Source: Geobacter sp. AOG2 (GTDB taxonomy: Bacteria > Desulfobacterota > Desulfuromonadia > Geobacterales > Pseudopelobacteraceae). From it: a stretch of DNA of 64,000 nt. Under the pieces are notes generated by a model that did not search any database, was not told the DNA's origin, and was given only the letters and a program-made list of their open reading frames with translations. A program made the position numbers and the translations under genes. This document shows positions 1 to 64,000 of the stretch, piece after piece (position 1 is the first letter of the stretch; each line of letters opens with the position of its first letter). The stretch spans positions 3,736,093 through 3,800,092 of the forward strand of contig NZ_BLJA01000001.1 in assembly GCF_019972295.1 (NCBI RefSeq), written 5' to 3'.

Positions 1-1994
1 CCTTTGCCGTGCTCCCCGGCCCGGGCCGCCTCGATGGCGGCGTTCAGGGCCAACAGGTTGGTCTGGCGGGCGATCTCCTCGATGATGGAGATCTTGCCGG
101 CGATCTCCTTCATGGCGGAAACGGTCTCGGCCACCGCCTTGCCGCCCTCCTTGGCGTCTTCGGAACTCTTGATGGCGATCTTCTCGGTCTGGGAGGCGTT
201 GTCGGCGCTCTGGCGGATATTGGCGGTCATCTGTTCCATGCTGGAGGACGCCTCCTCGGCCGCGGCCGCCTGCTCCGTCGCGCCCTGGGACATCTCCTCG
301 GAACTGGCGCTCATCTCGCGGCTGCCTGCCGTCACGTTGTCGGCGGCGGCCTTCACGTTGTTCACCACCTCCACCAGCTTGGCCACCATGTCGGAGAGGG
401 CGTGCATCAGTTGGTCTTCGGACGAACGCTCCTTCAACTCCACCATGAGGTTGCCGCCCGCCACCTCCTTGGCCGCCGCGGTGATCTTGTTGGTGGCGTC
501 GATGAGGATGTTGAGGTTGATCTTGATCTCGTTGAAATCGCCGTTGTAGTTGTCCGTGATCGCCGGCGGAATGTCGCCTTTCGAGATGCGGTCCACGTAT
601 TCGGCGGCCACGTTCAGCGGGCCGATAACCGCGTCCAGGGTCTCGTTGACGCTGGACACGATCTTCTGGAAATCCCCGTGATGTCTGGAGGCGTCGGCCC
701 TGGTGGCGAGCCTGCCTTCCACGGCGGCCCCGGAGAGCATGATCGCATCATCCACGAGAGATTTGATGGCGTGTTCCATCGAGATCAATGACGGCATCAG
801 ATGGTCGTTTTCACATCGTTTCTCGATCTTCGCCAACACCTCGTAATCGCTCAGATCCCCTTTCGAGATATTGGTGGCAATCCTCTGGAGGTTCAGCAGG
901 CGATCCCGAACCTCATTGGTGTCCTGGGCTATGTCCGCAAAGATGCCGAGACAGGACGCCTCCACTTTTCGGGTGTAATCGTTCAAGGCCATGGCCTTGA
1001 GAACCTCCTTGGATTCCACCAGCCCCTGCAGCCCGTTGATGCATTGGTTGAGGTTGACTTTGACCTCGTTGAAGTCGCCGCTGTAGGTGTCGGTTATCAG
1101 GGGCGGGATGTCCCCCTTGCCGATCCGGTCCACATATTCCGCCGCCACGTTCAGCGGGCCGACGACGGCATCCAGGGTATCGTTAATGCCGGAGACGATG
1201 CCCTGGAAGTCGCCGTGGTGTTTGGATACATCGGCGCGGGTGGCCAGCTTGCCGCCGACAGCAGCCTTGGAGAGCATGGTGGTGTCATCCACCAGCGCTT
1301 CAATAGCTTCCATCATGGTGACAAGCGCCGGTATCAAGGTGTCGTTGTCGGAGCGCTTGCCGATTTTTTTAAGGGCGTTCAGGTCCTCTTTGTATTGCCC
1401 TATGGCGATGTGCTGGCAAACGTTTCGTGCGCTGACGACACGCTCCTTGACGGCATCGGTCGCCTTGGCGACCTCCGCGAAGATGCCCTGGTAGGAACCT
1501 TCTACGCTCAGGCTGTAGTCGTTTACGGCGATTCGCTGCAGGACCTGATTTGCTTCCACCAATCCCTGCAAGCCGTTGATGCACTGGTTGAGGTTGACCT
1601 TGATCTCGTTGAAGTCGCCGCTGTAGGTGTCGGTTATCAGGGGCGGAATGTCCCCCTTGCCGATCCGGTCCACATATTCCGCCGCCACGTTCAGCGGGCC
1701 GACGACGGCGTCCAGGGTATCGTTGACGCCGGAGACGATCTTTTGGAAATCCCCCTGGTGCCCGGAAACATCCGCACGGGTCGCCAGCTTGCCTTCCACG
1801 GCGGCTTTGGAGAGCATGGCGGCGTCGGAAACGAGGGCTTTCAAGTTGTGGCGTAACGTCTCGACGGTTTCATTGATGATCGCTCTCTTGCCGGGGAACT
1901 GCTCTATCGGCGCATCGAAATTACCCTTGGCGAACTCCGACAGGCACACCATAACTTTTTTCATGTCATTGCGGTTTCCGAACAGAAAAGCCAT
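1..1994 (-). CDS. Soluble methyl-accepting chemotaxis protein with tandem sensor modules (3' end outside window)
   Basis: Cytoplasmic chemoreceptor read on the minus strand, running off the left edge after about 664 residues. ATG at 1994 follows a purine-rich GGGGGAT stretch. There is no signal peptide or membrane segment. After a short N-terminus come three similar ~180-residue modules (DNA period 537-540 bp), each carrying a core like GDFQKIVSGVNDTLDAVVGP followed by EYVDRIGKGDIP; these look like poly-HAMP type linkers. The visible C-terminal part is the chemotaxis signalling helix (SEEMSQGATEQ, then the [19 protein letters not shown] hairpin tip region). The tip normally binds CheA/CheW. 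The ligand is not evident. It sits downstream of a sigma54 regulator on the same strand. Confidence 0.9.
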   Translation of the reverse strand, partial: MAFLFGNRNDMKKVMVCLSEFAKGNFDAPIEQFPGKRAIINETVETLRHNLKALVSDAAMLSKAAVEGKLATRADVSGHQGDFQKIVSGVNDTLDAVVGPLNVAAEYVDRIGKGDIPPLITDTYSGDFNEIKVNLNQCINGLQGLVEANQVLQRIAVNDYSLSVEGSYQGIFAEVAKATDAVKERVVSARNVCQHIAIGQYKEDLNALKKIGKRSDNDTLIPALVTMMEAIEALVDDTTMLSKAAVGGKLATRADVSKHHGDFQGIVSGINDTLDAVVGPLNVAAEYVDRIGKGDIPPLITDTYSGDFNEVKVNLNQCINGLQGLVESKEVLKAMALNDYTRKVEASCLGIFADIAQDTNEVRDRLLNLQRIATNISKGDLSDYEVLAKIEKRCENDHLMPSLISMEHAIKSLVDDAIMLSGAAVEGRLATRADASRHHGDFQKIVSSVNETLDAVIGPLNVAAEYVDRISKGDIPPAITDNYNGDFNEIKINLNILIDATNKITAAAKEVAGGNLMVELKERSSEDQLMHALSDMVAKLVEVVNNVKAAADNVTAGSREMSASSEEMSQGATEQAAAAEEASSSMEQMTANIRQSADNASQTEKIAIKSSEDAKEGGKAVAETVSAMKEIAGKISIIEEIARQTNLLALNAAIEAARAGEHGK

Positions 1995-2056
1995 TGTGCT
2001 ATCCCCCTTTTAGTGATTCATATTGTGTCTGGTCATGGCCACGATAGTATCTATTC

Positions 2057-2191
2057 CACGTTGTGTGCCAGACTCGTGCGGGGGGGTGGGGGGGGATAAA
2101 AATTTCATTAAAATCAGGGGGAATAGCGAATGGGGACGGCTGACGAAAAGCCGATGGGGACTGTCGCATTCGTATCATGGCACACAATGTG
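2057..2191. repeat. Widely spaced 14-bp inverted repeat upstream of the chemoreceptor gene
   Basis: CACGTTGTGTGCCA at 2057-2070 is matched in inverted orientation by TGGCACACAATGTG at 2178-2191, with one mismatch. The 107 bases between include two G-runs near 2081-2094. It lies between the end of the sigma54 regulator gene and the chemoreceptor start. It could be a pair of activator sites or a relic of a mobile element; the sequence alone does not decide. Confidence 0.4.
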
Positions 2192-2245
2192 TGTCAGTCG
2201 CCTGCTACAGAAGTGTGCGCAGACCCGGTCACCGGGCGGCGCCGG

Positions 2246-3943
<1,698 letters not shown>

Positions 3944-4220
3944 ATTCGCTATCCTCGCCGTATCTCTTCGGAAGGCAGGGGCGACCTTCTCTCATTAGGG
4001 CCGGTAGTATACGATTTATCGGCTATTTTTTCAATGAGGGAAAGTGCGGATCGGGCCTCGGAGGGAAATATTCGTGCGAGAGCGCTTTTGGGGCTATTGC
4101 AGGGAGAAAAGCATGTGTGTGGAAATGAGTGCACATTACTCCGCATCGTTGCCGTTCCGGCTCTCCTTGCCGGCGGCCATGCGTCCGCCGTCCGTCAGAT
4201 CCCCTCCGCCCGCCATCGGC

Positions 4221-4682
4221 CTACCAGTGTATCGCTTTGGGCTCCTTCTTCACGAGCATGATCGAACAGGGCATCCTGCGGATCAATTCTTCATTGCTGC
4301 GGCCGAACAGAAAATGTTCGATCCGCCCCTCCTCATGCGCCAACAGGATGAGGAGATCGATCTTTTCGTCCTTGACCGTCTTCAGGACCTCTTCGGTCGG
4401 GTCTCCGCTCTTGATCAGTTCCCGGATCGGAAATCCTTTGGCCTTTTCCTCCCGAATGATCCGGTCCAGGTCCGCTTTCGCCTCTTCGAAGAGTTTTTGG
4501 TATTCCGCCTCAAGGGAGACGATGGGCAAATTCCATCCTTCGATCCCGAAAGGATTATGGACAACGTGCAGGATGGAAAGCTCCGCATTGTATTTGCGTG
4601 CCAGCGAAATGCCGTAATGGACGGCTTCCCGGCAGTACATGGTCATCCTGCTGACAACGAGTATGCGTTTGAAATCTTCCAT
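4221..4682 (-). CDS. Universal stress protein (UspA family)
   Basis: Single Usp domain, 153 aa. The start at 4682 (MEDFKRILVV) has an AAGGAGG site 7 bases upstream; a longer in-frame reading begins at 4736 but lacks a ribosome site. The N-terminal beta strand KRILVVSRM leads into a family-typical fold, and the C-terminal part has a G-x2-H-x-LFG-x-S-x-E version of the ATP-binding signature (EGRIEHFLFGRSNEELIRR), close to the G-2x-G-9x-G(S/T) pattern but altered at the first glycines, so nucleotide binding is uncertain. Usp proteins are cytoplasmic and accumulate under growth arrest or stress. It stands alone, divergent from the Crp-family gene. Confidence 0.9.
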   Translation of the reverse strand: MEDFKRILVVSRMTMYCREAVHYGISLARKYNAELSILHVVHNPFGIEGWNLPIVSLEAEYQKLFEEAKADLDRIIREEKAKGFPIRELIKSGDPTEEVLKTVKDEKIDLLILLAHEEGRIEHFLFGRSNEELIRRMPCSIMLVKKEPKAIHW

Positions 4683-4846
4683 GATCAGGCCTCCTTGCCC
4701 GAAATCTGTCGTACTGCATGAACTGCATATATTCATTATACACCGGATTTCAACCAGGGAGGCGTTCTACTTGAGGGGCGCATACGGTCCGGGCGACCGC
4801 ATGCCGTTCAAGCCAATGGAAAAAAATTTGATATACTCTATTTAGT

Positions 4847-4862
4847 ATGCCATGTATGGCAT
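4847..4862. promoter_or_regulatory. 16-bp palindrome in front of the Crp-family gene
   Basis: ATGCCAT-GT-ATGGCAT is a perfect 7-bp inverted repeat centred 42 bases upstream of the chosen start at 4897. A TATACT hexamer at 4832-4837 could be the -10 box, which would put the palindrome over the transcription start. It does not match the Crp or Fnr consensus half-site. The placement fits an autoregulatory operator. Confidence 0.5.
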
Positions 4863-4896
4863 TACAGAGGAAGCGGTGCAGGGCAAGGAGCGTGCG

Positions 4897-5631
4897 ATGA
4901 TCCGAAGAACGTTTGACCCGGAGTTGGCGACCAAGATCGTTAGGGATGTCCCGCTGTTTTCCTGCTTCTCCCATGAGGAGATCGCGTCGTTGCTGGAGAA
5001 AGCCGCCATCTACAGCTACCACAAGGACGAGATCATCATCCATGCCGATGACCCTGCCAGGCGGATGTACATCATCCTCAAGGGGCGGGTCCGGGTTGTG
5101 GAGATCACGGCCGGCGGGGAGGAACGGGTAATGGCGTTCCGCCACCGCGGCGATTACTTCGGCGACATGGGGCTGCTGGACGGCAGGACCGATTTCGCCA
5201 CGGTGATCGCCATGGAACCGAGCAGGGTTCTGTTGATTTCCAAGGAGGCGTTCGACGAGTTGTTTCTGGACAACAACAAGGCGCTGCTCCAGGTTGTCGC
5301 CGTGCTCTGCCGACGCCTGCGGGAGAGTTGGCTCTTCCATAATATCATCGGGATAAACGATGCGGAGTCGAAGATCAGGGCAACCCTGGCCCATTACAGC
5401 ACGACCCTGGGGACGCAGGACAGTCACGGCGTGATCATCAATTCCGTCTTCTCGCAGCAGAGCATTGCCGACCGCGTCCAGATCACCCGCGAGACGGTGA
5501 CCAGGGTGTTGAGGAAGATGAAGGATCAGAACGAGATAGAGATGGTCGGGCGGCACTTCAAGCTGCTTCCCGTTTTTTTCGACAAGTACCGCCAGTCCCC
5601 GCTCTACAAGAACTTCACCGCGGACCGGTAA
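4897..5631 (+). CDS. Crp/Fnr-family transcriptional regulator
   Basis: 244 aa from ATG 4897, which has AAGGAG 6 bases upstream; an in-frame ATG at 4852 lies inside the palindrome and has no ribosome site. A cyclic-nucleotide-binding-type beta-barrel covers roughly residues 15-130 (RMYIILKGRVRVV, GDYFGDMGLLDG). A Crp-type winged helix follows at about 165-230, with recognition helix region QQSIADRVQITRETVTRVLRKM. The N-terminus lacks the cysteine cluster of true FNR, so this is not an FNR-type iron-sulfur sensor. The effector is unknown. Genes under its control cannot be identified here beyond possible self-control. Confidence 0.93.
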   Translation: MIRRTFDPELATKIVRDVPLFSCFSHEEIASLLEKAAIYSYHKDEIIIHADDPARRMYIILKGRVRVVEITAGGEERVMAFRHRGDYFGDMGLLDGRTDFATVIAMEPSRVLLISKEAFDELFLDNNKALLQVVAVLCRRLRESWLFHNIIGINDAESKIRATLAHYSTTLGTQDSHGVIINSVFSQQSIADRVQITRETVTRVLRKMKDQNEIEMVGRHFKLLPVFFDKYRQSPLYKNFTADR

Positions 5632-5634
5632 CGA

Positions 5635-5666
5635 CATGGGGCCGGATCATTCGATCCGGCCCCATG
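5635..5666 (+). terminator. Strong hairpin after the Crp-family gene
   Basis: CATGGGGCCGGATC (5635-5648) pairs perfectly with 5653-5666 around an ATTC loop. It begins 3 bases after the stop codon. There is no long T-run, so it may act as a weak or bidirectional terminator or as a 3'-end stabiliser. Confidence 0.7.
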
Positions 5667-5819
5667 TCCCTTCACGGTTCCCGTCTGTTCACTGTCCGCC
5701 ATTGTTCGTTCAGGGGTGCAAATGCCTCGGTCGGTCGGCATTTGTTTCAGGCTTCCTCGATGAGGGCCAGCCGGTTGATGGCGGTCTGCCGTCGCGTGGC
5801 GGAACAGGCCGTCGGTTCC

Positions 5820-6725
5820 CTAGACGGTTGCCGATGCTATCTGTGCGTTGTTTTCCGCATTATGGGCATAGCTGTTGGAACTGAGTTGCATGTAGTTCTT
5901 CAGCGCCGAGCTGAGCAGGGTTTGCAGGTTGGTGACGGAACTGTCGCTGCCCGTATCCGTTGACGTGGACGACGACGTCGAGGAGGTGGACGACGAGGCG
6001 CTGTTCAGGGCGTCCAGCAGGGCCTGGAGCGTTTGGGCGACGGTGTCCCGGGTGGCGCTCGCGGATGATGAAGATGCGGAGGATGCGGTTTCTTCAGGCG
6101 GTTTCGGCGGCGGAGAGGAAAGTTTGTCCTCGATCTGGGAGAAGATCTGCCGGGCATCGGTCAGGCTGCCGGATTGAAGGGCGCTGCCCAGGCTTGCGAT
6201 ATCCTGGCTGAACGGGTCGTTGCCCTGGCCGCCGCTCTGCGCGGCGACATCCTTCTGGAGCGTGGCGAACGCCGTCTGGGCATCGGACAGGCTGCCCGAG
6301 GCGAGCGCCGCGCTCAGGGCCGCGAAGTCCTGCGCCAGGGGATTGGTGTCCGAAGAGTTCGTCGAATCCGCCGAGTCGGTGGAGTCCGTCGAGTCCGTCG
6401 AGTCCGTGGAGAGTGACGATGCCAGGTCCATCTGCTGTTTGGCAAAATCCCCGTGACCCTTCATGTGTTGCTGGATCTTGGCCAGCACGTCCTGGGCATC
6501 GGTCAGGTCGCCGGATTGGAGCGCCGTGCCGAGGCTCTGGATGTCCTGGCTCATGGGGTTGTCGGTATCGCCCGCTTGCGTGGATGTGTCCGATTGCAGC
6601 GTGGCGAACGCCGATTGGGCGGCGGTCAGGCTGCCCGATTGCAGGGCGGCGCCGATGTCCTGAAAGTCCTGCTTGATCTTGACAAAGGGGTTGTAGCTGC
6701 TGGAAGAAATACCGGAAATTGACAT
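5820..6725 (-). CDS. Unknown Ser/Thr-rich protein with four internal repeats
   Basis: Not a family I recognise by function; 301 aa. The start at 6725 (MSISGISSSSYNPF) follows GAAGGAGG. Four copies of a ~20-residue helix-like unit, consensus hGxALQSGxLTxAQxxFxxhQ, occur near residues 25, 67, 130 and 183. Pairs are separated by a low-complexity S/T/D linker (STD repeats near residues 103-125). The C-terminal third is rich in Ser/Thr and ends with an Asn/Ala-rich tail. No signal peptide, membrane segment or cysteine is visible. The N-terminal SISSSSYN style resembles that of flagellar or secreted structural proteins, but that is only an impression. Confidence 0.75.
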   Translation of the reverse strand: MSISGISSSSYNPFVKIKQDFQDIGAALQSGSLTAAQSAFATLQSDTSTQAGDTDNPMSQDIQSLGTALQSGDLTDAQDVLAKIQQHMKGHGDFAKQQMDLASSLSTDSTDSTDSTDSADSTNSSDTNPLAQDFAALSAALASGSLSDAQTAFATLQKDVAAQSGGQGNDPFSQDIASLGSALQSGSLTDARQIFSQIEDKLSSPPPKPPEETASSASSSSASATRDTVAQTLQALLDALNSASSSTSSTSSSTSTDTGSDSSVTNLQTLLSSALKNYMQLSSNSYAHNAENNAQIASATV

Positions 6726-7141
6726 TTGTGACCTCCTTCTGGTGGGATGCGACCGGCCGGAACCGCCTGGTTCCGCGGTCAGGGGTGGTTTGCGCCGTGT
6801 GGGCATTCACGCGCTACGCGAGAATTTCCATATAATCAGCCTCTTTTACCTCCTTTCCCGGAGAGTGGGGCAACCGTCCCGCGCCCCTCTCGAAAACCGG
6901 CTCCGGCGTCTTTTGCTCATGGCAGTGTCCTATGTGTACACGCGAACTGTGGATATATCGTGAAAGAAAAAAGGAATTTTCGAGCGCGATTTGCCGCCGC
7001 ATCGCCCGCTTTTTCATAATGCCTGCATAGTTCTTCCATCTTTATCCTCTATTTTTAACAGTGTAATTTTGATAGAATACAATTGTTCGTTGAGTACGGT
7101 CGGTATTTCCCTATCGCGGCAACATTGCAAAGGCGGCCCTT
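6726..7141. other. Intergenic region between divergent genes (416 bp)
   Basis: It must hold the promoters of the minus-strand repeat protein and the plus-strand DUF2844 gene. The stretch 7020-7085 is AT-rich with a TAGAAT hexamer at 7073-7078, but no well-spaced -35 box is seen. No supported gene or RNA is present. Confidence 0.5.
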
Positions 7142-7612
7142 ATGAAAGATAGCATCCATGTCCGGTTAGTCTGTCTCGGCATCCTCGCGGGCGTATTCAT
7201 CCTCGCCCGGCACGGGGAGGCCGCCCTCGGCGGAACCGCCGCTTCGGTCACCGCCGATCGCACGGCCCTTGCGGCGGTGCACCGCGCCACCACGACCCGC
7301 AGCGCCTACACGGTCCAGGAGTACCAGTCCGATTCGACCACGGTGCGGGAGTACGTGTCGTCGGCCGGCGTGGTGTTCGCCGTTGCCTGGAACGGCCGGG
7401 TCAATCCGGACCTCACCACCCTTCTCGGCTCCTATGCCGGCGAATATCAGGCCGCTTTGCGGAAAACCGCGCGCAAGCGGGGGCTCAGGCGGCAAGAGGT
7501 GCAGTCGGACCAGGTCGTGGTGGAGAAGTGGGGCCATATGCGGAATCTGCAGGGGAGGGCCTATAGCCCGGCCTTGATTCCTTCGGGGGTAACCATCGAT
7601 GAGATCAAGTAA
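7142..7612 (+). CDS. DUF2844 family exported protein
   Basis: 156 aa. An N-terminal signal sequence (hydrophobic LVCLGILAGVFILA, likely cleavage after GEA) is followed by the family hallmark ALGGTAASV. The body has the YTVQEYQSDSTTVREYVSSAGVVFAVAW pattern typical of DUF2844. Function is unknown. The gene overlaps the next one by 14 bases. DUF2844 and DUF3443 genes are commonly paired in proteobacteria, which supports a shared, probably cell-envelope role. Confidence 0.85.
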   Translation: MKDSIHVRLVCLGILAGVFILARHGEAALGGTAASVTADRTALAAVHRATTTRSAYTVQEYQSDSTTVREYVSSAGVVFAVAWNGRVNPDLTTLLGSYAGEYQAALRKTARKRGLRRQEVQSDQVVVEKWGHMRNLQGRAYSPALIPSGVTIDEIK

Positions 7613-8825
7613 CCTGTTTTTTGCCTTCCTCGTCATGACACTCGTCTCCGCCTGCGGTTCCGGGGGCGGGACGAGCAGCACCACCAGCACTACCTCGACC
7701 GGCGGTACCGATACGACGACCACCACCACGGCGAGCAATGTGCTTACCGTCACCGTCAACGGCTCGCTCTGCTCCAGCAGCACCTCCAGTTCCTATCCCA
7801 ACAAGCCGTGCGTCAGCGTGACGATCTGCAGCCCCGGCACCTCGACCTGCCAGACCGTCAACGATATCCTGCTGGATACCGGCAGTTACGGGTTGCGCAT
7901 CTTCAATACCGCCCTGACCGGCGTGACCCTCACCCAGGTTGCCAGCGACGGCGGCGGGTCGCTGGCCGAATGCGTGCAGTTCGGGGATGGGTCGCAGTTG
8001 TGGGGTCCGGTGATGACGGCGGATGTGGTCCTGGGAGGAGAAGACGCCGTGCAGATGCCGATCCAGGTGATCAACTCCGGCTTCGGCACGCTCCCGGCGA
8101 CCTGCAGCAGCGCCGACGCAAGCCCCAGCGCGGCAGGGTTCAACGGCATCCTGGGGGTGGGGTTGTTCGCAGAGGATTGCGGCACGGATTGCCGCGACTA
8201 TGCCGATAACAGGCAGTACTACAGTGTCTCGGGGACGAGCACGGTCGCCAGCGTCGCTCCCCTTGCCAGCCAGGTCATCAACCCGGTCGCGGCCCTGCCG
8301 GTGGACAACAACGGCGTGATAGTGACGCTCCCCACGGTCGCCACGGCAGGGGCGACGTCGGCCACCGGTTCGCTCACCCTGGGGATCGGCACCCAGACCA
8401 ACAACGTCCCATCGTCGGTAACGGCCTATCCCTCCGACCAGTATGCCGAATTCCTGACGACCTATAACGGTACGAGCTACTACGGTTTTCTGGACACCGG
8501 TTCCAACGGCCTGTTTTTCCCGTCCACGAGCCTGTTGCCGGCCTGCACCGTCCCCGGCTATTCCGATTGGTTCTGCCCCTCCACGACCCAGAGCCTGACC
8601 GCCGTCAACGCGGGGTACGCCGGTTCGCCGTCCGGCACCGTTGCCTTCACCATCGGCAATGCGATCACCATGTTCAATACGTCCAACGCGGTGTTCCCAG
8701 CGCTTGGAGGGCCAATGAGCGGCGGGTTCGACTGGGGATTGCCGTTCTTCCTGGGGCGGACCGTCTACGTGGGGATCGACAACAAGACCTCCACCCTGGG
8801 GACCGGGCCGTACTGGGCATATTGA
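7599..8825 (+). CDS. DUF3443 family lipoprotein
   Basis: 408 aa. A lipoprotein signal peptide ends in the lipobox LVSAC (Cys at about residue 19), followed by a low-complexity Ser/Thr/Gly linker (22-50). The rest matches DUF3443 in style: LDTGSYGLRIF and, later, FLDTGSNGLFFP. These two DTGS motifs are reminiscent of the paired DTG motifs of pepsin-like aspartic proteases, so a protease-like fold is possible; this is a resemblance, not a demonstrated activity. It is translationally coupled to the DUF2844 gene. Confidence 0.85.
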   Translation: MRSSNLFFAFLVMTLVSACGSGGGTSSTTSTTSTGGTDTTTTTTASNVLTVTVNGSLCSSSTSSSYPNKPCVSVTICSPGTSTCQTVNDILLDTGSYGLRIFNTALTGVTLTQVASDGGGSLAECVQFGDGSQLWGPVMTADVVLGGEDAVQMPIQVINSGFGTLPATCSSADASPSAAGFNGILGVGLFAEDCGTDCRDYADNRQYYSVSGTSTVASVAPLASQVINPVAALPVDNNGVIVTLPTVATAGATSATGSLTLGIGTQTNNVPSSVTAYPSDQYAEFLTTYNGTSYYGFLDTGSNGLFFPSTSLLPACTVPGYSDWFCPSTTQSLTAVNAGYAGSPSGTVAFTIGNAITMFNTSNAVFPALGGPMSGGFDWGLPFFLGRTVYVGIDNKTSTLGTGPYWAY

Positions 8826-8871
8826 GCGGCGTCTCCGGGATTTGACTCATAACAAGCGTAAAGGCAGCCAG

Positions 8872-8952
8872 GTCACGGAGGCCCGGAGGAAAATCAAAAG
8901 CAGGGGATAAACGGTTGTAGATTCCGTGGCGATCTTATCCGTGCCTCCGTGG
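8872..8952. repeat. Degenerate inverted repeat related to repeat family A
   Basis: CACGGAGGC near 8873 is matched by GCCTCCGTG near 8942-8951. The sequence resembles the ends of the 131-132 bp elements at 29583-29714 and 32502-32632, but is shorter and decayed. Confidence 0.4.
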
Positions 8953-8989
8953 CACATGCTTTTTCAGGATCAAGAGTTGCCGCTTATGC

Positions 8990-9028
8990 ACAAACCCCAC
9001 CGCAGCCGTGCGCCGCAGTGGGGTTTGT
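8990..9028. terminator. Bidirectional terminator between convergent genes
   Basis: ACAAACCCCAC (8990-9000) pairs with GTGGGGTTTGT (9018-9028) around a GC-rich loop. It lies between the DUF3443 gene and the converging baeR-like gene and could end transcripts from both sides. Confidence 0.7.
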
Positions 9029-9070
9029 CGTTTCCCGTGATCCTGTTTCGCCTCCCGGAGGCGCAAGCCG

Positions 9071-9742
9071 TTACAGCATCTCGAATTTATAGCCGACCCC
9101 ATACACCGAATGGATCAGTTCCCGGTCGGGATCGGCCACGGCGATCTTTTTGCGCAGCTTTTTGATGTGACTGTCGATGGTGCGGTCGCACACGGTGCGT
9201 TGGTCGCGATAGATCTGGTCCATGAGCTGCTGCCGGCCGTAAATGCGTCCCGGACTGGTAGCCAGGAACTGCAGCAGTTTGAACTCCACCGCCGTGAGGT
9301 CCAGGTCGTGACCCGTGAGGGTGGCCCGGTAGCGCGATTCGTCGAGGGTGAGCCCCTCCGCCTGGATCGTCTGTTCGCTTCCGGCCCGGCGCAGGACCGA
9401 CTTGACCCGCGCTACGACCTCGCGCGGACTGAACGGTTTGCAGATGTAGTCGTCGGCCCCCAGTTCGAGCCCGAGCAGGCGGTCGATCTCCTCGACGCGG
9501 GCGGTGACCATGATGACCGGCACGTTGGAGAAGGTCCGGATATCCTTGCAGATCTCCAGGCCGTCGCGGCCCGGCAGCATGAGGTCGAGCAGGATGAGGC
9601 TGGGCGTGTTCTCCCGGATCCAGGCGACCACCGGGATGCCGTTGGTCAAGCAGTGGGCCTCGAAACCGCTCTGTTCCAGATAATCGAGCAATAGTCCCGC
9701 CAGTTTTTCTTCATCTTCGACGATCAGTATTTTTCCATTCAT
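9071..9742 (-). CDS. baeR: Response regulator of the OmpR family, BaeR-like
   Basis: 223 aa from ATG 9742, which has GGGGAG 6 bases upstream and overlaps the kinase stop (ATGA). The receiver domain has D10/E11 and phospho-acceptor D53 in LILLDLMLPG. The stretch VEEIDRLLGLELGADDYICKPFSPREVVARVK is nearly the same as in E. coli BaeR. The C-terminal winged helix covers about 130-222 (RTIDSHIKKLRKKI, VYGVGYKF). BaeR switches on efflux and envelope-stress genes such as spy. The neighbouring Spy-like gene fits that role. Confidence 0.9.
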   Translation of the reverse strand: MNGKILIVEDEEKLAGLLLDYLEQSGFEAHCLTNGIPVVAWIRENTPSLILLDLMLPGRDGLEICKDIRTFSNVPVIMVTARVEEIDRLLGLELGADDYICKPFSPREVVARVKSVLRRAGSEQTIQAEGLTLDESRYRATLTGHDLDLTAVEFKLLQFLATSPGRIYGRQQLMDQIYRDQRTVCDRTIDSHIKKLRKKIAVADPDRELIHSVYGVGYKFEML

Positions 9743-11205
9743 GAGCATCTCCCCGTCAACGGTAATTCGATTCTTATCCAGAGGCCGCCCAGCGATGAGG
9801 GATGGGCGTCGATGGTACCGGCGTGGGCCTCGACGATATTGCGGCAGATGGCCAGCCCGAGCCCCGCCCCCCCGGCCGCCCGGTTGCGGGATGCCTCCAC
9901 GCGATAGAGGCGCTCGAACAACCTGTCAAGCTCGCTATCCGGTACGCCGGGGGCCGAATCCTCGACGTCGATGGTAACGCGATCAGCGCGGCGGGCCAGG
10001 CGAACGGCGATCGTGCCGCCCGGATCGGTATATTTCAAGGAATTGTCGAAAAGATTGGCAAAAAGCTGGTGCATCCGTTCGGGATCGCCGAACACCACGG
10101 CCTTTCCATCCTGGGGTATGGCGGCTGTGGTGGCGATCCCCCGGGCGGCGAACTGGGGGCGGTAGCTGGCGAATACCGATGACAACAGGGTTTCCAGCTC
10201 CATTTCCACCTTGCGATAGGTCAGCGCGCCGACGTCGGAGAGGGAAAGCTGATACAGGTCGTTCACCAGGTGCTCCAGACGCATGACTTCCCCGTGGAGC
10301 GAATCGATGGCGTCCGGGGTTGCCGGCCGGATCCTGTCCTGAATGGCTTCGAGCTCGCCCCGCAGGATGGCCAGGGGGGTGCGCAACTCGTGGGAGATGT
10401 CGGCCACCCATTGCCGTCGCGTCTGTTCGTTCTTTTCCAGGGTCAGGGCCAGGGAGTTGAAGCCCCGGGCGAGATGGCCCAGTTCATCCGCCGATGTCAC
10501 CGGCACCCTGGTGGAGAATTCCCCGGCGGCAAGGCGGTCGGTGGCCGCGGCCAGGGCCTTGATCGGCCGGACGAGGCGCCGCGCCAGGGGGAGGGCGAGC
10601 CCCGCCGCCAGCAGCACGAGGGTTCCCGCCATCAGGGTGAGGACCGATTGTATGTCCTTGAGAAAGCGGCTCTGGATGTCATCGGGGAGCCGCCGGTGGG
10701 CCATCAGTCCCAGGTATCCCACGGTCTTCTTGTCGTGTTGGAGCTGCTTGAGCTGGACATCGGCCGGGATGACGGGTGGAGCGAATATCGGCTGTTTATT
10801 CCCGTCGAGCAGGAGGAACAGTTTGCCGATCTCCCGGGGGGGGTGCCCAAAGGGGAACGGACCCGGTTCCCGGTCTCCGGGCCGGCGGGCTTCCGGCGGC
10901 CCTCCCTCGGGGGGGGCGGGATGTCCTTGCGGGAACGTTTCCATTATGAGCCGGAACCATTGTTCCGGCTCGTTCTTCAGGTAATCCCAGCTCCCCCGGG
11001 CGGCATAGCCCGCCTCCAGCCGTACCGCCAGCCGCGCGAACTGGGTCTGCTCCACCTCGTGCATATAATGCCGGAAGCCCCGTTCGAGACCCCACTGCAT
11101 GATGAAGAACATGCTCACCACGGTCAGGATCGTGGCCGCCAGGATCACCAGGAACAACCGGTAGGTGATGCGTATCTTTATCAACTTCTGTTCCTTTCTT
11201 GCCAT
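9739..11205 (-). CDS. baeS: Envelope-stress sensor histidine kinase, BaeS-like
   Basis: 488 aa. TM1 about 15-38, a periplasmic sensor of ~145 residues with a Pro/Gly-rich insert (95-125), TM2 about 186-207, HAMP, then HisKA with H272 in ISHELRTPL and a HATPase domain. The ATP lid DSAPGVPD...EASRNRAAGGAGLGLAIC matches BaeS closely. The ATG at 11205 has no ribosome site; a TTG at 11184 has AAGGA 7 bases upstream and may be the real start, shortening the protein by 7 residues. It forms an operon with the baeR-like gene and is divergent from the exported proteins at 11.4-12.4 kb. Confidence 0.9.
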   Translation of the reverse strand: MARKEQKLIKIRITYRLFLVILAATILTVVSMFFIMQWGLERGFRHYMHEVEQTQFARLAVRLEAGYAARGSWDYLKNEPEQWFRLIMETFPQGHPAPPEGGPPEARRPGDREPGPFPFGHPPREIGKLFLLLDGNKQPIFAPPVIPADVQLKQLQHDKKTVGYLGLMAHRRLPDDIQSRFLKDIQSVLTLMAGTLVLLAAGLALPLARRLVRPIKALAAATDRLAAGEFSTRVPVTSADELGHLARGFNSLALTLEKNEQTRRQWVADISHELRTPLAILRGELEAIQDRIRPATPDAIDSLHGEVMRLEHLVNDLYQLSLSDVGALTYRKVEMELETLLSSVFASYRPQFAARGIATTAAIPQDGKAVVFGDPERMHQLFANLFDNSLKYTDPGGTIAVRLARRADRVTIDVEDSAPGVPDSELDRLFERLYRVEASRNRAAGGAGLGLAICRNIVEAHAGTIDAHPSSLGGLWIRIELPLTGRCS

Positions 11206-11439
11206 TACCCGTGCAGGCCGACCTGAAACAAGACTGCTACCATTAGTATCACAAACAGCGGACAGAGCACCACCATCAGGATTGTGTGCCGGTTCTTTTC
11301 ATATTTATTACATATTTTGGCCATACTGGCTTGTTAACGTGTCTTGTCGGAAACGGTGGGGAAAAAACGGCCGCCGCCTTTGCGGGCGAGCGCGGGAAAA
11401 GTGTTGCCGGAATAAGCGGAGTGGAGAAAGGAGCATGTG

Positions 11440-11712
11440 ATGGGGATACGCGATGTGAAGCGGTTGGTGATCTTCGGTGTGGCGAGTGCCCTGGCCCCGG
11501 TCCCGGTATGGGCCAGCCTGGGGACATCGGGGGGCGGTGAGCCAAGGAAGCCGCCCCAGGCGGCGTTCGATATCTGCAAGGACAAGAGTGAGGGGGCCGC
11601 GGTGGAGATCGTCACCCCTCGCGGCGATACGATCAAGGCGACCTGTAAAAAGTTCAAGGACGGAACCCTGGTGGCCGCCCCCGACGGTCCGCCGCCCGGG
11701 CCTCAGAAATAG
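11440..11712 (+). CDS. Small exported protein of unknown function
   Basis: 90 aa. ATG 11440 has GGAG 6 bases upstream. A signal peptide (VKRLVIFGVASALAPVPVWA) is followed by a short mature domain with two cysteines in the frame ICKDKSEGAAVEIVTPRGDTIKATC. This Cys-x-Gly/Glu-rich-RGDxhxGTC pattern recurs in small periplasmic proteins found beside Spy-like genes. No activity can be assigned. It is first in a likely operon with the Spy/CpxP-like gene and lies opposite baeS. Confidence 0.8.
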   Translation: MGIRDVKRLVIFGVASALAPVPVWASLGTSGGGEPRKPPQAAFDICKDKSEGAAVEIVTPRGDTIKATCKKFKDGTLVAAPDGPPPGPQK

Positions 11713-11781
11713 CGGGCCCGGCACGCGGTAAACGATGACAACCGCCAAGAATTGGCACTAATCTACGGGAGGAGAATCCTT

Positions 11782-12408
11782 ATGAAACGGCAGATTATCA
11801 TGTGTGCCCTGCTGGCAGCCACGGCGCTCGGGGTGAACGGCGTCTGGGCCGGGGGCGGAGACGATCACGGACAAAGAATGAGGGGGGAAGAGGGGGACGG
11901 GCCGATCGGCATGATGCCTCCTCCTCCGCCTCCCGAAGAGATAATTGCACATATGACGCGGCAGCTCAAGCTGACCGGCGATCAGCAGACGAAGATCAAG
12001 GCGGTCTTTGCGGCGGACCGGGAAAAAACAGCGACGCTCATGCAAAAACTGGGTGAATACCGCAAGCAATTGCACGATGCCGCCCGCGGCGCAACCTTCG
12101 ATGAGGCGGCAATCCGGGCTCTGGCCACCAAACAGGCCCAGGCCGAGGTCGAGCTGATCGTTGCCCGCGAGCGGGTACGGAGCCAGGTGAGCGCTCTGTT
12201 GACCCCGGAACAGCGGGTTGCCGCCGAGAAGTTTCCGCCGCCGTTTCGTCGCGGGCAGGGGCCTTGGTTCCGCGGGCCGGAGGCCGGATTCATGCCGCCG
12301 CCACCGCCGCCGCCGTGCGGTTGCGGGAGATGGCCGGGAGCGGGAGAGTACGGCGACGGTGACGAAATGCGCGGTCCCTGCCCCGGCTCCGATGAGGAGC
12401 GGGGATAG
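11782..12408 (+). CDS. Spy/CpxP-family periplasmic protein (LTXXQ)
   Basis: 208 aa from ATG 11782 with GGAGGAG upstream. A signal peptide (residues 1-~24) is followed by a helical domain carrying the two family motifs LTGDQQTK and LTPEQR, where LTxxQ-type motifs define the Spy/CpxP fold. Polyproline runs flank the domain (PPPPPP near residue 48 and again near 175). Spy and CpxP act as periplasmic chaperones or metal sensors and are BaeR/CpxR targets in E. coli. Adjacency to baeSR supports feedback on the kinase, as CpxP does for CpxA; that is inference. Confidence 0.87.
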   Translation: MKRQIIMCALLAATALGVNGVWAGGGDDHGQRMRGEEGDGPIGMMPPPPPPEEIIAHMTRQLKLTGDQQTKIKAVFAADREKTATLMQKLGEYRKQLHDAARGATFDEAAIRALATKQAQAEVELIVARERVRSQVSALLTPEQRVAAEKFPPPFRRGQGPWFRGPEAGFMPPPPPPPCGCGRWPGAGEYGDGDEMRGPCPGSDEERG

Positions 12409-12427
12409 GGCTGCGGCGGGGATGGCC

Positions 12428-12466
12428 GCCCCTCCCGCGGGCGGTCCGTCCGCCCGGGGGAGGGGC
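12428..12466 (+). terminator. Very stable GC-rich hairpin between the Spy-like and PDZ genes
   Basis: 17-bp arms (12428-12444 and 12450-12466) with one mismatch and a 5-base loop. No T-run follows. It lies 34 bases before the next start codon, so it may reduce read-through or stabilise the upstream mRNA. Confidence 0.6.
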
Positions 12467-12500
12467 GCAGGAGATACCTGTGGGTATCGGGGAGGCAACG

Positions 12501-12881
12501 ATGCAATTTGGCGATTATATTAAAGGTCCGCAGAGTAAAAAACCGACGAAGTGCGATGTTCTGGGTATGGCGGTCACTGAAATAGACCAGGTTTCCGCCC
12601 TGCGGAGCGGCATGGAAATGGCGGCCGGGCTCATCGTCACGGCGGTCAGGTGGGGGAGCGCGGCCGACCTGGCCGGGGTGGCGAGCGGCGATATCATTTC
12701 GGAGGTGGACGGAAGTCCCACCAGAAGCCTCAAGGACCTGAAAAAACTGCTGGCGGCGCACGATCCGCAAACACCGTTCAGGCTCCTGTTCCTGCGTATC
12801 GGCACCTGGCGTTACTTCACCATCCCTTTCGACGAGGATTGTTGTGCAGAAAAGACGCGACCCGCCCTGGCGGCCGGTTAG
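12501..12881 (+). CDS. PDZ-domain protein
   Basis: 126 aa from ATG 12501 with GGGGAGG 5 bases upstream. A PDZ-like fold spans about residues 20-105: LGMAVTEI, GLIVTAVRWGSAADLAGVASGDIISEVDG, then SLKDLKKLLAAH and RLLFLRIGTWRYFTI. No signal peptide or protease domain is seen, so it is probably a cytoplasmic adaptor that binds protein C-termini. It follows the Spy-like gene and may share its transcript, though a strong hairpin separates them. Confidence 0.75.
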   Translation: MQFGDYIKGPQSKKPTKCDVLGMAVTEIDQVSALRSGMEMAAGLIVTAVRWGSAADLAGVASGDIISEVDGSPTRSLKDLKKLLAAHDPQTPFRLLFLRIGTWRYFTIPFDEDCCAEKTRPALAAG

Positions 12882-13077
12882 CCGCGCGGGACCGTTTCAG
12901 GGGGGGCGGCGCCCTCTTCGGGGCGATGCCCGGTACCCTGTGAATCGCCCGCACACCGGCGGGCAACGACGGAGGAACACTCTTCGACTCGGCCAGATAA
13001 CGCTTCCCGGCCCCAAGGGGGCTCTCACCCCTCTTCTCAGACACGCGGCATCCATCCTGAAAAAAATACGAATCCCC

Positions 13078-13131
13078 TTGACAATTTAAAATAGCAGTTT
13101 TAAATGTATATTTAAAATATGTATTTTAAAT
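13078..13131 (+). promoter_or_regulatory. Promoter region with twin palindromic operators for the TetR regulator
   Basis: TTGACA at 13078-13083 is a consensus -35 box. Directly after it lie two copies of the same palindrome, ATTTAAAA-N6-TTTTAAAT, at 13084-13105 and 13110-13131, with centres 26 bp apart. The first covers the promoter spacer and the second covers the expected transcription start. The arrangement is typical of TetR-family autorepression and should control the tetR-macA-macB-tolC operon. Confidence 0.8.
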
Positions 13132-13148
13132 GTGTCCAGGGCAAAGCC

Positions 13149-13787
13149 ATGACAAAAAAGAATTCCATCAAAACGCGGGAAAGGCTGTTGGCCGCCGCAA
13201 GCGAGGTGTTTGTCGCAAAGGGGTACCGCGATGCCACTGTTGCGGATATCTGCAACCGGGCCGGGGCGAACATCTCGGCGGTGAATTACTACTTCGGCAG
13301 CAAGGAGGCGCTGTACCGGGAGGCTTGGCTGCATGCCTTTACCGAGGCCATAAAAGCGCATCCGCCGGACGGGGGGGTGAGTGCCGCCGCACCGGCCGCA
13401 GAGCGGCTTCGCGGGCAGGTCAGGGCGCTCCTGGCCCGAATTGCCGACGAGAAGTGCAAGGACTTCGCCATCTCCCGGATGGAGCTTGCCAACCCTACCG
13501 GCCTCTTGTCAGAGGTCATGAGGTCGGAACTCAATCCCCTGCGGGAGAAGACCGAGTCCCTGGTGCGCGAGCTGCTCGGGCCGCGGGCCTCCGATACCCA
13601 GGTGCATTTCTGCGAGATAAGCATCGTCAGCATGTGCATCAATCCCATGGTGATGAAAAGGGTCAAGCAGGGGGACGGGAGCAAAAGGCACGGCGGCCAT
13701 GCTCCCATCGAAGATCTTGAGGCGTTTGCAGATCATGTGATGACATTTTCCCTGGCCGGAATAGCAGCCGTTCGCGGCCAGGCATAG
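13149..13787 (+). CDS. TetR-family repressor (CecR-like) of the efflux operon
   Basis: 212 aa from ATG 13149. An upstream in-frame ATG at 13119 lies inside the second operator and is therefore unlikely. The N-terminal HTH covers about residues 8-55 (TRERLLAAASEVFVAKGYRDATVADICNRAG, AVNYYFGSKEALY). The C-terminal ligand domain, with DFAISRMELANPTG and FCEISIVSMCINP, resembles the DUF1956 domain of CecR (YbiH), which in E. coli controls a membrane-fusion/ABC export operon. The same gene order is found here. The ligand is not known. Confidence 0.9.
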   Translation: MTKKNSIKTRERLLAAASEVFVAKGYRDATVADICNRAGANISAVNYYFGSKEALYREAWLHAFTEAIKAHPPDGGVSAAAPAAERLRGQVRALLARIADEKCKDFAISRMELANPTGLLSEVMRSELNPLREKTESLVRELLGPRASDTQVHFCEISIVSMCINPMVMKRVKQGDGSKRHGGHAPIEDLEAFADHVMTFSLAGIAAVRGQA

Positions 13788-13802
13788 AAACGGATCGGTC
13801 CA

Positions 13803-15011
13803 ATGATAAAACTATCGCGTAAGCAAAAAATCGTCTCGCTGGGTGCCGTCCTCGTCCTCCTGGGTGCGGGGTGGCTGGTCAAGCACTTCTTCTTCACCAA
13901 GGAGAAGGTCACGTATGTCACCGCCAGCGCCGCCAGGATGGATATCGAGGAGAGCGTCCTGGCCAGCGGCATCCTGAAGGCCTTCAAGACGGTCGCGGTC
14001 GGCGCCCAGGTGTCCGGACAGTTGAAGACGCTGCACGTGGCCCTGGGGGACAAGGTGAAAAAGGGGCAACTGCTGGCCGAGATCGACTCGGTGACCCAGT
14101 TGAACTCCCTCAAGGATGCGGAGGCCCAGGTGGAGAACCTGCGCGCCCAGAAACTCTCCAAGCAGGCGCTCCTGAAGGAGTATGCCCTGGCCTGGCAGCG
14201 CCAGCGCCAGATGGCGGCCAAGGACGCCGCCTCCCAGGCGGACCTGGAAAGCGCCCAGGCTGCACTCGACAGTACCCGCCACGATATCGCCTCCCTGGAT
14301 GCCCAGATAAAGAAGGCGGTTATTGCCGTGGATACGGCCAAGGCCAACCTGGGGTACACCCAGATCAGCGCGCCCATCGACGGGGTCGTCATCTCCATCG
14401 ATACGGAGGAGGGCCAGACCGTGGTGTCCACCCAAACCGCCACCACCATCATCACCCTGGCCACCCTGGATACCATCACCGTGAAGGCGAAGATCTCGGA
14501 GGCCGACGTTATGCGGGTCAAACCGGGGCTGACGACCTACTTCACCCTGCTGGGGGATGCGGATACCCGCTACTACAGTAAATTGCGGGCCATAGAGCCG
14601 GGCCCGGTCTCCAGCAGCACCAGCACCAGCAGCACCAGTAGCAGCACCAGCACCAGTTCGTCGGCGGTCTACTACTACGGTCTGTTCGAGGTCCCCAACC
14701 CGGACAACAAGCTGCGGGTCTCCATGACCGCCCAGGTGTCCATCGTGCTGAACGAGGCGAAACATGCCCTGGCCATCCCCACGTCGGCCCTGGGCGACAA
14801 GCTGAAGGACGGCCGCTATACGGTGCGGGTCCTGCGCAACGACAAGCCCGAGACCCGCACCGTCCGCGCGGGCATCGGCAACGGTGTCTACGTGCAGGTG
14901 CTGGAGGGCTTGCAGGAGGGCGACAAGGTCGTGGTGGGGGACAGCACCTCCGTGCCGGCGGCCGCGACGACCGCCCAGCACCCCGGCGGACCGCCGGGCG
15001 GGAGGCGCTGA
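13803..15011 (+). CDS. macA: MacA-type membrane fusion protein
   Basis: 402 aa periplasmic adaptor of a tripartite efflux pump. One N-terminal membrane anchor (residues 10-30), a lipoyl/barrel domain (VGAQVSGQLKTLHVALGDKVKKGQLLAEID), a long coiled-coil hairpin (about 100-180), then beta-barrel and membrane-proximal domains. FEVPNPDNKLRVSMTAQV matches the MacA signature. Unusual: an 18-residue Ser/Thr run (about 270-287) inserted just before the YYYGLFEVPNP strand, encoded by near-repeats of AGCACC at 14608-14665. It connects MacB to the outer-membrane channel encoded two genes downstream. Confidence 0.92.
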   Translation: MIKLSRKQKIVSLGAVLVLLGAGWLVKHFFFTKEKVTYVTASAARMDIEESVLASGILKAFKTVAVGAQVSGQLKTLHVALGDKVKKGQLLAEIDSVTQLNSLKDAEAQVENLRAQKLSKQALLKEYALAWQRQRQMAAKDAASQADLESAQAALDSTRHDIASLDAQIKKAVIAVDTAKANLGYTQISAPIDGVVISIDTEEGQTVVSTQTATTIITLATLDTITVKAKISEADVMRVKPGLTTYFTLLGDADTRYYSKLRAIEPGPVSSSTSTSSTSSSTSTSSSAVYYYGLFEVPNPDNKLRVSMTAQVSIVLNEAKHALAIPTSALGDKLKDGRYTVRVLRNDKPETRTVRAGIGNGVYVQVLEGLQEGDKVVVGDSTSVPAAATTAQHPGGPPGGRR

Positions 15012-15013
15012 CC

Positions 15014-16972
15014 ATGGGCACGCCATTACTCGAACTCTCCCAACTGGGGCGCAGGTTCGTCACCGGGGGGGTGGAGATCCCGGTGCTGAAGGGGATCAAC
15101 CTGACCATCCATGCGGGCGAGATGGTGGCCATCGTCGGCGCTTCCGGCTCGGGAAAATCCACCCTGATGAATATCCTGGGGTGCCTGGACCGTCCCAGCG
15201 AGGGGAGCTACAAGGTCAACGGCCAGGAAACCGGAGCCCTGTCCAGCGACGAATTGGCCAGGCTGCGCCGGGAATACTTCGGCTTCATCTTCCAGCGCTA
15301 CCACCTGATGCCGCACCTGAGCGCGACCCAGAACACCGAGATCCCGGCGGTCTATTCCGGGGTGAAAAAGGCCCAGCGCCGGGCCAGGGCACAGGAACTG
15401 CTGGCCCGCCTCGGTCTTGAAGACCGCCAGGACCACCGCCCCAACCAGCTTTCGGGCGGCCAGCAGCAGCGGGTGAGTATCGCCCGCGCGCTCATGAACG
15501 GGGGCGACGTCATCCTGGCCGACGAGCCGACCGGCGCCCTGGACAGCAAGAGCGGCCAGGAGATGATGAACATCCTGCAGGAACTGCACGGCCGGGGGCA
15601 CACCATCATCCTGGTCACCCACGACATGCAGGTGGCGGGTAACGCAGAGCGCATCATCGAGATCAGCGACGGCGAGATCATCCGGGACCAGCCCAACCCC
15701 AACGCCGTGGCCAAGGACAAGGCCGTATTGCCGGAAAAACCCCTTGGGGAGGGGGAGGGCAACCCGCTCCAGGCCCATTGGGGGCGGTTCGCCGAGGCGT
15801 TCAAGATGGCCCTCATCGCCATGGCCTCCCACCGGATGCGGACGCTCCTCACCATGCTGGGCATCATCATCGGCATCACCTCGGTGGTCTCGGTGGTGGC
15901 GCTGGGGCAGGGGGCGCGCCAGAAGGTGATCAACGACATCAGTTCCATGGGCACCAACGTCATCGATGTCTATCCCGGTAAAGACTGGGGGGACGAGGAC
16001 GCGGGCAGCATCTACACCCTGGTCCCGTCCGACATGGAGGCGTTGAAGTCCCAGGTCTACGTGGACAGCGCCACGCCCGGCACCAGCGACAACGAATTGG
16101 TGCGCTACCGCAACATCAAGGCCAATGCCTCCATCAAGGGTGTGGGTGAACAGTATTTCCGCGTGCGCGGTTACGAGATTGAAAAAGGGGCGGCGTTCGA
16201 CGCCGATGATGTCAAGCGGCAGGCCCAGGTGGTGGTGATCGACCAGAACACCAGCAAGAAGTTCTTCGCCAAGGAGGACCCCATCGGCAAGATCCTCTTC
16301 ATCGGCACGCTCCCCTGCCAGGTCATCGGCGTGACCAAGGAGAAGGACAGCCCCTTCGGCAGCAACCAGAACCTGGAACTCTGGATGCCCTACAGTGCCG
16401 CCATGAGCCGGCTTCTGGGGCAGACCTATTTCAGCTCCATCACGGTCCGGGTGCGGGAGGGGGTCTCCAACCAGATCGCCGAACAGAGCATCATCAAGCT
16501 GCTCAAACAGCGCCACGGCGTCAAGGACTTCTATACCAACAGCAGCGACAGCATCCTGAAGACCGTGAAGAAGACCACCGCCACCCTCACCCTGATGATC
16601 TCGGCCATTGCCGTCATCTCGCTCGTGGTGGGGGGGATCGGGGTGATGAACATCATGCTGGTCTCGGTCACGGAGCGTACCCACGAAATCGGCATCCGCA
16701 TGGCGGTGGGGGCGCGCCAGGACGACATCCTGCAGCAATTTTTGATCGAATCGGTGCTGGTCTGCCTGCTCGGCGGTTCCATCGGCATCGTGTTCTCCTA
16801 CGGCGTGGGAGTGGTCTTCGCCATGTTCGTCAAAAGCTTTGCCATGAAGTTTTCCATACTATCCATCGTTTCGGCTTTTTTCTGCTCATCCCTGATCGGG
16901 ATCGTCTTCGGGTTCCTGCCGGCGCGCAACGCCGCCCGGCTCGATCCCATCGAAGCGCTGGCACGGGAGTAA
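15014..16972 (+). CDS. macB: MacB-type ABC exporter
   Basis: 652 aa, close to the 648 aa of E. coli MacB. The N-terminal ATPase domain has Walker A GASGSGKST, the signature LSGGQQQR and Walker B ILADEPTGALD. It is fused to a membrane part with TM1 (about 275-300), a large periplasmic domain (about 305-520) and three C-terminal helices (FtsX-like, e.g. ISLVVGGIGVMNIMLVSV). MacB uses ATP to drive a mechanotransmission cycle that pushes periplasmic substrates (macrolides, enterotoxin, protoporphyrin in other species) through TolC. Two bases separate it from macA. Confidence 0.95.
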   Translation: MGTPLLELSQLGRRFVTGGVEIPVLKGINLTIHAGEMVAIVGASGSGKSTLMNILGCLDRPSEGSYKVNGQETGALSSDELARLRREYFGFIFQRYHLMPHLSATQNTEIPAVYSGVKKAQRRARAQELLARLGLEDRQDHRPNQLSGGQQQRVSIARALMNGGDVILADEPTGALDSKSGQEMMNILQELHGRGHTIILVTHDMQVAGNAERIIEISDGEIIRDQPNPNAVAKDKAVLPEKPLGEGEGNPLQAHWGRFAEAFKMALIAMASHRMRTLLTMLGIIIGITSVVSVVALGQGARQKVINDISSMGTNVIDVYPGKDWGDEDAGSIYTLVPSDMEALKSQVYVDSATPGTSDNELVRYRNIKANASIKGVGEQYFRVRGYEIEKGAAFDADDVKRQAQVVVIDQNTSKKFFAKEDPIGKILFIGTLPCQVIGVTKEKDSPFGSNQNLELWMPYSAAMSRLLGQTYFSSITVRVREGVSNQIAEQSIIKLLKQRHGVKDFYTNSSDSILKTVKKTTATLTLMISAIAVISLVVGGIGVMNIMLVSVTERTHEIGIRMAVGARQDDILQQFLIESVLVCLLGGSIGIVFSYGVGVVFAMFVKSFAMKFSILSIVSAFFCSSLIGIVFGFLPARNAARLDPIEALARE

Positions 16973-16979
16973 GATCATT

Positions 16980-18386
16980 ATGACCAGATACCGCAAGAAT
17001 CCACGGCGGGCGCTCTGCCTGCTCCTCGCCGCCGCCCTTTCGACCGGCGGGTGCAGCCTTTTGCCCCGCAGCGACTATACCGCGCCGCGGGTCGACCTGC
17101 CGCAGCAGTGGCAGGGGAAGACCACCACCGGCACGGCGGTGGCGAGCCGGGAAAAATGGTGGGAAGGGTTTGGCGACCCGCTCCTGAACGAGCTGATCGA
17201 GCGGGCGCTTAAAACCAACAACGATCTGGCCGCCGCCGCCATCAAGGTCCGCCGCGCCCAGCTCTCCTCCCGGTTGACCGACACCAACCTGACCCCCACC
17301 GTGAGCGTCGAGGGGAGCAGCAACATCAGCCGCGACCTGAAGCGCCATGCCGATACCCAGACCCACAGCGTCACCGGCTCGCTGAGCTACGAGGTGGACC
17401 TGTGGGGCAGGCTTGCCGCCGCGCGGGACTCCAGCCGCTGGGAGGCGCAGGCCACGGAGGTGGACCGGCAGAGCACGGCCCTGTCGCTCATCGGCACCAC
17501 GGCGGCGGATTACTGGCAGGTCGCCTACCTGAACCAGCTCATCGCCACCAGCGAGGCGAGCATCGCCTATGCGGAAAAGACCCTGGAACTGGTGGAGGTG
17601 AAGTACCGGGCCGGGGCGGTTTCCGGCATAGACCTGGTCCAGGCCCGGCAGACCGTGGCCACCCAGAAGGCCGATCTGGCCTCGCTCGTGCGCCAGCGGG
17701 CCGAGGCGCGCAACGCCCTGGCGATCCTCTTCGACCAGGCGCCGGAGAAGAGCGTGCCGGAACGTACGGCCTTGCCGGACGGCCCGCTCCCCGAGGTGGC
17801 GGCCGGCCTGCCGGCCAGCCTGCTGGGGCAACGGCCCGATGTGCACGCCGCCGAACTGCGCCTGCGGGAATACCTGGCCAACGTGGATGCTACCCGGGCA
17901 AACTACTACCCCACGTTCACCCTGACCGGCAGCCTGGGCAGCAGCAGCACCAGCCTGGCGAACGTGCTGCAAAACCCGGTCGCCGCCCTGGGCGCCGGTT
18001 TGACCCTGCCGTTTTTACAGTGGAACACCATGCGCTTGAACGTGAAGATCTCGGAGGCGGACTACGAGGTGGCGGTGGTGAATTTCCGGCAGACCCTGTA
18101 CGCCGCCCTGAGCGATGTGGAGAACGCCCTGACGGGCCGCACCCAGTACGAGGCGGAAGGGAAGCAACTGGAGGACGCGCTGGCCCTGGCGAAGCGGTCC
18201 GAACAGTTGGCCGAGGTTCGCTACCGGGCCGGGTATACCGCGGTGCAGCTCTGGCTGGATGCCCAGGAGAGCCGGCGCAGCGCCGAGAAGACCCTGGCCG
18301 CGAACCGCCTGAACCGGCTCAAGAACCTGATGACGCTCTATCAGGCCCTGGGCGGGGAGATGGGCAAGGTTGTGCAGGGGGAATAG
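16980..18386 (+). CDS. TolC-like outer-membrane efflux lipoprotein (NodT/OprM family)
   Basis: 468 aa. A lipoprotein signal ends at the Cys in LSTGGC (about residue 25). Two OEP repeats follow, with WWEGFGDPLLNELIERALKTNNDL at the start of the first and the conserved GASLPASLLGQRPDVHAAELRL-type segment (here LPASLLGQRPDV) between them. It forms the outer-membrane channel and periplasmic alpha-barrel tunnel for the MacAB pump. Its start is 7 bases after macB. The C-terminal YRAGYTAVQLWLDAQ is family-typical. Confidence 0.93.
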   Translation: MTRYRKNPRRALCLLLAAALSTGGCSLLPRSDYTAPRVDLPQQWQGKTTTGTAVASREKWWEGFGDPLLNELIERALKTNNDLAAAAIKVRRAQLSSRLTDTNLTPTVSVEGSSNISRDLKRHADTQTHSVTGSLSYEVDLWGRLAAARDSSRWEAQATEVDRQSTALSLIGTTAADYWQVAYLNQLIATSEASIAYAEKTLELVEVKYRAGAVSGIDLVQARQTVATQKADLASLVRQRAEARNALAILFDQAPEKSVPERTALPDGPLPEVAAGLPASLLGQRPDVHAAELRLREYLANVDATRANYYPTFTLTGSLGSSSTSLANVLQNPVAALGAGLTLPFLQWNTMRLNVKISEADYEVAVVNFRQTLYAALSDVENALTGRTQYEAEGKQLEDALALAKRSEQLAEVRYRAGYTAVQLWLDAQESRRSAEKTLAANRLNRLKNLMTLYQALGGEMGKVVQGE

Positions 18387-18432
18387 GTCGGGAAATGCCG
18401 GTCCGGGAAGGCAGAAAAATACATCAACATCC

Positions 18433-18475
18433 GCCACAGAGACACGGAGACACAGAGGAACACAGAGGAAAGCAC
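18433..18475. repeat. Single end of dispersed repeat family A
   Basis: Shares GCCACAGAGACACGGAG with the paired elements at 29583-29714 and 32502-32632, but I cannot find the matching inverted end within 200 bp. It lies just downstream of the TolC-like gene. Confidence 0.7.
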
Positions 18476-18717
18476 AACAGTAATGTGCGAAGGCGGTTGT
18501 GTAGGATGTTGTGTGAATAAGAATACCAACTGATTAAACGACCGATAATTGGATTGCTTCCCTTGAACGCTCCGATTTTATTGAAAAACCATTTTGTTTG
18601 TATCTGATTCACTTGCAGGTGCTTCTATTTGTTTCGTATTTATTTATCGCGAATATATCACATAGGTAACAGTTTCAGGCATGACCCTCGCGGCGCCTAT
18701 GCGGCCCAAAAATACCT

Positions 18718-18756
18718 CTTGATGTTTTCTTGATGTCCTCCATCCCCATCTTGACA
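18718..18756 (+). promoter_or_regulatory. Direct repeats and -35 box in front of the potassium-type operon
   Basis: CTTGATGT occurs at 18718-18725 and again at 18729-18736, exactly 11 bp apart, and CTTGACA at 18750-18756 is a third, partial copy 21 bp further on. OmpR-family regulators such as KdpE bind direct repeats spaced by one helical turn. The third copy includes TTGACA (18751-18756) as a -35 box; the -10 box is poor, as expected for an activated promoter. Confidence 0.5.
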
Positions 18757-18801
18757 CCTTCTTTATGCACAAATGGCTATTGTTGCATCATGGAGGTGGT
18801 T

Positions 18802-19011
18802 ATGAAAGTGTATCTGTTCGATACCAACAGCGGCTTGTATGAAGGTGAAGATTTCTGGGACCCCGGCGACGTGGGCGAAGAGGAGGGGGTCACGAGCCTG
18901 GCCCCGCCCGTGGCGCACGAGGGACACTTACCGGTTTATGACCGCACGGACCATAACTGGAAGTTGGTGCCGATCGACAGCCTGAAGAAATCGGTAGCCC
19001 GCAATGACTGA
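18802..19011 (+). CDS. Small acidic protein preceding the KimA-like transporter
   Basis: 69 aa from ATG 18802 with GGAGG upstream. Sequence starts MKVYLFDTNSGLYEGEDF and is rich in Asp/Glu, with no membrane segment. It overlaps the transporter start by 8 bases, so the two are translationally coupled. I do not recognise the family. Position suggests a regulator or soluble partner of the transporter. Confidence 0.7.
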   Translation: MKVYLFDTNSGLYEGEDFWDPGDVGEEEGVTSLAPPVAHEGHLPVYDRTDHNWKLVPIDSLKKSVARND

Positions 19012-20983
19012 AGATAAACAGAAACCCGCATCGTTTTTCGGCAAGGCCTTCCGAACCATATTCGGCTCTCCCAAATACCTGAAGGACCCGCACCTGTTTC
19101 ACAAGATGGCGCTGATTCCCGTTCTGGCCTGGGTCGGTCTTGGCGCAGACGGGTTATCGTCATCGGCCTACGGTCCTGAAGAGGCTTTCCGCGCCCTTGG
19201 GGAGCATACCTACCTGGCGGTTTTCCTCGGCCTGGCCACCGCACTGACGGTATTTATCATCTCCTATGCCTATTCGCGAATCATAGAGCATTTCCCGCAC
19301 GGTGGCGGCGGCTATATTGTCGCTACCCACATGCTCGGCGAGAAAGCCGGGGTGGTTTCAGGCAGTGCCCTGCTGGTCGATTATGTAATGACGATCACTA
19401 TTTCCATTGCCTCCTGTTGCGATGCCGTATTCAGTTACGTTCCTCAGGGCTTCCATCATTACAAGGTGGCGGTAGCCTGCATCCTTACGGTGATCCTGAT
19501 AATTCTCAATATTCGCGGCGTCAAGGAATCCATATCGGTTCTGGCTCCGATCTTCATGGTCTTCGTCGGCACGCACATAGTAATGCTGCTCGATGGGGTC
19601 ATGACGCATACCGACAAAATTGCACCCCTGGCGCGCGACATACGCCACGGCTTGAACCATGACCTGTCAAGTATCGGCATGTTCGGCATCCTGTTGCTCT
19701 TTGTACGGGCCTATTCCCTGGGCGGCGGTACGTACACGGGGATCGAGGCGGTTTCGAACGGCTTGCAGATTATGCGCGAACCCAGAGTGCAGACCGGTAA
19801 ACGCACCATGCTCTACATGGCGACGTCCCTTGCTTTTACCGCCGGGGTCCTTTTTCTTTGTTACTCCCTGTTGGGGGTCGCTCCTGTGGAAGGAAAGACC
19901 CTCAATGCCGTTCTGGCGGATACCCTCTTTGCCGCATGGCCGATGGGAAGCTGGATTTCATTTATTACCATATTTTCCGAAGGGGCATTGCTGTTGGTGG
20001 CCGCCCAGGCGGGGTTCGTCGACGGCCCGCGGGTCATGTCCAACATGGCCATCGATTCATGGTTCCCGCACCGCTTCGCCGCACTGTCCGTTCGTCTGAC
20101 CATGCGTAACGGCATTCTTATGCTGGGTACCGCCGCCATTGCCCTGTTGTTCTATACGGGAGGGTCCGTTTCGGCATTGGTGGTCATGTACTCCATCAAT
20201 GTCTTCATTACCTTCTCTCTCTCGCAGCTCGGGATGTCCAAATTTTTCATTCAGCGCAGGAAAGAAGACCCCCGGTGGCTTCGCCATCTTATGGTCCATC
20301 TGGTTGGGCTCTTACTTTGTGTGACCATCCTGGTAATTACGACTTTTGAGAAATTTGCCGAGGGCGGATGGATCACCCTGGTCATTACGTCGGTGGTGAT
20401 TGGGCTGTGCTACATGATCAAGGGACACTATGCGAGCGTTCGTCAAGGCATGAAGGATTTGGACGATACCCTGCTCGATGTTCCAATCTCGCAACATGGA
20501 GAGCCGCCGGCACTTGACAAAAACGCTCCGACGGCCATCCAACTGGTTTCGGAATATAGCGGTTTCGGAGTACATACGCTTTTTTCCATTATGTCCACCT
20601 TCCCCAATACCTATCGAAATGTCGTCTTCATATCCGTGGCCATGATCGATTCCGGTTCTTTTAAAGGAGCCGAAGAGATTGAGGCGCTTGAGTCGTCGGT
20701 GAGGGCCAGCCTGGAGAAATATGTGGCCATGGCCCGTAAACTGGGCATGGCTGCCGAGTATCGAACCGCGTTGGCTACCGATGTTGTGGAGAGCGCGGTT
20801 AAACTGTGCAAGGAGACGGCGGAAGAGTTTCCCCGGTCAACCGTTTTCACGGGCCAGATCACCTTCAGACTGGAAAAGTTCTATCACCGGCTGCTGCATA
20901 ACGAGACGGCCTTTGCCATCCAGCGCCGTCTCCAATGGGACGGACTGACGACCGTGATCATGCCGATCAGGGTGAGAACATAA
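19004..20983 (+). CDS. KimA-like APC-superfamily (probable potassium) transporter
   Basis: 659 aa. About 12 membrane helices cover residues 35-480, starting with ALIPVLAWVGLGADGLSSSAYGPEE, the signature of the YdaO/KimA group. A cytoplasmic Usp-like C-terminal domain of ~170 residues follows, as in Bacillus KimA, which is a proton-coupled potassium importer regulated by c-di-AMP. Downstream genes for a KdpD-like kinase and KdpE regulator support a potassium role. No amino-acid substrate can be excluded from sequence alone. Confidence 0.85.
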   Translation: MTEDKQKPASFFGKAFRTIFGSPKYLKDPHLFHKMALIPVLAWVGLGADGLSSSAYGPEEAFRALGEHTYLAVFLGLATALTVFIISYAYSRIIEHFPHGGGGYIVATHMLGEKAGVVSGSALLVDYVMTITISIASCCDAVFSYVPQGFHHYKVAVACILTVILIILNIRGVKESISVLAPIFMVFVGTHIVMLLDGVMTHTDKIAPLARDIRHGLNHDLSSIGMFGILLLFVRAYSLGGGTYTGIEAVSNGLQIMREPRVQTGKRTMLYMATSLAFTAGVLFLCYSLLGVAPVEGKTLNAVLADTLFAAWPMGSWISFITIFSEGALLLVAAQAGFVDGPRVMSNMAIDSWFPHRFAALSVRLTMRNGILMLGTAAIALLFYTGGSVSALVVMYSINVFITFSLSQLGMSKFFIQRRKEDPRWLRHLMVHLVGLLLCVTILVITTFEKFAEGGWITLVITSVVIGLCYMIKGHYASVRQGMKDLDDTLLDVPISQHGEPPALDKNAPTAIQLVSEYSGFGVHTLFSIMSTFPNTYRNVVFISVAMIDSGSFKGAEEIEALESSVRASLEKYVAMARKLGMAAEYRTALATDVVESAVKLCKETAEEFPRSTVFTGQITFRLEKFYHRLLHNETAFAIQRRLQWDGLTTVIMPIRVRT

Positions 20984-21027
20984 TTCTGCTGCTGACATCA
21001 TCCCGGTTCAAGGGTAAGATTACCTCC

Positions 21028-22521
21028 ATGAAGATTTCTCGCGCACTTCCCGGCTATCTTGGTGCCGTCGCCCTTGTTGCGGTGGCCACATTGCTGTGCG
21101 GGGCCGTCAGAACGTCCATCGCACCAGCCAACATGGTGATGCTGTATCTTTTTGCCGTGGTGCTGACGGCCGCACGGCTCGGACTACGGCCGGCCATTCT
21201 GAGTGCTGTGCTGTCGGTGCTGGCTTTCGACTTTCTTTTCGTCCCGCCCCGTTTCTCTCTTCGGGTTTTGGACCCGGAGTATCTGATAACCTTCTTCGCC
21301 CTTTTTGTCGTGGGCGTCATCATCAGTTCCCTTGTCGCGCAGATACGCGACAAGGTCGATCAGGTCGAACGGCAGGAAGCCCGGACCAGCAGCCTCTATT
21401 ACCTTACTCGCGACCTGTCGGCCGCCGCCGACGTGCCGGCTGTCGTTGGCGCCCTGCAACAGGCGGTCCGCCGCAATCTCGGCTCCCGTCTGGCGGTTGT
21501 GCTCGATCATGAAAATGAACTCCAGACGGTCGATAGCTCCACGACGCTTCCTCTTGATGACAGTAGTGTCGAGATTGCCGCCTGGGTAATGAAAAGCGGC
21601 CGATGTGCCGGAAAAGGGACAGCGGCTTATTCCGATTCTTCGTTTCTGTTCGTTCCGATCAAGACCGGGAGACAAACCGTCGGAGCAATGGTAATTGAAG
21701 AGGGCGAGACGTCGCTGGCCGAGAACCTTCAGTTGGTCGAGGCGTTTTCCGGCCAGGCGGCAATGGCGCTTGAACGGGTATATCTGTCGCACCAAGCCGA
21801 GGAGGCACGGATACTTCGTCAAAAAAACCATTTGGAGCAGGCGCTTCTGAACTCCATATCCCACGATCTTCGCACCCCGTTAGTGACCATTTCCGGAGTT
21901 CTCGACCTGTTGTTGAACAATGACGAGAGATACGGCACAGAAGAGCGTCGGGCCATGCTTGCGGCAGCTTCCGAAGAAGCGGGCCGTCTCAACCGTTTTG
22001 TCGGCAGCCTGCTCGACATGACCCGGCTTGAGGCGGGAGTGCTCACCCCCCGGCTCGCAGCCTGCGAAATGGAAGAAATTGTCGGATGTGCCGTTGGCGG
22101 CGTCGAACAGCGCCTGGGCAACCATCGCATTGTGACCTCATTGGAACCGGATTTGCCTTTGGTTTCCGCCGACCTGGCCCTGTTGACCCAGGCGTTGGTG
22201 AATGTGCTGGACAATGCCATCAAGCATTCGCCCGAAGATGCCGATATCCTGCTATCGGCACGGTTGGACGGCACATCCGTCATTCTCAGCGTGTGCGATA
22301 GCGGGCCCGGAGTGCCCGGCGGCGAGGAAGAGCGCATCTTCGATAAGTTCCATCGCGTTACGGTCCCGGAGAAAACCGGAGGCACCGGCCTGGGACTTTC
22401 CATAGCGAAAGGGATTATCGAGGCTCATGGCGGGAAAATCACCGTTTCGAACAGGCCGGAGGGTGGCTTGAGGGTGGAAGTACTGTTGCCGGCAGGGGAG
22501 ATGATCAGTGATAGAGGGTAG
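21028..22521 (+). CDS. kdpD: KdpD-like sensor kinase lacking the N-terminal Usp-type domain
   Basis: 497 aa from ATG 21028; the in-frame ATG at 20935 overlaps the transporter gene and has no ribosome site. Four membrane helices (about 8-105, DUF4118) include the KdpD hallmark FDFLFVPPRFSLRV. A GAF-like domain (about 120-255) precedes HisKA with H279 in SISHDLRTPL and a HATPase domain with NVLDNAIKHSPEDA and GTGLGLSI. Full-length KdpD has ~390 extra N-terminal residues; these are absent, so it resembles the shorter KdpD forms. It probably senses potassium or osmotic state. Confidence 0.9.
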   Translation: MKISRALPGYLGAVALVAVATLLCGAVRTSIAPANMVMLYLFAVVLTAARLGLRPAILSAVLSVLAFDFLFVPPRFSLRVLDPEYLITFFALFVVGVIISSLVAQIRDKVDQVERQEARTSSLYYLTRDLSAAADVPAVVGALQQAVRRNLGSRLAVVLDHENELQTVDSSTTLPLDDSSVEIAAWVMKSGRCAGKGTAAYSDSSFLFVPIKTGRQTVGAMVIEEGETSLAENLQLVEAFSGQAAMALERVYLSHQAEEARILRQKNHLEQALLNSISHDLRTPLVTISGVLDLLLNNDERYGTEERRAMLAAASEEAGRLNRFVGSLLDMTRLEAGVLTPRLAACEMEEIVGCAVGGVEQRLGNHRIVTSLEPDLPLVSADLALLTQALVNVLDNAIKHSPEDADILLSARLDGTSVILSVCDSGPGVPGGEEERIFDKFHRVTVPEKTGGTGLGLSIAKGIIEAHGGKITVSNRPEGGLRVEVLLPAGEMISDRG

Positions 22522-22524
22522 ACG

Positions 22525-23217
22525 ATGAACGGAGACAAGCAGTTCCGCATCCTGGTGATAGAAGATGAATTGCCGATTCGTCGTTTTCTCCAGACTATTT
22601 TCGAAAACGAATTCACCATCCATTTGGCGGAAGATGGGCATTCCGGTCTTGCCGCCGCGGCAACGACAAAACCGGATGTGATCCTGCTGGACCTTGGCCT
22701 GCCCGATCTTGATGGTATCGAGGTGATCAAACGCATTCGCGAGTGGTCTGACGTGCCGATAATCGTATTGTCGGTCCGGGAGCGGGAGGATGACAAGGTG
22801 GCCGCTCTGGATGCCGGCGCCGACGATTATCTATCAAAGCCCTTCGGCGTCAACGAGTTGCAGGCCAGAGTCCGCGCATCGTTGAGAAGAACGCTGCAAC
22901 AGACGCCGGAACCGCTGTTTACCTGCGGCGATCTCACCGTAGACCTGTCAAGCCGCAGGGTAACTGCGTATGGCAACGAGATCTCGCTCACACCGACCGA
23001 GTACGATATCTTGCGGCTCTTGGTCACCCATGCCGGCAAGGTGCTTACCCACGGCCAGATACTCAAAAAGGTATGGGGCATTGCCTATTTGGAACAACCC
23101 CATGTGCTGCGGGTAAACATAAGCAATCTACGCCACAAGATGGAATTGGACCCATCAAGGCCGAAATACATTATTACGGAGCCGGGCGTGGGGTATCGGC
23201 TCAAAACAAATGATTAG
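22525..23217 (+). CDS. kdpE: KdpE-like response regulator
   Basis: 230 aa OmpR-family regulator 3 bases after the kinase. The receiver has E12/D13-type acidic residues, phospho-acceptor Asp in VILLDLGLPDLDG and K in LSKPFG. The winged helix includes TPTEYDILRLLVTHAGKVLTHGQIL and the KdpE-like end LRHKMELDPSRPKYIITEPGVGYRL. It probably activates the operon through the direct repeats near 18.72 kb. No kdpFABC genes are in the window. Confidence 0.92.
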   Translation: MNGDKQFRILVIEDELPIRRFLQTIFENEFTIHLAEDGHSGLAAAATTKPDVILLDLGLPDLDGIEVIKRIREWSDVPIIVLSVREREDDKVAALDAGADDYLSKPFGVNELQARVRASLRRTLQQTPEPLFTCGDLTVDLSSRRVTAYGNEISLTPTEYDILRLLVTHAGKVLTHGQILKKVWGIAYLEQPHVLRVNISNLRHKMELDPSRPKYIITEPGVGYRLKTND

Positions 23218-23342
23218 GCAGAAAGATTGGGCTGATTCCGGTCTTGTAAGGGGTTTTGTGCAGATGGTTTTTCGGGTGCGGGAGTTCTGTGGTAATCCTT
23301 TTACGGTTTTTTAGCGTCTCTGCGACACACGCCTCTCCCCGC

Positions 23343-26147
23343 TCACATCTTCTGTATGACCTCTCTCAGCGCCGACAGCCGGTAGGGTTTCTGGATGAAC
23401 CCCGCCAATCCCTTGCCCACGAACTTCTGGGTAACCTCCTGCTCGTTGTAGCCGCTGGACATGATCACCTTCACGTCGGGCTGTATGCGCCTGAGTTCCC
23501 GGAAACACTGCTCGCCGTTCATGTGCGGCATGGTCAGGTCCAGAATGACGAAAGCGATGCCGGGGGTCTCTTTGAAGAGGGCCACCGCCTCTCTGCCGTC
23601 TTTGGCGGTGGCGGTGCTGAAACCCAGTTCTTCAAGCATTTCCGCCCCGATGCTGCAGATGGTTTCATCGTCATCCACGAGCAGGACCTTTCCTTCGCCG
23701 TGCCAGTCGTCCCGGCGGCTGTCGCGGCTGAACCCTTTGGCAGGCTGGTTGCTGACCGGCAGGAGGATTTTGAAGGTGGTCCCCTTGCCGGGTTCGCTGT
23801 AAACCTTGATGGCGCCTTTGTGCCCGCGCAGGATACCGAGGACGGCGGCCATGCCGAGGCCGCGACCGGTGAACTTGGTAGTGAAAAAGGGGTCGAAGAT
23901 CTTGGCGAGGGTCTCCTTGTTCATGCCGCAGCCGGTGTCGGCAATTTCCAGATAGGCATAGTGCCCTTCGGCGACGTCTTCGTCGAGCCAGGCGTCTCTC
24001 AAATAACCGGCATCGCACTCCATGCACCCGGTGGTGATGGCGATGACGCCGCTGGTGTCGCCGATGGCCTCGGAGGCGTTGATCACCAGGTTCATGATGA
24101 TCTGGCGCATCTGGGTGACGTCGGCTTCCACGAGCGGCAGGTCCTTGGCGAGGTTGAGACGTAAGACGGCGCTCTTGGAGATGGAGACCTCAAGCATGTG
24201 CAGCATCTCTTTCAGCAGGGAATTCAGGTCGATATGCTCGACAATGAATTTTCCCTTGCCGGAATAGGCAAGCATCTGCTTGGCCAGATCGGCGGCCTGG
24301 GCGGCGGCATTTTCTATCCGGCGCAGGTTGTCGACGGCGGGGGATTCGGGGGCCATGCGCATCAGGGCCAGGTCGGCGTTGCCCATGATGGTCATCAGGA
24401 TGTTGTTGAAATCGTGGGCGATGCCGCCGGCCAATACCCCCAGGCTTTCAAGCTTCTGGGCGTGGAGGAGTTGCTGCTCCAGCTTCAGGCGTTCGCTCTC
24501 GACCTTTTTCCGGTCCTCGATGTTTCTCGATATGACGATGATCCCGTCTATGTGGGGGTTGGCAAGTTGGTTGCACGCGTAGGATTCCATCCAGATGTAG
24601 CTGCCGTCCTTGTTGCTGTGCCGGTACTGCACGCTGGCGATCTTCTCGGGATTTTTCAGGAGTTCGCTGAAGACGCGCTCGACGTTTTCCCGGTCCTCCG
24701 GGTGAATGAGGTCAAAGACCGGGCGCCCAAGCATCTCGTCCTGGGCATACCCGTGGATCTGCTCCGCCGACGGCGATTTGTATAGGAAAACCCCATCTTT
24801 GCGGACAATGCTGATGATGTCCGGGGACAGGGACATGATGGCGCGGAAGCGCTCTTCACTCCTGTTGATCTTCCCGTGGGCCCGCTTCAGTTCGGTTATG
24901 TCGGTGGATATTCCGCAGACGGCATATATTTCCCCCGAGACTCTTTTAAGCGGAAATTTGGCGGACAGGTAGGTGTGGGGGCCGTCGTCCTGCTCCACAA
25001 CCTCCTCGATCTTCAAGGGCCGGCCGCTCTCCATGACCATCCGGTCGTTTTTGACCAACTGGGCGGCCTGATCATGGGGGAAGATGTCGAAGTCGGTCTT
25101 TCCCTTGATGGTCGTGCTCGTTGCGTTAAACAATTCTTCGTACAGCGGGTTCACATGAAGATAGCGGCCGTGTATGTCCTTCATGAAGATCACCGCCGAA
25201 GCGTTGTCCATAAAGGCCCGTAATTGCTCCTCGCTCTCCGAGAGCTCCTGGGTTTTAAGGGATACGGCCCTCTTCAGCAATCTCAGCCACACCAGCAGCC
25301 CGGCCACGAGGGCGGCGATCGCCAGGGCGGAATAGCCCACATAACGGAAATAGGGCGAGACGCTGAGCGGTGTCCCCAACCACTTCTTGTCGATGGCGCG
25401 GTATTCGGCCGGCGTGATGTCCGCAAAGCCTTTCTCGACCGTCGCCAAGAGGTCGCTCCTGCCCTTGGGCACCGCGCGGTGAAATTCTCCGTTATAGAGC
25501 GGCGCGGTCTCCCGAAAACGATCCTGAATACCCATTTTGTTCAAATAATATAAAGCCGGAGGGCGGTCGACGGTAAATACCTTCACCTTGCCGTCGCGGG
25601 CCGCCTCGATGATCTTCTCGTAACTGGGGTATTCCGCGATGTCGGTGACGCCGTGTTTTCGGAGAACGTCAAGGACATTGCCGCCGGCCTTGGCGGCCAC
25701 CATGAATCCCCTGGCATCGTCAGGCCCGCTGATGCCGGAGATGTCTTTATGGAAGAACAGCGGCACGGGGATAATCGCGTAGGGTTTGGTAAAGTCGTAT
25801 ATTTTTTCGCGCTTCGCATTGCGGAAGATCGTGTCGATCACATCGAACTCGCCCGCCTCCATCCTCCGTTGGGCCTCGTTCCAGTCGGTTCCGGTTATCT
25901 CGACACGGATACCGGTCCTCTTCTCCCAAAGAGCCCACTGGTCGATCGTTATGCCTTTCAACTGTCCCCGGTCATCTTTAAAGACATACGGCGGGTAATT
26001 ATTGTCCATGACGACGCGGATCGATTTGGGGGAGACGCGGTTTCCCTGGGGGGAGGCGATGCAGGTGGCGGCAGGGAGGAAGAGGAACGATAGTGCGAAG
26101 AACCGCAGGACGCGAGCGATAACGGGGCTGGGTTTCATGGAGTTCAT
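23343..26147 (-). CDS. Hybrid sensor kinase with periplasmic solute-binding domain
   Basis: 934 aa from ATG 26147, which has AGGAGG just upstream. A signal peptide (1-32) is followed by an SBP_bac_3-type solute-binding domain (about 42-262, VVMDNNYPPYVFKDDRGQLKG), a membrane helix (about 268-290), two PAS domains (about 305-420 and 432-548), HisKA with H578 in GGIAHDFNNIL, HATPase, and a C-terminal receiver with Asp in FVILDLTMPHMNG. The solute-binding fold usually binds amino acids; here it should act as the input sensor. It stands alone, converging on kdpE. Confidence 0.93.
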   Translation of the reverse strand: MNSMKPSPVIARVLRFFALSFLFLPAATCIASPQGNRVSPKSIRVVMDNNYPPYVFKDDRGQLKGITIDQWALWEKRTGIRVEITGTDWNEAQRRMEAGEFDVIDTIFRNAKREKIYDFTKPYAIIPVPLFFHKDISGISGPDDARGFMVAAKAGGNVLDVLRKHGVTDIAEYPSYEKIIEAARDGKVKVFTVDRPPALYYLNKMGIQDRFRETAPLYNGEFHRAVPKGRSDLLATVEKGFADITPAEYRAIDKKWLGTPLSVSPYFRYVGYSALAIAALVAGLLVWLRLLKRAVSLKTQELSESEEQLRAFMDNASAVIFMKDIHGRYLHVNPLYEELFNATSTTIKGKTDFDIFPHDQAAQLVKNDRMVMESGRPLKIEEVVEQDDGPHTYLSAKFPLKRVSGEIYAVCGISTDITELKRAHGKINRSEERFRAIMSLSPDIISIVRKDGVFLYKSPSAEQIHGYAQDEMLGRPVFDLIHPEDRENVERVFSELLKNPEKIASVQYRHSNKDGSYIWMESYACNQLANPHIDGIIVISRNIEDRKKVESERLKLEQQLLHAQKLESLGVLAGGIAHDFNNILMTIMGNADLALMRMAPESPAVDNLRRIENAAAQAADLAKQMLAYSGKGKFIVEHIDLNSLLKEMLHMLEVSISKSAVLRLNLAKDLPLVEADVTQMRQIIMNLVINASEAIGDTSGVIAITTGCMECDAGYLRDAWLDEDVAEGHYAYLEIADTGCGMNKETLAKIFDPFFTTKFTGRGLGMAAVLGILRGHKGAIKVYSEPGKGTTFKILLPVSNQPAKGFSRDSRRDDWHGEGKVLLVDDDETICSIGAEMLEELGFSTATAKDGREAVALFKETPGIAFVILDLTMPHMNGEQCFRELRRIQPDVKVIMSSGYNEQEVTQKFVGKGLAGFIQKPYRLSALREVIQKM

Positions 26148-26437
26148 ACGCCTCCTGGAGAAGGTCGCCGCATGGCATGATTTTGGGCTTGTTGCGCTGA
26201 AAACACGCCATGCCGGGACATGGCGGGCAAGCCGGCGGCCCGATGTCTGCCGCTGTCGGCAAACATTACCCCAGTGGGCGAAAAAATAACAATAATTTAA
26301 TTTCAAACCGGTAGCCGGGCCGTGGAACAACAGGGTACGGAGAAAAGCGCGGGGCCGACGACCGCCATGATCGACATCCGCCGCAGGGGCACAGGGGAAG
26401 GCATCACCTCACAGGGGAACGCCAACAGCGGAATTCG

Positions 26438-27334
26438 TTATTTTTGTGTGCCTTGTTCCCGGTTTTCCCCGCGTTTCCGCGTCGCTGCGGCGGATTTGTC
26501 GTGCGTAGCACCGGTCAGGCCTCCGCTCTCGTGTTGGACGAAAGCGAAACTGCCGCCCAGGGCGGTATAGGCGTGCATCATCCTGGTCAGCCCCTTTATC
26601 TCGTCGTCCGTGATTGCCCGGACCCGCTCGCCCGACTTCCCGATGTAGGTGAGGGATGCCTTGCGCGTCTTGATCAGGGCGAGCATGACGTCATAGGAAA
26701 GCTGGTCCACCGGAACGTCGTAATACTCGGCTACCTTGCCGGTGGACTTTTCCTGCTTGATGGCCGTGGCCGGTATGGTGTAGGTCCTGACGCCCGCCTT
26801 GATCCGGAAGGCGGTGATATCCAGCGCCTGTTTGCCGACCGACTGGATGCAGAACCTCGGCCAGACGCTGCCGGAAACCTCGACAAGGTAGAGGTAGAGG
26901 CCATCGCTGAACCGGTCGTGGGGCGTCGATTCGTCGAGATAGCGCACGGGACTCTGGGTGGTATCGGCTTCTTTCCGGACGCCGGGCAGCTTGCGGGCGC
27001 GGGGGTCCGCGGCCAGTTGCTTGCTGAGTTTCTCGTATTCCGGTGAATCCTTGGGGAGCCTGCTCAGTTCCAGGTGGGCGGTGGAGTAGTCCCCCTGGCT
27101 CAAGGCGTCGCGCACGGTGGCGGCGACCGGCTTGGCGGTCGCCTTGGTGAGGATGTCGGCCTTTTCGGCCTCCGAGACGATCACGGTTTTTTCCTTGTCT
27201 TTGCCGGAGCTGAGCGCCGATGGGGTCGAGTTGTAATACTTGTTGAGGGAGAAGAACAGGATGGGGAGCACGATCACGGCGGCGATCAGGATGATCGTAT
27301 AACGGGTTTCCTCAGGCAGCGGTCTTTTGAACAT
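26438..27334 (-). CDS. Membrane-anchored protein of unknown function
   Basis: 298 aa from ATG 27334 with AAAGGA 8 bases upstream. One N-terminal membrane helix (about 12-30, IILIAAVIVLPILFFSL) suggests a periplasmic body. The middle contains RYLDESTPHDRFSDGLYLYLVEVSGSVWPRFCIQSVG, then a mixed alpha/beta region ending in a Lys/Arg-rich tail. No catalytic motif is seen. The single cysteine is in the centre. I do not recognise the family. Confidence 0.75.
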   Translation of the reverse strand: MFKRPLPEETRYTIILIAAVIVLPILFFSLNKYYNSTPSALSSGKDKEKTVIVSEAEKADILTKATAKPVAATVRDALSQGDYSTAHLELSRLPKDSPEYEKLSKQLAADPRARKLPGVRKEADTTQSPVRYLDESTPHDRFSDGLYLYLVEVSGSVWPRFCIQSVGKQALDITAFRIKAGVRTYTIPATAIKQEKSTGKVAEYYDVPVDQLSYDVMLALIKTRKASLTYIGKSGERVRAITDDEIKGLTRMMHAYTALGGSFAFVQHESGGLTGATHDKSAAATRKRGENREQGTQK

Positions 27335-27443
27335 CACCGGTTCCTTTTTGCGGCAGATAATCACACATTCAATGACTTATACCCTTAATGAGAAAAAATA
27401 TCCAGAGGAATAGGGGGAGAGGGAACGGTTGCCGCGAACGGCT

Positions 27444-28253
27444 TCAGAGGAATTCCCCGATGCGCCGCAGGGCTTCAAGGGCGCCGCAGGGGAGGGACAG
27501 GTGGGGGGCGTCGATCTCCGCTTCCCGTGGATTGATGCGGATCACCGTGGTATGGGGCTCGTCGCCGAGCCGCTCCGACGTGCGGCGGATGGTGGGGATG
27601 GCCCCACCGGCCCCCAGTTCGATCACGACGGTGCGCCTGCCGCGGCATTCCTCCCGGAACCGCGCGAAGCGCCGCTCCTGGGCCGTGGTCCGTTCGGGAA
27701 GCCAGGCGTAATCCCCGAACATGAGGATATTGGGGCGGCTCACGGTGCGGCAGGAGATGCAGCGGGGGATGGAGCGGGCCCGCATGGTTTCCGGGTTGAC
27801 CGGGATCTCCTCCCGGTTGGCCCAGATGCGCCGGTTGCACGGCGTGGTGCACTGGAGCCAGTGGATGGAGCCGTGGACCTCAAGGATGGACTCCTCCGGG
27901 TAGCCGGCTTTCTGGAACTGGCCGTCCACGTTGGAGGTGACCACGAAGGAGGCGGCCCGGTTGCGCTCGATCCAGCCCCGCATGATGGCGAAACCTTCGT
28001 GGGGAACGGTGGCGCGGTACAGGTTGGTGCGGTGGCCGTAAAAGCCCCAGCCGAAGGCCGGGTCGCGGTCGAAATGCTCGGGATTGGCCGCATCGATGAA
28101 GGAGATGCCCAACCGGGCATAGGGGGGATAGGCGGTCCAGAAACCCCGGTCGCCGCGGAAGTCGGGCAGGCCGGAATCCACCCCCATCCCCGCGCCGGCG
28201 GTGATGATGAAGACCTGGGCTTCCCTGACCGCTTCCGCAGCGTGCCGGAACAT
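27444..28253 (-). CDS. Sirtuin (SIR2-family NAD-dependent deacylase)
   Basis: 269 aa from ATG 28253; a much longer in-frame reading overlaps the DUF1015 gene and is rejected. NAD-binding motif GAGMGVDSGLPDFRG (20-34), catalytic region SNVDGQFQKAG (107-117) and active-site His in EVHGS (H128) are present. Four zinc-ligand cysteines are seen: C135, C139 and a later CISC pair. The TQN motif is changed to TSN and LH to QF, so it belongs to a divergent bacterial branch. It starts 12 bases after the DUF1015 stop. Substrates are unknown. Confidence 0.88.
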   Translation of the reverse strand: MFRHAAEAVREAQVFIITAGAGMGVDSGLPDFRGDRGFWTAYPPYARLGISFIDAANPEHFDRDPAFGWGFYGHRTNLYRATVPHEGFAIMRGWIERNRAASFVVTSNVDGQFQKAGYPEESILEVHGSIHWLQCTTPCNRRIWANREEIPVNPETMRARSIPRCISCRTVSRPNILMFGDYAWLPERTTAQERRFARFREECRGRRTVVIELGAGGAIPTIRRTSERLGDEPHTTVIRINPREAEIDAPHLSLPCGALEALRRIGEFL

Positions 28254-28264
28254 AACCGGTCCCG

Positions 28265-29506
28265 TCAGGAGAGCAGGTGCACGAAGAGGCCGCTGCGCAG
28301 TTTGGGCTCGAACCAGGTGGATTTGGGCGGCATGATCCGGTCCTGGTCGGCCAGTTCGATCAGTTCGCCGATGGAGGTGGGGTACAGGGAGAAGGCCACG
28401 GCATACTCGCCCGAATCCACCAGTTTTTCCAGTTCCTCGTTCCCCCGGATGCCGCCGACGAAATGGATGCGCTTGTCGGTGCGGGGATTGCCGATGCCCA
28501 GGTCCGGTTCCAGCAGGCGGCTCTGGAGGATCGACACGTCCAGGCGGCCCACCGTGTCCGACTCGTCCACAATGGTGTCGCGGGCGTGGAGCTGGTACCA
28601 GTGGCCGTTCAGGTACATGCCGAACTGGTGGCGCTCGCACGGTACGACCGGGACCGGGGAGGGGAGGACCTTGAAGCTCTCCTCCACCCTGGTTACGAAC
28701 TCCGCCGGGCTTTGGCCGTTCAGGTCTTTTACGGCCCGGTTGTAGGGCATGATGTTGAGCTGGCTTTCGGGGAAGATGACGGTCAGGAAGGTGTTGTATT
28801 CCTCACGGCCGGTGTGGCCCGGATTCTTTTCCCGGCGCAGTTCCCGCACCCTTCCGGCTGCGGCGCTGCGGTGATGGCCGTCGGCCACGTACAGGCGGGG
28901 AACGGCCGCGAACAGGCCGGTCAACCGGGCGATCGACGCCTGATCGGCCACGATCCAGAGGGTGTGGCCGACACCGTCGTCGGTGGTGAAGTCGTATTCG
29001 GGGGGGGCGTCGGCAATCCCCGCGATGATCGCCTCGATCTCCGCGTCGGAGCGGGAGATGTAGAAGACCGGCTCATCGTTGGCGTCCAGGTAGTCGATGT
29101 GCTTGACCCGGTCGTCCTCCTTGTCGGCCCTGGTGAGTTCGTGTTTCTTGATCACGCCGGACTGGTAGTCGTCCACGCTGGTGCAGGCCACCAGCCCGGT
29201 CTGGGTAATCTCTCCCATGCGCTGGCGGTAGACGTAGAAGCATTCGCGGTCGTCCTGGACCAGGATGCCGCGCCGGATGAATTCGTCCAGGTTCTTTTTC
29301 CCCTGCACGTAGACCGGTTCGTCGTGGGGATCGATATCGGCCGGGAGGTCGATCTCGGGCCGGGAGACGTGGAGAAAGCTGTTCGGATTGCCGGCCGCCA
29401 TGCGGCAGGCCTCTTCCACGTTCATCACGTCGTAGGGGAGGGCCGCCACCTTGTCGGCCAGGTCCTTGGGGGGGCGCAACGCCCGGAACGGTTTGATGAA
29501 TGCCAT
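28265..29506 (-). CDS. DUF1015 family protein
   Basis: 413 aa from ATG 29506 with GAGG 8 bases upstream. Starts MAFIKPFRALRPP, typical for DUF1015, with conserved PYDVMNVEEA, RPEIDLP and ADGHHRSAAAGRVRE. The last motif resembles the DGxHR motif of the ParB/sulfiredoxin/SerK fold, so a nucleotide-dependent phosphotransfer activity is possible; that is inference. The family is often found near serine biosynthesis genes, not seen here. It forms a two-gene unit with the sirtuin. Confidence 0.85.
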   Translation of the reverse strand: MAFIKPFRALRPPKDLADKVAALPYDVMNVEEACRMAAGNPNSFLHVSRPEIDLPADIDPHDEPVYVQGKKNLDEFIRRGILVQDDRECFYVYRQRMGEITQTGLVACTSVDDYQSGVIKKHELTRADKEDDRVKHIDYLDANDEPVFYISRSDAEIEAIIAGIADAPPEYDFTTDDGVGHTLWIVADQASIARLTGLFAAVPRLYVADGHHRSAAAGRVRELRREKNPGHTGREEYNTFLTVIFPESQLNIMPYNRAVKDLNGQSPAEFVTRVEESFKVLPSPVPVVPCERHQFGMYLNGHWYQLHARDTIVDESDTVGRLDVSILQSRLLEPDLGIGNPRTDKRIHFVGGIRGNEELEKLVDSGEYAVAFSLYPTSIGELIELADQDRIMPPKSTWFEPKLRSGLFVHLLS

Positions 29507-29582
29507 GATAAAACCTCGTGGTTGTAGAACTTGTTCGCAAATAACTCCGGAAAAAACATATGCCATGGAAAGGCTGACATAC

Positions 29583-29714
29583 GCCACAGAGACACGGAGG
29601 CACGGAGGTCCACAGAGAAAAGCAAAAAGCTTTTTTGCGGTAAACCGTCATCACGAGTCTCTGTTTATGCTTGCCTTACGTCTGCTTTTCTCCGTGTCTC
29701 AGCGGCTCTGTGGC
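29583..29714. repeat. Dispersed repeat family A, complete 132-bp element
   Basis: Starts GCCACAGAGACACGGAGG and ends with CTCCGTGTCTCAGCGGCTCTGTGGC in inverted form, so the ends pair. Its interior (GGTAAACCGTCATC) matches, in opposite orientation, the interior of the element at 32502-32632. It lies between the DUF1015 gene and the NlpC/P60 gene. No reading frame is present; MITE-like. Confidence 0.8.
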
Positions 29715-29736
29715 AAACCGCCTGTCTCGTTCCCGT

Positions 29737-30600
29737 CTATTGAAAATACCTGCGTGCGCCGACGAAGCGCCGCTCGAAGTAGCTCTCGTCCACGCCGGAC
29801 ACCTTGATGTCCTCGCCGCGGCGGGGAGCGTGCACGAACCTGCCGTTGCCCACGTAGATGCCCACGTGGTTGATGCTGTCGGCCGATGACCCGAAAAAGA
29901 GCAGATCGCCGTCCCGCAGGTCATCCTTCCGCACCGGGTCGCCCGCCTTGAACTGGTCCCGCGAGGTTCGGGGGATGCTGAGGCCGCACAGGTTGTAGAC
30001 CGCCCGCACAAAGCCGCTGCAATCCATGCCGTCCACCACGTTCTCCCCGCCCCAGCGGTAGGGAATGCCCACGAAGCGTTCGGCGGTGCGGGCGGCAATG
30101 GCGCCCATGTCCCCGGAACTCCGCGCAGACTTCTGCCGGATGCTCTCCCCCCGCTCTCCTGTTTTCCCCCTGTCCTTGGGAGTCTTGGGGACTTCGGCGG
30201 CACGGGGGGGGGTAAGTTCTTCCGCGGGCGGTTTTTGCCACCCCGCCTCCCTGGGGCCGGTAAAGACGATTTGGTGGGGAGGTGCGATGTAGAAGCTGTT
30301 TATCATGCGGTCGGCCACCAGTTTTCTGGCCGCGGTCCGGGCCTTCTCCCTGGTGGCGAAATCGCCGAAGCGCACGGCATAGATGCCGTTATCCTTGCGG
30401 AAGTAAAAGGCCTCGATCCCCTTCTTCTGGAGGGCTGCGGTAAAGCGCTCCGCGTTTTTCACGTCGGCGAAGGCGCCCATCTGGATGGCGTAGCCGAGAC
30501 GGTTGAGCCCCGAAGATGGCGCCGCATGCACACAGCCGGTCCCGAGAAGGAGGGACAGGCCGAGCACAACGATAATGGCTGGTTTGAAGGTAAAGGGCAT
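29737..30600 (-). CDS. NlpC/P60 peptidoglycan hydrolase with SPOR domain
   Basis: 287 aa from ATG 30600. A signal sequence (PAIIVVLGLSLLLGTGC) could be lipoprotein-like, though the lipobox is imperfect. A SPOR domain (about 33-105, YAIQMGAFADVKNAERFTAALQKKGIEAF) should target septal denuded glycan. A Pro-rich linker leads to an NlpC/P60 domain with catalytic Cys in DGMDCSGFV, His in NHVGIYVG and a final His in RFVHAPRRG. It probably cuts the D-Glu/diaminopimelate bond of stem peptides. ATGs further upstream lack ribosome sites. Confidence 0.9.
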   Translation of the reverse strand: MPFTFKPAIIVVLGLSLLLGTGCVHAAPSSGLNRLGYAIQMGAFADVKNAERFTAALQKKGIEAFYFRKDNGIYAVRFGDFATREKARTAARKLVADRMINSFYIAPPHQIVFTGPREAGWQKPPAEELTPPRAAEVPKTPKDRGKTGERGESIRQKSARSSGDMGAIAARTAERFVGIPYRWGGENVVDGMDCSGFVRAVYNLCGLSIPRTSRDQFKAGDPVRKDDLRDGDLLFFGSSADSINHVGIYVGNGRFVHAPRRGEDIKVSGVDESYFERRFVGARRYFQ

Positions 30601-30723
30601 GGCTCGAAGATGGTCTTGGTTTGTGATATGAAAAAGGTCGATGAAGCTAGTATCCATAATTGACCGGCGCGAGTAAAGAACTTTTTGTCCCGGACTGCGT
30701 ACCCGCCGTGTTGTATGCAGGCG

Positions 30724-30738
30724 TGGCACCCCGACGGC
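30724..30738 (+). promoter_or_regulatory. Possible sigma54 promoter upstream of the FlaG-like gene
   Basis: TGGCAC at 30724-30729 and a GC at the correct 12-base offset from the GG give the sigma54 spacing, but the -12 box reads CGGC rather than TTGC. A CCCGATAA (30751-30758) resembling a sigma28 -10 box follows without a -35 partner. Weak. Confidence 0.3.
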
Positions 30739-30867
30739 CCTCGTGGCTGTCCCGATAAAATTTAAAAAAACAATTGCGGTAAATTGCTATTTGTAATATG
30801 ATAAAGAAAGGATATTATTAATTAAAGTTTACGTTTATCCGCCCTTGCTCTGAAGGAGGGAAACACC

Positions 30868-31254
30868 ATGACTACCTATCCGGTAACAACAGGGGGCACA
30901 GCAACGGCAACCGGCGCAGCGACGGTTCTCTCCGTTATGTCCATTGGGGCCGACACCGCCACTTCCGCCACGGATAGCCGTACGGTCGGCACTGACGCGA
31001 AATCCGCCGCAGCCGATACGGTCACGTTGCAGGGGCAGGTCCGGGACACCACCGGGAACGGCTCCAAGCAAGGGGCCGACAAGACCATCGGCAGGGTCGG
31101 CGCCGTGCTGTTCGTCTACAATTCGAAGGGCGAACTGCGTATCAAGTTTATGGACCGCACCAATAATCTGGTGTACCAGACGCCGCCGGTGATGGTTGCG
31201 CGCACGGAAGACCTCATGATGTACTCCGATCCTTCGGTGAGCGCCAAGGTCTAG
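30868..31254 (+). CDS. FlaG-like protein
   Basis: 128 aa from ATG 30868 with AAGGAGGG upstream. The N-terminal half is low in complexity (Thr, Ala, Ser, Gly). The C-terminal part, FVYNSKGELRIKFMDRTNNLVYQTPPVMVARTEDLMM, follows the pattern of flagellar FlaG (variable N-terminus; VxVVDxxTxExIRQIPPEExL at the end). FlaG affects filament length in other bacteria. No other flagellar gene is nearby, so the role is inferred from this motif only. Confidence 0.6.
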   Translation: MTTYPVTTGGTATATGAATVLSVMSIGADTATSATDSRTVGTDAKSAAADTVTLQGQVRDTTGNGSKQGADKTIGRVGAVLFVYNSKGELRIKFMDRTNNLVYQTPPVMVARTEDLMMYSDPSVSAKV

Positions 31255-31284
31255 GTCCGGCCCGTTATACAAGTAATTGCCAGT

Positions 31285-31329
31285 AAAAAGCCGTTCTCCG
31301 GTCAGCGCCGGGGAACGGCTTTTTTTTTG
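31285..31329. terminator. Rho-independent terminator between convergent genes
   Basis: AAAAGCCGTTC and GAACGGCTTTT pair around an inner CCGG/CCGG stem, followed by a run of nine T on the plus strand and preceded by A-run on the other side. It ends the FlaG-like gene and can also serve prfB. Confidence 0.88.
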
Positions 31330-31346
31330 TCGTGGACCGGGGCACT

Positions 31347-32466
31347 CTACTCCACATCGGCGGTCTGGCGGCGCACCCCCATGAGGTAGGCCACCACGAA
31401 ATCCTCCAGGGCCCCGTCCAGAACCGCGTCCGGGTTGCCCGATTCCACCCCGGTCCGCAGGTCCTTGACCATCTTGTAGGGGTGGAGCACGTAGGAGCGG
31501 ATCTGGCTTCCCCAGCCGATCTCCTTCTTTTCCGCGGCGATCTCCGAGGCCTTGGCGTTCCGCTCCTCCACCTCCCGCTCGTACAGTTTGGCGCGCAACA
31601 CCTTCATGGCCGTGGCCCGGTTGAGGATCTGGCTCCGTTCGCTCTGGCAGGCCACCACGATGCCGGTGGGCAGGTGGGTGATGCGCACCGCCGAGTCGGT
31701 GGTGTTGACGTGCTGACCGCCGGAGCCGCTGGACCGGTACGTGTCCACCCGCAGGTCCGAGTCGGAGATCTTGATGCTGATGTCCTCTTCCTCGATCTCG
31801 GGAAAGGCGTAGACCGAGGCAAAGGAGGTGTGGCGACGGGCATTGCTGTCGAAGGGCGAGATGCGCACCAGGCGGTGGATGCCCGCTTCGGCCTTGAGGT
31901 GGCCGTAGGCGTACTCGCCGCTGACGCTGAAGGTGGCCGATTTGATCCCCGCCTCGTCGCCGGCCTGGTAATCGGTGATGGTGGTCTTCCACCCCTTCTT
32001 TTCGCAATAGCGCAGGTACATGCGCAAGAGCATCTCGGCCCAGTCCTGGGATTCCGTCCCCCCGGCCCCCGGGTTGATGGAAAGGAAGCAGGAGTTGCGG
32101 TCATGGGTGCCGGAGAGCATGCGCTGGAACTCGGCCGCCTCGACCCCCTGCTGCAGGCGGTTGTTCATCTCCCGCACCTCGGCAAGGGTCGCCTCGTCCT
32201 GGACCTCTTCACCCAACTCGATCATCACCCGCACGTCGTCCAGTTGCCGGGTGAGGGTGTCCCAGCTCTGGAGGAGCTTTTCCAGGGCGGTGCGCTTGCG
32301 GAGCACCTCCTGGGATTTGTCCATCGCGTCCCAGAAACCGGGCGCCGCGATCTGGGCCTCGATCTCCTGGAGCGCCTCCCGCTTGTCATCTATGTCAAAG
32401 AGACCCCCGAAGTTTGGCGATCCGTTCCTCAAAGTCCTGCATTTTGGCTACTTCTTCACGAAACAT
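31347..32466 (-). CDS. prfB: Peptide chain release factor 2 with programmed +1 frameshift
   Basis: 372 aa when read as two parts. ATG 32466 opens a 23-codon frame (MFREEVAKMQDFEERIAKLR...) that ends at an in-frame TGA at 32397-32395. The slip site CTT-TGA-C is preceded by a GGGGG Shine-Dalgarno-like run, as in E. coli prfB; shifting +1 at CTT gives DIDDKREALQE and the rest of the protein from 32396. The GGQ motif is present (SGSGGQHVNTTDSAVR). RF2 reads UGA and UAA, and low RF2 lets ribosomes shift, giving autoregulation. The ribosome site AAGGAG lies before ATG 32466. Confidence 0.97.
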
Positions 32467-32501
32467 GTTTTCGTACTCCTTGATGATTATTTAAAGCACA
32501 T

Positions 32502-32632
32502 CTGCCACGGAGACACAGAGAAAACCAGGAGTAAGACAGGCAAAAAAACAACGTTCCCCGACGATGGTTTTACCCAAAAGACGCCTTTTGCTTTTCTCTG
32601 TGAACCTCCGTGTCTCCGTGTCTCTGTGGCAG
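32502..32632. repeat. Dispersed repeat family A, complete 131-bp element
   Basis: Starts CTGCCACGGAGACACAGAG and ends with CTCCGTGTCTCTGTGGCAG, an inverted pair. It lies between prfB and lnt and is in the opposite orientation to the copy at 29583-29714. It nearly touches the lnt stop codon (32636). Confidence 0.82.
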
Positions 32633-32635
32633 ATG

Positions 32636-34207
32636 TCAGTCTTTCCGCTCTGGCTGCTTCTCCCGCCTGAACCAGGCCAACAGCACCACGCCCAGGGTCA
32701 GGATAGCACATAACCAGGCCGGTGCGTCGCCTATTTTCAGGTACAGGGAATCCCCGTTGCCCGGCTTGATCTCTCCGGTGCGGAAGTCCTCCTCGAAGAG
32801 GTTGCTCATGGAGCGGATATGGCCGTTCTGGTCGATGATGGCGGTTATGCCGGTATTGGCGGCCCGGACCAGCGGCGTCCGGGTCTCCACGGCGCGGAAC
32901 ACCGCGATGGAAAAGTGCTGGTAGGGGGCCGACGAACGGCCGTACCAGGCGTCGTTGGTGATGTTCACCAGGATGCGGGCGCCGTTGTTCACGTACTCCC
33001 GGGCCAGCTCCGGAAAGATCCCCTCGTAGCAGACCAGAAGCCCGGCCCGGGTCTTGCCCACGTCCAGCGGGGCGGCGTGTTCGCCGGGGGAGAAATCGCC
33101 GATCCCCACCACCAGCTTGTTGACGAAGGGGAGCAGGCCCTTGAGCGGCACGTATTCGCCAAAGGGGACCAGGTGCAGTTTGTCTCCCCGGCCGATGGTT
33201 TCGCCGTTGGGGGCAACGACGAAGGCGCTGTTGAGAAAGGTTCGGCTGCCGTCGCGCAACTCATGGGCCGGGCTGCCGAAGAGGATATAGGCGTTGGTCT
33301 CGCGCGCCAGGGTGCGTATCCGCTCCGCCTGCCGCACTTCGTCCTGGAAGAAGAACGGCACGGCGCTCTCCGGCCAGACCACCAGGTCGACGCCGCCCTT
33401 GGCGGCCTCGCGGGTGAGCCGCTCGTAGATCTCCATGGTCCGTTCCTGAAAGGCCGGGCTCCACTTGACGTCCTGGTCGATGTTCCCCTGGATCAGGGCC
33501 ACCCTGAGCGCCGGACCCGCGGCCGCCTCCTCCACGTTCAGGCGGTAGAAACCGTAGAAGAGGGTGGCGGTGAACAGCACCAGAAGCAGCAAAGCGCTTT
33601 TGACGGGGTAGGGGACCCCTGCCCCGGAAACCGCCCGCAGCACCCGGTACAGGACCACGTTGGTCAGCACGATCAACAGGGTGATGCCGTAGACGCCGGT
33701 CAGGTCGGCAATCTGGATCAGGGGCAGGATGCGGTACTGCGAGTGCCCCAGCATGGCCCAGGGAAAGCCGGTGAGCAGGAAGGAACGGAGGAAATCCAGC
33801 GCCACCCAGGCAACCGGCAGGGTGAAGACCGGCTTGATCCCCCCCTGCTTCCCATAGCAGGCGATCAGGGTGGCCAGGCCGTAAAACAGGGCCAGCCAGG
33901 ACGCCAGGAAGAGGTAGAGCGGGATGCTGACCGCCCAGGGGAGATGGCCGAAATGGGTGACGACGATATTGATCCAGTAGAGGATGAGGGCGTAAGCGGC
34001 CAGGCCGCAGGTAAAGCCCAGGCGAAAGGCCCGGCGCAGGGATGCCCCTTCCAGGGAGATCAGAAGCGGTATCAGGGCGACCCAGGCCAGGAAGGAGAGC
34101 CCGGCCGTGGGGAAGGAAAGGGCGATCAGGACGCCGGAAACCATGGCCAGAAGGCCGGGCCGGTCGAAGAACGCCGCCGCATGGGTACGCAGACTGGAAA
34201 TGGTCAC
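32636..34207 (-). CDS. lnt: Apolipoprotein N-acyltransferase
   Basis: 523 aa, standard length. About eight membrane helices in residues 15-225 precede a carbon-nitrogen hydrolase domain (235-490) with the catalytic triad E280 (VWPESAVPF), K343 ([14 protein letters not shown]) and C393 ([10 protein letters not shown]). It adds the third acyl chain to the N-terminal cysteine of lipoproteins in the inner membrane. The start overlaps the corC stop by 4 bases. Abundant lipoproteins in this window are potential substrates. Confidence 0.95.
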
Positions 34208-35058
34208 TCGTCACCCTGCTCTTTGCCGGTGGCGTCCAGACGTGCGATACGGACTTGTTTGACCTTGCGTTCGTCGGCATCCAGGATGGTCAGGCTCAGG
34301 CCGGAGCCCTCCACGGTGTCGCCGATGGCAGGGATCTTGCCGGCCAGGTGGAAGATCAGGCCCCCCACGGTGTCGAACTTGTCCCGTTCGATCTCCACGT
34401 CGAAGTGGTCTTCCAGGTCTTCCACCGGCATGCGGGCGTCGGCGGTGATGGAGCCGTCGTCGTTGGCGGTGAAGAGCGCCTCCTCCCGGTCGTATTCGTC
34501 CTGGATGTCACCCACGATCTGCTCCAGGAGGTCTTCGATGGTGATCAGCCCCGAGGTGCCGCCGTATTCGTCGATGACGATGGCCAGGTGGACCCGCTTG
34601 CGCTTGAACTCCTGAAGCAGTTGTTCCAGCTCCTTGGTCTCGGGGATGAAGTAAGGGGGCCGCATGATGGCGCGCACCTGGAGCCCTTCCCGGTTGTCGC
34701 CCCAGAACTTGAGCAGGTCCTTGGCGTAGAGCAGGCCGATGATGTTGTCCATGGTGTTCTCAAAGACCGGGATGCGGGAGTGGCCGCAGGCGATGATGGT
34801 TTCCAGAAGCTCGGGGATGGTGGCTTCCACCGGTACGCAGGCCATGTCGGTGCGGGGCACCATGATCTCGCGCACCACCGTCGTCCTCAGGGAGAAGATG
34901 GAGCGGATCATCTCGCTCTCCTCCTCGTTGACGAGCCCCTCTTCCTCGCTGGCCTCGATAAAGTCGTGAATCTCTTCTTCGGTGATCTTTTTGCGTCCGG
35001 TCACGAACCGGCTTACCAGCTCGATGAATCCGGACTTCCTACTGCCGCCTTCTTCCAC
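34204..35058 (-). CDS. corC: CorC/HlyC-family CBS-domain protein
   Basis: 284 aa from a GTG at 35058 with GGAG 6 bases upstream. No membrane domain. Two CBS domains (about 65-185: [23 protein letters not shown] and [21 protein letters not shown]) are followed by a CorC_HlyC domain (about 200-275, [20 protein letters not shown]). E. coli CorC is linked to magnesium/cobalt efflux. Sits in the usual ybeY-corC-lnt order. A repeat element of family B ends only a few bases before its ribosome site. Confidence 0.92.
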
Positions 35059-35077
35059 TTCCTTCTCCTCCTTCGGC

Positions 35078-35254
35078 AGGTTGTTGAAAAACAGCCATCT
35101 TAGCGCCTATCGGCGTCCCGCTAAACGGGATGACTACGCTATCGCTCCGTCACCGATAATTATGCTCACGCATAATTATACGCCGCACGTAAGGGCCTTC
35201 TGCGGATGCGACGATCTGACTATTTTTGAACAGCCTGGGGTTTTTCAATAATTT
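35078..35254. repeat. Dispersed repeat family B, 177-bp copy
   Basis: Begins AGGTTGTTGAAAAACAGCCA and ends TTTTTCAATAATT. It shares with 53303-53520 the outer ends, CCGTCACCGATAAT, an internal palindrome (ATAATTATGC/GCATAATTAT) and GATCTGACTATTTTTGAACA. It fills nearly the whole gap between dgkA-PAP2 and corC. Confidence 0.82.
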
Positions 35255-35258
35255 ATAG

Positions 35259-35888
35259 CTATCCAAGCAGTTTAAACAAAAACAGAACAATCAGGGTGAT
35301 CCCCGCCCCGAGGCATGAGCCCATCACCACCTCGCTCATGGTATGGATGCGCATGAACAGCCGGGAATGGCTGACCATCAGCGCCAGGGCGATGGAGAGC
35401 AGCGAGATCAGCGGGTCCCGTGAGTTGAGGGATGCCGCCGTGGCGATGGAGAAGGCGACCGCGGCATGGCCGCTGGGCGCCCCGCCGTGCAGGGGGGTCC
35501 CCTTGCCGGTCAGCCCCTTGAGCATGATCACCACGATGATGACGATCAGGATCGCAACCATGGTACCGATATCCGAGGGTGCGCCGAACATTGCGAGAAC
35601 CTCCCCGTAGAGCGGCAGAATGTACTTGGCCAGGATCAGGTAGCCCATGATGGCGGCCCCGCAGGCGGCCACCAGCACCGCCCCGGCCGCGGTGTCCTTC
35701 GCTATCCTGGCCAGATGGTTGTAGCCGGGCGAAACCAGGTCCACCACCGCCTCCACCGCCGTGTTGAGCAGTTCGGCAAAGAGCACGAACAGGATCGAGA
35801 GCGCCAGGAGGGCGAACTCCACGGGGTTCACCCGCAGGAACAGCGCCGCCAGCAGCACCACCGCGGCGGCGATGAAGTGGTTGCGCAT
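35259..35888 (-). CDS. dgkA: Diacylglycerol/undecaprenol kinase fused to a PAP2 phosphatase; start uncertain
   Basis: 209 aa from the first ATG. Residues 1-~95 are DgkA-like (FAELLNTAVEAVVDLVSPGYNHLARIAKDTAAGAVL carries the ExxNTAxE and KDxxA catalytic motifs). Residues ~105-209 are a PAP2 domain (KGLTGKGTPLHGGAPSGHAA, HSRLFMRIHTMSEVVMGS). The open frame extends upstream to 36005 and encodes DRFIDSVNCAIEGIIHAARTERH, which matches the conserved DgkA N-terminus, yet contains no ATG, GTG, TTG or CTG. The true start is therefore probably a rare codon, for example ATT at 36002 with AAGGAG 8 bases upstream. It may recycle lipid carriers. Confidence 0.85.
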   Translation of the reverse strand: MRNHFIAAAVVLLAALFLRVNPVEFALLALSILFVLFAELLNTAVEAVVDLVSPGYNHLARIAKDTAAGAVLVAACGAAIMGYLILAKYILPLYGEVLAMFGAPSDIGTMVAILIVIIVVIMLKGLTGKGTPLHGGAPSGHAAVAFSIATAASLNSRDPLISLLSIALALMVSHSRLFMRIHTMSEVVMGSCLGAGITLIVLFLFKLLG

Positions 35889-35962
35889 GTGCCGCTCGGT
35901 GCGGGCCGCGTGGATGATCCCCTCGATGGCGCAGTTGACCGAGTCGATGAACCGGTCCGGTT

Positions 35963-36424
35963 TTACGGGTTCAGGAACCCTTCCTTCTTCAGAAGACCGA
36001 ATAGCTCACTCTCCTTCTTTTCCATGCGCGCCGCCTCGGCCTCGCCGCTCCGCTCGTGGTCGTAACCGCACAGGTGCAGGATGCCGTGCAACAGCAGGAA
36101 ACTGAGGCGCTCGAAGGTCGTCATGTCCGCTTCCGCGGCCTCCCGCGCGGCGGTGTCCGCCGAGATGACCACGTCTCCCAGGGCGTGGGGGGCAATGCCG
36201 GCGTATTCCCCTTCCTGGAGCGAGAAGGAGATGACGTTGGTGGGCCGATCCTTGGCCAGGTACTCCCGATTGATGATGCGGATGGCCCGATCGCCCACGA
36301 TGGAGACGGACAGCTCGGTCTCCTCAGGACATGCCAAGGCGCTTAAGATCCTCTCCGCCGCCTTTCTTAGCCGGGGCGCCATGATCCGGTGCCGCCGCTG
36401 GCGGTTGTTCAGTTGTATCAGCAC
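35963..36424 (-). CDS. ybeY: Endoribonuclease YbeY
   Basis: 153 aa from a GTG at 36424 with GGAG 9 bases upstream. This start retains the family N-terminus (IQLNNRQRR) and overlaps the 3' end of pgpH by 101 bases. The metal site HGILHLCGYDHE (H-x3-H-x5-H) and KDRPTNVISF are present. YbeY matures 16S rRNA 3' ends and takes part in ribosome quality control. Downstream dgkA frame overlaps its 3' end. Confidence 0.94.
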   Translation of the reverse strand: MLIQLNNRQRRHRIMAPRLRKAAERILSALACPEETELSVSIVGDRAIRIINREYLAKDRPTNVISFSLQEGEYAGIAPHALGDVVISADTAAREAAEADMTTFERLSFLLLHGILHLCGYDHERSGEAEAARMEKKESELFGLLKKEGFLNP

Positions 36425-38798
36425 TCGTTGCGTCTCCGTTTCCCGGCTTGGCGTGTTCGCCGGAGATGGTTTTATGCTCGACCTTTTTGGACCCGCCGCC
36501 GCCCTTGTAGACCGGCTCCGGGTAATCGATCCGGTGGTGGAAGATGCCGTTTAAGATGCGGTTGAAGCTTTTGGCGATCTCGTGGAGGTTCTTGAGGGTC
36601 AGTTCGCATTCCTCAAGCTGGCCGTCCATGAAGATATTGTTGATGATCTTCTGCACCATCCCCTGGATGCGGTCGGGGGTGGGGTTGACCAGGGTGCGGG
36701 ACGCCGCCTCGACGCAGTCGGCCAGCATGACGATGCCGGCTTCCCGGGTCTGGGGCTTGGGGCCGGGGTAGCGGAAATCCTGCTCCTCCACCGTCTGGCC
36801 GTTGGCCTCGGCCTGGGTCTTGGCCCGGTCATAGAAGAATTTGATCAGCCCGGTGCCGTGGTGCTGGCGGATGATGTCCATGATCGGTTGCCCCAGGTGC
36901 CGTTCCCGGGCCATCTCGGACCCCTCCTTGATATGTGATATCAGGATCAGGGCGCTCATGCTCGGGGTCAGCTTGTCGTGGCGATTCTCCTCGCCCCCCA
37001 GGTTTTCGATGAAATAGAGCGGTTTGGAAATCTTGCCGATGTCGTGGTAATAGGCGGAAACCCTTGCCAGCAGGGGATTGGCGTTGATGGCCTCGGCCGC
37101 GGACTCCACCAGGTTGCCCACCACCACGCTATGGTGATAGGTCCCCGGAGCCCGCACCATCAGGTCCCGCAGCATGGGCGAGTTGAGGTTGGCCAGCTCC
37201 AGGAGCTTGATGTCGGTGGTGTAGTGGAAGAGCGTCTCGATGAGCGGAATGAAGCCGGAAACGAGGCCCGCGCTCAATACGCCGCTCACCAGGGCGAAAA
37301 AGACCACATAGACCGTCTGCATGCTGAAGACGGTGGCGCTGGAGGTCTGAAAGGCCAGGGCCATGGCCAGGTTGACCACCGACACCTTCAGGCCTGCGGT
37401 GTAGATGGTGCTCCGGTCCGAACACTGGCGCACCCCGTGTGCTCCCACGATGCTCCCCAGCAGGGCATAGATCACCACCGACATGTTGCTGTCGAACATG
37501 ATTCCCAGGAGGGGGGCCAGGATCGCGCAGTAGACCAGCGCCACCTCCGAGTTGATGAAGATGCGCACGATCATGGGGCCGGCGGCAAAGGGGAACAGGT
37601 AAAAGAAGCTGTTGATGTCGATGTCCGGGAAGACCGGCCCGATGTTGTGGGCAATCAGGAGTGCAATCTTGAAGAGGAGGAAGCTGCCGGTAACCAGAAG
37701 CGATATGATCAGGATGTCCTTGTTGGTCGGGTTGAACTTGCGGATGTTCTTCAGGGCGAACCGGTACGGGAAATAGAACAGCACCAGGATCAGGGCGAAG
37801 ATGCCGACGGCCGAGTAGTAGCGGTTGCCGCTGTTGTTCTCCTGAAAGATCGTTTGCAGCTTGTGGGCCTGTTCGGGACTGATCCGCTCCCCGACCCGGA
37901 CGATCATTTCACCCCTCTGGACCTTGAAGAGGACCGGCCTGACCGCCTCCATGGCCGCCTTGGCCCGGGCCTCCGACGCCTCGCGGTTATAGAACAGGTT
38001 CGGCAGGAGGATGCGGGCGATCACGCGGGCAATGGCGTTCCCGTCGGCGCGGTCGTTCAGGCCGGAAAACTGCCAGGAGGCAACCAGCTTGCGTGCTTCC
38101 CTGATCTCGGTAAAATCGATGGTTGCGTCGCTGTCCTCGACCAGCCTGCCGTTGTCGTCGATGAACTCGACGCCCCTGCGGGTGTCGGTCTGGAAGGCCT
38201 TGCCGTCGAGGACGATCCGGCGCCGGTACAGTTCGTTCACCATGCGGCCGGCGTCCGCCAGGAAGACCCGGTCGGCGGCGATGCGGGTGAAGGCGCGGAT
38301 CTCCGCTTCGCTCAGCTCCGTGTCCAGGAGCGGGAGGAACAGGGCGCGCCACTCTTCCGTATTTTTCTGGCTTTTGGCCGTGCGCTCCTTGCGGACGGCG
38401 CCCACGACCTGTTCGAGCTTGCCGATGATAATGGAGGGGACGCGGTCGCTCAGGTTATAGACGACCGGCGCATTGTTGCCGGCCTCCTTGCGGCGCTGTT
38501 CGGTCAGGGGGCGGTCTTCAACCAGAAAATCCTGGGCGGCGCGGATATCGGAGGTGGCGATGTCCCCCGGCTTGAATTCGGCGGAGCGGAAACGCTGGCC
38601 GGGCAGCAGGATGATCGTGAGCAGGAGTGTGGTCGTAAAGAGCAGGATAAACCTGTTCCGGCGGGCCGTTCTGGGGTCGGAGAACCGCCTCACGATCAGA
38701 TCGAGGAGGTTCGACCCCAGTTTGGTCAGGTGTGTCAGCGTATTTTGGCCCTGATTGTCAACCGGTTGATCAGGCATAGGGGGTTGGTGGTCCGGCAC
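36324..38798 (-). CDS. pgpH: 7TM-HD family phosphohydrolase (PgpH-like, probable c-di-AMP phosphodiesterase)
   Basis: 824 aa; start is GTG 38798 or ATG 38777, neither with a good ribosome site. An N-terminal membrane helix (about 48-66), a large extracytoplasmic 7TMR-HDED domain (70-330), seven membrane helices (340-540) and an HD domain with HHSVVVGNL, YYHDIGKISKP and later DCVEAASRTL. In Gram-positive bacteria PgpH degrades c-di-AMP; a KimA-like transporter, a c-di-AMP target in those bacteria, is encoded at 19 kb. The last ~33 residues are low complexity and are encoded by DNA that also encodes the YbeY N-terminus. Confidence 0.93.
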   Translation of the reverse strand: MPDHQPPMPDQPVDNQGQNTLTHLTKLGSNLLDLIVRRFSDPRTARRNRFILLFTTTLLLTIILLPGQRFRSAEFKPGDIATSDIRAAQDFLVEDRPLTEQRRKEAGNNAPVVYNLSDRVPSIIIGKLEQVVGAVRKERTAKSQKNTEEWRALFLPLLDTELSEAEIRAFTRIAADRVFLADAGRMVNELYRRRIVLDGKAFQTDTRRGVEFIDDNGRLVEDSDATIDFTEIREARKLVASWQFSGLNDRADGNAIARVIARILLPNLFYNREASEARAKAAMEAVRPVLFKVQRGEMIVRVGERISPEQAHKLQTIFQENNSGNRYYSAVGIFALILVLFYFPYRFALKNIRKFNPTNKDILIISLLVTGSFLLFKIALLIAHNIGPVFPDIDINSFFYLFPFAAGPMIVRIFINSEVALVYCAILAPLLGIMFDSNMSVVIYALLGSIVGAHGVRQCSDRSTIYTAGLKVSVVNLAMALAFQTSSATVFSMQTVYVVFFALVSGVLSAGLVSGFIPLIETLFHYTTDIKLLELANLNSPMLRDLMVRAPGTYHHSVVVGNLVESAAEAINANPLLARVSAYYHDIGKISKPLYFIENLGGEENRHDKLTPSMSALILISHIKEGSEMARERHLGQPIMDIIRQHHGTGLIKFFYDRAKTQAEANGQTVEEQDFRYPGPKPQTREAGIVMLADCVEAASRTLVNPTPDRIQGMVQKIINNIFMDGQLEECELTLKNLHEIAKSFNRILNGIFHHRIDYPEPVYKGGGGSKKVEHKTISGEHAKPGNGDATSADTTEQPPAAAPDHGAPAKKGGGEDLKRLGMS

Positions 38799-38905
38799 GG
38801 CCCGTTATACGGTCCATGCAATATAAGTATTTGAAATAAGATTTAAATATACCCTGCATGAAGCGCAGTGTCAATATAGCACTTATTTCCTTCCCGCCCG
38901 GATAT

Positions 38906-39187
38906 TCACACCTCGCTGATGTCGGAGGCCGTTATCTCCACGTCCGGCCATCCCTCGTAGACCCAATCCTCGACGCGTTCCAGCACCTGCCGGGCAATGA
39001 CCTTGTCCGGGCTGACCGTCACGAACGCCAGCACCGCCGCACCGGGAGCGTCCTGGCGGTCCACCTCGGCGCAGGCCGTATTGAAGCGGTTGCGGCAGCG
39101 CCCCAGGATGCTCTTGACGATGCCGCGCTTCTCCTTGAGGGAGCGGGCGGGCAGGTCCAGATGGAGTTCGAGGCAAAAGATGAACAT
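38906..39187 (-). CDS. DUF503 family protein (YlxP-like)
   Basis: 93 aa. Family pattern: hydrophobic FIFCLELHLDLPARSLKEKRGIVKSILGRCRNRF at the start, AEVDRQD and a C-terminal WPDVEIT strand. YlxP proteins are often encoded with rbfA/infB and may relate to ribosome biogenesis; here it is upstream of pgpH. Function is not established. Confidence 0.85.
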   Translation of the reverse strand: MFIFCLELHLDLPARSLKEKRGIVKSILGRCRNRFNTACAEVDRQDAPGAAVLAFVTVSPDKVIARQVLERVEDWVYEGWPDVEITASDISEV

Positions 39188-39223
39188 GGGGTTCGACCCT
39201 CGTCAGGCGGCGGCGCGGATGAT

Positions 39224-39511
39224 TCAATCTTCCGTCAGCTTCGCCCCGCACTTTGGGCAAGTGCGCAGCCTGAACCATGTGGAATAGAATGCCGGGGCCA
39301 GGCGCGCCTCGCAGTTGGGGCAGCGGAAGATATTCCGGGCGACAAGAAGAATCACGGCCAGACAGGCCAACTTCAGCAGGTTGGCCTGGAAGGAGGCCTG
39401 CCCGGCGGGCGGGGCGGTCAGGCGAAAGACGACGACAAGGGCAACCACGCTTGCCAGCAGCACAAGGTACAGTTTCTTTCGCTTCCGGTATGTGCTTTGA
39501 ACCAAATCCAT
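39224..39511 (-). CDS. Small membrane protein with zinc ribbon
   Basis: 95 aa. Two membrane helices (about 14-30 and 44-58) are followed by a CPNC...CPKC zinc-ribbon (CPNCEARLAPAFYSTWFRLRTCPKCG) facing the cytoplasm or periplasm. No known family assigned. It lies 36 bases upstream of the DUF503 gene on the same strand. Confidence 0.75.
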   Translation of the reverse strand: MDLVQSTYRKRKKLYLVLLASVVALVVVFRLTAPPAGQASFQANLLKLACLAVILLVARNIFRCPNCEARLAPAFYSTWFRLRTCPKCGAKLTED

Positions 39512-39575
39512 TGCTGTGCATCTCCGTTACACCGGGGAGTAAATTCGTAAGCAGGTTGCAAGGCAGAGGGTGTTT

Positions 39576-39674
39576 TATGGGACTTATAGGACTTATAGGA
39601 CCAATAGGACTTATAAAGATCTCATAAGTCTCATAAGTCCTATTGGTCCCATAAGTCCCATAGTTCCTATAACT
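39576..39674. repeat. Repeat family C: array of GGACTTATA units forming an inverted repeat
   Basis: Units of GGACTTATA (or its complement TATAAGTCC) repeat along 99 bases. The two halves form a long hairpin, including GGACCAATAG (39597-39606) pairing with CTATTGGTCC (39640-39649). The same unit recurs at 60635-60679. It lies just after the stop of the barrel-protein gene and may serve as a transcription terminator. Confidence 0.8.
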
Positions 39675-39680
39675 CCTCCC

Positions 39681-40334
39681 TCAGAACCCCACCCTCAGAC
39701 CGATAACTACGCTGTGGTTGTAATAATCCATCGTGAAGGCCGGTCCGCTGGCCTCGCTGAACTTGGGGCGGGTGCTGCCGAAGAAGCGGTAGCCCAGGTC
39801 CAGGCTCAGCCGGTCCGTCAGCGCATAATCGATCCCCGCGCCCACCTGGTAGGCGAAGACAAAGGTCGAGTCGCCGCTGAAAGGCTGGCCGGTTACCGTC
39901 AGGTCCGAGGTCACGACGCGGGCGGCGCCGAGACCGGCCCCGACATAGGGCGACCACGACCGGTCCACGTCGTGGAAGACGCCGTAGAAGTTGATCAGCA
40001 GGCTATCAGCCGTCACGCTGCCGCTTCCCGGGACGCTCCCCTCGGCAAATTTGGCTTTGTCGAGCCGGTTGGTTCGGTGGCTGTACTCAAGCTCGATGCG
40101 CCCCTCGCCCGCGGTGTTGCCCGGTTCGAAGTCCCATCCCAGAACGGCGCTGCCCAGTAGGCCGGGATTGAATGTGAGGCCGAAGTCCCCCTGGCTGTCG
40201 GAAGCCTTGGCGGATATCAGGGCGTTGCCGCCCAGAAAGGCCCCCGCATAGGGGCCCGAGTGCACGGCCCAGGCCGGGCCGCAGAACAGAAGCGGCAGGC
40301 AGAGGGCGATTATTATCCGGCAGGTTCGTTTCAT
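39681..40334 (-). CDS. Outer-membrane beta-barrel protein
   Basis: 217 aa from ATG 40334 with AAGGAAGAG upstream. A signal peptide (1-~22, ending AWA) is followed by alternating strands typical of small barrels (GPYAGAFLGGNALISAK, SWSPYVGAGLGAARVV) and a C-terminal phenylalanine after VVIGLRVG, the usual signal for the outer-membrane assembly machine. Resembles OmpW/opacity-type 8-stranded proteins. Ligand unknown. It is 35 bases downstream of the Ig-repeat lipoprotein stop, so the two may be co-transcribed. Confidence 0.85.
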   Translation of the reverse strand: MKRTCRIIIALCLPLLFCGPAWAVHSGPYAGAFLGGNALISAKASDSQGDFGLTFNPGLLGSAVLGWDFEPGNTAGEGRIELEYSHRTNRLDKAKFAEGSVPGSGSVTADSLLINFYGVFHDVDRSWSPYVGAGLGAARVVTSDLTVTGQPFSGDSTFVFAYQVGAGIDYALTDRLSLDLGYRFFGSTRPKFSEASGPAFTMDYYNHSVVIGLRVGF

Positions 40335-40369
40335 GCCATCTCTTCCTTCATAAATGTTGGTATCGGACA

Positions 40370-42091
40370 CTAGGGCACCTTCAAGTTCACGGCCGTGGCG
40401 GTCTTGCCGTCGAACGTGGCGGTGAGGGTCGCCGTGCCGCTGTTGACCCCCATGATCTGCCCCTGTAGTTGCTGGCTGTCCGCCGGGATGGCCACATTGG
40501 CGTCGGAGACCGTCCAGGTGGTGTCCTTGGTCACATCCGCGGTGGTGGCATCGGTGTAGGTGGCCGTCGCGGTGAAGGCTGTGGCGACGCCGATGGACAG
40601 AGTCGTCGTACTGCTCGGGTAGATGGCCAGGCTCTTGAGGGTCTTAGCCGTAACCGTAACGCTCCCCGTGATATTCGTGCCGCCATAGTTGGCGGTGATG
40701 GTGGCGGTGCCCGCAGCCACGGCACCGACTTGGCCGCTCGCCAGCCCGGTGGCGCCGACCGTGGCGACGGAGGTGTTGTTTGAACTCCAGGTGGTGGGAC
40801 TGCCGGTTGTGGCGCTGTCGGTCACGTCCTGGGACGTGCCGTCGTTAAAGATTGCGGTCACGGTGAAGCGGCCGGTGGTTCCTTTGGTAAGGGCGAGGCT
40901 GATCGGGGCGATTTCAAGGTGATTGAGCGACGGGGCGGTGACCGTCAGAGAGGCCGTCTTGCTCAGGGAGGCGGATTTGGCCGTGATGGTGACGCCGCCG
41001 CTCGCCAGGGCGTTGGCCCACATCACATTGCCCGACGGCGTGGTCAGGGAGGCGCGGTTTGTGTTGTCAACCGTCCAAGTGAGCGCCCCGGTGATGTCCC
41101 GCGAACTGCCGTCGCTGAAGACGCCGGTGGCGCTGATGCGTCCCAGGGTTCCCTTGACGAGGGTCTGGCTGTTGGGGGAGATGCTGATGCTGCTCAGGGT
41201 GCCCCCCGTCACCTTGAGGGTGGTTGTCCCGCTGACGTTGTCCAAGGCGGCGCTGATGGTGGTGGTACCGGGGGCGGAGGTTACGGTGGTCCCGGCAGTG
41301 GGCGCGGGCGCCACGTTCGTACTGGACGAGGCCCAGGTGACCTGGCTGGTTATGTCGGGGGTCGTCCCGTCAGAATAGGTGCCGATGGCCGTAAAGGTCA
41401 CGCTGGACAGGGAGAGGACCGTGGGGGTGTCAGGCGTGATCGCGATGGATTGCAGCACCGGCGCCGTGGTGGTGAGGAGCGTCGAGCCGCTGATGCCGCC
41501 GAAGGTGGCGCTGATGGTCGTGGTGCCGGCGGCCAGGGCGGTGGCCAGCCCCTTGGTGTCGTCGGCAACGTCGCTGATGGTCGCCGCCGTCGTGTCGCTG
41601 GAGGTCCAGGCGGCATCGAAGGTCAGGTCCTGGGTGGTGGCGTCCGAGAAGATGCCGGTGGCCGTGAACTGCTTGGTCAGCCCCTTGGCAAGGGTCGGGG
41701 CGGCTGGGGAGACCGTAACGGAGGTGACGGTGGCCGAACTCACGGTCAGATTGAAGGTGGCCGACACGCCCCCCATGGTCGCGGTCAGGACGGAACTCCC
41801 CGCGCCCTTGCCGGTCACCCGGCTCGGGTTGGCCGTGGTCACGAACGCCGCCACGGTGGGCGTAGCGCTGGTCCAGGCCACCTGGTCGCTGATATCCTTG
41901 GTGTAGTAACCCGAGAAATTGCCGGTTGCCTTGAGCTTGACGGAGGTGTTCAGGGCGATGGTGGAGTAGTCGGCGGTGATCGTGATGGCGGTGAGGGGGG
42001 TGACGTCGTTCTCACGCGATGCGGTCCCGTCCCAGCCGCAGCCGGACAGCAGCAGTATCATGAAAAAACCTGACCAGAGCAGGTTGCGCAT
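40370..42091 (-). CDS. Lipoprotein with six Ig-like (Big_2) repeats
   Basis: 573 aa from ATG 42091 with GGAGG upstream. The lipobox LLLSGC puts the lipidated Cys at residue 18. Six ~90-residue repeats follow, each starting TxIxIxPxxxxLxxGxxxxFTATGxFSDGTTQDVTxxxxWxSS and ending GTxTITAxxxG. Such repeats are found in adhesins and surface proteins. No enzymatic or binding domain is attached, so it is probably a surface spacer or adhesive protein. A promoter with a motif shared by the diguanylate cyclase gene lies upstream. Confidence 0.88.
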   Translation of the reverse strand: MRNLLWSGFFMILLLSGCGWDGTASRENDVTPLTAITITADYSTIALNTSVKLKATGNFSGYYTKDISDQVAWTSATPTVAAFVTTANPSRVTGKGAGSSVLTATMGGVSATFNLTVSSATVTSVTVSPAAPTLAKGLTKQFTATGIFSDATTQDLTFDAAWTSSDTTAATISDVADDTKGLATALAAGTTTISATFGGISGSTLLTTTAPVLQSIAITPDTPTVLSLSSVTFTAIGTYSDGTTPDITSQVTWASSSTNVAPAPTAGTTVTSAPGTTTISAALDNVSGTTTLKVTGGTLSSISISPNSQTLVKGTLGRISATGVFSDGSSRDITGALTWTVDNTNRASLTTPSGNVMWANALASGGVTITAKSASLSKTASLTVTAPSLNHLEIAPISLALTKGTTGRFTVTAIFNDGTSQDVTDSATTGSPTTWSSNNTSVATVGATGLASGQVGAVAAGTATITANYGGTNITGSVTVTAKTLKSLAIYPSSTTTLSIGVATAFTATATYTDATTADVTKDTTWTVSDANVAIPADSQQLQGQIMGVNSGTATLTATFDGKTATAVNLKVP

Positions 42092-42165
42092 ATACTTCCT
42101 CCAAAAAGGTGGGAGCCTTGTGAACGGTGAAAACCCGTTTCTCCGTTTCAGGAATCTCTACCATG

Positions 42166-42201
42166 TAACTACACTGATAGATCATAAATTTCAACGTAAT
42201 T
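42166..42201 (-). promoter_or_regulatory. Promoter of the Ig-repeat lipoprotein with shared upstream motif
   Basis: On the minus strand AATTACG (42195-42201) leads into TTGAAA (-35, 42189-42194), a 17-base spacer and TAGTTA (-10, 42166-42171). The block 42181-42201 is identical at 19 of 21 positions to 44205-44225, in front of the diguanylate cyclase gene. Confidence 0.65.
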
Positions 42202-42348
42202 ACAGTGTGTTAAAAATATTCACATTTCTTGTGACATGCGCAAAACCGGTTGTTTTTGCATGACAAAAAAGGCGCCCGGACCGTGTCCCGGTACCTTTTC
42301 GTCAATCAGGGACAGGGGATGGAGCCGACCTGACCCTTTCGCCAACTC

Positions 42349-44070
42349 CTAATCGCTGTACGCGATCCTGTTGCGCCCCTCCTGCTTGGCGCGGTACAGG
42401 GCCATGTCAGCCTCGTGCAGCAACCGGTCGAAATTGATGTTGCGCCCCTTCAACCCGGCTAGTCCCAGGGAGATGGTGACCTGCACCGGGACATCCTGGG
42501 GCGAGACGATGACCGCGTCCGCCACCGCCGCGCAGAGCCGTTGCGCTACCTGCATGGCCTGCTCCGTGTCCGTTTCGACCAACAGGGCGGCGAACTCTTC
42601 GCCCCCCATGCGGCCTACGATGTCCGCGTCGCGCATCGCCTCCCGGATCAGTAGCGATACCTCCTGGAGTACCGTATCCCCGGTACTGTGTCCCCACGTG
42701 TCGTTGACCGTCTTGAACCGGTCGATGTCGATCATGAGGAGTGACAGGGGCCTCCGGTAGCGCAGGGCGCGTGCCAGTTCATGGTCGGCCAGTTCGATGA
42801 AGTGGCGACGGTTGAACATGCCGGTCAGGTAGTCGGTGCGCGCCTGAAGCTCGGCCTCTTCCTTGAGGGTGCGCTCGAGTTCCAGGGTTTTCTGGGTCAG
42901 GATGAGTTCCATGGCTGATTGCTGCGCTTCCTGGAGCAACCTGCGCAGACGCGCGTTCAGTACCATGGCGAACAGGCAGCCGATGAACATGCCGTTGACG
43001 ATCAACACCTGCCTGCCGATGTTGATGTTCGTTCCCGCCTGGCTGCTGCGGCTGGTAAACCAGAATACCGTAAAGACGAGCGTGACGGTGACAAAGACGA
43101 GTTGCAGCACGCGCCGGCTCGGCGCGTGCTCCTTGCGGAGGGTAAAGGCCATGACGATGAAATACCACCATGAAATCCTGATCAAAATGGCGTTGACGAC
43201 CATGGTTGCGGGGGTGTAACCCAGGGCCATGGCCGCCAGTTCCAGGGGAAAGACCAGCAGGAACAGGTCGAGGCCGCGCATCAGCAGCGGCGGAGGCTCA
43301 TAGGGCTTGAACAGCGCGCGGCAGAAGAGCAGGGTGGTGAAGCTGACCGCGCAGTAAGGGCCGGCGGTGCTCCACTCCGCCAGCCGGGGAAAGCCGGCCG
43401 GGATAAAGGGGGCCAGATAGCCGGTGATGGCGACGCCGAACAGGGTGTACATGGCCTGATGGAGGGCAAACAGGCCCACCACCGGCTGCCGGTCCAGCAG
43501 ATAGCTCTGGGCCGCCCAGAGGAACAGCAACAACATGGCGGTGACGAAAATCACCTCCATCAGGTCGAACCTGGTGTCCTGCCGGTCCGCTTCGTCCGGG
43601 GTCAGGGCCGACACGCTCAACTGGGACGCGCTCCTGGTCTTGAGGCGCAGGTAAAAGGTCGCCCCGGAAGGCGGTACGTTGACGATGAAGCCGAGGGAGT
43701 TCCTGGCGCGGTCGCGCTCGCCGTATGGGTAGTAGTTGCCGGTTACCCGCGTCCTCCAGCTCCGCGGGTCGCCTGCATCGGCCTCGTAGAGGCGGATTTC
43801 GTTGAGAAAAGGCTGGCGGATGAACAATACCACCCGGCTGCCCTCAGCGGGCGCCTGAACGCGCAGACGAATCCAGAACGCGGAGTTGCTGACCCCTCTG
43901 GACAGGGTGGCCCCGACCGGCACGAAGTCGCGCCCCACAACGTCGGAGATCGTCAGGGTAGCGGCCTTGTCCTCCAGGGCGGCACGGGATACGACCAGGT
44001 CGGCGGCTGTAGCCGGCAAGGCTGCGGCAAGTCCGACGACCAGGATCAGGTAGGCGAAAAGTCGTTTCAT
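42349..44070 (-). CDS. Diguanylate cyclase with 7TMR-DISM sensor
   Basis: 573 aa from ATG 44070; longer in-frame readings lack a signal sequence. A signal peptide (1-~23) precedes a periplasmic 7TMR-DISMED2 domain (about 25-160), seven membrane helices (about 180-390), a coiled-coil and a GGDEF domain with GRMGGEEFAALL. The product-inhibition I-site RDAD lies five residues before GGEEF. It should make c-di-GMP in response to an extracytoplasmic carbohydrate-like ligand. An MshEN protein and an Ig-repeat surface protein are nearby. Confidence 0.93.
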   Translation of the reverse strand: MKRLFAYLILVVGLAAALPATAADLVVSRAALEDKAATLTISDVVGRDFVPVGATLSRGVSNSAFWIRLRVQAPAEGSRVVLFIRQPFLNEIRLYEADAGDPRSWRTRVTGNYYPYGERDRARNSLGFIVNVPPSGATFYLRLKTRSASQLSVSALTPDEADRQDTRFDLMEVIFVTAMLLLFLWAAQSYLLDRQPVVGLFALHQAMYTLFGVAITGYLAPFIPAGFPRLAEWSTAGPYCAVSFTTLLFCRALFKPYEPPPLLMRGLDLFLLVFPLELAAMALGYTPATMVVNAILIRISWWYFIVMAFTLRKEHAPSRRVLQLVFVTVTLVFTVFWFTSRSSQAGTNINIGRQVLIVNGMFIGCLFAMVLNARLRRLLQEAQQSAMELILTQKTLELERTLKEEAELQARTDYLTGMFNRRHFIELADHELARALRYRRPLSLLMIDIDRFKTVNDTWGHSTGDTVLQEVSLLIREAMRDADIVGRMGGEEFAALLVETDTEQAMQVAQRLCAAVADAVIVSPQDVPVQVTISLGLAGLKGRNINFDRLLHEADMALYRAKQEGRNRIAYSD

Positions 44071-44604
44071 GACATCACACAGGGGCTGGGTGCCCCCACC
44101 CGGCCTGCAAGCACGGGGAGTCCGCCCCCCTGTCGTTGCCGGTCCCCCTCCCAAAATTTTAACCTGCCCCGTCGCGTTCATAGCCATTCTTTCTACATGA
44201 CGAAATCATGAACTTCAACGTAATTCCGGTGCGCTATAAAAAATGTAACACGCCAGTTGGGGGCGCGAAACAGTCTTTTTTCACCCGGCAAAAAGGCGCC
44301 TGAACCACGTCCGGACGGCTGGCCCTGTTTCGTCCGGCACCAGTTCGGATCCCCCATGTTTCCATATTGATTTTATACGGTATACTTGTGTCCTGCGCGT
44401 TAGTTCGTACTCATAAGTCCGGCTCTTCCGACCGCTGCCGTCGTTGCGGCTCCTTGATGCAGGCCTTCGCCCGCGTCGCCGCGCCCCGGCATCGGTCAAA
44501 ATAGCATGGAATTACCTCCCACGACCAACCGCGCAGGACACGAGAAACGGATGGAGCGTAGCGCCGGGAACCGCCGTTCCGGCGGCCAATGCGGGGAGAA
44601 TCAT
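44071..44604. other. Intergenic region between divergent genes (534 bp)
   Basis: It holds the diguanylate cyclase promoter (44190-44225) and must hold that of the hybrid kinase. A TATACTTGTG stretch near 44380 is the only AT-rich candidate for the latter. Short open frames here have no ribosome site or codon bias that would support a gene. Confidence 0.5.
44190..44225 (-). promoter_or_regulatory. Promoter of the diguanylate cyclase gene with shared motif
   Basis: On the minus strand TTGAAG (-35, 44213-44218), 17-base spacer, TAGAAA (-10, 44190-44195), preceded by AATTACG (44219-44225). It matches the promoter at 42166-42201 in sequence and spacing. Confidence 0.6.
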
Positions 44605-46530
44605 ATGGCAATCGACCGTAGCGACCTGATTCTGACCGTTTCCAACGAAGGCTTCTGGGATTGGGACCTGGCGACAGACCGGGTGTACCTGAGCCCGCGC
44701 TACTGCGAACTGGTGGGCTGCTCTCCCGATGACACGGTCTTCGACAGCCGTTTTTTCAAGTCGATTATCCATCCCGACGACCGTCAGCGGGTCTTCGAGG
44801 CCATTAAGGAATACCTCCGGGGTAACTGCGCCATTTCCCTGATCGAGTACCGGATGATCTCGAAGGACGGCACGGTCAGATGGATCGAAGGGCGGGGCAC
44901 GGTCGTCGCTTATGATGAGCAGGGCAAGCCGGCGCGCATGGTGGGGACCATCGTCGACATCGGCGCGCGCAAAAGGGCGGAAAACGCCCTGCGGGAGAGC
45001 GAGGAGCGGCTGCGACTTTTCATAGAGCATGCCCCGGCAGCCCTGGCCATGTTCGACCGGGACATGCGTTATCTGTACGTGAGCCGTCGTTGGCGGAGCG
45101 ATTACGGTCTGGGGGAGCGCGACCTGGTCGGTCTGTCCCACTACGAGGTTTTTCCCGAGATACCCGAACGCTGGAAGGAGGATCACCGGCGCGGGCTGGC
45201 GGGCGAAGTGTTGCGGGAGGAGGCCGACCGTTTCGTTCGGGCCGACGGATCGGTGCAGTGGCTGCGCTGGGAGATTCGGCCGTGGCGGGACGCCACGGGG
45301 GCGGTAAGCGGCATCGTGATCTCCACCGAGGATATCACCGGCCGCAAGCGGCAGGAGGAGGAGCTCGGGGTCGCCAAGGAGCAGGCCGAGGCCGCCAGCC
45401 GCGCCAAGAGCGAGTTTTTGGCCAATATGAGCCACGAGATCAGGACGCCCATAAACGGTATCGTGGGCATGACCAGCTTGCTGAAGATGACGGAGTTGAA
45501 CGACGAGCAGCGCGAATATCTGGATTGCATTCATGTCTCCTCGGCAAATCTCCTGTCGCTCATCAACGACATACTGGACCTCTCCAAGGTCGAGGCCGGG
45601 AAGGTCGTGCTGGAGTTGATCCCTTTCAGTCTGCGGGGGTGCATCGGCGAATCCGTGAAGGTCCACATGGCGAGCCTCCGTGCCAAGGGACTGACGCTGA
45701 AGACCGACATCCCCGCCCAGGTACCGGACGCCCTGACCGGGGACCAACTGCGGCTGAGACAAATCCTGGTCAATCTGATCGGCAATGCCGTCAAGTTTAC
45801 GGAACGTGGCGAGATCAGGGTGTCGGCAGCCCTGCTGGAAGCCCGCGACACCACCGCTCTCATCCGGATCAGTGTCGCGGACACCGGCATCGGCATCGAC
45901 GAGAGCGCCATGGACAAGATCTTCGCCCCCTTCAGCCAGGCGGATTCATCCACCACCCGCAGGTTCGGCGGGACCGGGCTCGGGCTTTCCATCAGCAAGG
46001 GGTTCGTGGACCTCATGGGTGGAAGCATCGGGGTTGAACGTCTCGCGGGAGGCGGCAGCCTGTTCCAGGTGACGATCCCGTTCATGGTCAACCAGCCCCG
46101 GCCGTTGCCCCGTGACCGCAAGGCCGGGGGGTCTCCTTCGGCATGGGGAGGTTCGCCCCTGCGTATCCTTTTGGTGGAGGATCAGGAGATCAGCCGCATG
46201 TTTACCGTCAGGATTTTGCAAAAGATGGGTCATATCCTGGATTCGGCCCAGGACGGCAGGGAAGCGGTGGAGAAATGGGAAAACGGCTCCTTCGACATGA
46301 TCCTGATGGATGTGCAGATGCCGGGCATGGACGGTATCGAGGCGACCGCCGTCATCCGCGGGCGAGAAGCGGCCAGGGGGGGGCATGTCCCGATTATTGC
46401 CCTGACGGCCCATGCCCTCAAGGAGGACCGGGGAAATTTTCTCTCCCAGGGGTTTGACGGCTATGTGTCCAAACCGCTGGAGATGGGGGCGTTGAACGAT
46501 GAGATGAAACGGTGCCTGGAGGGAGGCTGA
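44605..46530 (+). CDS. Cytoplasmic PAS-PAS hybrid histidine kinase
   Basis: 641 aa from ATG 44605 with GGGGAG 6 bases upstream. No membrane segment. PAS1 (about 8-125, ending [16 protein letters not shown]), PAS2 (about 132-250), HisKA with H277 in [13 protein letters not shown], HATPase with [13 protein letters not shown] and [10 protein letters not shown], then a receiver domain (about 515-640) with Asp in [14 protein letters not shown] and Lys in VSKPLE. The phosphorelay output protein is not adjacent. Signal enters through the PAS domains. Confidence 0.93.
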
Positions 46531-46582
46531 CGAGGCGGGGGCGAACGCCCCCGGTCCCGCTGCTGCCGCTCTTATCGCCGGG

Positions 46583-48577
46583 TCACGCGCACTGTTTTTC
46601 CAATGCTTCCAGGTTGCCGAGCAGGGCTACGGAGTTGTCCACCATCTCTCGGCACAGGACGGCCGCCTTTTGGCGATCCCCGCCGTTGTACGCCACGATG
46701 GCGGCCTTACCGAGTTCATGGACCTTGGCATGGGGTTGGACGATATCCTTGAAGACCTGGAGATGGCCGCAATGATCGGTGCCCATGGTGTCGTACCATT
46801 TGCCGAAGTTGCAGCCGTGGTGGTCCGGCAGGGTTGACGGGTCGGTTTTGGACGCGCCGTCCAGGTGGGCCTGTATCTTGCCCACAAAGATCATATGGGC
46901 GCTCTTGGCCTTGTTGATGATGAGGGAATTGCTCTCCTCGATCCTGAAAGACTCCACGGCCTCCATCAAAGCCGCCGACAGGCCGTTGAGCTTGTTGGCC
47001 TCGGCGGTGATGTCGCGCGACTCATTCGAGGTGGCGTGGGCGATCTCGGTGACATTCATGATGTTGCGCGACACCTCGGTGGTGGTGGCGGTTTGCTCTT
47101 CGGCAGCCGTGGCGATCTGGTTCACCTGGCTCGTCACCACATCGATGCGTTGGAGGATGTGCTGTAGCGCTTCTCCCGATTGGGCCGCTCCCTCGCTCCC
47201 CCGTTCCACCTCGGCCACTCCCTCCTCCATGGCTGCCACAGCCGACCTGGTCTCACCCTGGATGGACTTGATCATATCGCCGATCTCGCGGGTCGCCCGG
47301 GTGGTGCGCTCGGCCAAGGCCCTGACCTCGTCGGCCACCACGGCGAAGCCGCGCCCCTGTTCCCCGGCCCGGGCCGCCTCAATGGCCGCGTTCAGGGCCA
47401 GCAGGTTGGTCTGGTCGGCGATGTCCTCGATGGTGCCGACGATCTCGCCGATCTGGTTGGAGCGGCGGCCCAACTCCTCGACGATCTTTGCCGAACCCTT
47501 GACCTGCTCGGCGATCCGCGCCATTCCCGTCACCGTCCTGTCCACCACCTCGGCCCCCGAGGCGGCCACTTCGCCGGCATCCCGGCCTTCATGGGCCGCA
47601 TCGTTGCAATTGCGGGCAATGTCGGACGATGTCGCGGCCATCTCCTCGCTGGCGGTTGCTATGGTGGTGGATTGGCTGGCGAGGATCTCGGAATTCTTCG
47701 CCAGGCCGTCGGCCAGTTTATGGACGCGGTTGGCGGCGACCGACACCTGGATGCTGTTTGTCGAGACCCTGCCGATCGTTTCGGCCAGTTTTTCCGCCAT
47801 GCCGTCCACCTCGCGGGCCAGCACGCCCATCTCGTCGCGGGAGTCGAATCCCGAGCGGGCCTTCAGATCCCCGGAGGCGACGGTTGCCAACACCTCCATG
47901 ACCCTGGCCAGCGGCCTGGTGATGGAGCGGAAGATCATGGCGCCGAAGAGGGTTGCAAGGGCGATGCACGCGAGCCCCACGGCGACCATGGCCCCTTCGA
48001 TCCTCGTGGCGCGGACGGCGTCTTCCTTGCTCATGGTCAGGGCCGCCTTCTGCTTGATATCCACGACCCCGGCGATCGCCTCGGCCGGCTTCGTGTAGAG
48101 CGGCGCCACCGTTTTCGTGGCGAAATCAACGACTGCCGCGTGGTCTTTGCCGCCGTTGGCCGTCGATTCGAGGGAAAGTTTCGCCAGCTTTTCCCCCTGG
48201 ACCAGATACGCCTCGAAGCCGTCGCTGAACTCCCTGAAAAGTTCCTTTTCCCGGTCCGGCATGGCTGTGCCGTTGAGTTGTTTGATCCCCTCGCGGACGG
48301 CGGCTACCTTTTTGACCATGTCGGCCTGTTTTTCTTCCTGACGCGCCGTGTCGGGAAGGAGCATCATATAGACCAGGTCCAGGCGGATCGTGAGGAAATC
48401 CTTCACCAGACGGCCTGCAACCGCCACCTGGTCGATGCTTTCATCGGCTTCGTTGATGCCGCCGGCCGTATCGCGAATGCCGTAAAATCCCAGGCCCGCC
48501 ACCACGGCCAGCGCAACGCACGTCATGCCGATCAGGATGGTCAATTTTGTTTTCACCTTCAGGTCCGACCACTGCAT
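46583..48577 (-). CDS. Transmembrane chemoreceptor with C-terminal CZB zinc-binding domain
   Basis: 664 aa from ATG 48577 with GGGAGG 4 bases upstream. TM1 (about 12-34), four-helix-bundle ligand domain (35-185), TM2 (about 192-212), HAMP, and the signalling domain with [32 protein letters not shown]. The last ~115 residues form a chemoreceptor zinc-binding domain: His in [13 protein letters not shown], Cys in CNFGKWY and His in [11 protein letters not shown] domains bind zinc and in other bacteria sense zinc or hypochlorite. Confidence 0.95.
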
Positions 48578-48904
48578 GTTGCCTCCCGGATTACCGCTGT
48601 TAATTTCCATTTTTTGCCGCGACTCCCCGGTTTCCGGACCGCAGCCGCTTGCCGCCGTGCATGGCCAGGCCGGATTCCCGTGCCCGGTCGCGCCGGTTAG
48701 GCGGGTCTAATTTATAGATGATATTGTATTATTGCAATATATTTGTAACACAAATAAGCGGCGGAAACGGCCATTCGGGGACCGTCGATGAATAAAAGCG
48801 CTTGTTTTCAGGGTGTTTTGAATGGGTGCTGCCGCGAGGTGGGTTTGATTCGAGGCGGGTTGTCTGCGAACCTCTCCGACCGGTTCGCAGACAACCTGTT
48901 AAAC
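48578..48904. other. Intergenic region (327 bp)
   Basis: It contains the terminator hairpin of the MshEN gene (48858-48896) and an AT-rich stretch at 48718-48760 (TATTGTATTATTGCAATATATTTG) that may hold the promoter of the chemoreceptor gene. No gene seen. Confidence 0.5.
48858..48896 (-). terminator. Terminator hairpin after the MshEN/GAF gene
   Basis: GGTTGTCTGCGAACC (48858-48872) pairs perfectly over 15 bp with 48882-48896; 9-base loop. It begins 9 bases beyond the stop codon of the minus-strand gene. Confidence 0.8.
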
Positions 48905-50002
48905 TCACCGCAGGAGTTTCGACCGGAGGATCAGGATTTCCAGCGCATAGGACGCCTTGCGGCACAATTCGGCGGTTTCGGTGGGATTCAACTGATCCGA
49001 GGCGTCGCACAGGAGCACGGCGACGACCTGCTGCTGGATGAAGATGGGGAAGAATGCCGAGCCCTCCCCCGTGCTGCGGAGCCTGTGCAGAAGCCGTTTC
49101 GTCTCCGGGGATACGGCTTCCCCCAGATACGGTTTCCTGGTGGCGATGCACTGCATCAATTCCGGCAACGACTCCACGGGCAGGGAGAACGTCTCGAATT
49201 CGCGGACCTTCTTGCGGTTCGAGCAGGCCTTCCAGCCCCGCACGAGGCCGTCCTTTATGATCATGAGGGCAACGGTGCCGGAGGTGTAGGAAAGAAAATC
49301 CAGGACCGTCCTTGCCACATCGTCCCTGGACGTGGCGCGGTTCAGGCGGCCGGCGGCGTCGGACAGGGAGGGCGGCGCACCGCCACGTCCCTTGGGCAGG
49401 GCGGAGTCGCCATCGGACGCGGCGGCTCCTTCGGGCTGGGGTGCGTCCCCCAGGCGCCTCCATTCGATCCCGTCGATAATGACCGGCGGTACTTTTCCGT
49501 CGGCCTTGGGTGCGGTTGCGGGCGTCTTTTCCCGGGTCTTCAGGTCCGAATATCTGGGGAGGAATCTGCCGGGGCGTTGTATCCCGAACATCTGCTCGAA
49601 GAAGAGGTCGATGGCGTAGCCGGAAACAGCCACCGGCTCGATCTTCCGCCCGAGAAACAGTTCCAGGTCCGCCCGTTTTTTGGGAGAAATGGCCTGATCG
49701 GTTGCGATGCGGACCGCCGTGCCGTTGCTCCCCACGGGGATGAGCCGGTGCTTCTTGATGGCGGCCGGGGGGATGATGGAAAGGTTCCGGGCTCCGAACC
49801 CCAGGAGTTGTTCCTTGGTGAGAAAGGCCAGGCCGGTCTGTTTGCCCAGGCACCGGGCCAGATCGTCATCGGCGACCAGCCCCATCTCCACGAGGCAGGT
49901 CCCGAGTTTGACCCCGTGCAGCACATGGTTTTCCAGCGCCGTATCCAGATCCCGTGCCGTAAGGACCTTTTCCGAAAGAAGTATTTCGCCAAGACGTGCC
50001 AT
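48905..50002 (-). CDS. MshEN-GAF protein, probable c-di-GMP-binding effector
   Basis: 365 aa. The N-terminus (ARLGEILLSEKVLTARDLDTALENH...LGTCLVEMGLVADDDLARCLGKQTGLAF) is the MshEN/type II secretion E-protein N-domain, which in MshE binds c-di-GMP. A Pro/Ala-rich linker (about 155-215) leads to a GAF-like domain (about 220-360). There is no ATPase domain, so it is not a secretion motor but may relay c-di-GMP to another protein. A weak GAGG site lies 8 bases before the start. Confidence 0.8.
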   Translation of the reverse strand: MARLGEILLSEKVLTARDLDTALENHVLHGVKLGTCLVEMGLVADDDLARCLGKQTGLAFLTKEQLLGFGARNLSIIPPAAIKKHRLIPVGSNGTAVRIATDQAISPKKRADLELFLGRKIEPVAVSGYAIDLFFEQMFGIQRPGRFLPRYSDLKTREKTPATAPKADGKVPPVIIDGIEWRRLGDAPQPEGAAASDGDSALPKGRGGAPPSLSDAAGRLNRATSRDDVARTVLDFLSYTSGTVALMIIKDGLVRGWKACSNRKKVREFETFSLPVESLPELMQCIATRKPYLGEAVSPETKRLLHRLRSTGEGSAFFPIFIQQQVVAVLLCDASDQLNPTETAELCRKASYALEILILRSKLLR

Positions 50003-50402
50003 TGGTCATGCCTCGCGTTACGGTCTAACCCTATACTATCCATTTATGCCACATCCGATCAAATACGGCAACTGCATTGCATTCAGGAACGGGAAGCCCG
50101 CTGCGGACACGCCTCCCTGTCTGTCCTTAATCCCTATACACCCCCCAGCCAACGCCTGATCCGTGTAAAACCCCATTACAAGCCGATTTGCGTGGTGACC
50201 CCCGCCACCGTACCGTATACGTATCATATACACCCGCACCTTCATTCTCACCCGGATAGAGGCCTGTTTCAATGTCTTTAAAATAAAATATGTTATTGTT
50301 TCAGCATGTTATCCATGCGGTGAAAAATATGTTTCCGCGCTGGCACCGCTGATGCAATTTTAGATTTACAAAAGGACAAAAACGCAGAACAAGGAGGATG
50401 CC
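50003..50402. other. Intergenic region (400 bp)
   Basis: It carries the sigma54 promoter listed separately and an imperfect GTATACGTATCATATAC palindrome at about 50215-50231. No gene seen. Confidence 0.5.
50341..50356 (+). promoter_or_regulatory. Sigma54 (RpoN) promoter
   Basis: C-TGGCAC-CGCTG-ATGCA: GG at 50342-50343 and GC at 50354-50355 give the exact 12-base offset required between the -24 and -12 elements. Expected start near 50367, about 36 bases before the small membrane protein gene. Confidence 0.75.
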
Positions 50403-50624
50403 ATGAGAACGCTCACTACCATAATCGGAACAATCGCAGGGTTCGTACCTGCCGCCGCTTTCGCGGCCACCACGGCAACAGTGGAAAACACAGGGTTAAT
50501 GGGTTGGATCTTCTTGGGCTTCGGAGCTTTGGTCATCATAGGGCAGGCGATACCGGCAGTGTTGATGATGATCGGCTTTGCCAAGGGATTGACCGGGAAG
50601 GAAACGGAGAAACATACCGCATAA
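50403..50624 (+). CDS. Small membrane protein under sigma54 control
   Basis: 73 aa from ATG 50403 with AAGGAGG upstream. A cleavable signal (about 1-21, PAAAFA) is followed by a glycine-rich membrane helix (about 33-62, GLMGWIFLGFGALVIIGQAIPAVLMMIGFAKG) and a charged end. Family unknown. The proper sigma54 promoter means it is switched on by an enhancer-binding protein, possibly like the one at 2.2-3.9 kb. Confidence 0.75.
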   Translation: MRTLTTIIGTIAGFVPAAAFAATTATVENTGLMGWIFLGFGALVIIGQAIPAVLMMIGFAKGLTGKETEKHTA

Positions 50625-50634
50625 GGAGGAGATC

Positions 50635-50655
50635 ATGAAACAAGCGCAGCAATGA
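50635..50655 (+). other. Six-codon open frame with strong ribosome site
   Basis: ATG AAA CAA GCG CAG CAA TGA (MKQAQQ) preceded by AAGGAGG 5 bases upstream, between the small membrane protein and the terminator. It may be a relic of a lost gene or a tiny translated leader. Confidence 0.4.
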
Positions 50656-50682
50656 AAGGGCCGCCCATGAAGCGGCCCTTTC
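50654..50682 (+). terminator. Terminator hairpin after the small membrane protein
   Basis: GAAAGGGCCGC (50654-50664) pairs perfectly with GCGGCCCTTTC (50672-50682), loop CCATGAA. Confidence 0.8.
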
Positions 50683-50847
50683 GGTGTGTGAAGGTGGAGA
50701 TGGAAAACGTCCCTGTACCCGCCCAAAGGCAGTCTATCCTTCTACTCCAGTAATCCGCTCATCACCCAGATATCACGCAAAAAAAGGCACCAGGATCGTC
50801 TCCGGGTGCCCCTGGTTGTATCGTTTTGATGCAGCGCGATGGCCGCC

Positions 50848-51783
50848 TCAGCCCTCCTCCACCTCGCCGCCGGGATGGAGGTACAGATTGGGACCGCTCC
50901 GTGCCTTGCCCGCCTCGTCCATGAGCATATCCAACGCCAGGGTGGCCAGGTCGTCGGCCGTGGCCTCCATCCGGTTGTCCTTGTCCAGGTACAACAGCTT
51001 CAGGTAGGTGTTGCAGTCCGGGCAGCTTTCCGCCTTGACCGCGCCGTTCGTCCCCTCCAGGCTGTAGTAGGCGATCCCCTCGGTGGCCTCGCAACTGCTG
51101 CATTTGAGCCGGACCATGTGCCACTGGGTGGCGCAGAGGGAGCAGGAGAGATAGCGCAAACCCTGCTCCGAGCCGTGGGCGTGGACGACGCCGCTGGCCG
51201 GGGCCGAACCGCACACCGGGCAGACCCCGCCCGCTTCCAGCCGGACAAAGACGTGTTCCCCCAGGGCCGTTGCCATGTGCACCCAATAGACCTGGAGGGC
51301 GGCGGCGATAAAGGGAGACTCTTGGGGAGGGACGGCGGCCGATTCGCCCGCCAGTATCCAGTCCGCCATCTCCTCCAGCCTGCTTTCAGCCGCACACAAC
51401 AGGCCGGCCGCAGTTTCGCGGGCAGCCGTCGGCACCTCCGCCACGGCCATGCGGCGCAGGATCAGCGCCAGGCCCTCCCGCCAGGCCCGGTTCCGGGACC
51501 GGAGCCGGGCGTCCAGGAGCGGCATGCCCTGTTCGCGGCACAGCGTCTGTTCTTCCAGGGTGGGAGGGGGCAGGGGGGGGAAGCCGTCCAAGGCCTCCTG
51601 TTGCGCATCGGCCAACAGCGCCAGGAAACCCAGGTATCCCCCCAGGCTGTGGCCGGGGGCAAGGAGCCGGAAACGTTCGGCACGGCGGGCGAACAGGTCG
51701 CGGCCGGGGAGGAACAGGAAGCGGATCTCACCGGCCGGGGCCTCGATCTCCCCCGGTTTGAGGATGCGGTCTGCCATGCTCAT
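50848..51783 (-). CDS. fdhE: Formate dehydrogenase accessory protein FdhE
   Basis: 311 aa from ATG 51783, with GGAGGG upstream, overlapping the fdnI stop by 4 bases. The C-terminal half carries four CxxC pairs (CPVC, CSLC, CSSC, CPDC) that form two rubredoxin-like metal sites, as in FdhE of E. coli. FdhE is a cytoplasmic assembly factor needed for active formate dehydrogenases. Co-transcription with fdnGHI fits that role. Confidence 0.93.
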   Translation of the reverse strand: MSMADRILKPGEIEAPAGEIRFLFLPGRDLFARRAERFRLLAPGHSLGGYLGFLALLADAQQEALDGFPPLPPPTLEEQTLCREQGMPLLDARLRSRNRAWREGLALILRRMAVAEVPTAARETAAGLLCAAESRLEEMADWILAGESAAVPPQESPFIAAALQVYWVHMATALGEHVFVRLEAGGVCPVCGSAPASGVVHAHGSEQGLRYLSCSLCATQWHMVRLKCSSCEATEGIAYYSLEGTNGAVKAESCPDCNTYLKLLYLDKDNRMEATADDLATLALDMLMDEAGKARSGPNLYLHPGGEVEEG

Positions 51784-52412
51784 TTACGCCCTCCGGTCAT
51801 CTCCCGGAACCATGCCGGATGATGCTGTTTCGCCCAGGCGCGCCGGACCTTGCCGTACAGCATGGCGCCGATGCTCTCCTTGGTCCAGATGGCCAGGTAG
51901 ATGTGCCCGATGATCAGGGCGATGATCCCCGCTCCCGCGGCGGCGTGCACGATGGCGGCGAACCGGACCAGGCCCACCGGGAACAGGTGGGTGAAGTAGG
52001 CGCGCCAGATGACGACGCCGGACAGGACGAGCAGCGCCATGCAGGCCACCAGCAGCCAGAAGAGCAACTTCTGGCCGCCGTTCAGCTTGCCCGCCTCCGG
52101 CATGTTCCGGTCGTCGCCGCTCATCATCTCCCGGCTATGGCGCAGCCACTCCCAATCGCCGGGCGACATGATGCACAACTTCCGGAACCGGAAGAACATG
52201 CTGCCGAAGAAGATGATCAACGCCACCCCGATGAAGGGATGGAGGATGCGCGTCCAGACGCCGCCGCCGAACACCTGGCTCAGGGGGAAGAAGAACGGGT
52301 GGAACAGCACCAGGCCGGAGAGGGCCAGCAGGATGAAGGTCAGCGCCACCAGCCAGTGGTTGACCCGCTCGGGGGCCGTATAACGGTCTAATTTTTCAGG
52401 ATCTCGTATCAT
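51780..52412 (-). CDS. fdnI: Formate dehydrogenase gamma subunit, cytochrome b556
   Basis: 210 aa with four membrane helices. Haem-ligand histidines lie in [14 protein letters not shown] (helix 1), [11 protein letters not shown] (helix 2) and [23 protein letters not shown] (helix 4). It anchors FdnGH on the periplasmic side and passes electrons to quinone. Start overlaps the fdnH end by 17 bases. Confidence 0.93.
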
Positions 52413-53286
52413 CCTTGCACTCCTTCTCGATCTCTTCCGAAACCTCGTTGGGCCCCGTGGTCACGTAGTGGAAAAAGGCTCCCGCGGCGATCGCGCCGAG
52501 GGCCAGGGAAGCCAGCGGTTTGGCGGCCCCTTTCCATACCTCGACCATGGCGCCGATGGAGGGCTCCTTGGGAAGGCCGCTGTAGATCTCCGGCTTGTCG
52601 GCGTGGTGCAGCACGTAGATCACGTGGGTGCCGTCCACCCCTTTGGGGTCGTAGATCCCCGCCTTGGCGAAGCCCCGCGCCTTCAGGTCCGCGATACGTT
52701 CCTCGGCGTGGTGGAGCATGTCTTCCTTGGAGCCGAAGACGATGGCGCCGGTGGGGCAGGTCTTGACGCAGGCCGGTTCCAACCCCACCGCCACCCGGTC
52801 GGAGCAGAGGGTGCACTTGTAGACCTTGCTGTCCTTTTGGGACAGGCGGGGGATGTTGAACGGGCAGCCGGTGATGCAGTAGCCGCAGCCGATGCAGTTT
52901 TCCTCGTGGAAATCCACAATGCCGTTACTGTACTGGACGATGGCGCCGGGCGCCGGGCAGGCCTTGAGGCAGCCGGGGTTGCCGCAGTGCATGCAGCCGT
53001 CCTTGCGGATCAGCCACTCCAGTTTCCCCGGTTCCAGTTCCACCTCGGCGTAGCGCATGACGGTCCAGGAGTTCTCGGTGAGGTCCATGGGGTTGTCGAG
53101 AACACCGTGGCAGGTGCCGATTTCGTCCCTCAGGTCGTTCCACTCCATGCACGCCACCTGGCAGGCCTTGCAGCCGATGCATTTGGTGACGTCGATCAGC
53201 TTGGTCACCTCCATGGTCCGGCGCTGGCCCGGCGAAGGGGTGGTGGTGGCGGAACGGCGGGTGATGTCAAGTGATTGCAGTGCCAT
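52396..53286 (-). CDS. fdnH: Formate dehydrogenase beta subunit (iron-sulfur)
   Basis: 296 aa from ATG 53286 with AGGAG 7 bases upstream. Four [4Fe-4S] motifs: [37 protein letters not shown] and CTLC...CVKTCP. A C-terminal membrane helix (about 265-285, [20 protein letters not shown]) anchors it. It carries electrons from FdnG to FdnI. It is separated from fdnG by 235 bp that contain a family B repeat, an unusual break in this operon. Confidence 0.95.
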
Positions 53287-53302
53287 AATCCATCTCCTAT
53301 AG

Positions 53303-53520
53303 AGGTTGTTGAAAAACAGCCATCTCGCCACCGTCCTCGAAAGCCCTTTCGTGCGGCGTAGCGCTGCTACGCCTCCTCATGGCTTTTAGCAGAACCGTTC
53401 CGGTTCTGTCCCTGCGGGATGAACTCCGCTCCGCTTCGTCACCGATAATCGCCGTAGGCGATTATACTGCGGGTGCGGCGATCTGACTATTTTTGAACAA
53501 CCTGGGCTTTTCAACAACCT
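53303..53520. repeat. Dispersed repeat family B, 218-bp copy with perfect 13-bp terminal inverted repeats
   Basis: AGGTTGTTGAAAA (53303-53315) is matched by TTTTCAACAACCT (53508-53520). Inside are three palindromes: GCGTAGC/GCTACGC, CAGAACC/GGTTCTG and ATAATCGCC/GGCGATTAT. No coding frame. It fills the space between fdnG and fdnH exactly. The related 177-bp copy is at 35078-35254. MITE-like. Confidence 0.88.
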
Positions 53521-53521
53521 C

Positions 53522-56500
53522 CTAAGCCTTCTCGATGTTGACGAGGAACGACTTAAACTCCGGCGTCTGGGTGTTGGCGTCCCCCACGAAGGGGGTCAGG
53601 ATGTTTGCCAGGTAGCCGCTCTTGGCCACCCCCTTGAAGCCCCAGTGGATCGGGATGCCCACGTGGTGGACGGTCTTGCCGTTCACCGTGAGGGGCTTGA
53701 TGCGCTTGGTCACCACCGCGACCGCCTTGATGAAGCCGCGGCTCGACCAGACCTTGACCCGGCCGCCGTCCTTGATCCCTTTTTCTTTGGCCAACTCCTC
53801 GCTGATCTCCACGAACTGCTCCGGCTGCATGATGGCAGACAGCCTGGTGTGCTTGGTCCAGAAGTGGAAGTGCTCGGTGAGGCGATAGGTGGTGGCGGCG
53901 TAGGGGAATTCCTTGCTCTTGCCGAAGGCCTCCAGGTCGCCCTTGAACACCCGCGCCGCCGGGTTGCTGATCACCTTCGGGTGCAGGGAGTTGGTGTCGA
54001 TGGGGGTCTCGAACGGCTCGTAGTGCTCGGGGAACGGTCCTTCCGCCATCTTGTCCAGGGCAAAGAGCCGCCCCGTCCCTTCCGGGAGCATGATGAAGGG
54101 GTTCATGTGGTCCGCGGGATCGGAATCCGGCTTGAAGTCGGGCACGTCGGCGCCGCCCCACTTGCTGCCGTCCCAGTACACCAGTCTGCGTTTCGGGTCC
54201 CACGGCTTTCCGGACAGGTCGCAGGAGGCGCGGTTGTACAGGACGCGCCGGTTGGCCGGCCAGGCAAAGGCCCAGTTGAGGGTGTTGCCCAGACCCGAGG
54301 GATCGTAATTGTCCCGTCGGGCCATCATGTTCCCCTTCTCCGTCCAGGCCCCCGAATAGAGCCAGCAGCCGCAGGAGGTGGAGCCGTCGTCCCTGAGTTG
54401 GGCGAAGCCGTCCAGCAGTTGGCCCTTTTTCACCAGGACCTTGGTCGGGTCCTTGGGATCGGCGAGATCGCCCAGGGCTTTGCCGTTGTACTCCTTGGCC
54501 AGCTCGTCGGGCGACGGGGCACGGGCAATGCTGTAGTTCCAGGTGAGGTTCAGGACCGGGTCGGGGAAGGCGCCCCCCTCCTTCTTGTACAGATCACGCA
54601 GCTTGAGGAAGATCCCGGCGATGATGTCGGCGTCGGGCAAGGCCTCTCCCGGCGGTTCGGCGCCCTTGTAATGCCATTGCAGCCAGCGCCCGGAGTTGGT
54701 GAGGGAGCCGTTCTCCTCGGCAAAGCAGGTGGAGGGGAGACGGATCACCTCGGTCTGGATCTTGGCCGGGTCCACGTCGTTGTATTCGCCGTGGTTCTCC
54801 CAGAAACACGAGGTCTCCGTGGCCAGGGGATCGATCACCACCAGGTACTTCAACTGGGACATGCCCTGGATCAGCTTGGCCTTGTTCGGGATCGAGGCCA
54901 GGGGGTTGAAGCCCTGGCAGATGTAGCCGTTCAGCTTGCCCTGGTGCATCAGTTCGAACACCTGGAGCACGTCGTATACCTTGTCCAGCTTGGGCAACCA
55001 GTCGTAACACCAGTTGTTCTCTTTGGTCGCCGCGTCGCCGAACCAGGACTTCATCAGGCTGACGTGGAACTTGCCGTAGTTCTGCCAGTAGGACATCTGG
55101 CCGGGGCGCAACGGCTTGAGAGCCCGCTTGTCGATGTAACCCTGGTAGTCGGTCTCCTTTTCACCCGGCAGGGTGAGGTAGCCGGGCAGGAGGTTGGACA
55201 AGAGCCCCAGGTCGGTGAGACCCTGGATGTTGGAGTGGCCGCGCAGGGCGTTCACCCCGCCTCCCGCCATGCCGACGTTGCCCAGGAGGAGTTGCACCAT
55301 GGCCGCGGTGCGGATCATCTGCGAACCCACCGAATGCTGGGTCCAGCCCAGGGCGTACATGAAGGTCAGGGTGCGGTCGGGCGCCGAGGTGGTGGCGATG
55401 GTCTCGCACACCTTGAGGAAGGCGTCCTTGGGGGTACCGCAGATGTTGCTCACCGCCTCCGGCGTGTAGCGGGAGTAGTGCTGCTTGAGCAGTTGCAGCA
55501 CGCAGCGGGGGTGCTGCAGGGTCTCGTCCACCTTGGCGAAGCCGTCCGGGCCGATTTCGTAGGACCAGGTGGCCTTGTCGTACTTGCGCGCCGGTTCGTC
55601 GTAGCCCGAGAACAGGCCTTCGTCGAACCGGTAGCCCTCGTTGATGATGAAGGAGGCATTGGTGTAGGACTTGACGTATTCGTGCTGGATTTTGTCGTGG
55701 GAGAGCAGGTAGTTGATCACGCCGCCCAGGAACGCGATGTCCGTGCCGGTGCGCAGGGGCGCGTAGAAGTCCGCCACCGATGCCGAGCGGGTGAAGCGGG
55801 GGTCCACCACGATGAAGGTGGCGTGGTTGTGGGCCTTGGCCTCGGTCACCCATTTGAAGCCGCAGGGGTGAGCCTCGGCGGCGTTGCCGCCCATGACGAC
55901 GATGACGTTGGCGTTCTTGATATCTACCCAATGGTTGGTCATTGCACCGCGACCGAATGTGGGGGCCAAACTGGCCACCGTTGGTCCGTGTCAGACCCGG
56001 GCCTGATTATCGAACGCCAGGATCCCCAGGTTGCGGATGACCTTGTGGGTGATGTAACCGGACTCGTTGCTGGAGGCGGAGGCCGCCAGGAAGCCGGTGG
56101 TCACCCAGCGGTTGACCGTGGCGCCGGCGGCGTTCTTGGCGATGAAGTTCTTGTCCCGGTCGTCCTTCATCAGCCGCGCCACCCTGGTGAACGCCTCATC
56201 CCAGGAGATGCGCTGCCATTCTTTGGAGCCGGGGGCGCGGTATTCCGGGAACTTGAGGCGGCTTTCGCTGTGGATGAAGTCCACCAGCCCCGCGCCCTTG
56301 GGGCAGAGGGTGCCGCGGTTCACCGGATGGTCCGGGTCCCCCTCGATGTGGAAGATCGCCGGCTCGGCGTTTTTCGCCCGGTCTCCCAGGCTGTGCATGA
56401 TCAGGCCGCAGCTTACCGAGCAATAGGGACAGGTGTTGCGGGTCTCGCTGCTGCGGGCCAACTTGAATTCACGCACCTCGGCACGCGCAACGGAAGGTGA

Positions 56501-56578
56501 GAAGCCCAGCATCGCAATGCTGGAACCCCCCAATCCCCCGGCGGAGAATTTGAAAAATTGCCTTCGTGTTATTTGCAT
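53522..56578 (-). CDS. fdnG: Formate dehydrogenase alpha subunit, selenocysteine-containing, Tat-exported
   Basis: 1018 aa if the in-frame TGA at 55993-55991 is read as selenocysteine (residue 196); E. coli FdnG is 1015 aa with Sec at the same residue. ATG 56578 follows AAGGAGGG. Tat signal RRQFFK (5-10). [4Fe-4S] ligands CPYCSVSC and a later CPKGAG cysteine. The Sec region reads ARV-Sec-HGPTVASLAPTFGRGAMTNHW, as in E. coli. Residues 200-1018 form the molybdopterin domains. It oxidises periplasmic formate to CO2. Reading it as two broken genes would be an error. Confidence 0.97.
55959..55993 (-). promoter_or_regulatory. Selenocysteine codon with SECIS-like hairpin
   Basis: UGA (55993-55991) is followed 11 bases later by a hairpin (55979-55959): GGCC-AGTTT-GGCC with an outer GTG/CAC pairing and a two-base bulge. 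E. coli fdnG has the same 11-base distance and also a GU in the apical loop, the part bound by SelB. Confidence 0.8.
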
Positions 56579-56661
56579 GTTTGACCCTCCTTGGTTCGTT
56601 GTCTGTATGGTCAATAGCTTCCCGATGTCCCGACTGGGGTGGTTCATTCAACGATTTAAAG

Positions 56662-56689
56662 ATTCTAGCGCTCAAAGAGCAAAAATCAA
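56662..56689 (-). promoter_or_regulatory. Sigma70-type promoter of the fdn operon
   Basis: On the minus strand TTGATT (56684-56689), 16-base spacer, TAGAAT (56662-56667). Start expected near 56655, about 75 bases before the fdnG start codon. Confidence 0.6.
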
Positions 56690-56699
56690 CCCTCATGCG

Positions 56700-56733
56700 A
56701 AAAAAAAATCCGGCCTGAAAAGTCTTCGGCCGG
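56700..56733 (-). terminator. Minus-facing terminator with no obvious gene before it
   Basis: On the minus strand CCGGCC-N12-GGCCGG is followed by A and a run of T (56700-56708). The only gene upstream on that side, at 56906, is on the plus strand. It may protect the fdn promoter from antisense transcription. Confidence 0.65.
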
Positions 56734-56772
56734 TCATGGCGGGCTGGCTGCGGAATCGTGGCACGGGAAGGA

Positions 56773-56800
56773 TTGCATTTTCCACTATAAGTATTATAAT
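56773..56800 (+). promoter_or_regulatory. Promoter of the histone-like/polyphosphate cluster
   Basis: TTGCAT (56773-56778), 16-base spacer, consensus TATAAT (56795-56800). It gives a leader of about 100 bases before ATG 56906. Confidence 0.75.
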
Positions 56801-56905
56801 TATAATAGTTATTATATGATGATGTATGCCGCTATGAAAGTTGTTGAAAATACTGCACAACTGCCGATGCGGCAGTTTCAGATACCCGTGAACGAGGAGA
56901 AGACC

Positions 56906-57310
56906 ATGAAAGATGAAAAGCCGAAACCGGCCGCCGTGAAACCTCTTGCAACGGAGACACCGGACAAGGACGCCGCAGCGAAGAAAAAGAAAAAAAACAA
57001 AAAGGCAGAAGAAGCGGCGGCAGCGGCTCCCAAGGTAAAAAAAGCAAAGCCGGAGAAAGCCGCCGGGAAGGCTGCCGAGCCGAAGGCCTCCAAGGCCGAG
57101 AAAGCACCGAAGGCTCCCAAGGCTCCCAAGGCGGCGAAGGAGGACAAGCCGACCAAGTTCCTGGTGAGCATGAAAAAATCGGTGCGCAAGAGCGTTAAAA
57201 AAGAGGCTGCCGAGGCCGGCATCAGCATGAATGAATTCATCGTCCTGGCGGTGGAGGAAAAGCTGGGCAAGATCCCCCAGGCCGCCAATGGGGCTTCCAA
57301 AAAGCCGTGA
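56906..57310 (+). CDS. Lysine-rich histone-H1-like protein with ribbon-helix-helix domain
   Basis: 134 aa from ATG 56906 with GAGGAG 6 bases upstream. Residues 1-82 are a disordered Lys/Ala/Pro tail, with a KKKKKNKK run (26-33) and repeats of APK (67-75). Residues 83-122 form a ribbon-helix-helix DNA-binding fold: strand TKFLVSM, helix KKSVRKSVKKEAAEAG, turn ISMNEFI, helix VLAVEEKLGKI. Tails of this kind are found in AlgP and PhaM, which link polymer granules to DNA. It is first in a cluster of polyphosphate-related genes; a role in attaching granules to the nucleoid is inferred. Confidence 0.82.
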   Translation: MKDEKPKPAAVKPLATETPDKDAAAKKKKKNKKAEEAAAAAPKVKKAKPEKAAGKAAEPKASKAEKAPKAPKAPKAAKEDKPTKFLVSMKKSVRKSVKKEAAEAGISMNEFIVLAVEEKLGKIPQAANGASKKP

Positions 57311-57412
57311 TCCGCACCGGACGCGCCCCTGCTTTTGTGGTAAAATTGCCGGTGTTGGATCGTGACGGCGGTGGGCAGCCCAGCTTCGGAGTGCCGGCCA
57401 CGGGAGGGTGGG

Positions 57413-58960
57413 GTGTACGGTAAGGAATCGGTTCGTTTGACGCTCCCCGGCGATCTTGGGCCGGAATGCCTGCGGGAGGAGTGGGATGTGGAGTTCCACC
57501 CGCAGGAGTCCCGGACCTTGACGTTTTGGGATACGTTCGAGTGGGGCCTGTGGTTCGGCGGGCATGTCCTGTACAGCTCCGACGGGGTGTATCGCCTGTG
57601 CGTCCGCGAGGATGGCTGGCCGGGGGCGACGGTGTGCGAGGAGCGGGCCGGTGGCGGACGGCGGTTCTGGCATGACTTCGGGACCGGGGTCATGCGGACC
57701 GCGCTGAGGGGGATGCTCGGGCTGCGGGGGCTCGCGCCGGTGGCGGAGGGGATCTTTCGCCTGCGCCGGTGCGACCTGCGCAATGAAACGGGGAAGATCG
57801 TCTGCCGCCTGGAGTGGTCTACGGTCTCCTCCGGCACGCGGGGAGAGGATGCTCTGCTCCACTCCTGCCGGGTCATGCCGCTTGTGGGCTACGAAGCGGA
57901 AGCCGTACGGGTGGCGGAACTCCTCATCCGGCGCGGGGCGCGCACCTCCGGGGACGGCCCGGTGGCGGCCCTGCTGCGCCTTGCCGGACGCGTGCCCCGA
58001 AAGTACACCCTGCGGCCGGTCTTCGGCCTGGAGACGGACACGCCCGCCCGTGAGGCCGTAGGAAGGATCGTACGCTCGATCCTGGAGATCGCCGAAGGAA
58101 ACGTGCCGGGGCTTCTGGAGGATCTGGACACGGAGTTTCTCCACGATTACCGGATCTGCCTGCGGAAGGTCCGCTCGGTGCTGAGCCTGGTGAAGGGCGT
58201 GTATCCGGCCGGGGAGACCGCGCGCATGCGCACGATCCTGGGCGACCTGGCCCGGCAGACCAACCGGCTGCGCGATCTGGACGTGTACCTCCTGGCGCGG
58301 GACGAATACCTGGGGCTGTTGCCCCCCGCGCTCCGTCCGGCCCTGGACGGGATGTTCGCGGATTTTTCGGCGGAGCGGGAACGGGAGGTGCGGCGCATGG
58401 CCGCGAAGCTGCGCTCCGCATCCACCCGACGGCTTCTCCGGGAGGTGGAGGAGTTCTTCTCCGCCTCTGCCCTCCATGAACCCACGGAGGCTGCCGACCT
58501 TCCCGTGGGGCCGTTGGCCTTTCGCCGCATCTACAGACGTTACCGCAAGATCCGCGGGATGGCGGCCGGGATCGGGGCGGAGACGCCCGATGAGGCGGTG
58601 CACCGGCTCCGTATCGAGTGCAAGAAGCTCCGCTATCTCATGGAGTTTTTCGACGAACTCATTCCGAGGGAGGAGGGGGCCAGGATGCTGGGGTTGTTGC
58701 GGCGCCTGCAAAACCGGCTCGGCGAGTTCAACGACGCCCTGGTGCAGCAGAAATCCCTGATGAGCTATGGGGAACGGAAACGGCCCGGTTCCCAAGCCGC
58801 CCTGGGGGTGGGGGGACTCGTGGCGGTCCTCTACCGCCGGCAGCAGGAGGCGCGCGGTCAGATCGAAAAGGCCCTGGAGGGCTTCTGCGGCGGCGCCACG
58901 GCCGCGCTCTTCAGGCGCACCTTCAAGCCCGGCGGGGCTTCCGCCGCACAACAGACGTGA
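57413..58960 (+). CDS. CHAD-domain protein with degenerate CYTH-like N-terminus
   Basis: 515 aa from GTG 57413, which has GGAGG 5 bases upstream; another in-frame GTG at 57362 lacks one. The C-terminal CHAD domain (about 212-505) has both helical halves with basic motifs HDYRICLRKVR (H244, R247, K252, R254) and HRLRIECKKLR (H397, R400, K404, R407) that bind polyphosphate. Residues 5-180 resemble a CYTH tunnel domain but lack the catalytic ExExK motif, so it is likely non-catalytic. CHAD proteins locate to polyphosphate granules in other bacteria. Confidence 0.88.
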   Translation: MYGKESVRLTLPGDLGPECLREEWDVEFHPQESRTLTFWDTFEWGLWFGGHVLYSSDGVYRLCVREDGWPGATVCEERAGGGRRFWHDFGTGVMRTALRGMLGLRGLAPVAEGIFRLRRCDLRNETGKIVCRLEWSTVSSGTRGEDALLHSCRVMPLVGYEAEAVRVAELLIRRGARTSGDGPVAALLRLAGRVPRKYTLRPVFGLETDTPAREAVGRIVRSILEIAEGNVPGLLEDLDTEFLHDYRICLRKVRSVLSLVKGVYPAGETARMRTILGDLARQTNRLRDLDVYLLARDEYLGLLPPALRPALDGMFADFSAEREREVRRMAAKLRSASTRRLLREVEEFFSASALHEPTEAADLPVGPLAFRRIYRRYRKIRGMAAGIGAETPDEAVHRLRIECKKLRYLMEFFDELIPREEGARMLGLLRRLQNRLGEFNDALVQQKSLMSYGERKRPGSQAALGVGGLVAVLYRRQQEARGQIEKALEGFCGGATAALFRRTFKPGGASAAQQT

Positions 58961-58976
58961 AAAGGCCGGCACGACC

Positions 58977-59729
58977 ATGAAAATACTCTCTTCATACAGC
59001 ATCAAAGGCGGGGTGGGGAAGACGGCCCTGGCGGTCAACCTGGCGTTCGCCTTCCGGGAGGCGGGGCGCAGGACCCTGCTCCTGGACCTGGACCCCCAGG
59101 GGGCCGCCACCTTCTATTTCCGGGTGGCCAGCGCGGAGAAGTTCCGCATGCGCGACGCCGGTTCCCTGGCCGAGGGGCTCCGCAGGAACATCCGGGAGTC
59201 CGACTTCCCCGGCCTGGACATCGTCCCCTCCAACCTGGGCTACCGGCACTTCGACATCCTGCTCGACGGCATGGCCAAGCGCCGCCGCCAGCTCCGCAAG
59301 GTGCTGGAGGAGTTCAAACCCGATTACGACGTGATCCTCATGGATTGCCCGCCGAACATCACGCTGCTCTCGGAAAACGTGTTCCGGACGTCGGACGCCA
59401 TCCTGGTGCCGGTCATCCCTACCGTGCTCTCCCGGCGGACGCTCGAACAGTTGGCCGGATTCTTCCGGGACGAGGAGTTGCCCGGCGGCCTGCTCCGCCC
59501 GTTTTTCTCCATGGTCCAGAAGCGGAACAGGATGCACCGGGAGATCATGGACGAGCTTCCGGCGGAATATCCCGGCTTCCTGGAGACGGTAATCCCGTTC
59601 TCCGCCGACGTGGAGAAGATGGGCCTGCACCGGATGCCGCTTCTGGCCTATTCCCGCGCCTGCGCGGCGGCCGTGGCCTACCGGGCGCTGTGCGACGAAA
59701 TCCTTTCCCTGTCCGGTTCGCGGCCATGA
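58977..59729 (+). CDS. ParA/MinD-family ATPase
   Basis: 250 aa from ATG 58977. Deviant Walker A KGGVGKTAL (about 10-18), Walker A' LDLDPQGAATFYF and Walker B VILMDCPPN are present. No partner parB gene and no parS are seen. Solitary ParA proteins of this kind position cargo such as carboxysomes, chemoreceptor clusters or storage granules over the nucleoid. Its stop overlaps the CYTH-Nudix start by ATGA; the CHAD gene ends 16 bases upstream. A polyphosphate granule is the likely cargo. Confidence 0.9.
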   Translation: MKILSSYSIKGGVGKTALAVNLAFAFREAGRRTLLLDLDPQGAATFYFRVASAEKFRMRDAGSLAEGLRRNIRESDFPGLDIVPSNLGYRHFDILLDGMAKRRRQLRKVLEEFKPDYDVILMDCPPNITLLSENVFRTSDAILVPVIPTVLSRRTLEQLAGFFRDEELPGGLLRPFFSMVQKRNRMHREIMDELPAEYPGFLETVIPFSADVEKMGLHRMPLLAYSRACAAAVAYRALCDEILSLSGSRP

Positions 59730-60574
59730 TCGAGATCGAGCGGAAATTCCTGGTAACGTCCCTGCCCGCCGGAATGGGGGGCGGGACGCCGATCCTGCAA
59801 GGGTATCTGGCCTACGAGGAACACCTGGAGGTGCGCATCCGCCAGTACGGCGACAAGCACTTCCTGACCGTCAAGGAGGGGCCGGGGCTCTTGCGGCGGG
59901 AGACCGAGATCGAGATCACCCTCAACCAGTTCCGCGCCCTGTGGCCGTCCACCGAGGGGCGGCGTCTGGAAAAGGTGCGCTTCCTGGCCCAACACGGCCC
60001 GTACCGGGTGGCGGTGGACCGTTACCAGGGAGACCTGGAACCGCTGCTGGTCGCCAAGGTGGGGTTTGCCTCGGTGGAGGAGAGCGAACTGTTCCGGCAG
60101 CCGGACTACCTGGGGCAGGAGATCACGGACGTGGAGGCCTACAAGAGCATCTCCCTCGCCATCCACGGCATCCCCGGCCCGGCCCTGGAATACCAGATCG
60201 GCGCGCTCCCCTTCCTGTTCCGCGGCGGGCGTTTGCACCTGGTGATCGTTACCAATACCGCCCAGACCCGCTGGATCATCCCCAAAGGGCAGCCGGAGCC
60301 GGATATGTCCCGGCAGGACGTGGCCGTCATGGAGGCCATGGAGGAGGCCGGGGTCATCGGCAACTGTCTCCCCGGATTCCGCGTGCTCTGTCAGCGCAAG
60401 GGGGAGAAGACGCTTTATGTCTATCCGCTGAAGGTCACGACCCTGCTGAAGAAGTGGCCGGAGATGGAATGGCGCAAGCGCGCGGTGCTGCCCCTCAACA
60501 AGGCCCTGAAGATGATCAGCGACCCGGACCTCGCCCAGTGCCTCCAGCGCCTGGCCTCCCGCCTGGTTGCCTGA
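59726..60574 (+). CDS. CYTH-Nudix fusion protein
   Basis: 282 aa from ATG 59726. CYTH domain (about 1-145) with the intact metal motif EIERK (ExExK, residues 3-7) and VRIRQYGDKHFLTVKEG, LEKVRF, VAVDRYQGDL; such domains hydrolyse triphosphate or polyphosphate. A Nudix domain (about 165-275) has WIIPKGQPEPDMSRQDVAVMEAMEEAGV, near the diphosphoinositol-polyphosphate hydrolase type; the usual first Glu and the Arg of the Nudix box are Met, while the EAMEEAG core remains. The two activities in one chain suggest a polyphosphate or diadenosine-polyphosphate hydrolase. Confidence 0.88.
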   Translation: MIEIERKFLVTSLPAGMGGGTPILQGYLAYEEHLEVRIRQYGDKHFLTVKEGPGLLRRETEIEITLNQFRALWPSTEGRRLEKVRFLAQHGPYRVAVDRYQGDLEPLLVAKVGFASVEESELFRQPDYLGQEITDVEAYKSISLAIHGIPGPALEYQIGALPFLFRGGRLHLVIVTNTAQTRWIIPKGQPEPDMSRQDVAVMEAMEEAGVIGNCLPGFRVLCQRKGEKTLYVYPLKVTTLLKKWPEMEWRKRAVLPLNKALKMISDPDLAQCLQRLASRLVA

Positions 60575-60634
60575 GTTGTGGTCCATTTGACTTTTCATGG
60601 CGGCGGGGTAAGGTGGTAGGAGGAAAACGTGGTT

Positions 60635-60679
60635 CATGGGATTTATGGGACTTATAGGACTTATAGGACTTATGGGACC
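60635..60679. repeat. Repeat family C: GGACTTATA array
   Basis: Five consecutive copies of a 9-base unit (GGGATTTAT, GGGACTTAT, AGGACTTAT twice, AGGACTTAT-GGGACC) at 60638-60679. It matches the array at 39576-39674. It lies between the CYTH-Nudix gene and the cytochrome gene. Confidence 0.8.
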
Positions 60680-60729
60680 TGGAGGACGTGGAGATCCTCA
60701 TTGTTGGTCCTCATCCCTGGAGAGCAATT

Positions 60730-61701
60730 ATGACCGAGCCTAATCCCTCAAAACCCCAGGGTACCTTGTACCGCCGCCACTCGCTGGCTGTGCGCATCAT
60801 GCATTGGCTCGCCGTCGTCACACTTCCCATCCTTCTTATGAGCGGCCTCAATATCTTCAATGCCGATCCCGAACTGCACTGGGGCAAGTCCTCCTATACC
60901 GGCGCCCCGCCGCTCCTGGAGATGCGGAGCAGGCAAGACGCCAATGGCGGGTTGATCGGCGTCACCAGGATCTTCGGGCACGAGTTCGATACGACCGGAT
61001 TCCTGGGTGTCTCCGACCGCGGTGACGGCATGCCGGAGCGGCGCGGCTTCCCTGCCTGGCTCACCATTCCGGGGAGCAGATGGCTGGCCATGGCGCGCCG
61101 CTGGCACCTGACCTTTGCCTGGGTGTTCGCGATCAACGGCATCTGCCTGGTCGGGTATTCTCTCTTCAGCGGGCACCTGCGGCGGGACCTGCTGCCCACC
61201 GGCCAGGACTGGCGTTCCATCGGCCCGACCCTCAGGGACCACCTGCTGCTCCGCCACGCCACCGGTGAGGCGGCCAAGCGTTACAACGTGCTGCAAAAGC
61301 TGGCCTACCTCAGCGTGATCTTCCTCCTGTTCCCGCTGGCCATCGTGAACGGCCTCGGTTTGTCCCCCGCACTGGACGCGCTGGTGCCGGGGTGGGTCGA
61401 TATCTTCGGCGGCCGGCAGTCCATGCGGACGATCCATTTCATCATCACCTGGGCGCTGGTGGCCTTTACCGCCGTGCACCTGTTCCAGGTGGTGGTCACC
61501 GGCTTCTGGAACAACCTGCGCTCCATCATCACCGGCAACTATTGGGTGACGGAGCCCATGCCGATACCGGAGACCGTGCCGGAGCCGGCAGCGGTGCCCG
61601 AGCCCGAACCGGCACCCGTGACGGAGCCAGGGCCGGAGCCGGAAGCGGAGAAGGCGCCCGAGACCAAAGCGGATACGGAGACGGATCATGAACGAAGATA
61701 A
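60730..61701 (+). CDS. Membrane b-type cytochrome
   Basis: 323 aa from ATG 60730 with GGAG 7 bases upstream. Four or five membrane helices: LAVRIMHWLAVVTLPILLMSGLNIF, WHLTFAWVFAINGICLVGYSLF, LAYLSVIFLLFPLAIVNGLGL and IHFIITWALVAFTAVHLFQVVV, with histidines placed for two haems. It belongs to the Ni/Fe-hydrogenase/formate dehydrogenase cytochrome-b group. The C-terminal ~45 residues are a Pro/Glu-rich tail. It overlaps the molybdoenzyme gene by 14 bases and should carry electrons between it and quinone. Confidence 0.9.
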   Translation: MTEPNPSKPQGTLYRRHSLAVRIMHWLAVVTLPILLMSGLNIFNADPELHWGKSSYTGAPPLLEMRSRQDANGGLIGVTRIFGHEFDTTGFLGVSDRGDGMPERRGFPAWLTIPGSRWLAMARRWHLTFAWVFAINGICLVGYSLFSGHLRRDLLPTGQDWRSIGPTLRDHLLLRHATGEAAKRYNVLQKLAYLSVIFLLFPLAIVNGLGLSPALDALVPGWVDIFGGRQSMRTIHFIITWALVAFTAVHLFQVVVTGFWNNLRSIITGNYWVTEPMPIPETVPEPAAVPEPEPAPVTEPGPEPEAEKAPETKADTETDHERR

Positions 61702-62464
61702 GGGACTCACCCGGCGCAGCCTTCTGGCCCGCGCGTTTGCCGGAGTAACCGCGCTGACCCTTGCGGGGTGCCAGAAACTCTCGGAATCCACGTGGTTTCC
61801 CAAGATCCTGGGGGTGGGGGAGAAGGTGAGCTACAGGACGCACCGGCTGTTCCTGCCCCACAAGGCCATGGCCCAGGAGTTCACGGACGCCGACCGTTCC
61901 CCGCAGTTCAGGAGCAACGGCACGGCCATGCCTGACAATCCGGAATATCAGGCCCTTGCGGAGAGCGGGTTTGCCGGATATCGCCTGAAAGTGGGAGGGC
62001 TGGTGGAGCGCCCCATGAGCTTTGCCCTGGCCGACCTCCGGTTGCTCCCCAGCCGGGTTCAGACCACGCGCCACGACTGCGTGGAGGGATGGAGCGCCAT
62101 CGCCGAGTGGAAAGGGGCGCGCCTGGGGGCGCTTCTGGAGGAGGTGCGGCCCAAGCCCAACGCCCGCTACGTGGTCTTCCACTGCGCCGACCCCATGGAG
62201 GACGACGGGACCTCGCCCTACTACGAGAGCATCGACATGGAGGACGCATTCCACCCCCAGACGATCCTGGCCTACGAAATGAACGGCAAGACGCTGCCCG
62301 TCGCCAACGGTGCGCCGCTTCGGCTGCGGCTGGAACGGCAATTGGGGTACAAGATGGCCAAGTACGTCATGCGCATCGAGCTGGTGGAGGATTTTTCCGC
62401 CATAGGCGGCGGCAGGGGCGGGTACTGGGAGGACCAGGGGTATGAGTGGTACGCGGGGGTCTGA
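61688..62464 (+). CDS. Tat-exported molybdopterin oxidoreductase of the sulfite oxidase family
   Basis: 258 aa. Signal TRRSLLARAF has the Tat twin Arg and is followed by LTLAGC, a possible lipobox. The Mo-ligating cysteine is in TTRHDCVEGWS, the same context as in MsrP (YedY). The domain is single, without haem. It probably reduces or oxidises a periplasmic sulfur compound such as methionine sulfoxide; the substrate is uncertain. The partner cytochrome is not an MsrQ, so the pair may be a variant of the MsrPQ system. Confidence 0.88.
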   Translation: MNEDKGLTRRSLLARAFAGVTALTLAGCQKLSESTWFPKILGVGEKVSYRTHRLFLPHKAMAQEFTDADRSPQFRSNGTAMPDNPEYQALAESGFAGYRLKVGGLVERPMSFALADLRLLPSRVQTTRHDCVEGWSAIAEWKGARLGALLEEVRPKPNARYVVFHCADPMEDDGTSPYYESIDMEDAFHPQTILAYEMNGKTLPVANGAPLRLRLERQLGYKMAKYVMRIELVEDFSAIGGGRGGYWEDQGYEWYAGV

Positions 62465-62548
62465 GCCCGGAGAACCCCAAGACGCTCACGTGCGGTCCCG
62501 ATACACGGTGATTCTCCCGATTCCGCTGGACCCGGAGGCAACTACCCC

Positions 62549-63019
62549 ATGAAGAAGACTCCCCGTTTTAAGGACTATGCAAATACGTCGACGCTTGAAA
62601 TCGAGGCCGACGAGGAGGAATACCTGTATATCCGGGAATCCCGGATACCCGGCGCAGGCAATGGGTTGTTTACCGCGATACCGATCTACCGGGATGAGGT
62701 GATCTCTCTTTTCAAAGGGAGGACCCTCTCGGAGAAAGAGGCGCAACGCAGGGTGGAAAACGGCCAGGACGCCTATTTCATGAACATGCCGGACGGCACC
62801 ATACTGGATTCCATGGATGTGAAGTGCTTTGCCAAATATGCCAACGATGCCACCGGGGCGGTCAAAACCGCGTACCGGAACAATGCAACGATAACCCTGG
62901 ACGAAAAGGGCCATGTCTGTATCGTGGCGAACAGGAGGATCCCGGCCGGTGGGGAGATCTACTGCGCCTACGGCACGGGCTACTGGAAGAAGCGTTCGGC
63001 CACGGGGGATTCGGCCTGA
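62549..63019 (+). CDS. SET-domain protein
   Basis: 156 aa. SET-fold motifs: [23 protein letters not shown], a central [13 protein letters not shown]...CFAKYANDA in place of NHSC-type NxxH, and [32 protein letters not shown] with the conserved Tyr. SET proteins methylate lysines using S-adenosylmethionine. The conserved RFxNHxC motif is only partly kept (CFAKYAND). The gene stands between the molybdoenzyme and the ODP-like gene. Confidence 0.8.
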
Positions 63020-63066
63020 CCGCCTTCCGCGAGGATGCGCCCCCACGGCACCCAAAGGAGCACGGC

Positions 63067-63792
63067 ATGGAAACCAGGATCGACGAAATCGCACCCCACC
63101 TCTACCGCCTCTCCACCTACATCGCCAAGATCGACCTCCAGTTCAACCAGTTCCTCGTGGATGACGACGAGCCGCTCCTGTACCACACCGGCCTGCGGGG
63201 CATGTTCCCGCTGATCCGCGATGCCGTGGCCACGGTCCTGGACCCGGCGCGCATCCGCTGGATAGGCTTCAGCCATTTCGAGGCCGACGAATGCGGCTCC
63301 CTGAACGACTGGCTGGCCCTGGCCCCCCACGCAAAGCCGGTGTGCGGCATGATCGGGGCCATGGTCAACATCGACGATTTCATCTGCGGCCGGGCGCACA
63401 TCATGGCCACCGGCGAGATACTGGCCACCGGCCGCCACCGGTTCCGATTTCTGGAGACGCCCCAGGTCCCCCATGCCTGGGATGCCAGCCTCCTGTTCGA
63501 GGAGACCGGCTCGACCCTGTTCTGCTCCGACCTCTTCCTCCATAACGGCGACCTCCCCCCCGTGACGGAAAACGACGTGGTCGGGCCGGCCCGGAAGGCG
63601 CTCACCACCTACGAGGCGGGGCCGCTGGCCCATCCCTATCCCTATTCCCGCCTGACCGACACCACCCTGCACATGCTGGCCGACCTCAAGCCCAAGCGTC
63701 TCGCCGTCATGCACGGCTCGTGCTTCAGCGGCGACGGGGAGAAGGCCCTGCGGGACCTGGCGGTGATGTATGCCGAGGTGTTGGGGGAGTAG
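63067..63792 (+). CDS. ODP-type di-iron metallo-beta-lactamase-fold protein
   Basis: 241 aa from ATG 63067 with AAGGAG 6 bases upstream. The metallo-beta-lactamase-fold ligands HFEADECGS (HxExDE), the His in VPHAW, Asp in FCSDLF and His in MHGSC match flavodiiron-type proteins, but there is no flavodoxin domain. ODP proteins bind oxygen at a di-iron site and sense oxygen in Treponema and others. It may protect the anaerobic oxidoreductases near it. Confidence 0.85.
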
Positions 63793-64000
63793 GGAGGAGG
63801 TAGCTGGAGAGAGGGGAGGGGCTGTTCAGATTTTGAGATTTACGGGCCCGCCCCCGTTTATCTCTCTCTAGGGATGAGCCAAAGCCTCATAACGACTCTC
63901 TTTTTAAGCTCATTTGCCAGGGAGGGGGCCAGATCTTCAACTGATGGTTTCCATCACGCCGCCAAATACCAACTTCTTCTTCCCATCTTGGCCACTCGTC
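63793..64000. other. Right-edge region, no complete gene (208 bp)
   Basis: After the ODP gene comes a purine-rich stretch and no clear terminator. On the minus strand two short frames enter from beyond the window: one ends at 63937 (reading TSGQDGKKKLVFGGVMETIS) and one at 63887 (DEWPRWEEEVG... ending KRESL). One may be the C-terminus of a gene outside the window; I cannot tell which. Confidence 0.3.

Follow-up and report, generated by a model that had tools for sequence, protein, structure and literature searches.

A conserved CHAD–ParA gene pair at a Geobacter sp. AOG2 locus and in other phyla suggests a ParA-type system for positioning polyphosphate granules

Type Ib plasmid partition systems (ParF/ParG, delta/omega) combine a small ParA, an RHH protein with a basic N-terminal tail, and promoter iterons, and their RHH partners act as activators of ParA. 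Polyphosphate is a bacterial phosphate store, and ATPases of the ParA type distribute cargo within the cell. BcsQ, a ParA-family protein in cellulose synthesis, has a non-transport role. In the positioning of carboxysomes by McdA/McdB, a ParA/MinD ATPase on the nucleoid works with a cargo-bound partner encoded nearby (PMC6328274). The spacing of polyphosphate granules in Pseudomonas aeruginosa involves AlgP (PMC9239181). A 2025 review describes AlgP with a DNA-binding H1-like domain at its C-terminus and without a ParA; it leaves open whether granule positioning depends on ATP and assigns no ParA-type protein to the process (PMC13052382). The CHAD protein of Chlorobaculum tepidum (CtCHAD) has been crystallised with polyphosphate (6QVA; PMC6537752); it was studied as an isolated binding domain, and no discussion of ParA was found in the text of that paper. 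The only prior notice found is a 2024 paper on copper resistance, in which a folD-ppk-parA-CHAD cluster is noted as conserved in Acidithiobacillus (PMC10892726); the passages on it mention no positioning hypothesis, RHH, iterons or CYTH-Nudix. A literature search, whose cover excluded subscription papers and preprints, returned no described ParA–polyphosphate system. The view of the initial annotation that no four-part system of this kind had been described is qualified by this earlier sighting of ppk, parA and CHAD together in Acidithiobacillus.

The window analysed here is a stretch of 64,000 nucleotides from Geobacter sp. AOG2 (contig NZ_BLJA01000001.1, positions 3,736,093 to 3,800,092). 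Four plus-strand genes, all of them present as initially annotated, were found at 56773-60574 by inspection of the sequence and its open reading frames, preceded by a repeat array that had been missed:

56783..56816, + strand: TATWATA heptad array with 9-bp spacing (repeat search, TRF and pattern scan)
56906..57310, + strand: RHH protein, 134 aa (ATG start; 56816 also open)
57413..58960, + strand: TTM-CHAD protein, 515 aa (GTG start; 57362 also open)
58977..59729, + strand: ParA-type ATPase, 250 aa (Pfam AAA_31, 2e-33)
59726..60574, + strand: CYTH-Nudix fusion, 282 aa (ATG start; CYTH/TTM followed by a Nudix domain)

For the RHH gene, the ATG at 56906 is preferred over 56816 because of its SD sequence (gaggag) and because homologues begin there; the GTG at 57413 is preferred over 57362 for the CHAD gene on the same grounds (SD gggagg; relatives likewise). 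The CHAD stop at 58960 and the ParA start at 58977 leave a gap of exactly 16 bases, and the ParA and CYTH-Nudix genes overlap by ATGA (59726-59729), both as initially annotated. In most relatives, the CHAD and ParA genes themselves overlap by 4 bp. From this spacing and the 4-bp overlaps, we infer that CHAD and ParA are co-transcribed. No ppk, ppx, or phoU gene adjoins the module within the window; the genome has a single CHAD gene and two ppk1 genes, both of the latter away from the module. On the minus strand at 53522-56647, an in-frame TGA splits a formate dehydrogenase alpha subunit gene (QARV-U-HGPTV) and is interpreted as encoding selenocysteine, and just 3' of the CYTH-Nudix gene lies a tandem 9-bp repeat, ATGGGACTT, in 4.8 copies (60636-60678).

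The gene order is kept within Geobacterales, as the initial annotation had proposed to check. Twenty distinct loci were collected from a set of 117 genomes of the order and from named records. Except for one, they carry the label of Geobacterales or of a family within it; the exception comes from a MAG labelled Akkermansia, probably through mis-binning of the contig. CHAD-ParA-CYTH-Nudix is found in 18 of the 20. The long CHAD and the CYTH-Nudix fusion are always found together, in 13 of the 117 genomes (Fisher 2e-17), with a gap of ParA length between them wherever both lie on one contig. ParA is complete in 12 of these 13 genomes; in the other (G057, locus L074), all that is left of it between CHAD and CYTH-Nudix, the latter intact, are remnants of its N- and C-terminal ends. 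At another locus (L088), ParA is missing between CHAD and CYTH-Nudix, so the persistence of both genes at L074 and L088 suggests that the enzymes may act without ParA. The MAG carrying L088, whose Akkermansia label looks wrong, has two module copies with complementary losses: its other locus (L247) has an intact CHAD-ParA pair and a truncated CYTH-Nudix. The patchy distribution of the module in the order points to transfer or repeated loss. Ten of the 20 loci have a gene for PPK1, Ppx, or PhoU, or another CHAD gene, no more than about 10 kb away. Polyamine genes (carboxynorspermidine synthase nspC, Orn/DAP- or arginine-type decarboxylases) adjoin the module in eight of the 20 (L064, L065, L070, L078, L080, L082, L084, and L087); a link between polyamines and polyphosphate is possible.

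The structure model of the TTM-CHAD protein (pLDDT, 85.6) comprises two domains. The CHAD domain spans about residues 198-508 (Pfam E, 2e-50, above the cut-off), and superposes closely on CtCHAD (6QV7; Z-score, 35.2; root-mean-squared deviation, 1.8 over 311 residues). The N-terminal part (residues 2-191, ~190 residues), which the initial annotation did not mention, has a CYTH/TTM fold with a Z-score of about 12.8 against TTM enzymes; in none of the 18 CHAD sequences aligned does this part contain the ExExK motif found in active TTM enzymes, and the domain is degenerate. As a reference for polyphosphate binding, we took the twelve CtCHAD positions whose mutation weakened binding (PMC6537752). 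Seven of these (His244, Arg247, Arg251, Arg287, Arg407, Tyr408, and Arg430 in the window protein, the last being a Lys, K441, in CtCHAD) are invariant in the 18 sequences, three more are basic in the window protein, and two (Gly427 and Tyr374) are not. Judged by sequence, the CHAD domain of the window protein is thus of the intact polyphosphate-binding type. The protein further resembles CtCHAD in TTM-CHAD length, domain order, and polyphosphate contacts, with 36% identity over the CHAD part.

The CYTH part of the CYTH-Nudix protein scores 22.2 with Pfam, just under the cut-off of 23.2, and matches the CYTH protein NE1496 in the PDB (3typ/2fbl) at 3e-31; among 20 homologues aligned, ExExK (EIERK in the window) is present in every one except that of L088. 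The Nudix domain (about residues 151-282) is just above the Pfam cut-off. The full Nudix box GX5EX7REUXEEXGU is interrupted at two standard residues, where Met194 replaces the first Glu and Met202 the Arg, the core Glu-Glu being kept. The nearest PDB relative of this part is DIPP3-alpha (8.5e-9). The assignment as a DIPP-type Nudix enzyme is weakened accordingly, resting on nearest PDB matches with two residues of the box replaced.

No other member of the module is as well conserved as ParA: relatives share 76-94% identity with the window protein (mean identity per column, 86%), as against 47-78% for CHAD, and dN/dS against the nearest relative is about 0.07. ParA contains the deviant Walker A motif with the signature lysine (xKGGxxKT) and the Walker A' and B aspartates; these active-site motifs are invariant in 18 sequences, Lys10, Lys15, Asp37, Asp39, and Asp123 are invariant in all 37 CHAD-linked ParAs, and Arg183 is retained in 34 of the 37. 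The folds nearest to the ParA model are those of partition ParA/Soj proteins (Z-score, about 25), with lower scores for Cyanothece McdA (6nop; Z-score, 23) and for BcsQ, a related ParA-family fold (Z-score, about 22). In a tree of 73 ParA sequences, the subfamily is separated from chromosomal Soj with full support, and linkage to CHAD requires 3 changes, as against 24.7 in shuffles. A signature, FYFR, occupies residues 46-49, and its Arg49 is found in 37 of 37 CHAD-linked sequences versus 8 of 36 others; this residue is a candidate contact with CHAD.

The CHAD–ParA adjacency recurs in at least three bacterial phyla, and it is this pair, not the four-gene set, that is the conserved core. In a wider sample of the phylum, all 11 ParA relatives from elsewhere (44-50% identity) are encoded directly after a CHAD gene, often with CYTH, Nudix, and SixA genes downstream and, in three cases, with PPK1 adjacent. 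Among the best 30 ParA matches in Pseudomonadota, six are CHAD-linked. Six Paracoccus plasmids carry the pair; RHH-CHAD-ParA-CYTH-NUDIX is annotated on four of these six, with CYTH and NUDIX as separate genes in the place of the fusion. The ParA of P. liaowanqingii appears frameshifted, some module members are unannotated or altered on the two KGP plasmids, and one plasmid has the cluster beside phoB. No CHAD is annotated with the plasmid ParA matches of Marinobacter, Pontibacter, and Sphingomonas, and the Halomonas plasmid match is an unannotated record in which 100 bases upstream of ParA were read. In a sample of 395 genomes drawn around a Flavobacterium genome, so that the counts largely reflect one clade and are phylogenetically non-independent, 81 genomes have a long CHAD, 88 have ParA, and 79 have both; the two genes are adjacent at 72 loci, and ParA directly follows CHAD in 28 of the 30 loci examined. 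Genes for PPK1, Ppx, PhoU, or SixA are frequent near the pairs.

The same sample contains the C. tepidum genome (G912), whose CHAD is identical over 315 residues to the crystallised protein (PDB 3E0S/6QV7/6QVA). In that genome, ppk1 is followed by the gene for a repeat protein of 265 aa and then by CHAD and parA; parA begins 2 bp after CHAD, directly downstream as in the window, and encodes a protein with 49% identity to the window ParA. A CHAD protein proven to bind polyphosphate is therefore itself parA-linked. Polyphosphate is very probably the cargo or ligand of the system. The 265-aa protein between ppk1 and CHAD (L288, 5674-6471 in ParA-strand orientation) is leucine-rich-repeat-like, and a gene of similar size takes its place in L289. 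At L175, the gene directly upstream of ppk1-CHAD-parA (5348-5620, ParA-strand orientation) encodes a protein of 90 aa that combines a zinc-ribbon-like part containing cysteines with a tail very rich in lysine.

Conceivably, the locus is simply an operon of phosphate metabolism; ParA would then do something unrelated, and its place beside CHAD would be inherited but non-functional. ParA paralogues of the same subfamily do adjoin unrelated genes in Pseudomonadota: members without CHAD lie beside varied genes (L202-L228), and 13 CHAD-unlinked neighbourhoods contain no PPK1, Ppx, SixA, or CHAD in up to about 6 kb on each side. This explanation nevertheless appears improbable, as three phyla retain the adjacency, in many cases with overlaps of 4 bp, no gene of the module is under tighter constraint than ParA, and the invariant residue of CHAD-linked ParAs is not kept in the others. 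A stronger alternative, although still an unlikely one, is that ParA serves as an ATP-dependent regulator or assembly factor that controls or recruits PPK1, CHAD, or CYTH and leaves the granules unmoved. The presence of PPK1, Ppx, SixA, CYTH, and Nudix genes in the operons, the non-transport role of the structurally related BcsQ, and the two loci that keep CHAD and CYTH-Nudix without ParA all speak for such a regulator; the nearest folds are nonetheless those of partition proteins, and the full active site is kept. Moreover, PPK1 is often not adjacent to ParA but CHAD is, which points to the polymer-binding protein as the partner of ParA. We consider it rather more likely than not that ParA positions or partitions polyphosphate.

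The RHH gene behaves differently from the CHAD–ParA core and is an optional member of the module. Its product has an N-terminal tail of 82 residues rich in Lys, Ala, and Pro (26 Lys; net charge, +14), followed by a C-terminal RHH-like domain that is conserved in the alignment and whose profile matches are weak (Arc/HicB/RHH_1; E, 4e-4 to 1e-2, all under the cut-off); the operator-like repeats described below lend the assignment support. Strong RHH matches occur in 8 of the 13 module-bearing genomes of the order versus none of the 104 others. RHH is absent from all 11 other CHAD–ParA loci of the phylum and from four of the six Pseudomonadota genome loci, and no hidden RHH was detected by profile in the RHH-free loci. 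At L064 (~1686-2042, ParA-strand orientation), the tail is expanded to KALKEP hexapeptide repeats, similar in style to those of AlgP.

The array upstream of the RHH gene consists of three exact TATWATA cores at 56792, 56801, and 56810, and a degenerate one at 56783; the chance expectation for it in the window is 0 by pattern scan. It contains most of a promoter-like match (56779-56806), which the initial annotation had taken for a consensus promoter; the match agrees at 10 of 12 positions, and the pattern is matched three times in the region against 0.6 expected. Allowing up to two mismatches, the array has one site in the 3.9-Mb genome, at this operon's own promoter. A TATWATA array with 9-bp spacing lies upstream of the RHH gene in all 11 Geobacterales loci with RHH and is absent from all eight without it, two of which are near contig ends (Fisher 1.3e-5). 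In the Paracoccus loci, a tandem TGACATCA/TGACGTCA site is found at the equivalent position. We propose that 56783..56816 is the operator or par-like site of the RHH protein.

These features prompt comparison with type Ib partition, in which, as in the window's clade, RHH, iterons, and a small ParA occur together. The module might accordingly be a DNA partition cassette, with RHH bound to the iterons as a centromere, ParA segregating DNA, and the phosphate genes as passengers; besides the type Ib layout, the occurrence of the module on Paracoccus plasmids and the strict association of RHH with iterons fit such a cassette. This reading is very improbable: the combination of RHH, iterons, and small ParA is not general among CHAD–ParA loci, most of which are without RHH, ParA follows CHAD and not RHH across phyla, a CHAD gene stands between RHH and ParA, and the window genome has a single chromosomal array, at its own promoter. 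The earlier suggestion that the RHH protein is an H1-like general DNA tether is likewise weakened by its absence from most CHAD–ParA loci outside one clade and by the single promoter array that it tracks. AlgP and the proposed window system share polyphosphate granules and a lysine-rich protein, which is H1-like in AlgP; here, the basic tail is N-terminal and precedes an RHH-like domain, in contrast to the C-terminal H1-like domain of AlgP, and the protein is an optional member. Because RHH is patchy and tracks promoter iterons that occur once in the window genome, an operon regulator or par-site binder fits better than a tether, and the protein is rather more likely than not to be mainly an operon regulator. 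A role in granule tethering is possible but is not supported by the data.

Taken together, the locus is probably one form of a widespread polyphosphate–ParA system, in which CHAD would act as an adaptor and ParA would position or partition granules on the nucleoid. The CHAD protein would coat polyphosphate granules or the nascent polymer via its basic pore, and ATP-bound ParA dimers would sit on the nucleoid. CHAD may recruit ParA and stimulate its ATPase, perhaps through the inactive TTM domain of CHAD and the FYFR-bearing surface of ParA; a diffusion ratchet like that of McdAB would then space the granules or distribute them when the cell divides. The CYTH-Nudix protein would trim the ends of polyphosphate or oligophosphate. 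Where present, RHH would bind the promoter iterons and control the operon, and its lysine-rich tail may sense polyphosphate or serve as a second activator of ParA. Like McdAB, this scheme pairs a nucleoid ParA-type ATPase with a nearby-encoded cargo partner, as deduced here from the genes; unlike McdAB, its cargo would be polyphosphate and its partner a large TTM-CHAD protein in place of the small McdB. The fuller proposal, a widespread ATP-driven machine for positioning or partitioning granules, in which CHAD links a specialised subfamily of ParA to the cargo and a clade-specific RHH repressor couples expression to polyphosphate through the affinity of its tail, has in our estimate an even chance of being correct. 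The initial idea that CHAD coats granules and ParA moves them remains a sound inference, and the interpretation built on it is supported in part, by the conserved order, by the CHAD–ParA linkage in three phyla, and by the parA linkage of CtCHAD; its RHH tether, its DIPP-type Nudix, and its view that no such system had been described are not supported or need qualification.

The conserved CHAD–ParA pair makes the idea accessible to experiment, with one specified gene for deletion and two specified proteins for combination in vitro. Its occurrence in at least three phyla suggests that active placement of phosphate granules takes place in many bacteria; if this is true, an inorganic polymer granule would join the list of cargoes of ParA ATPases.
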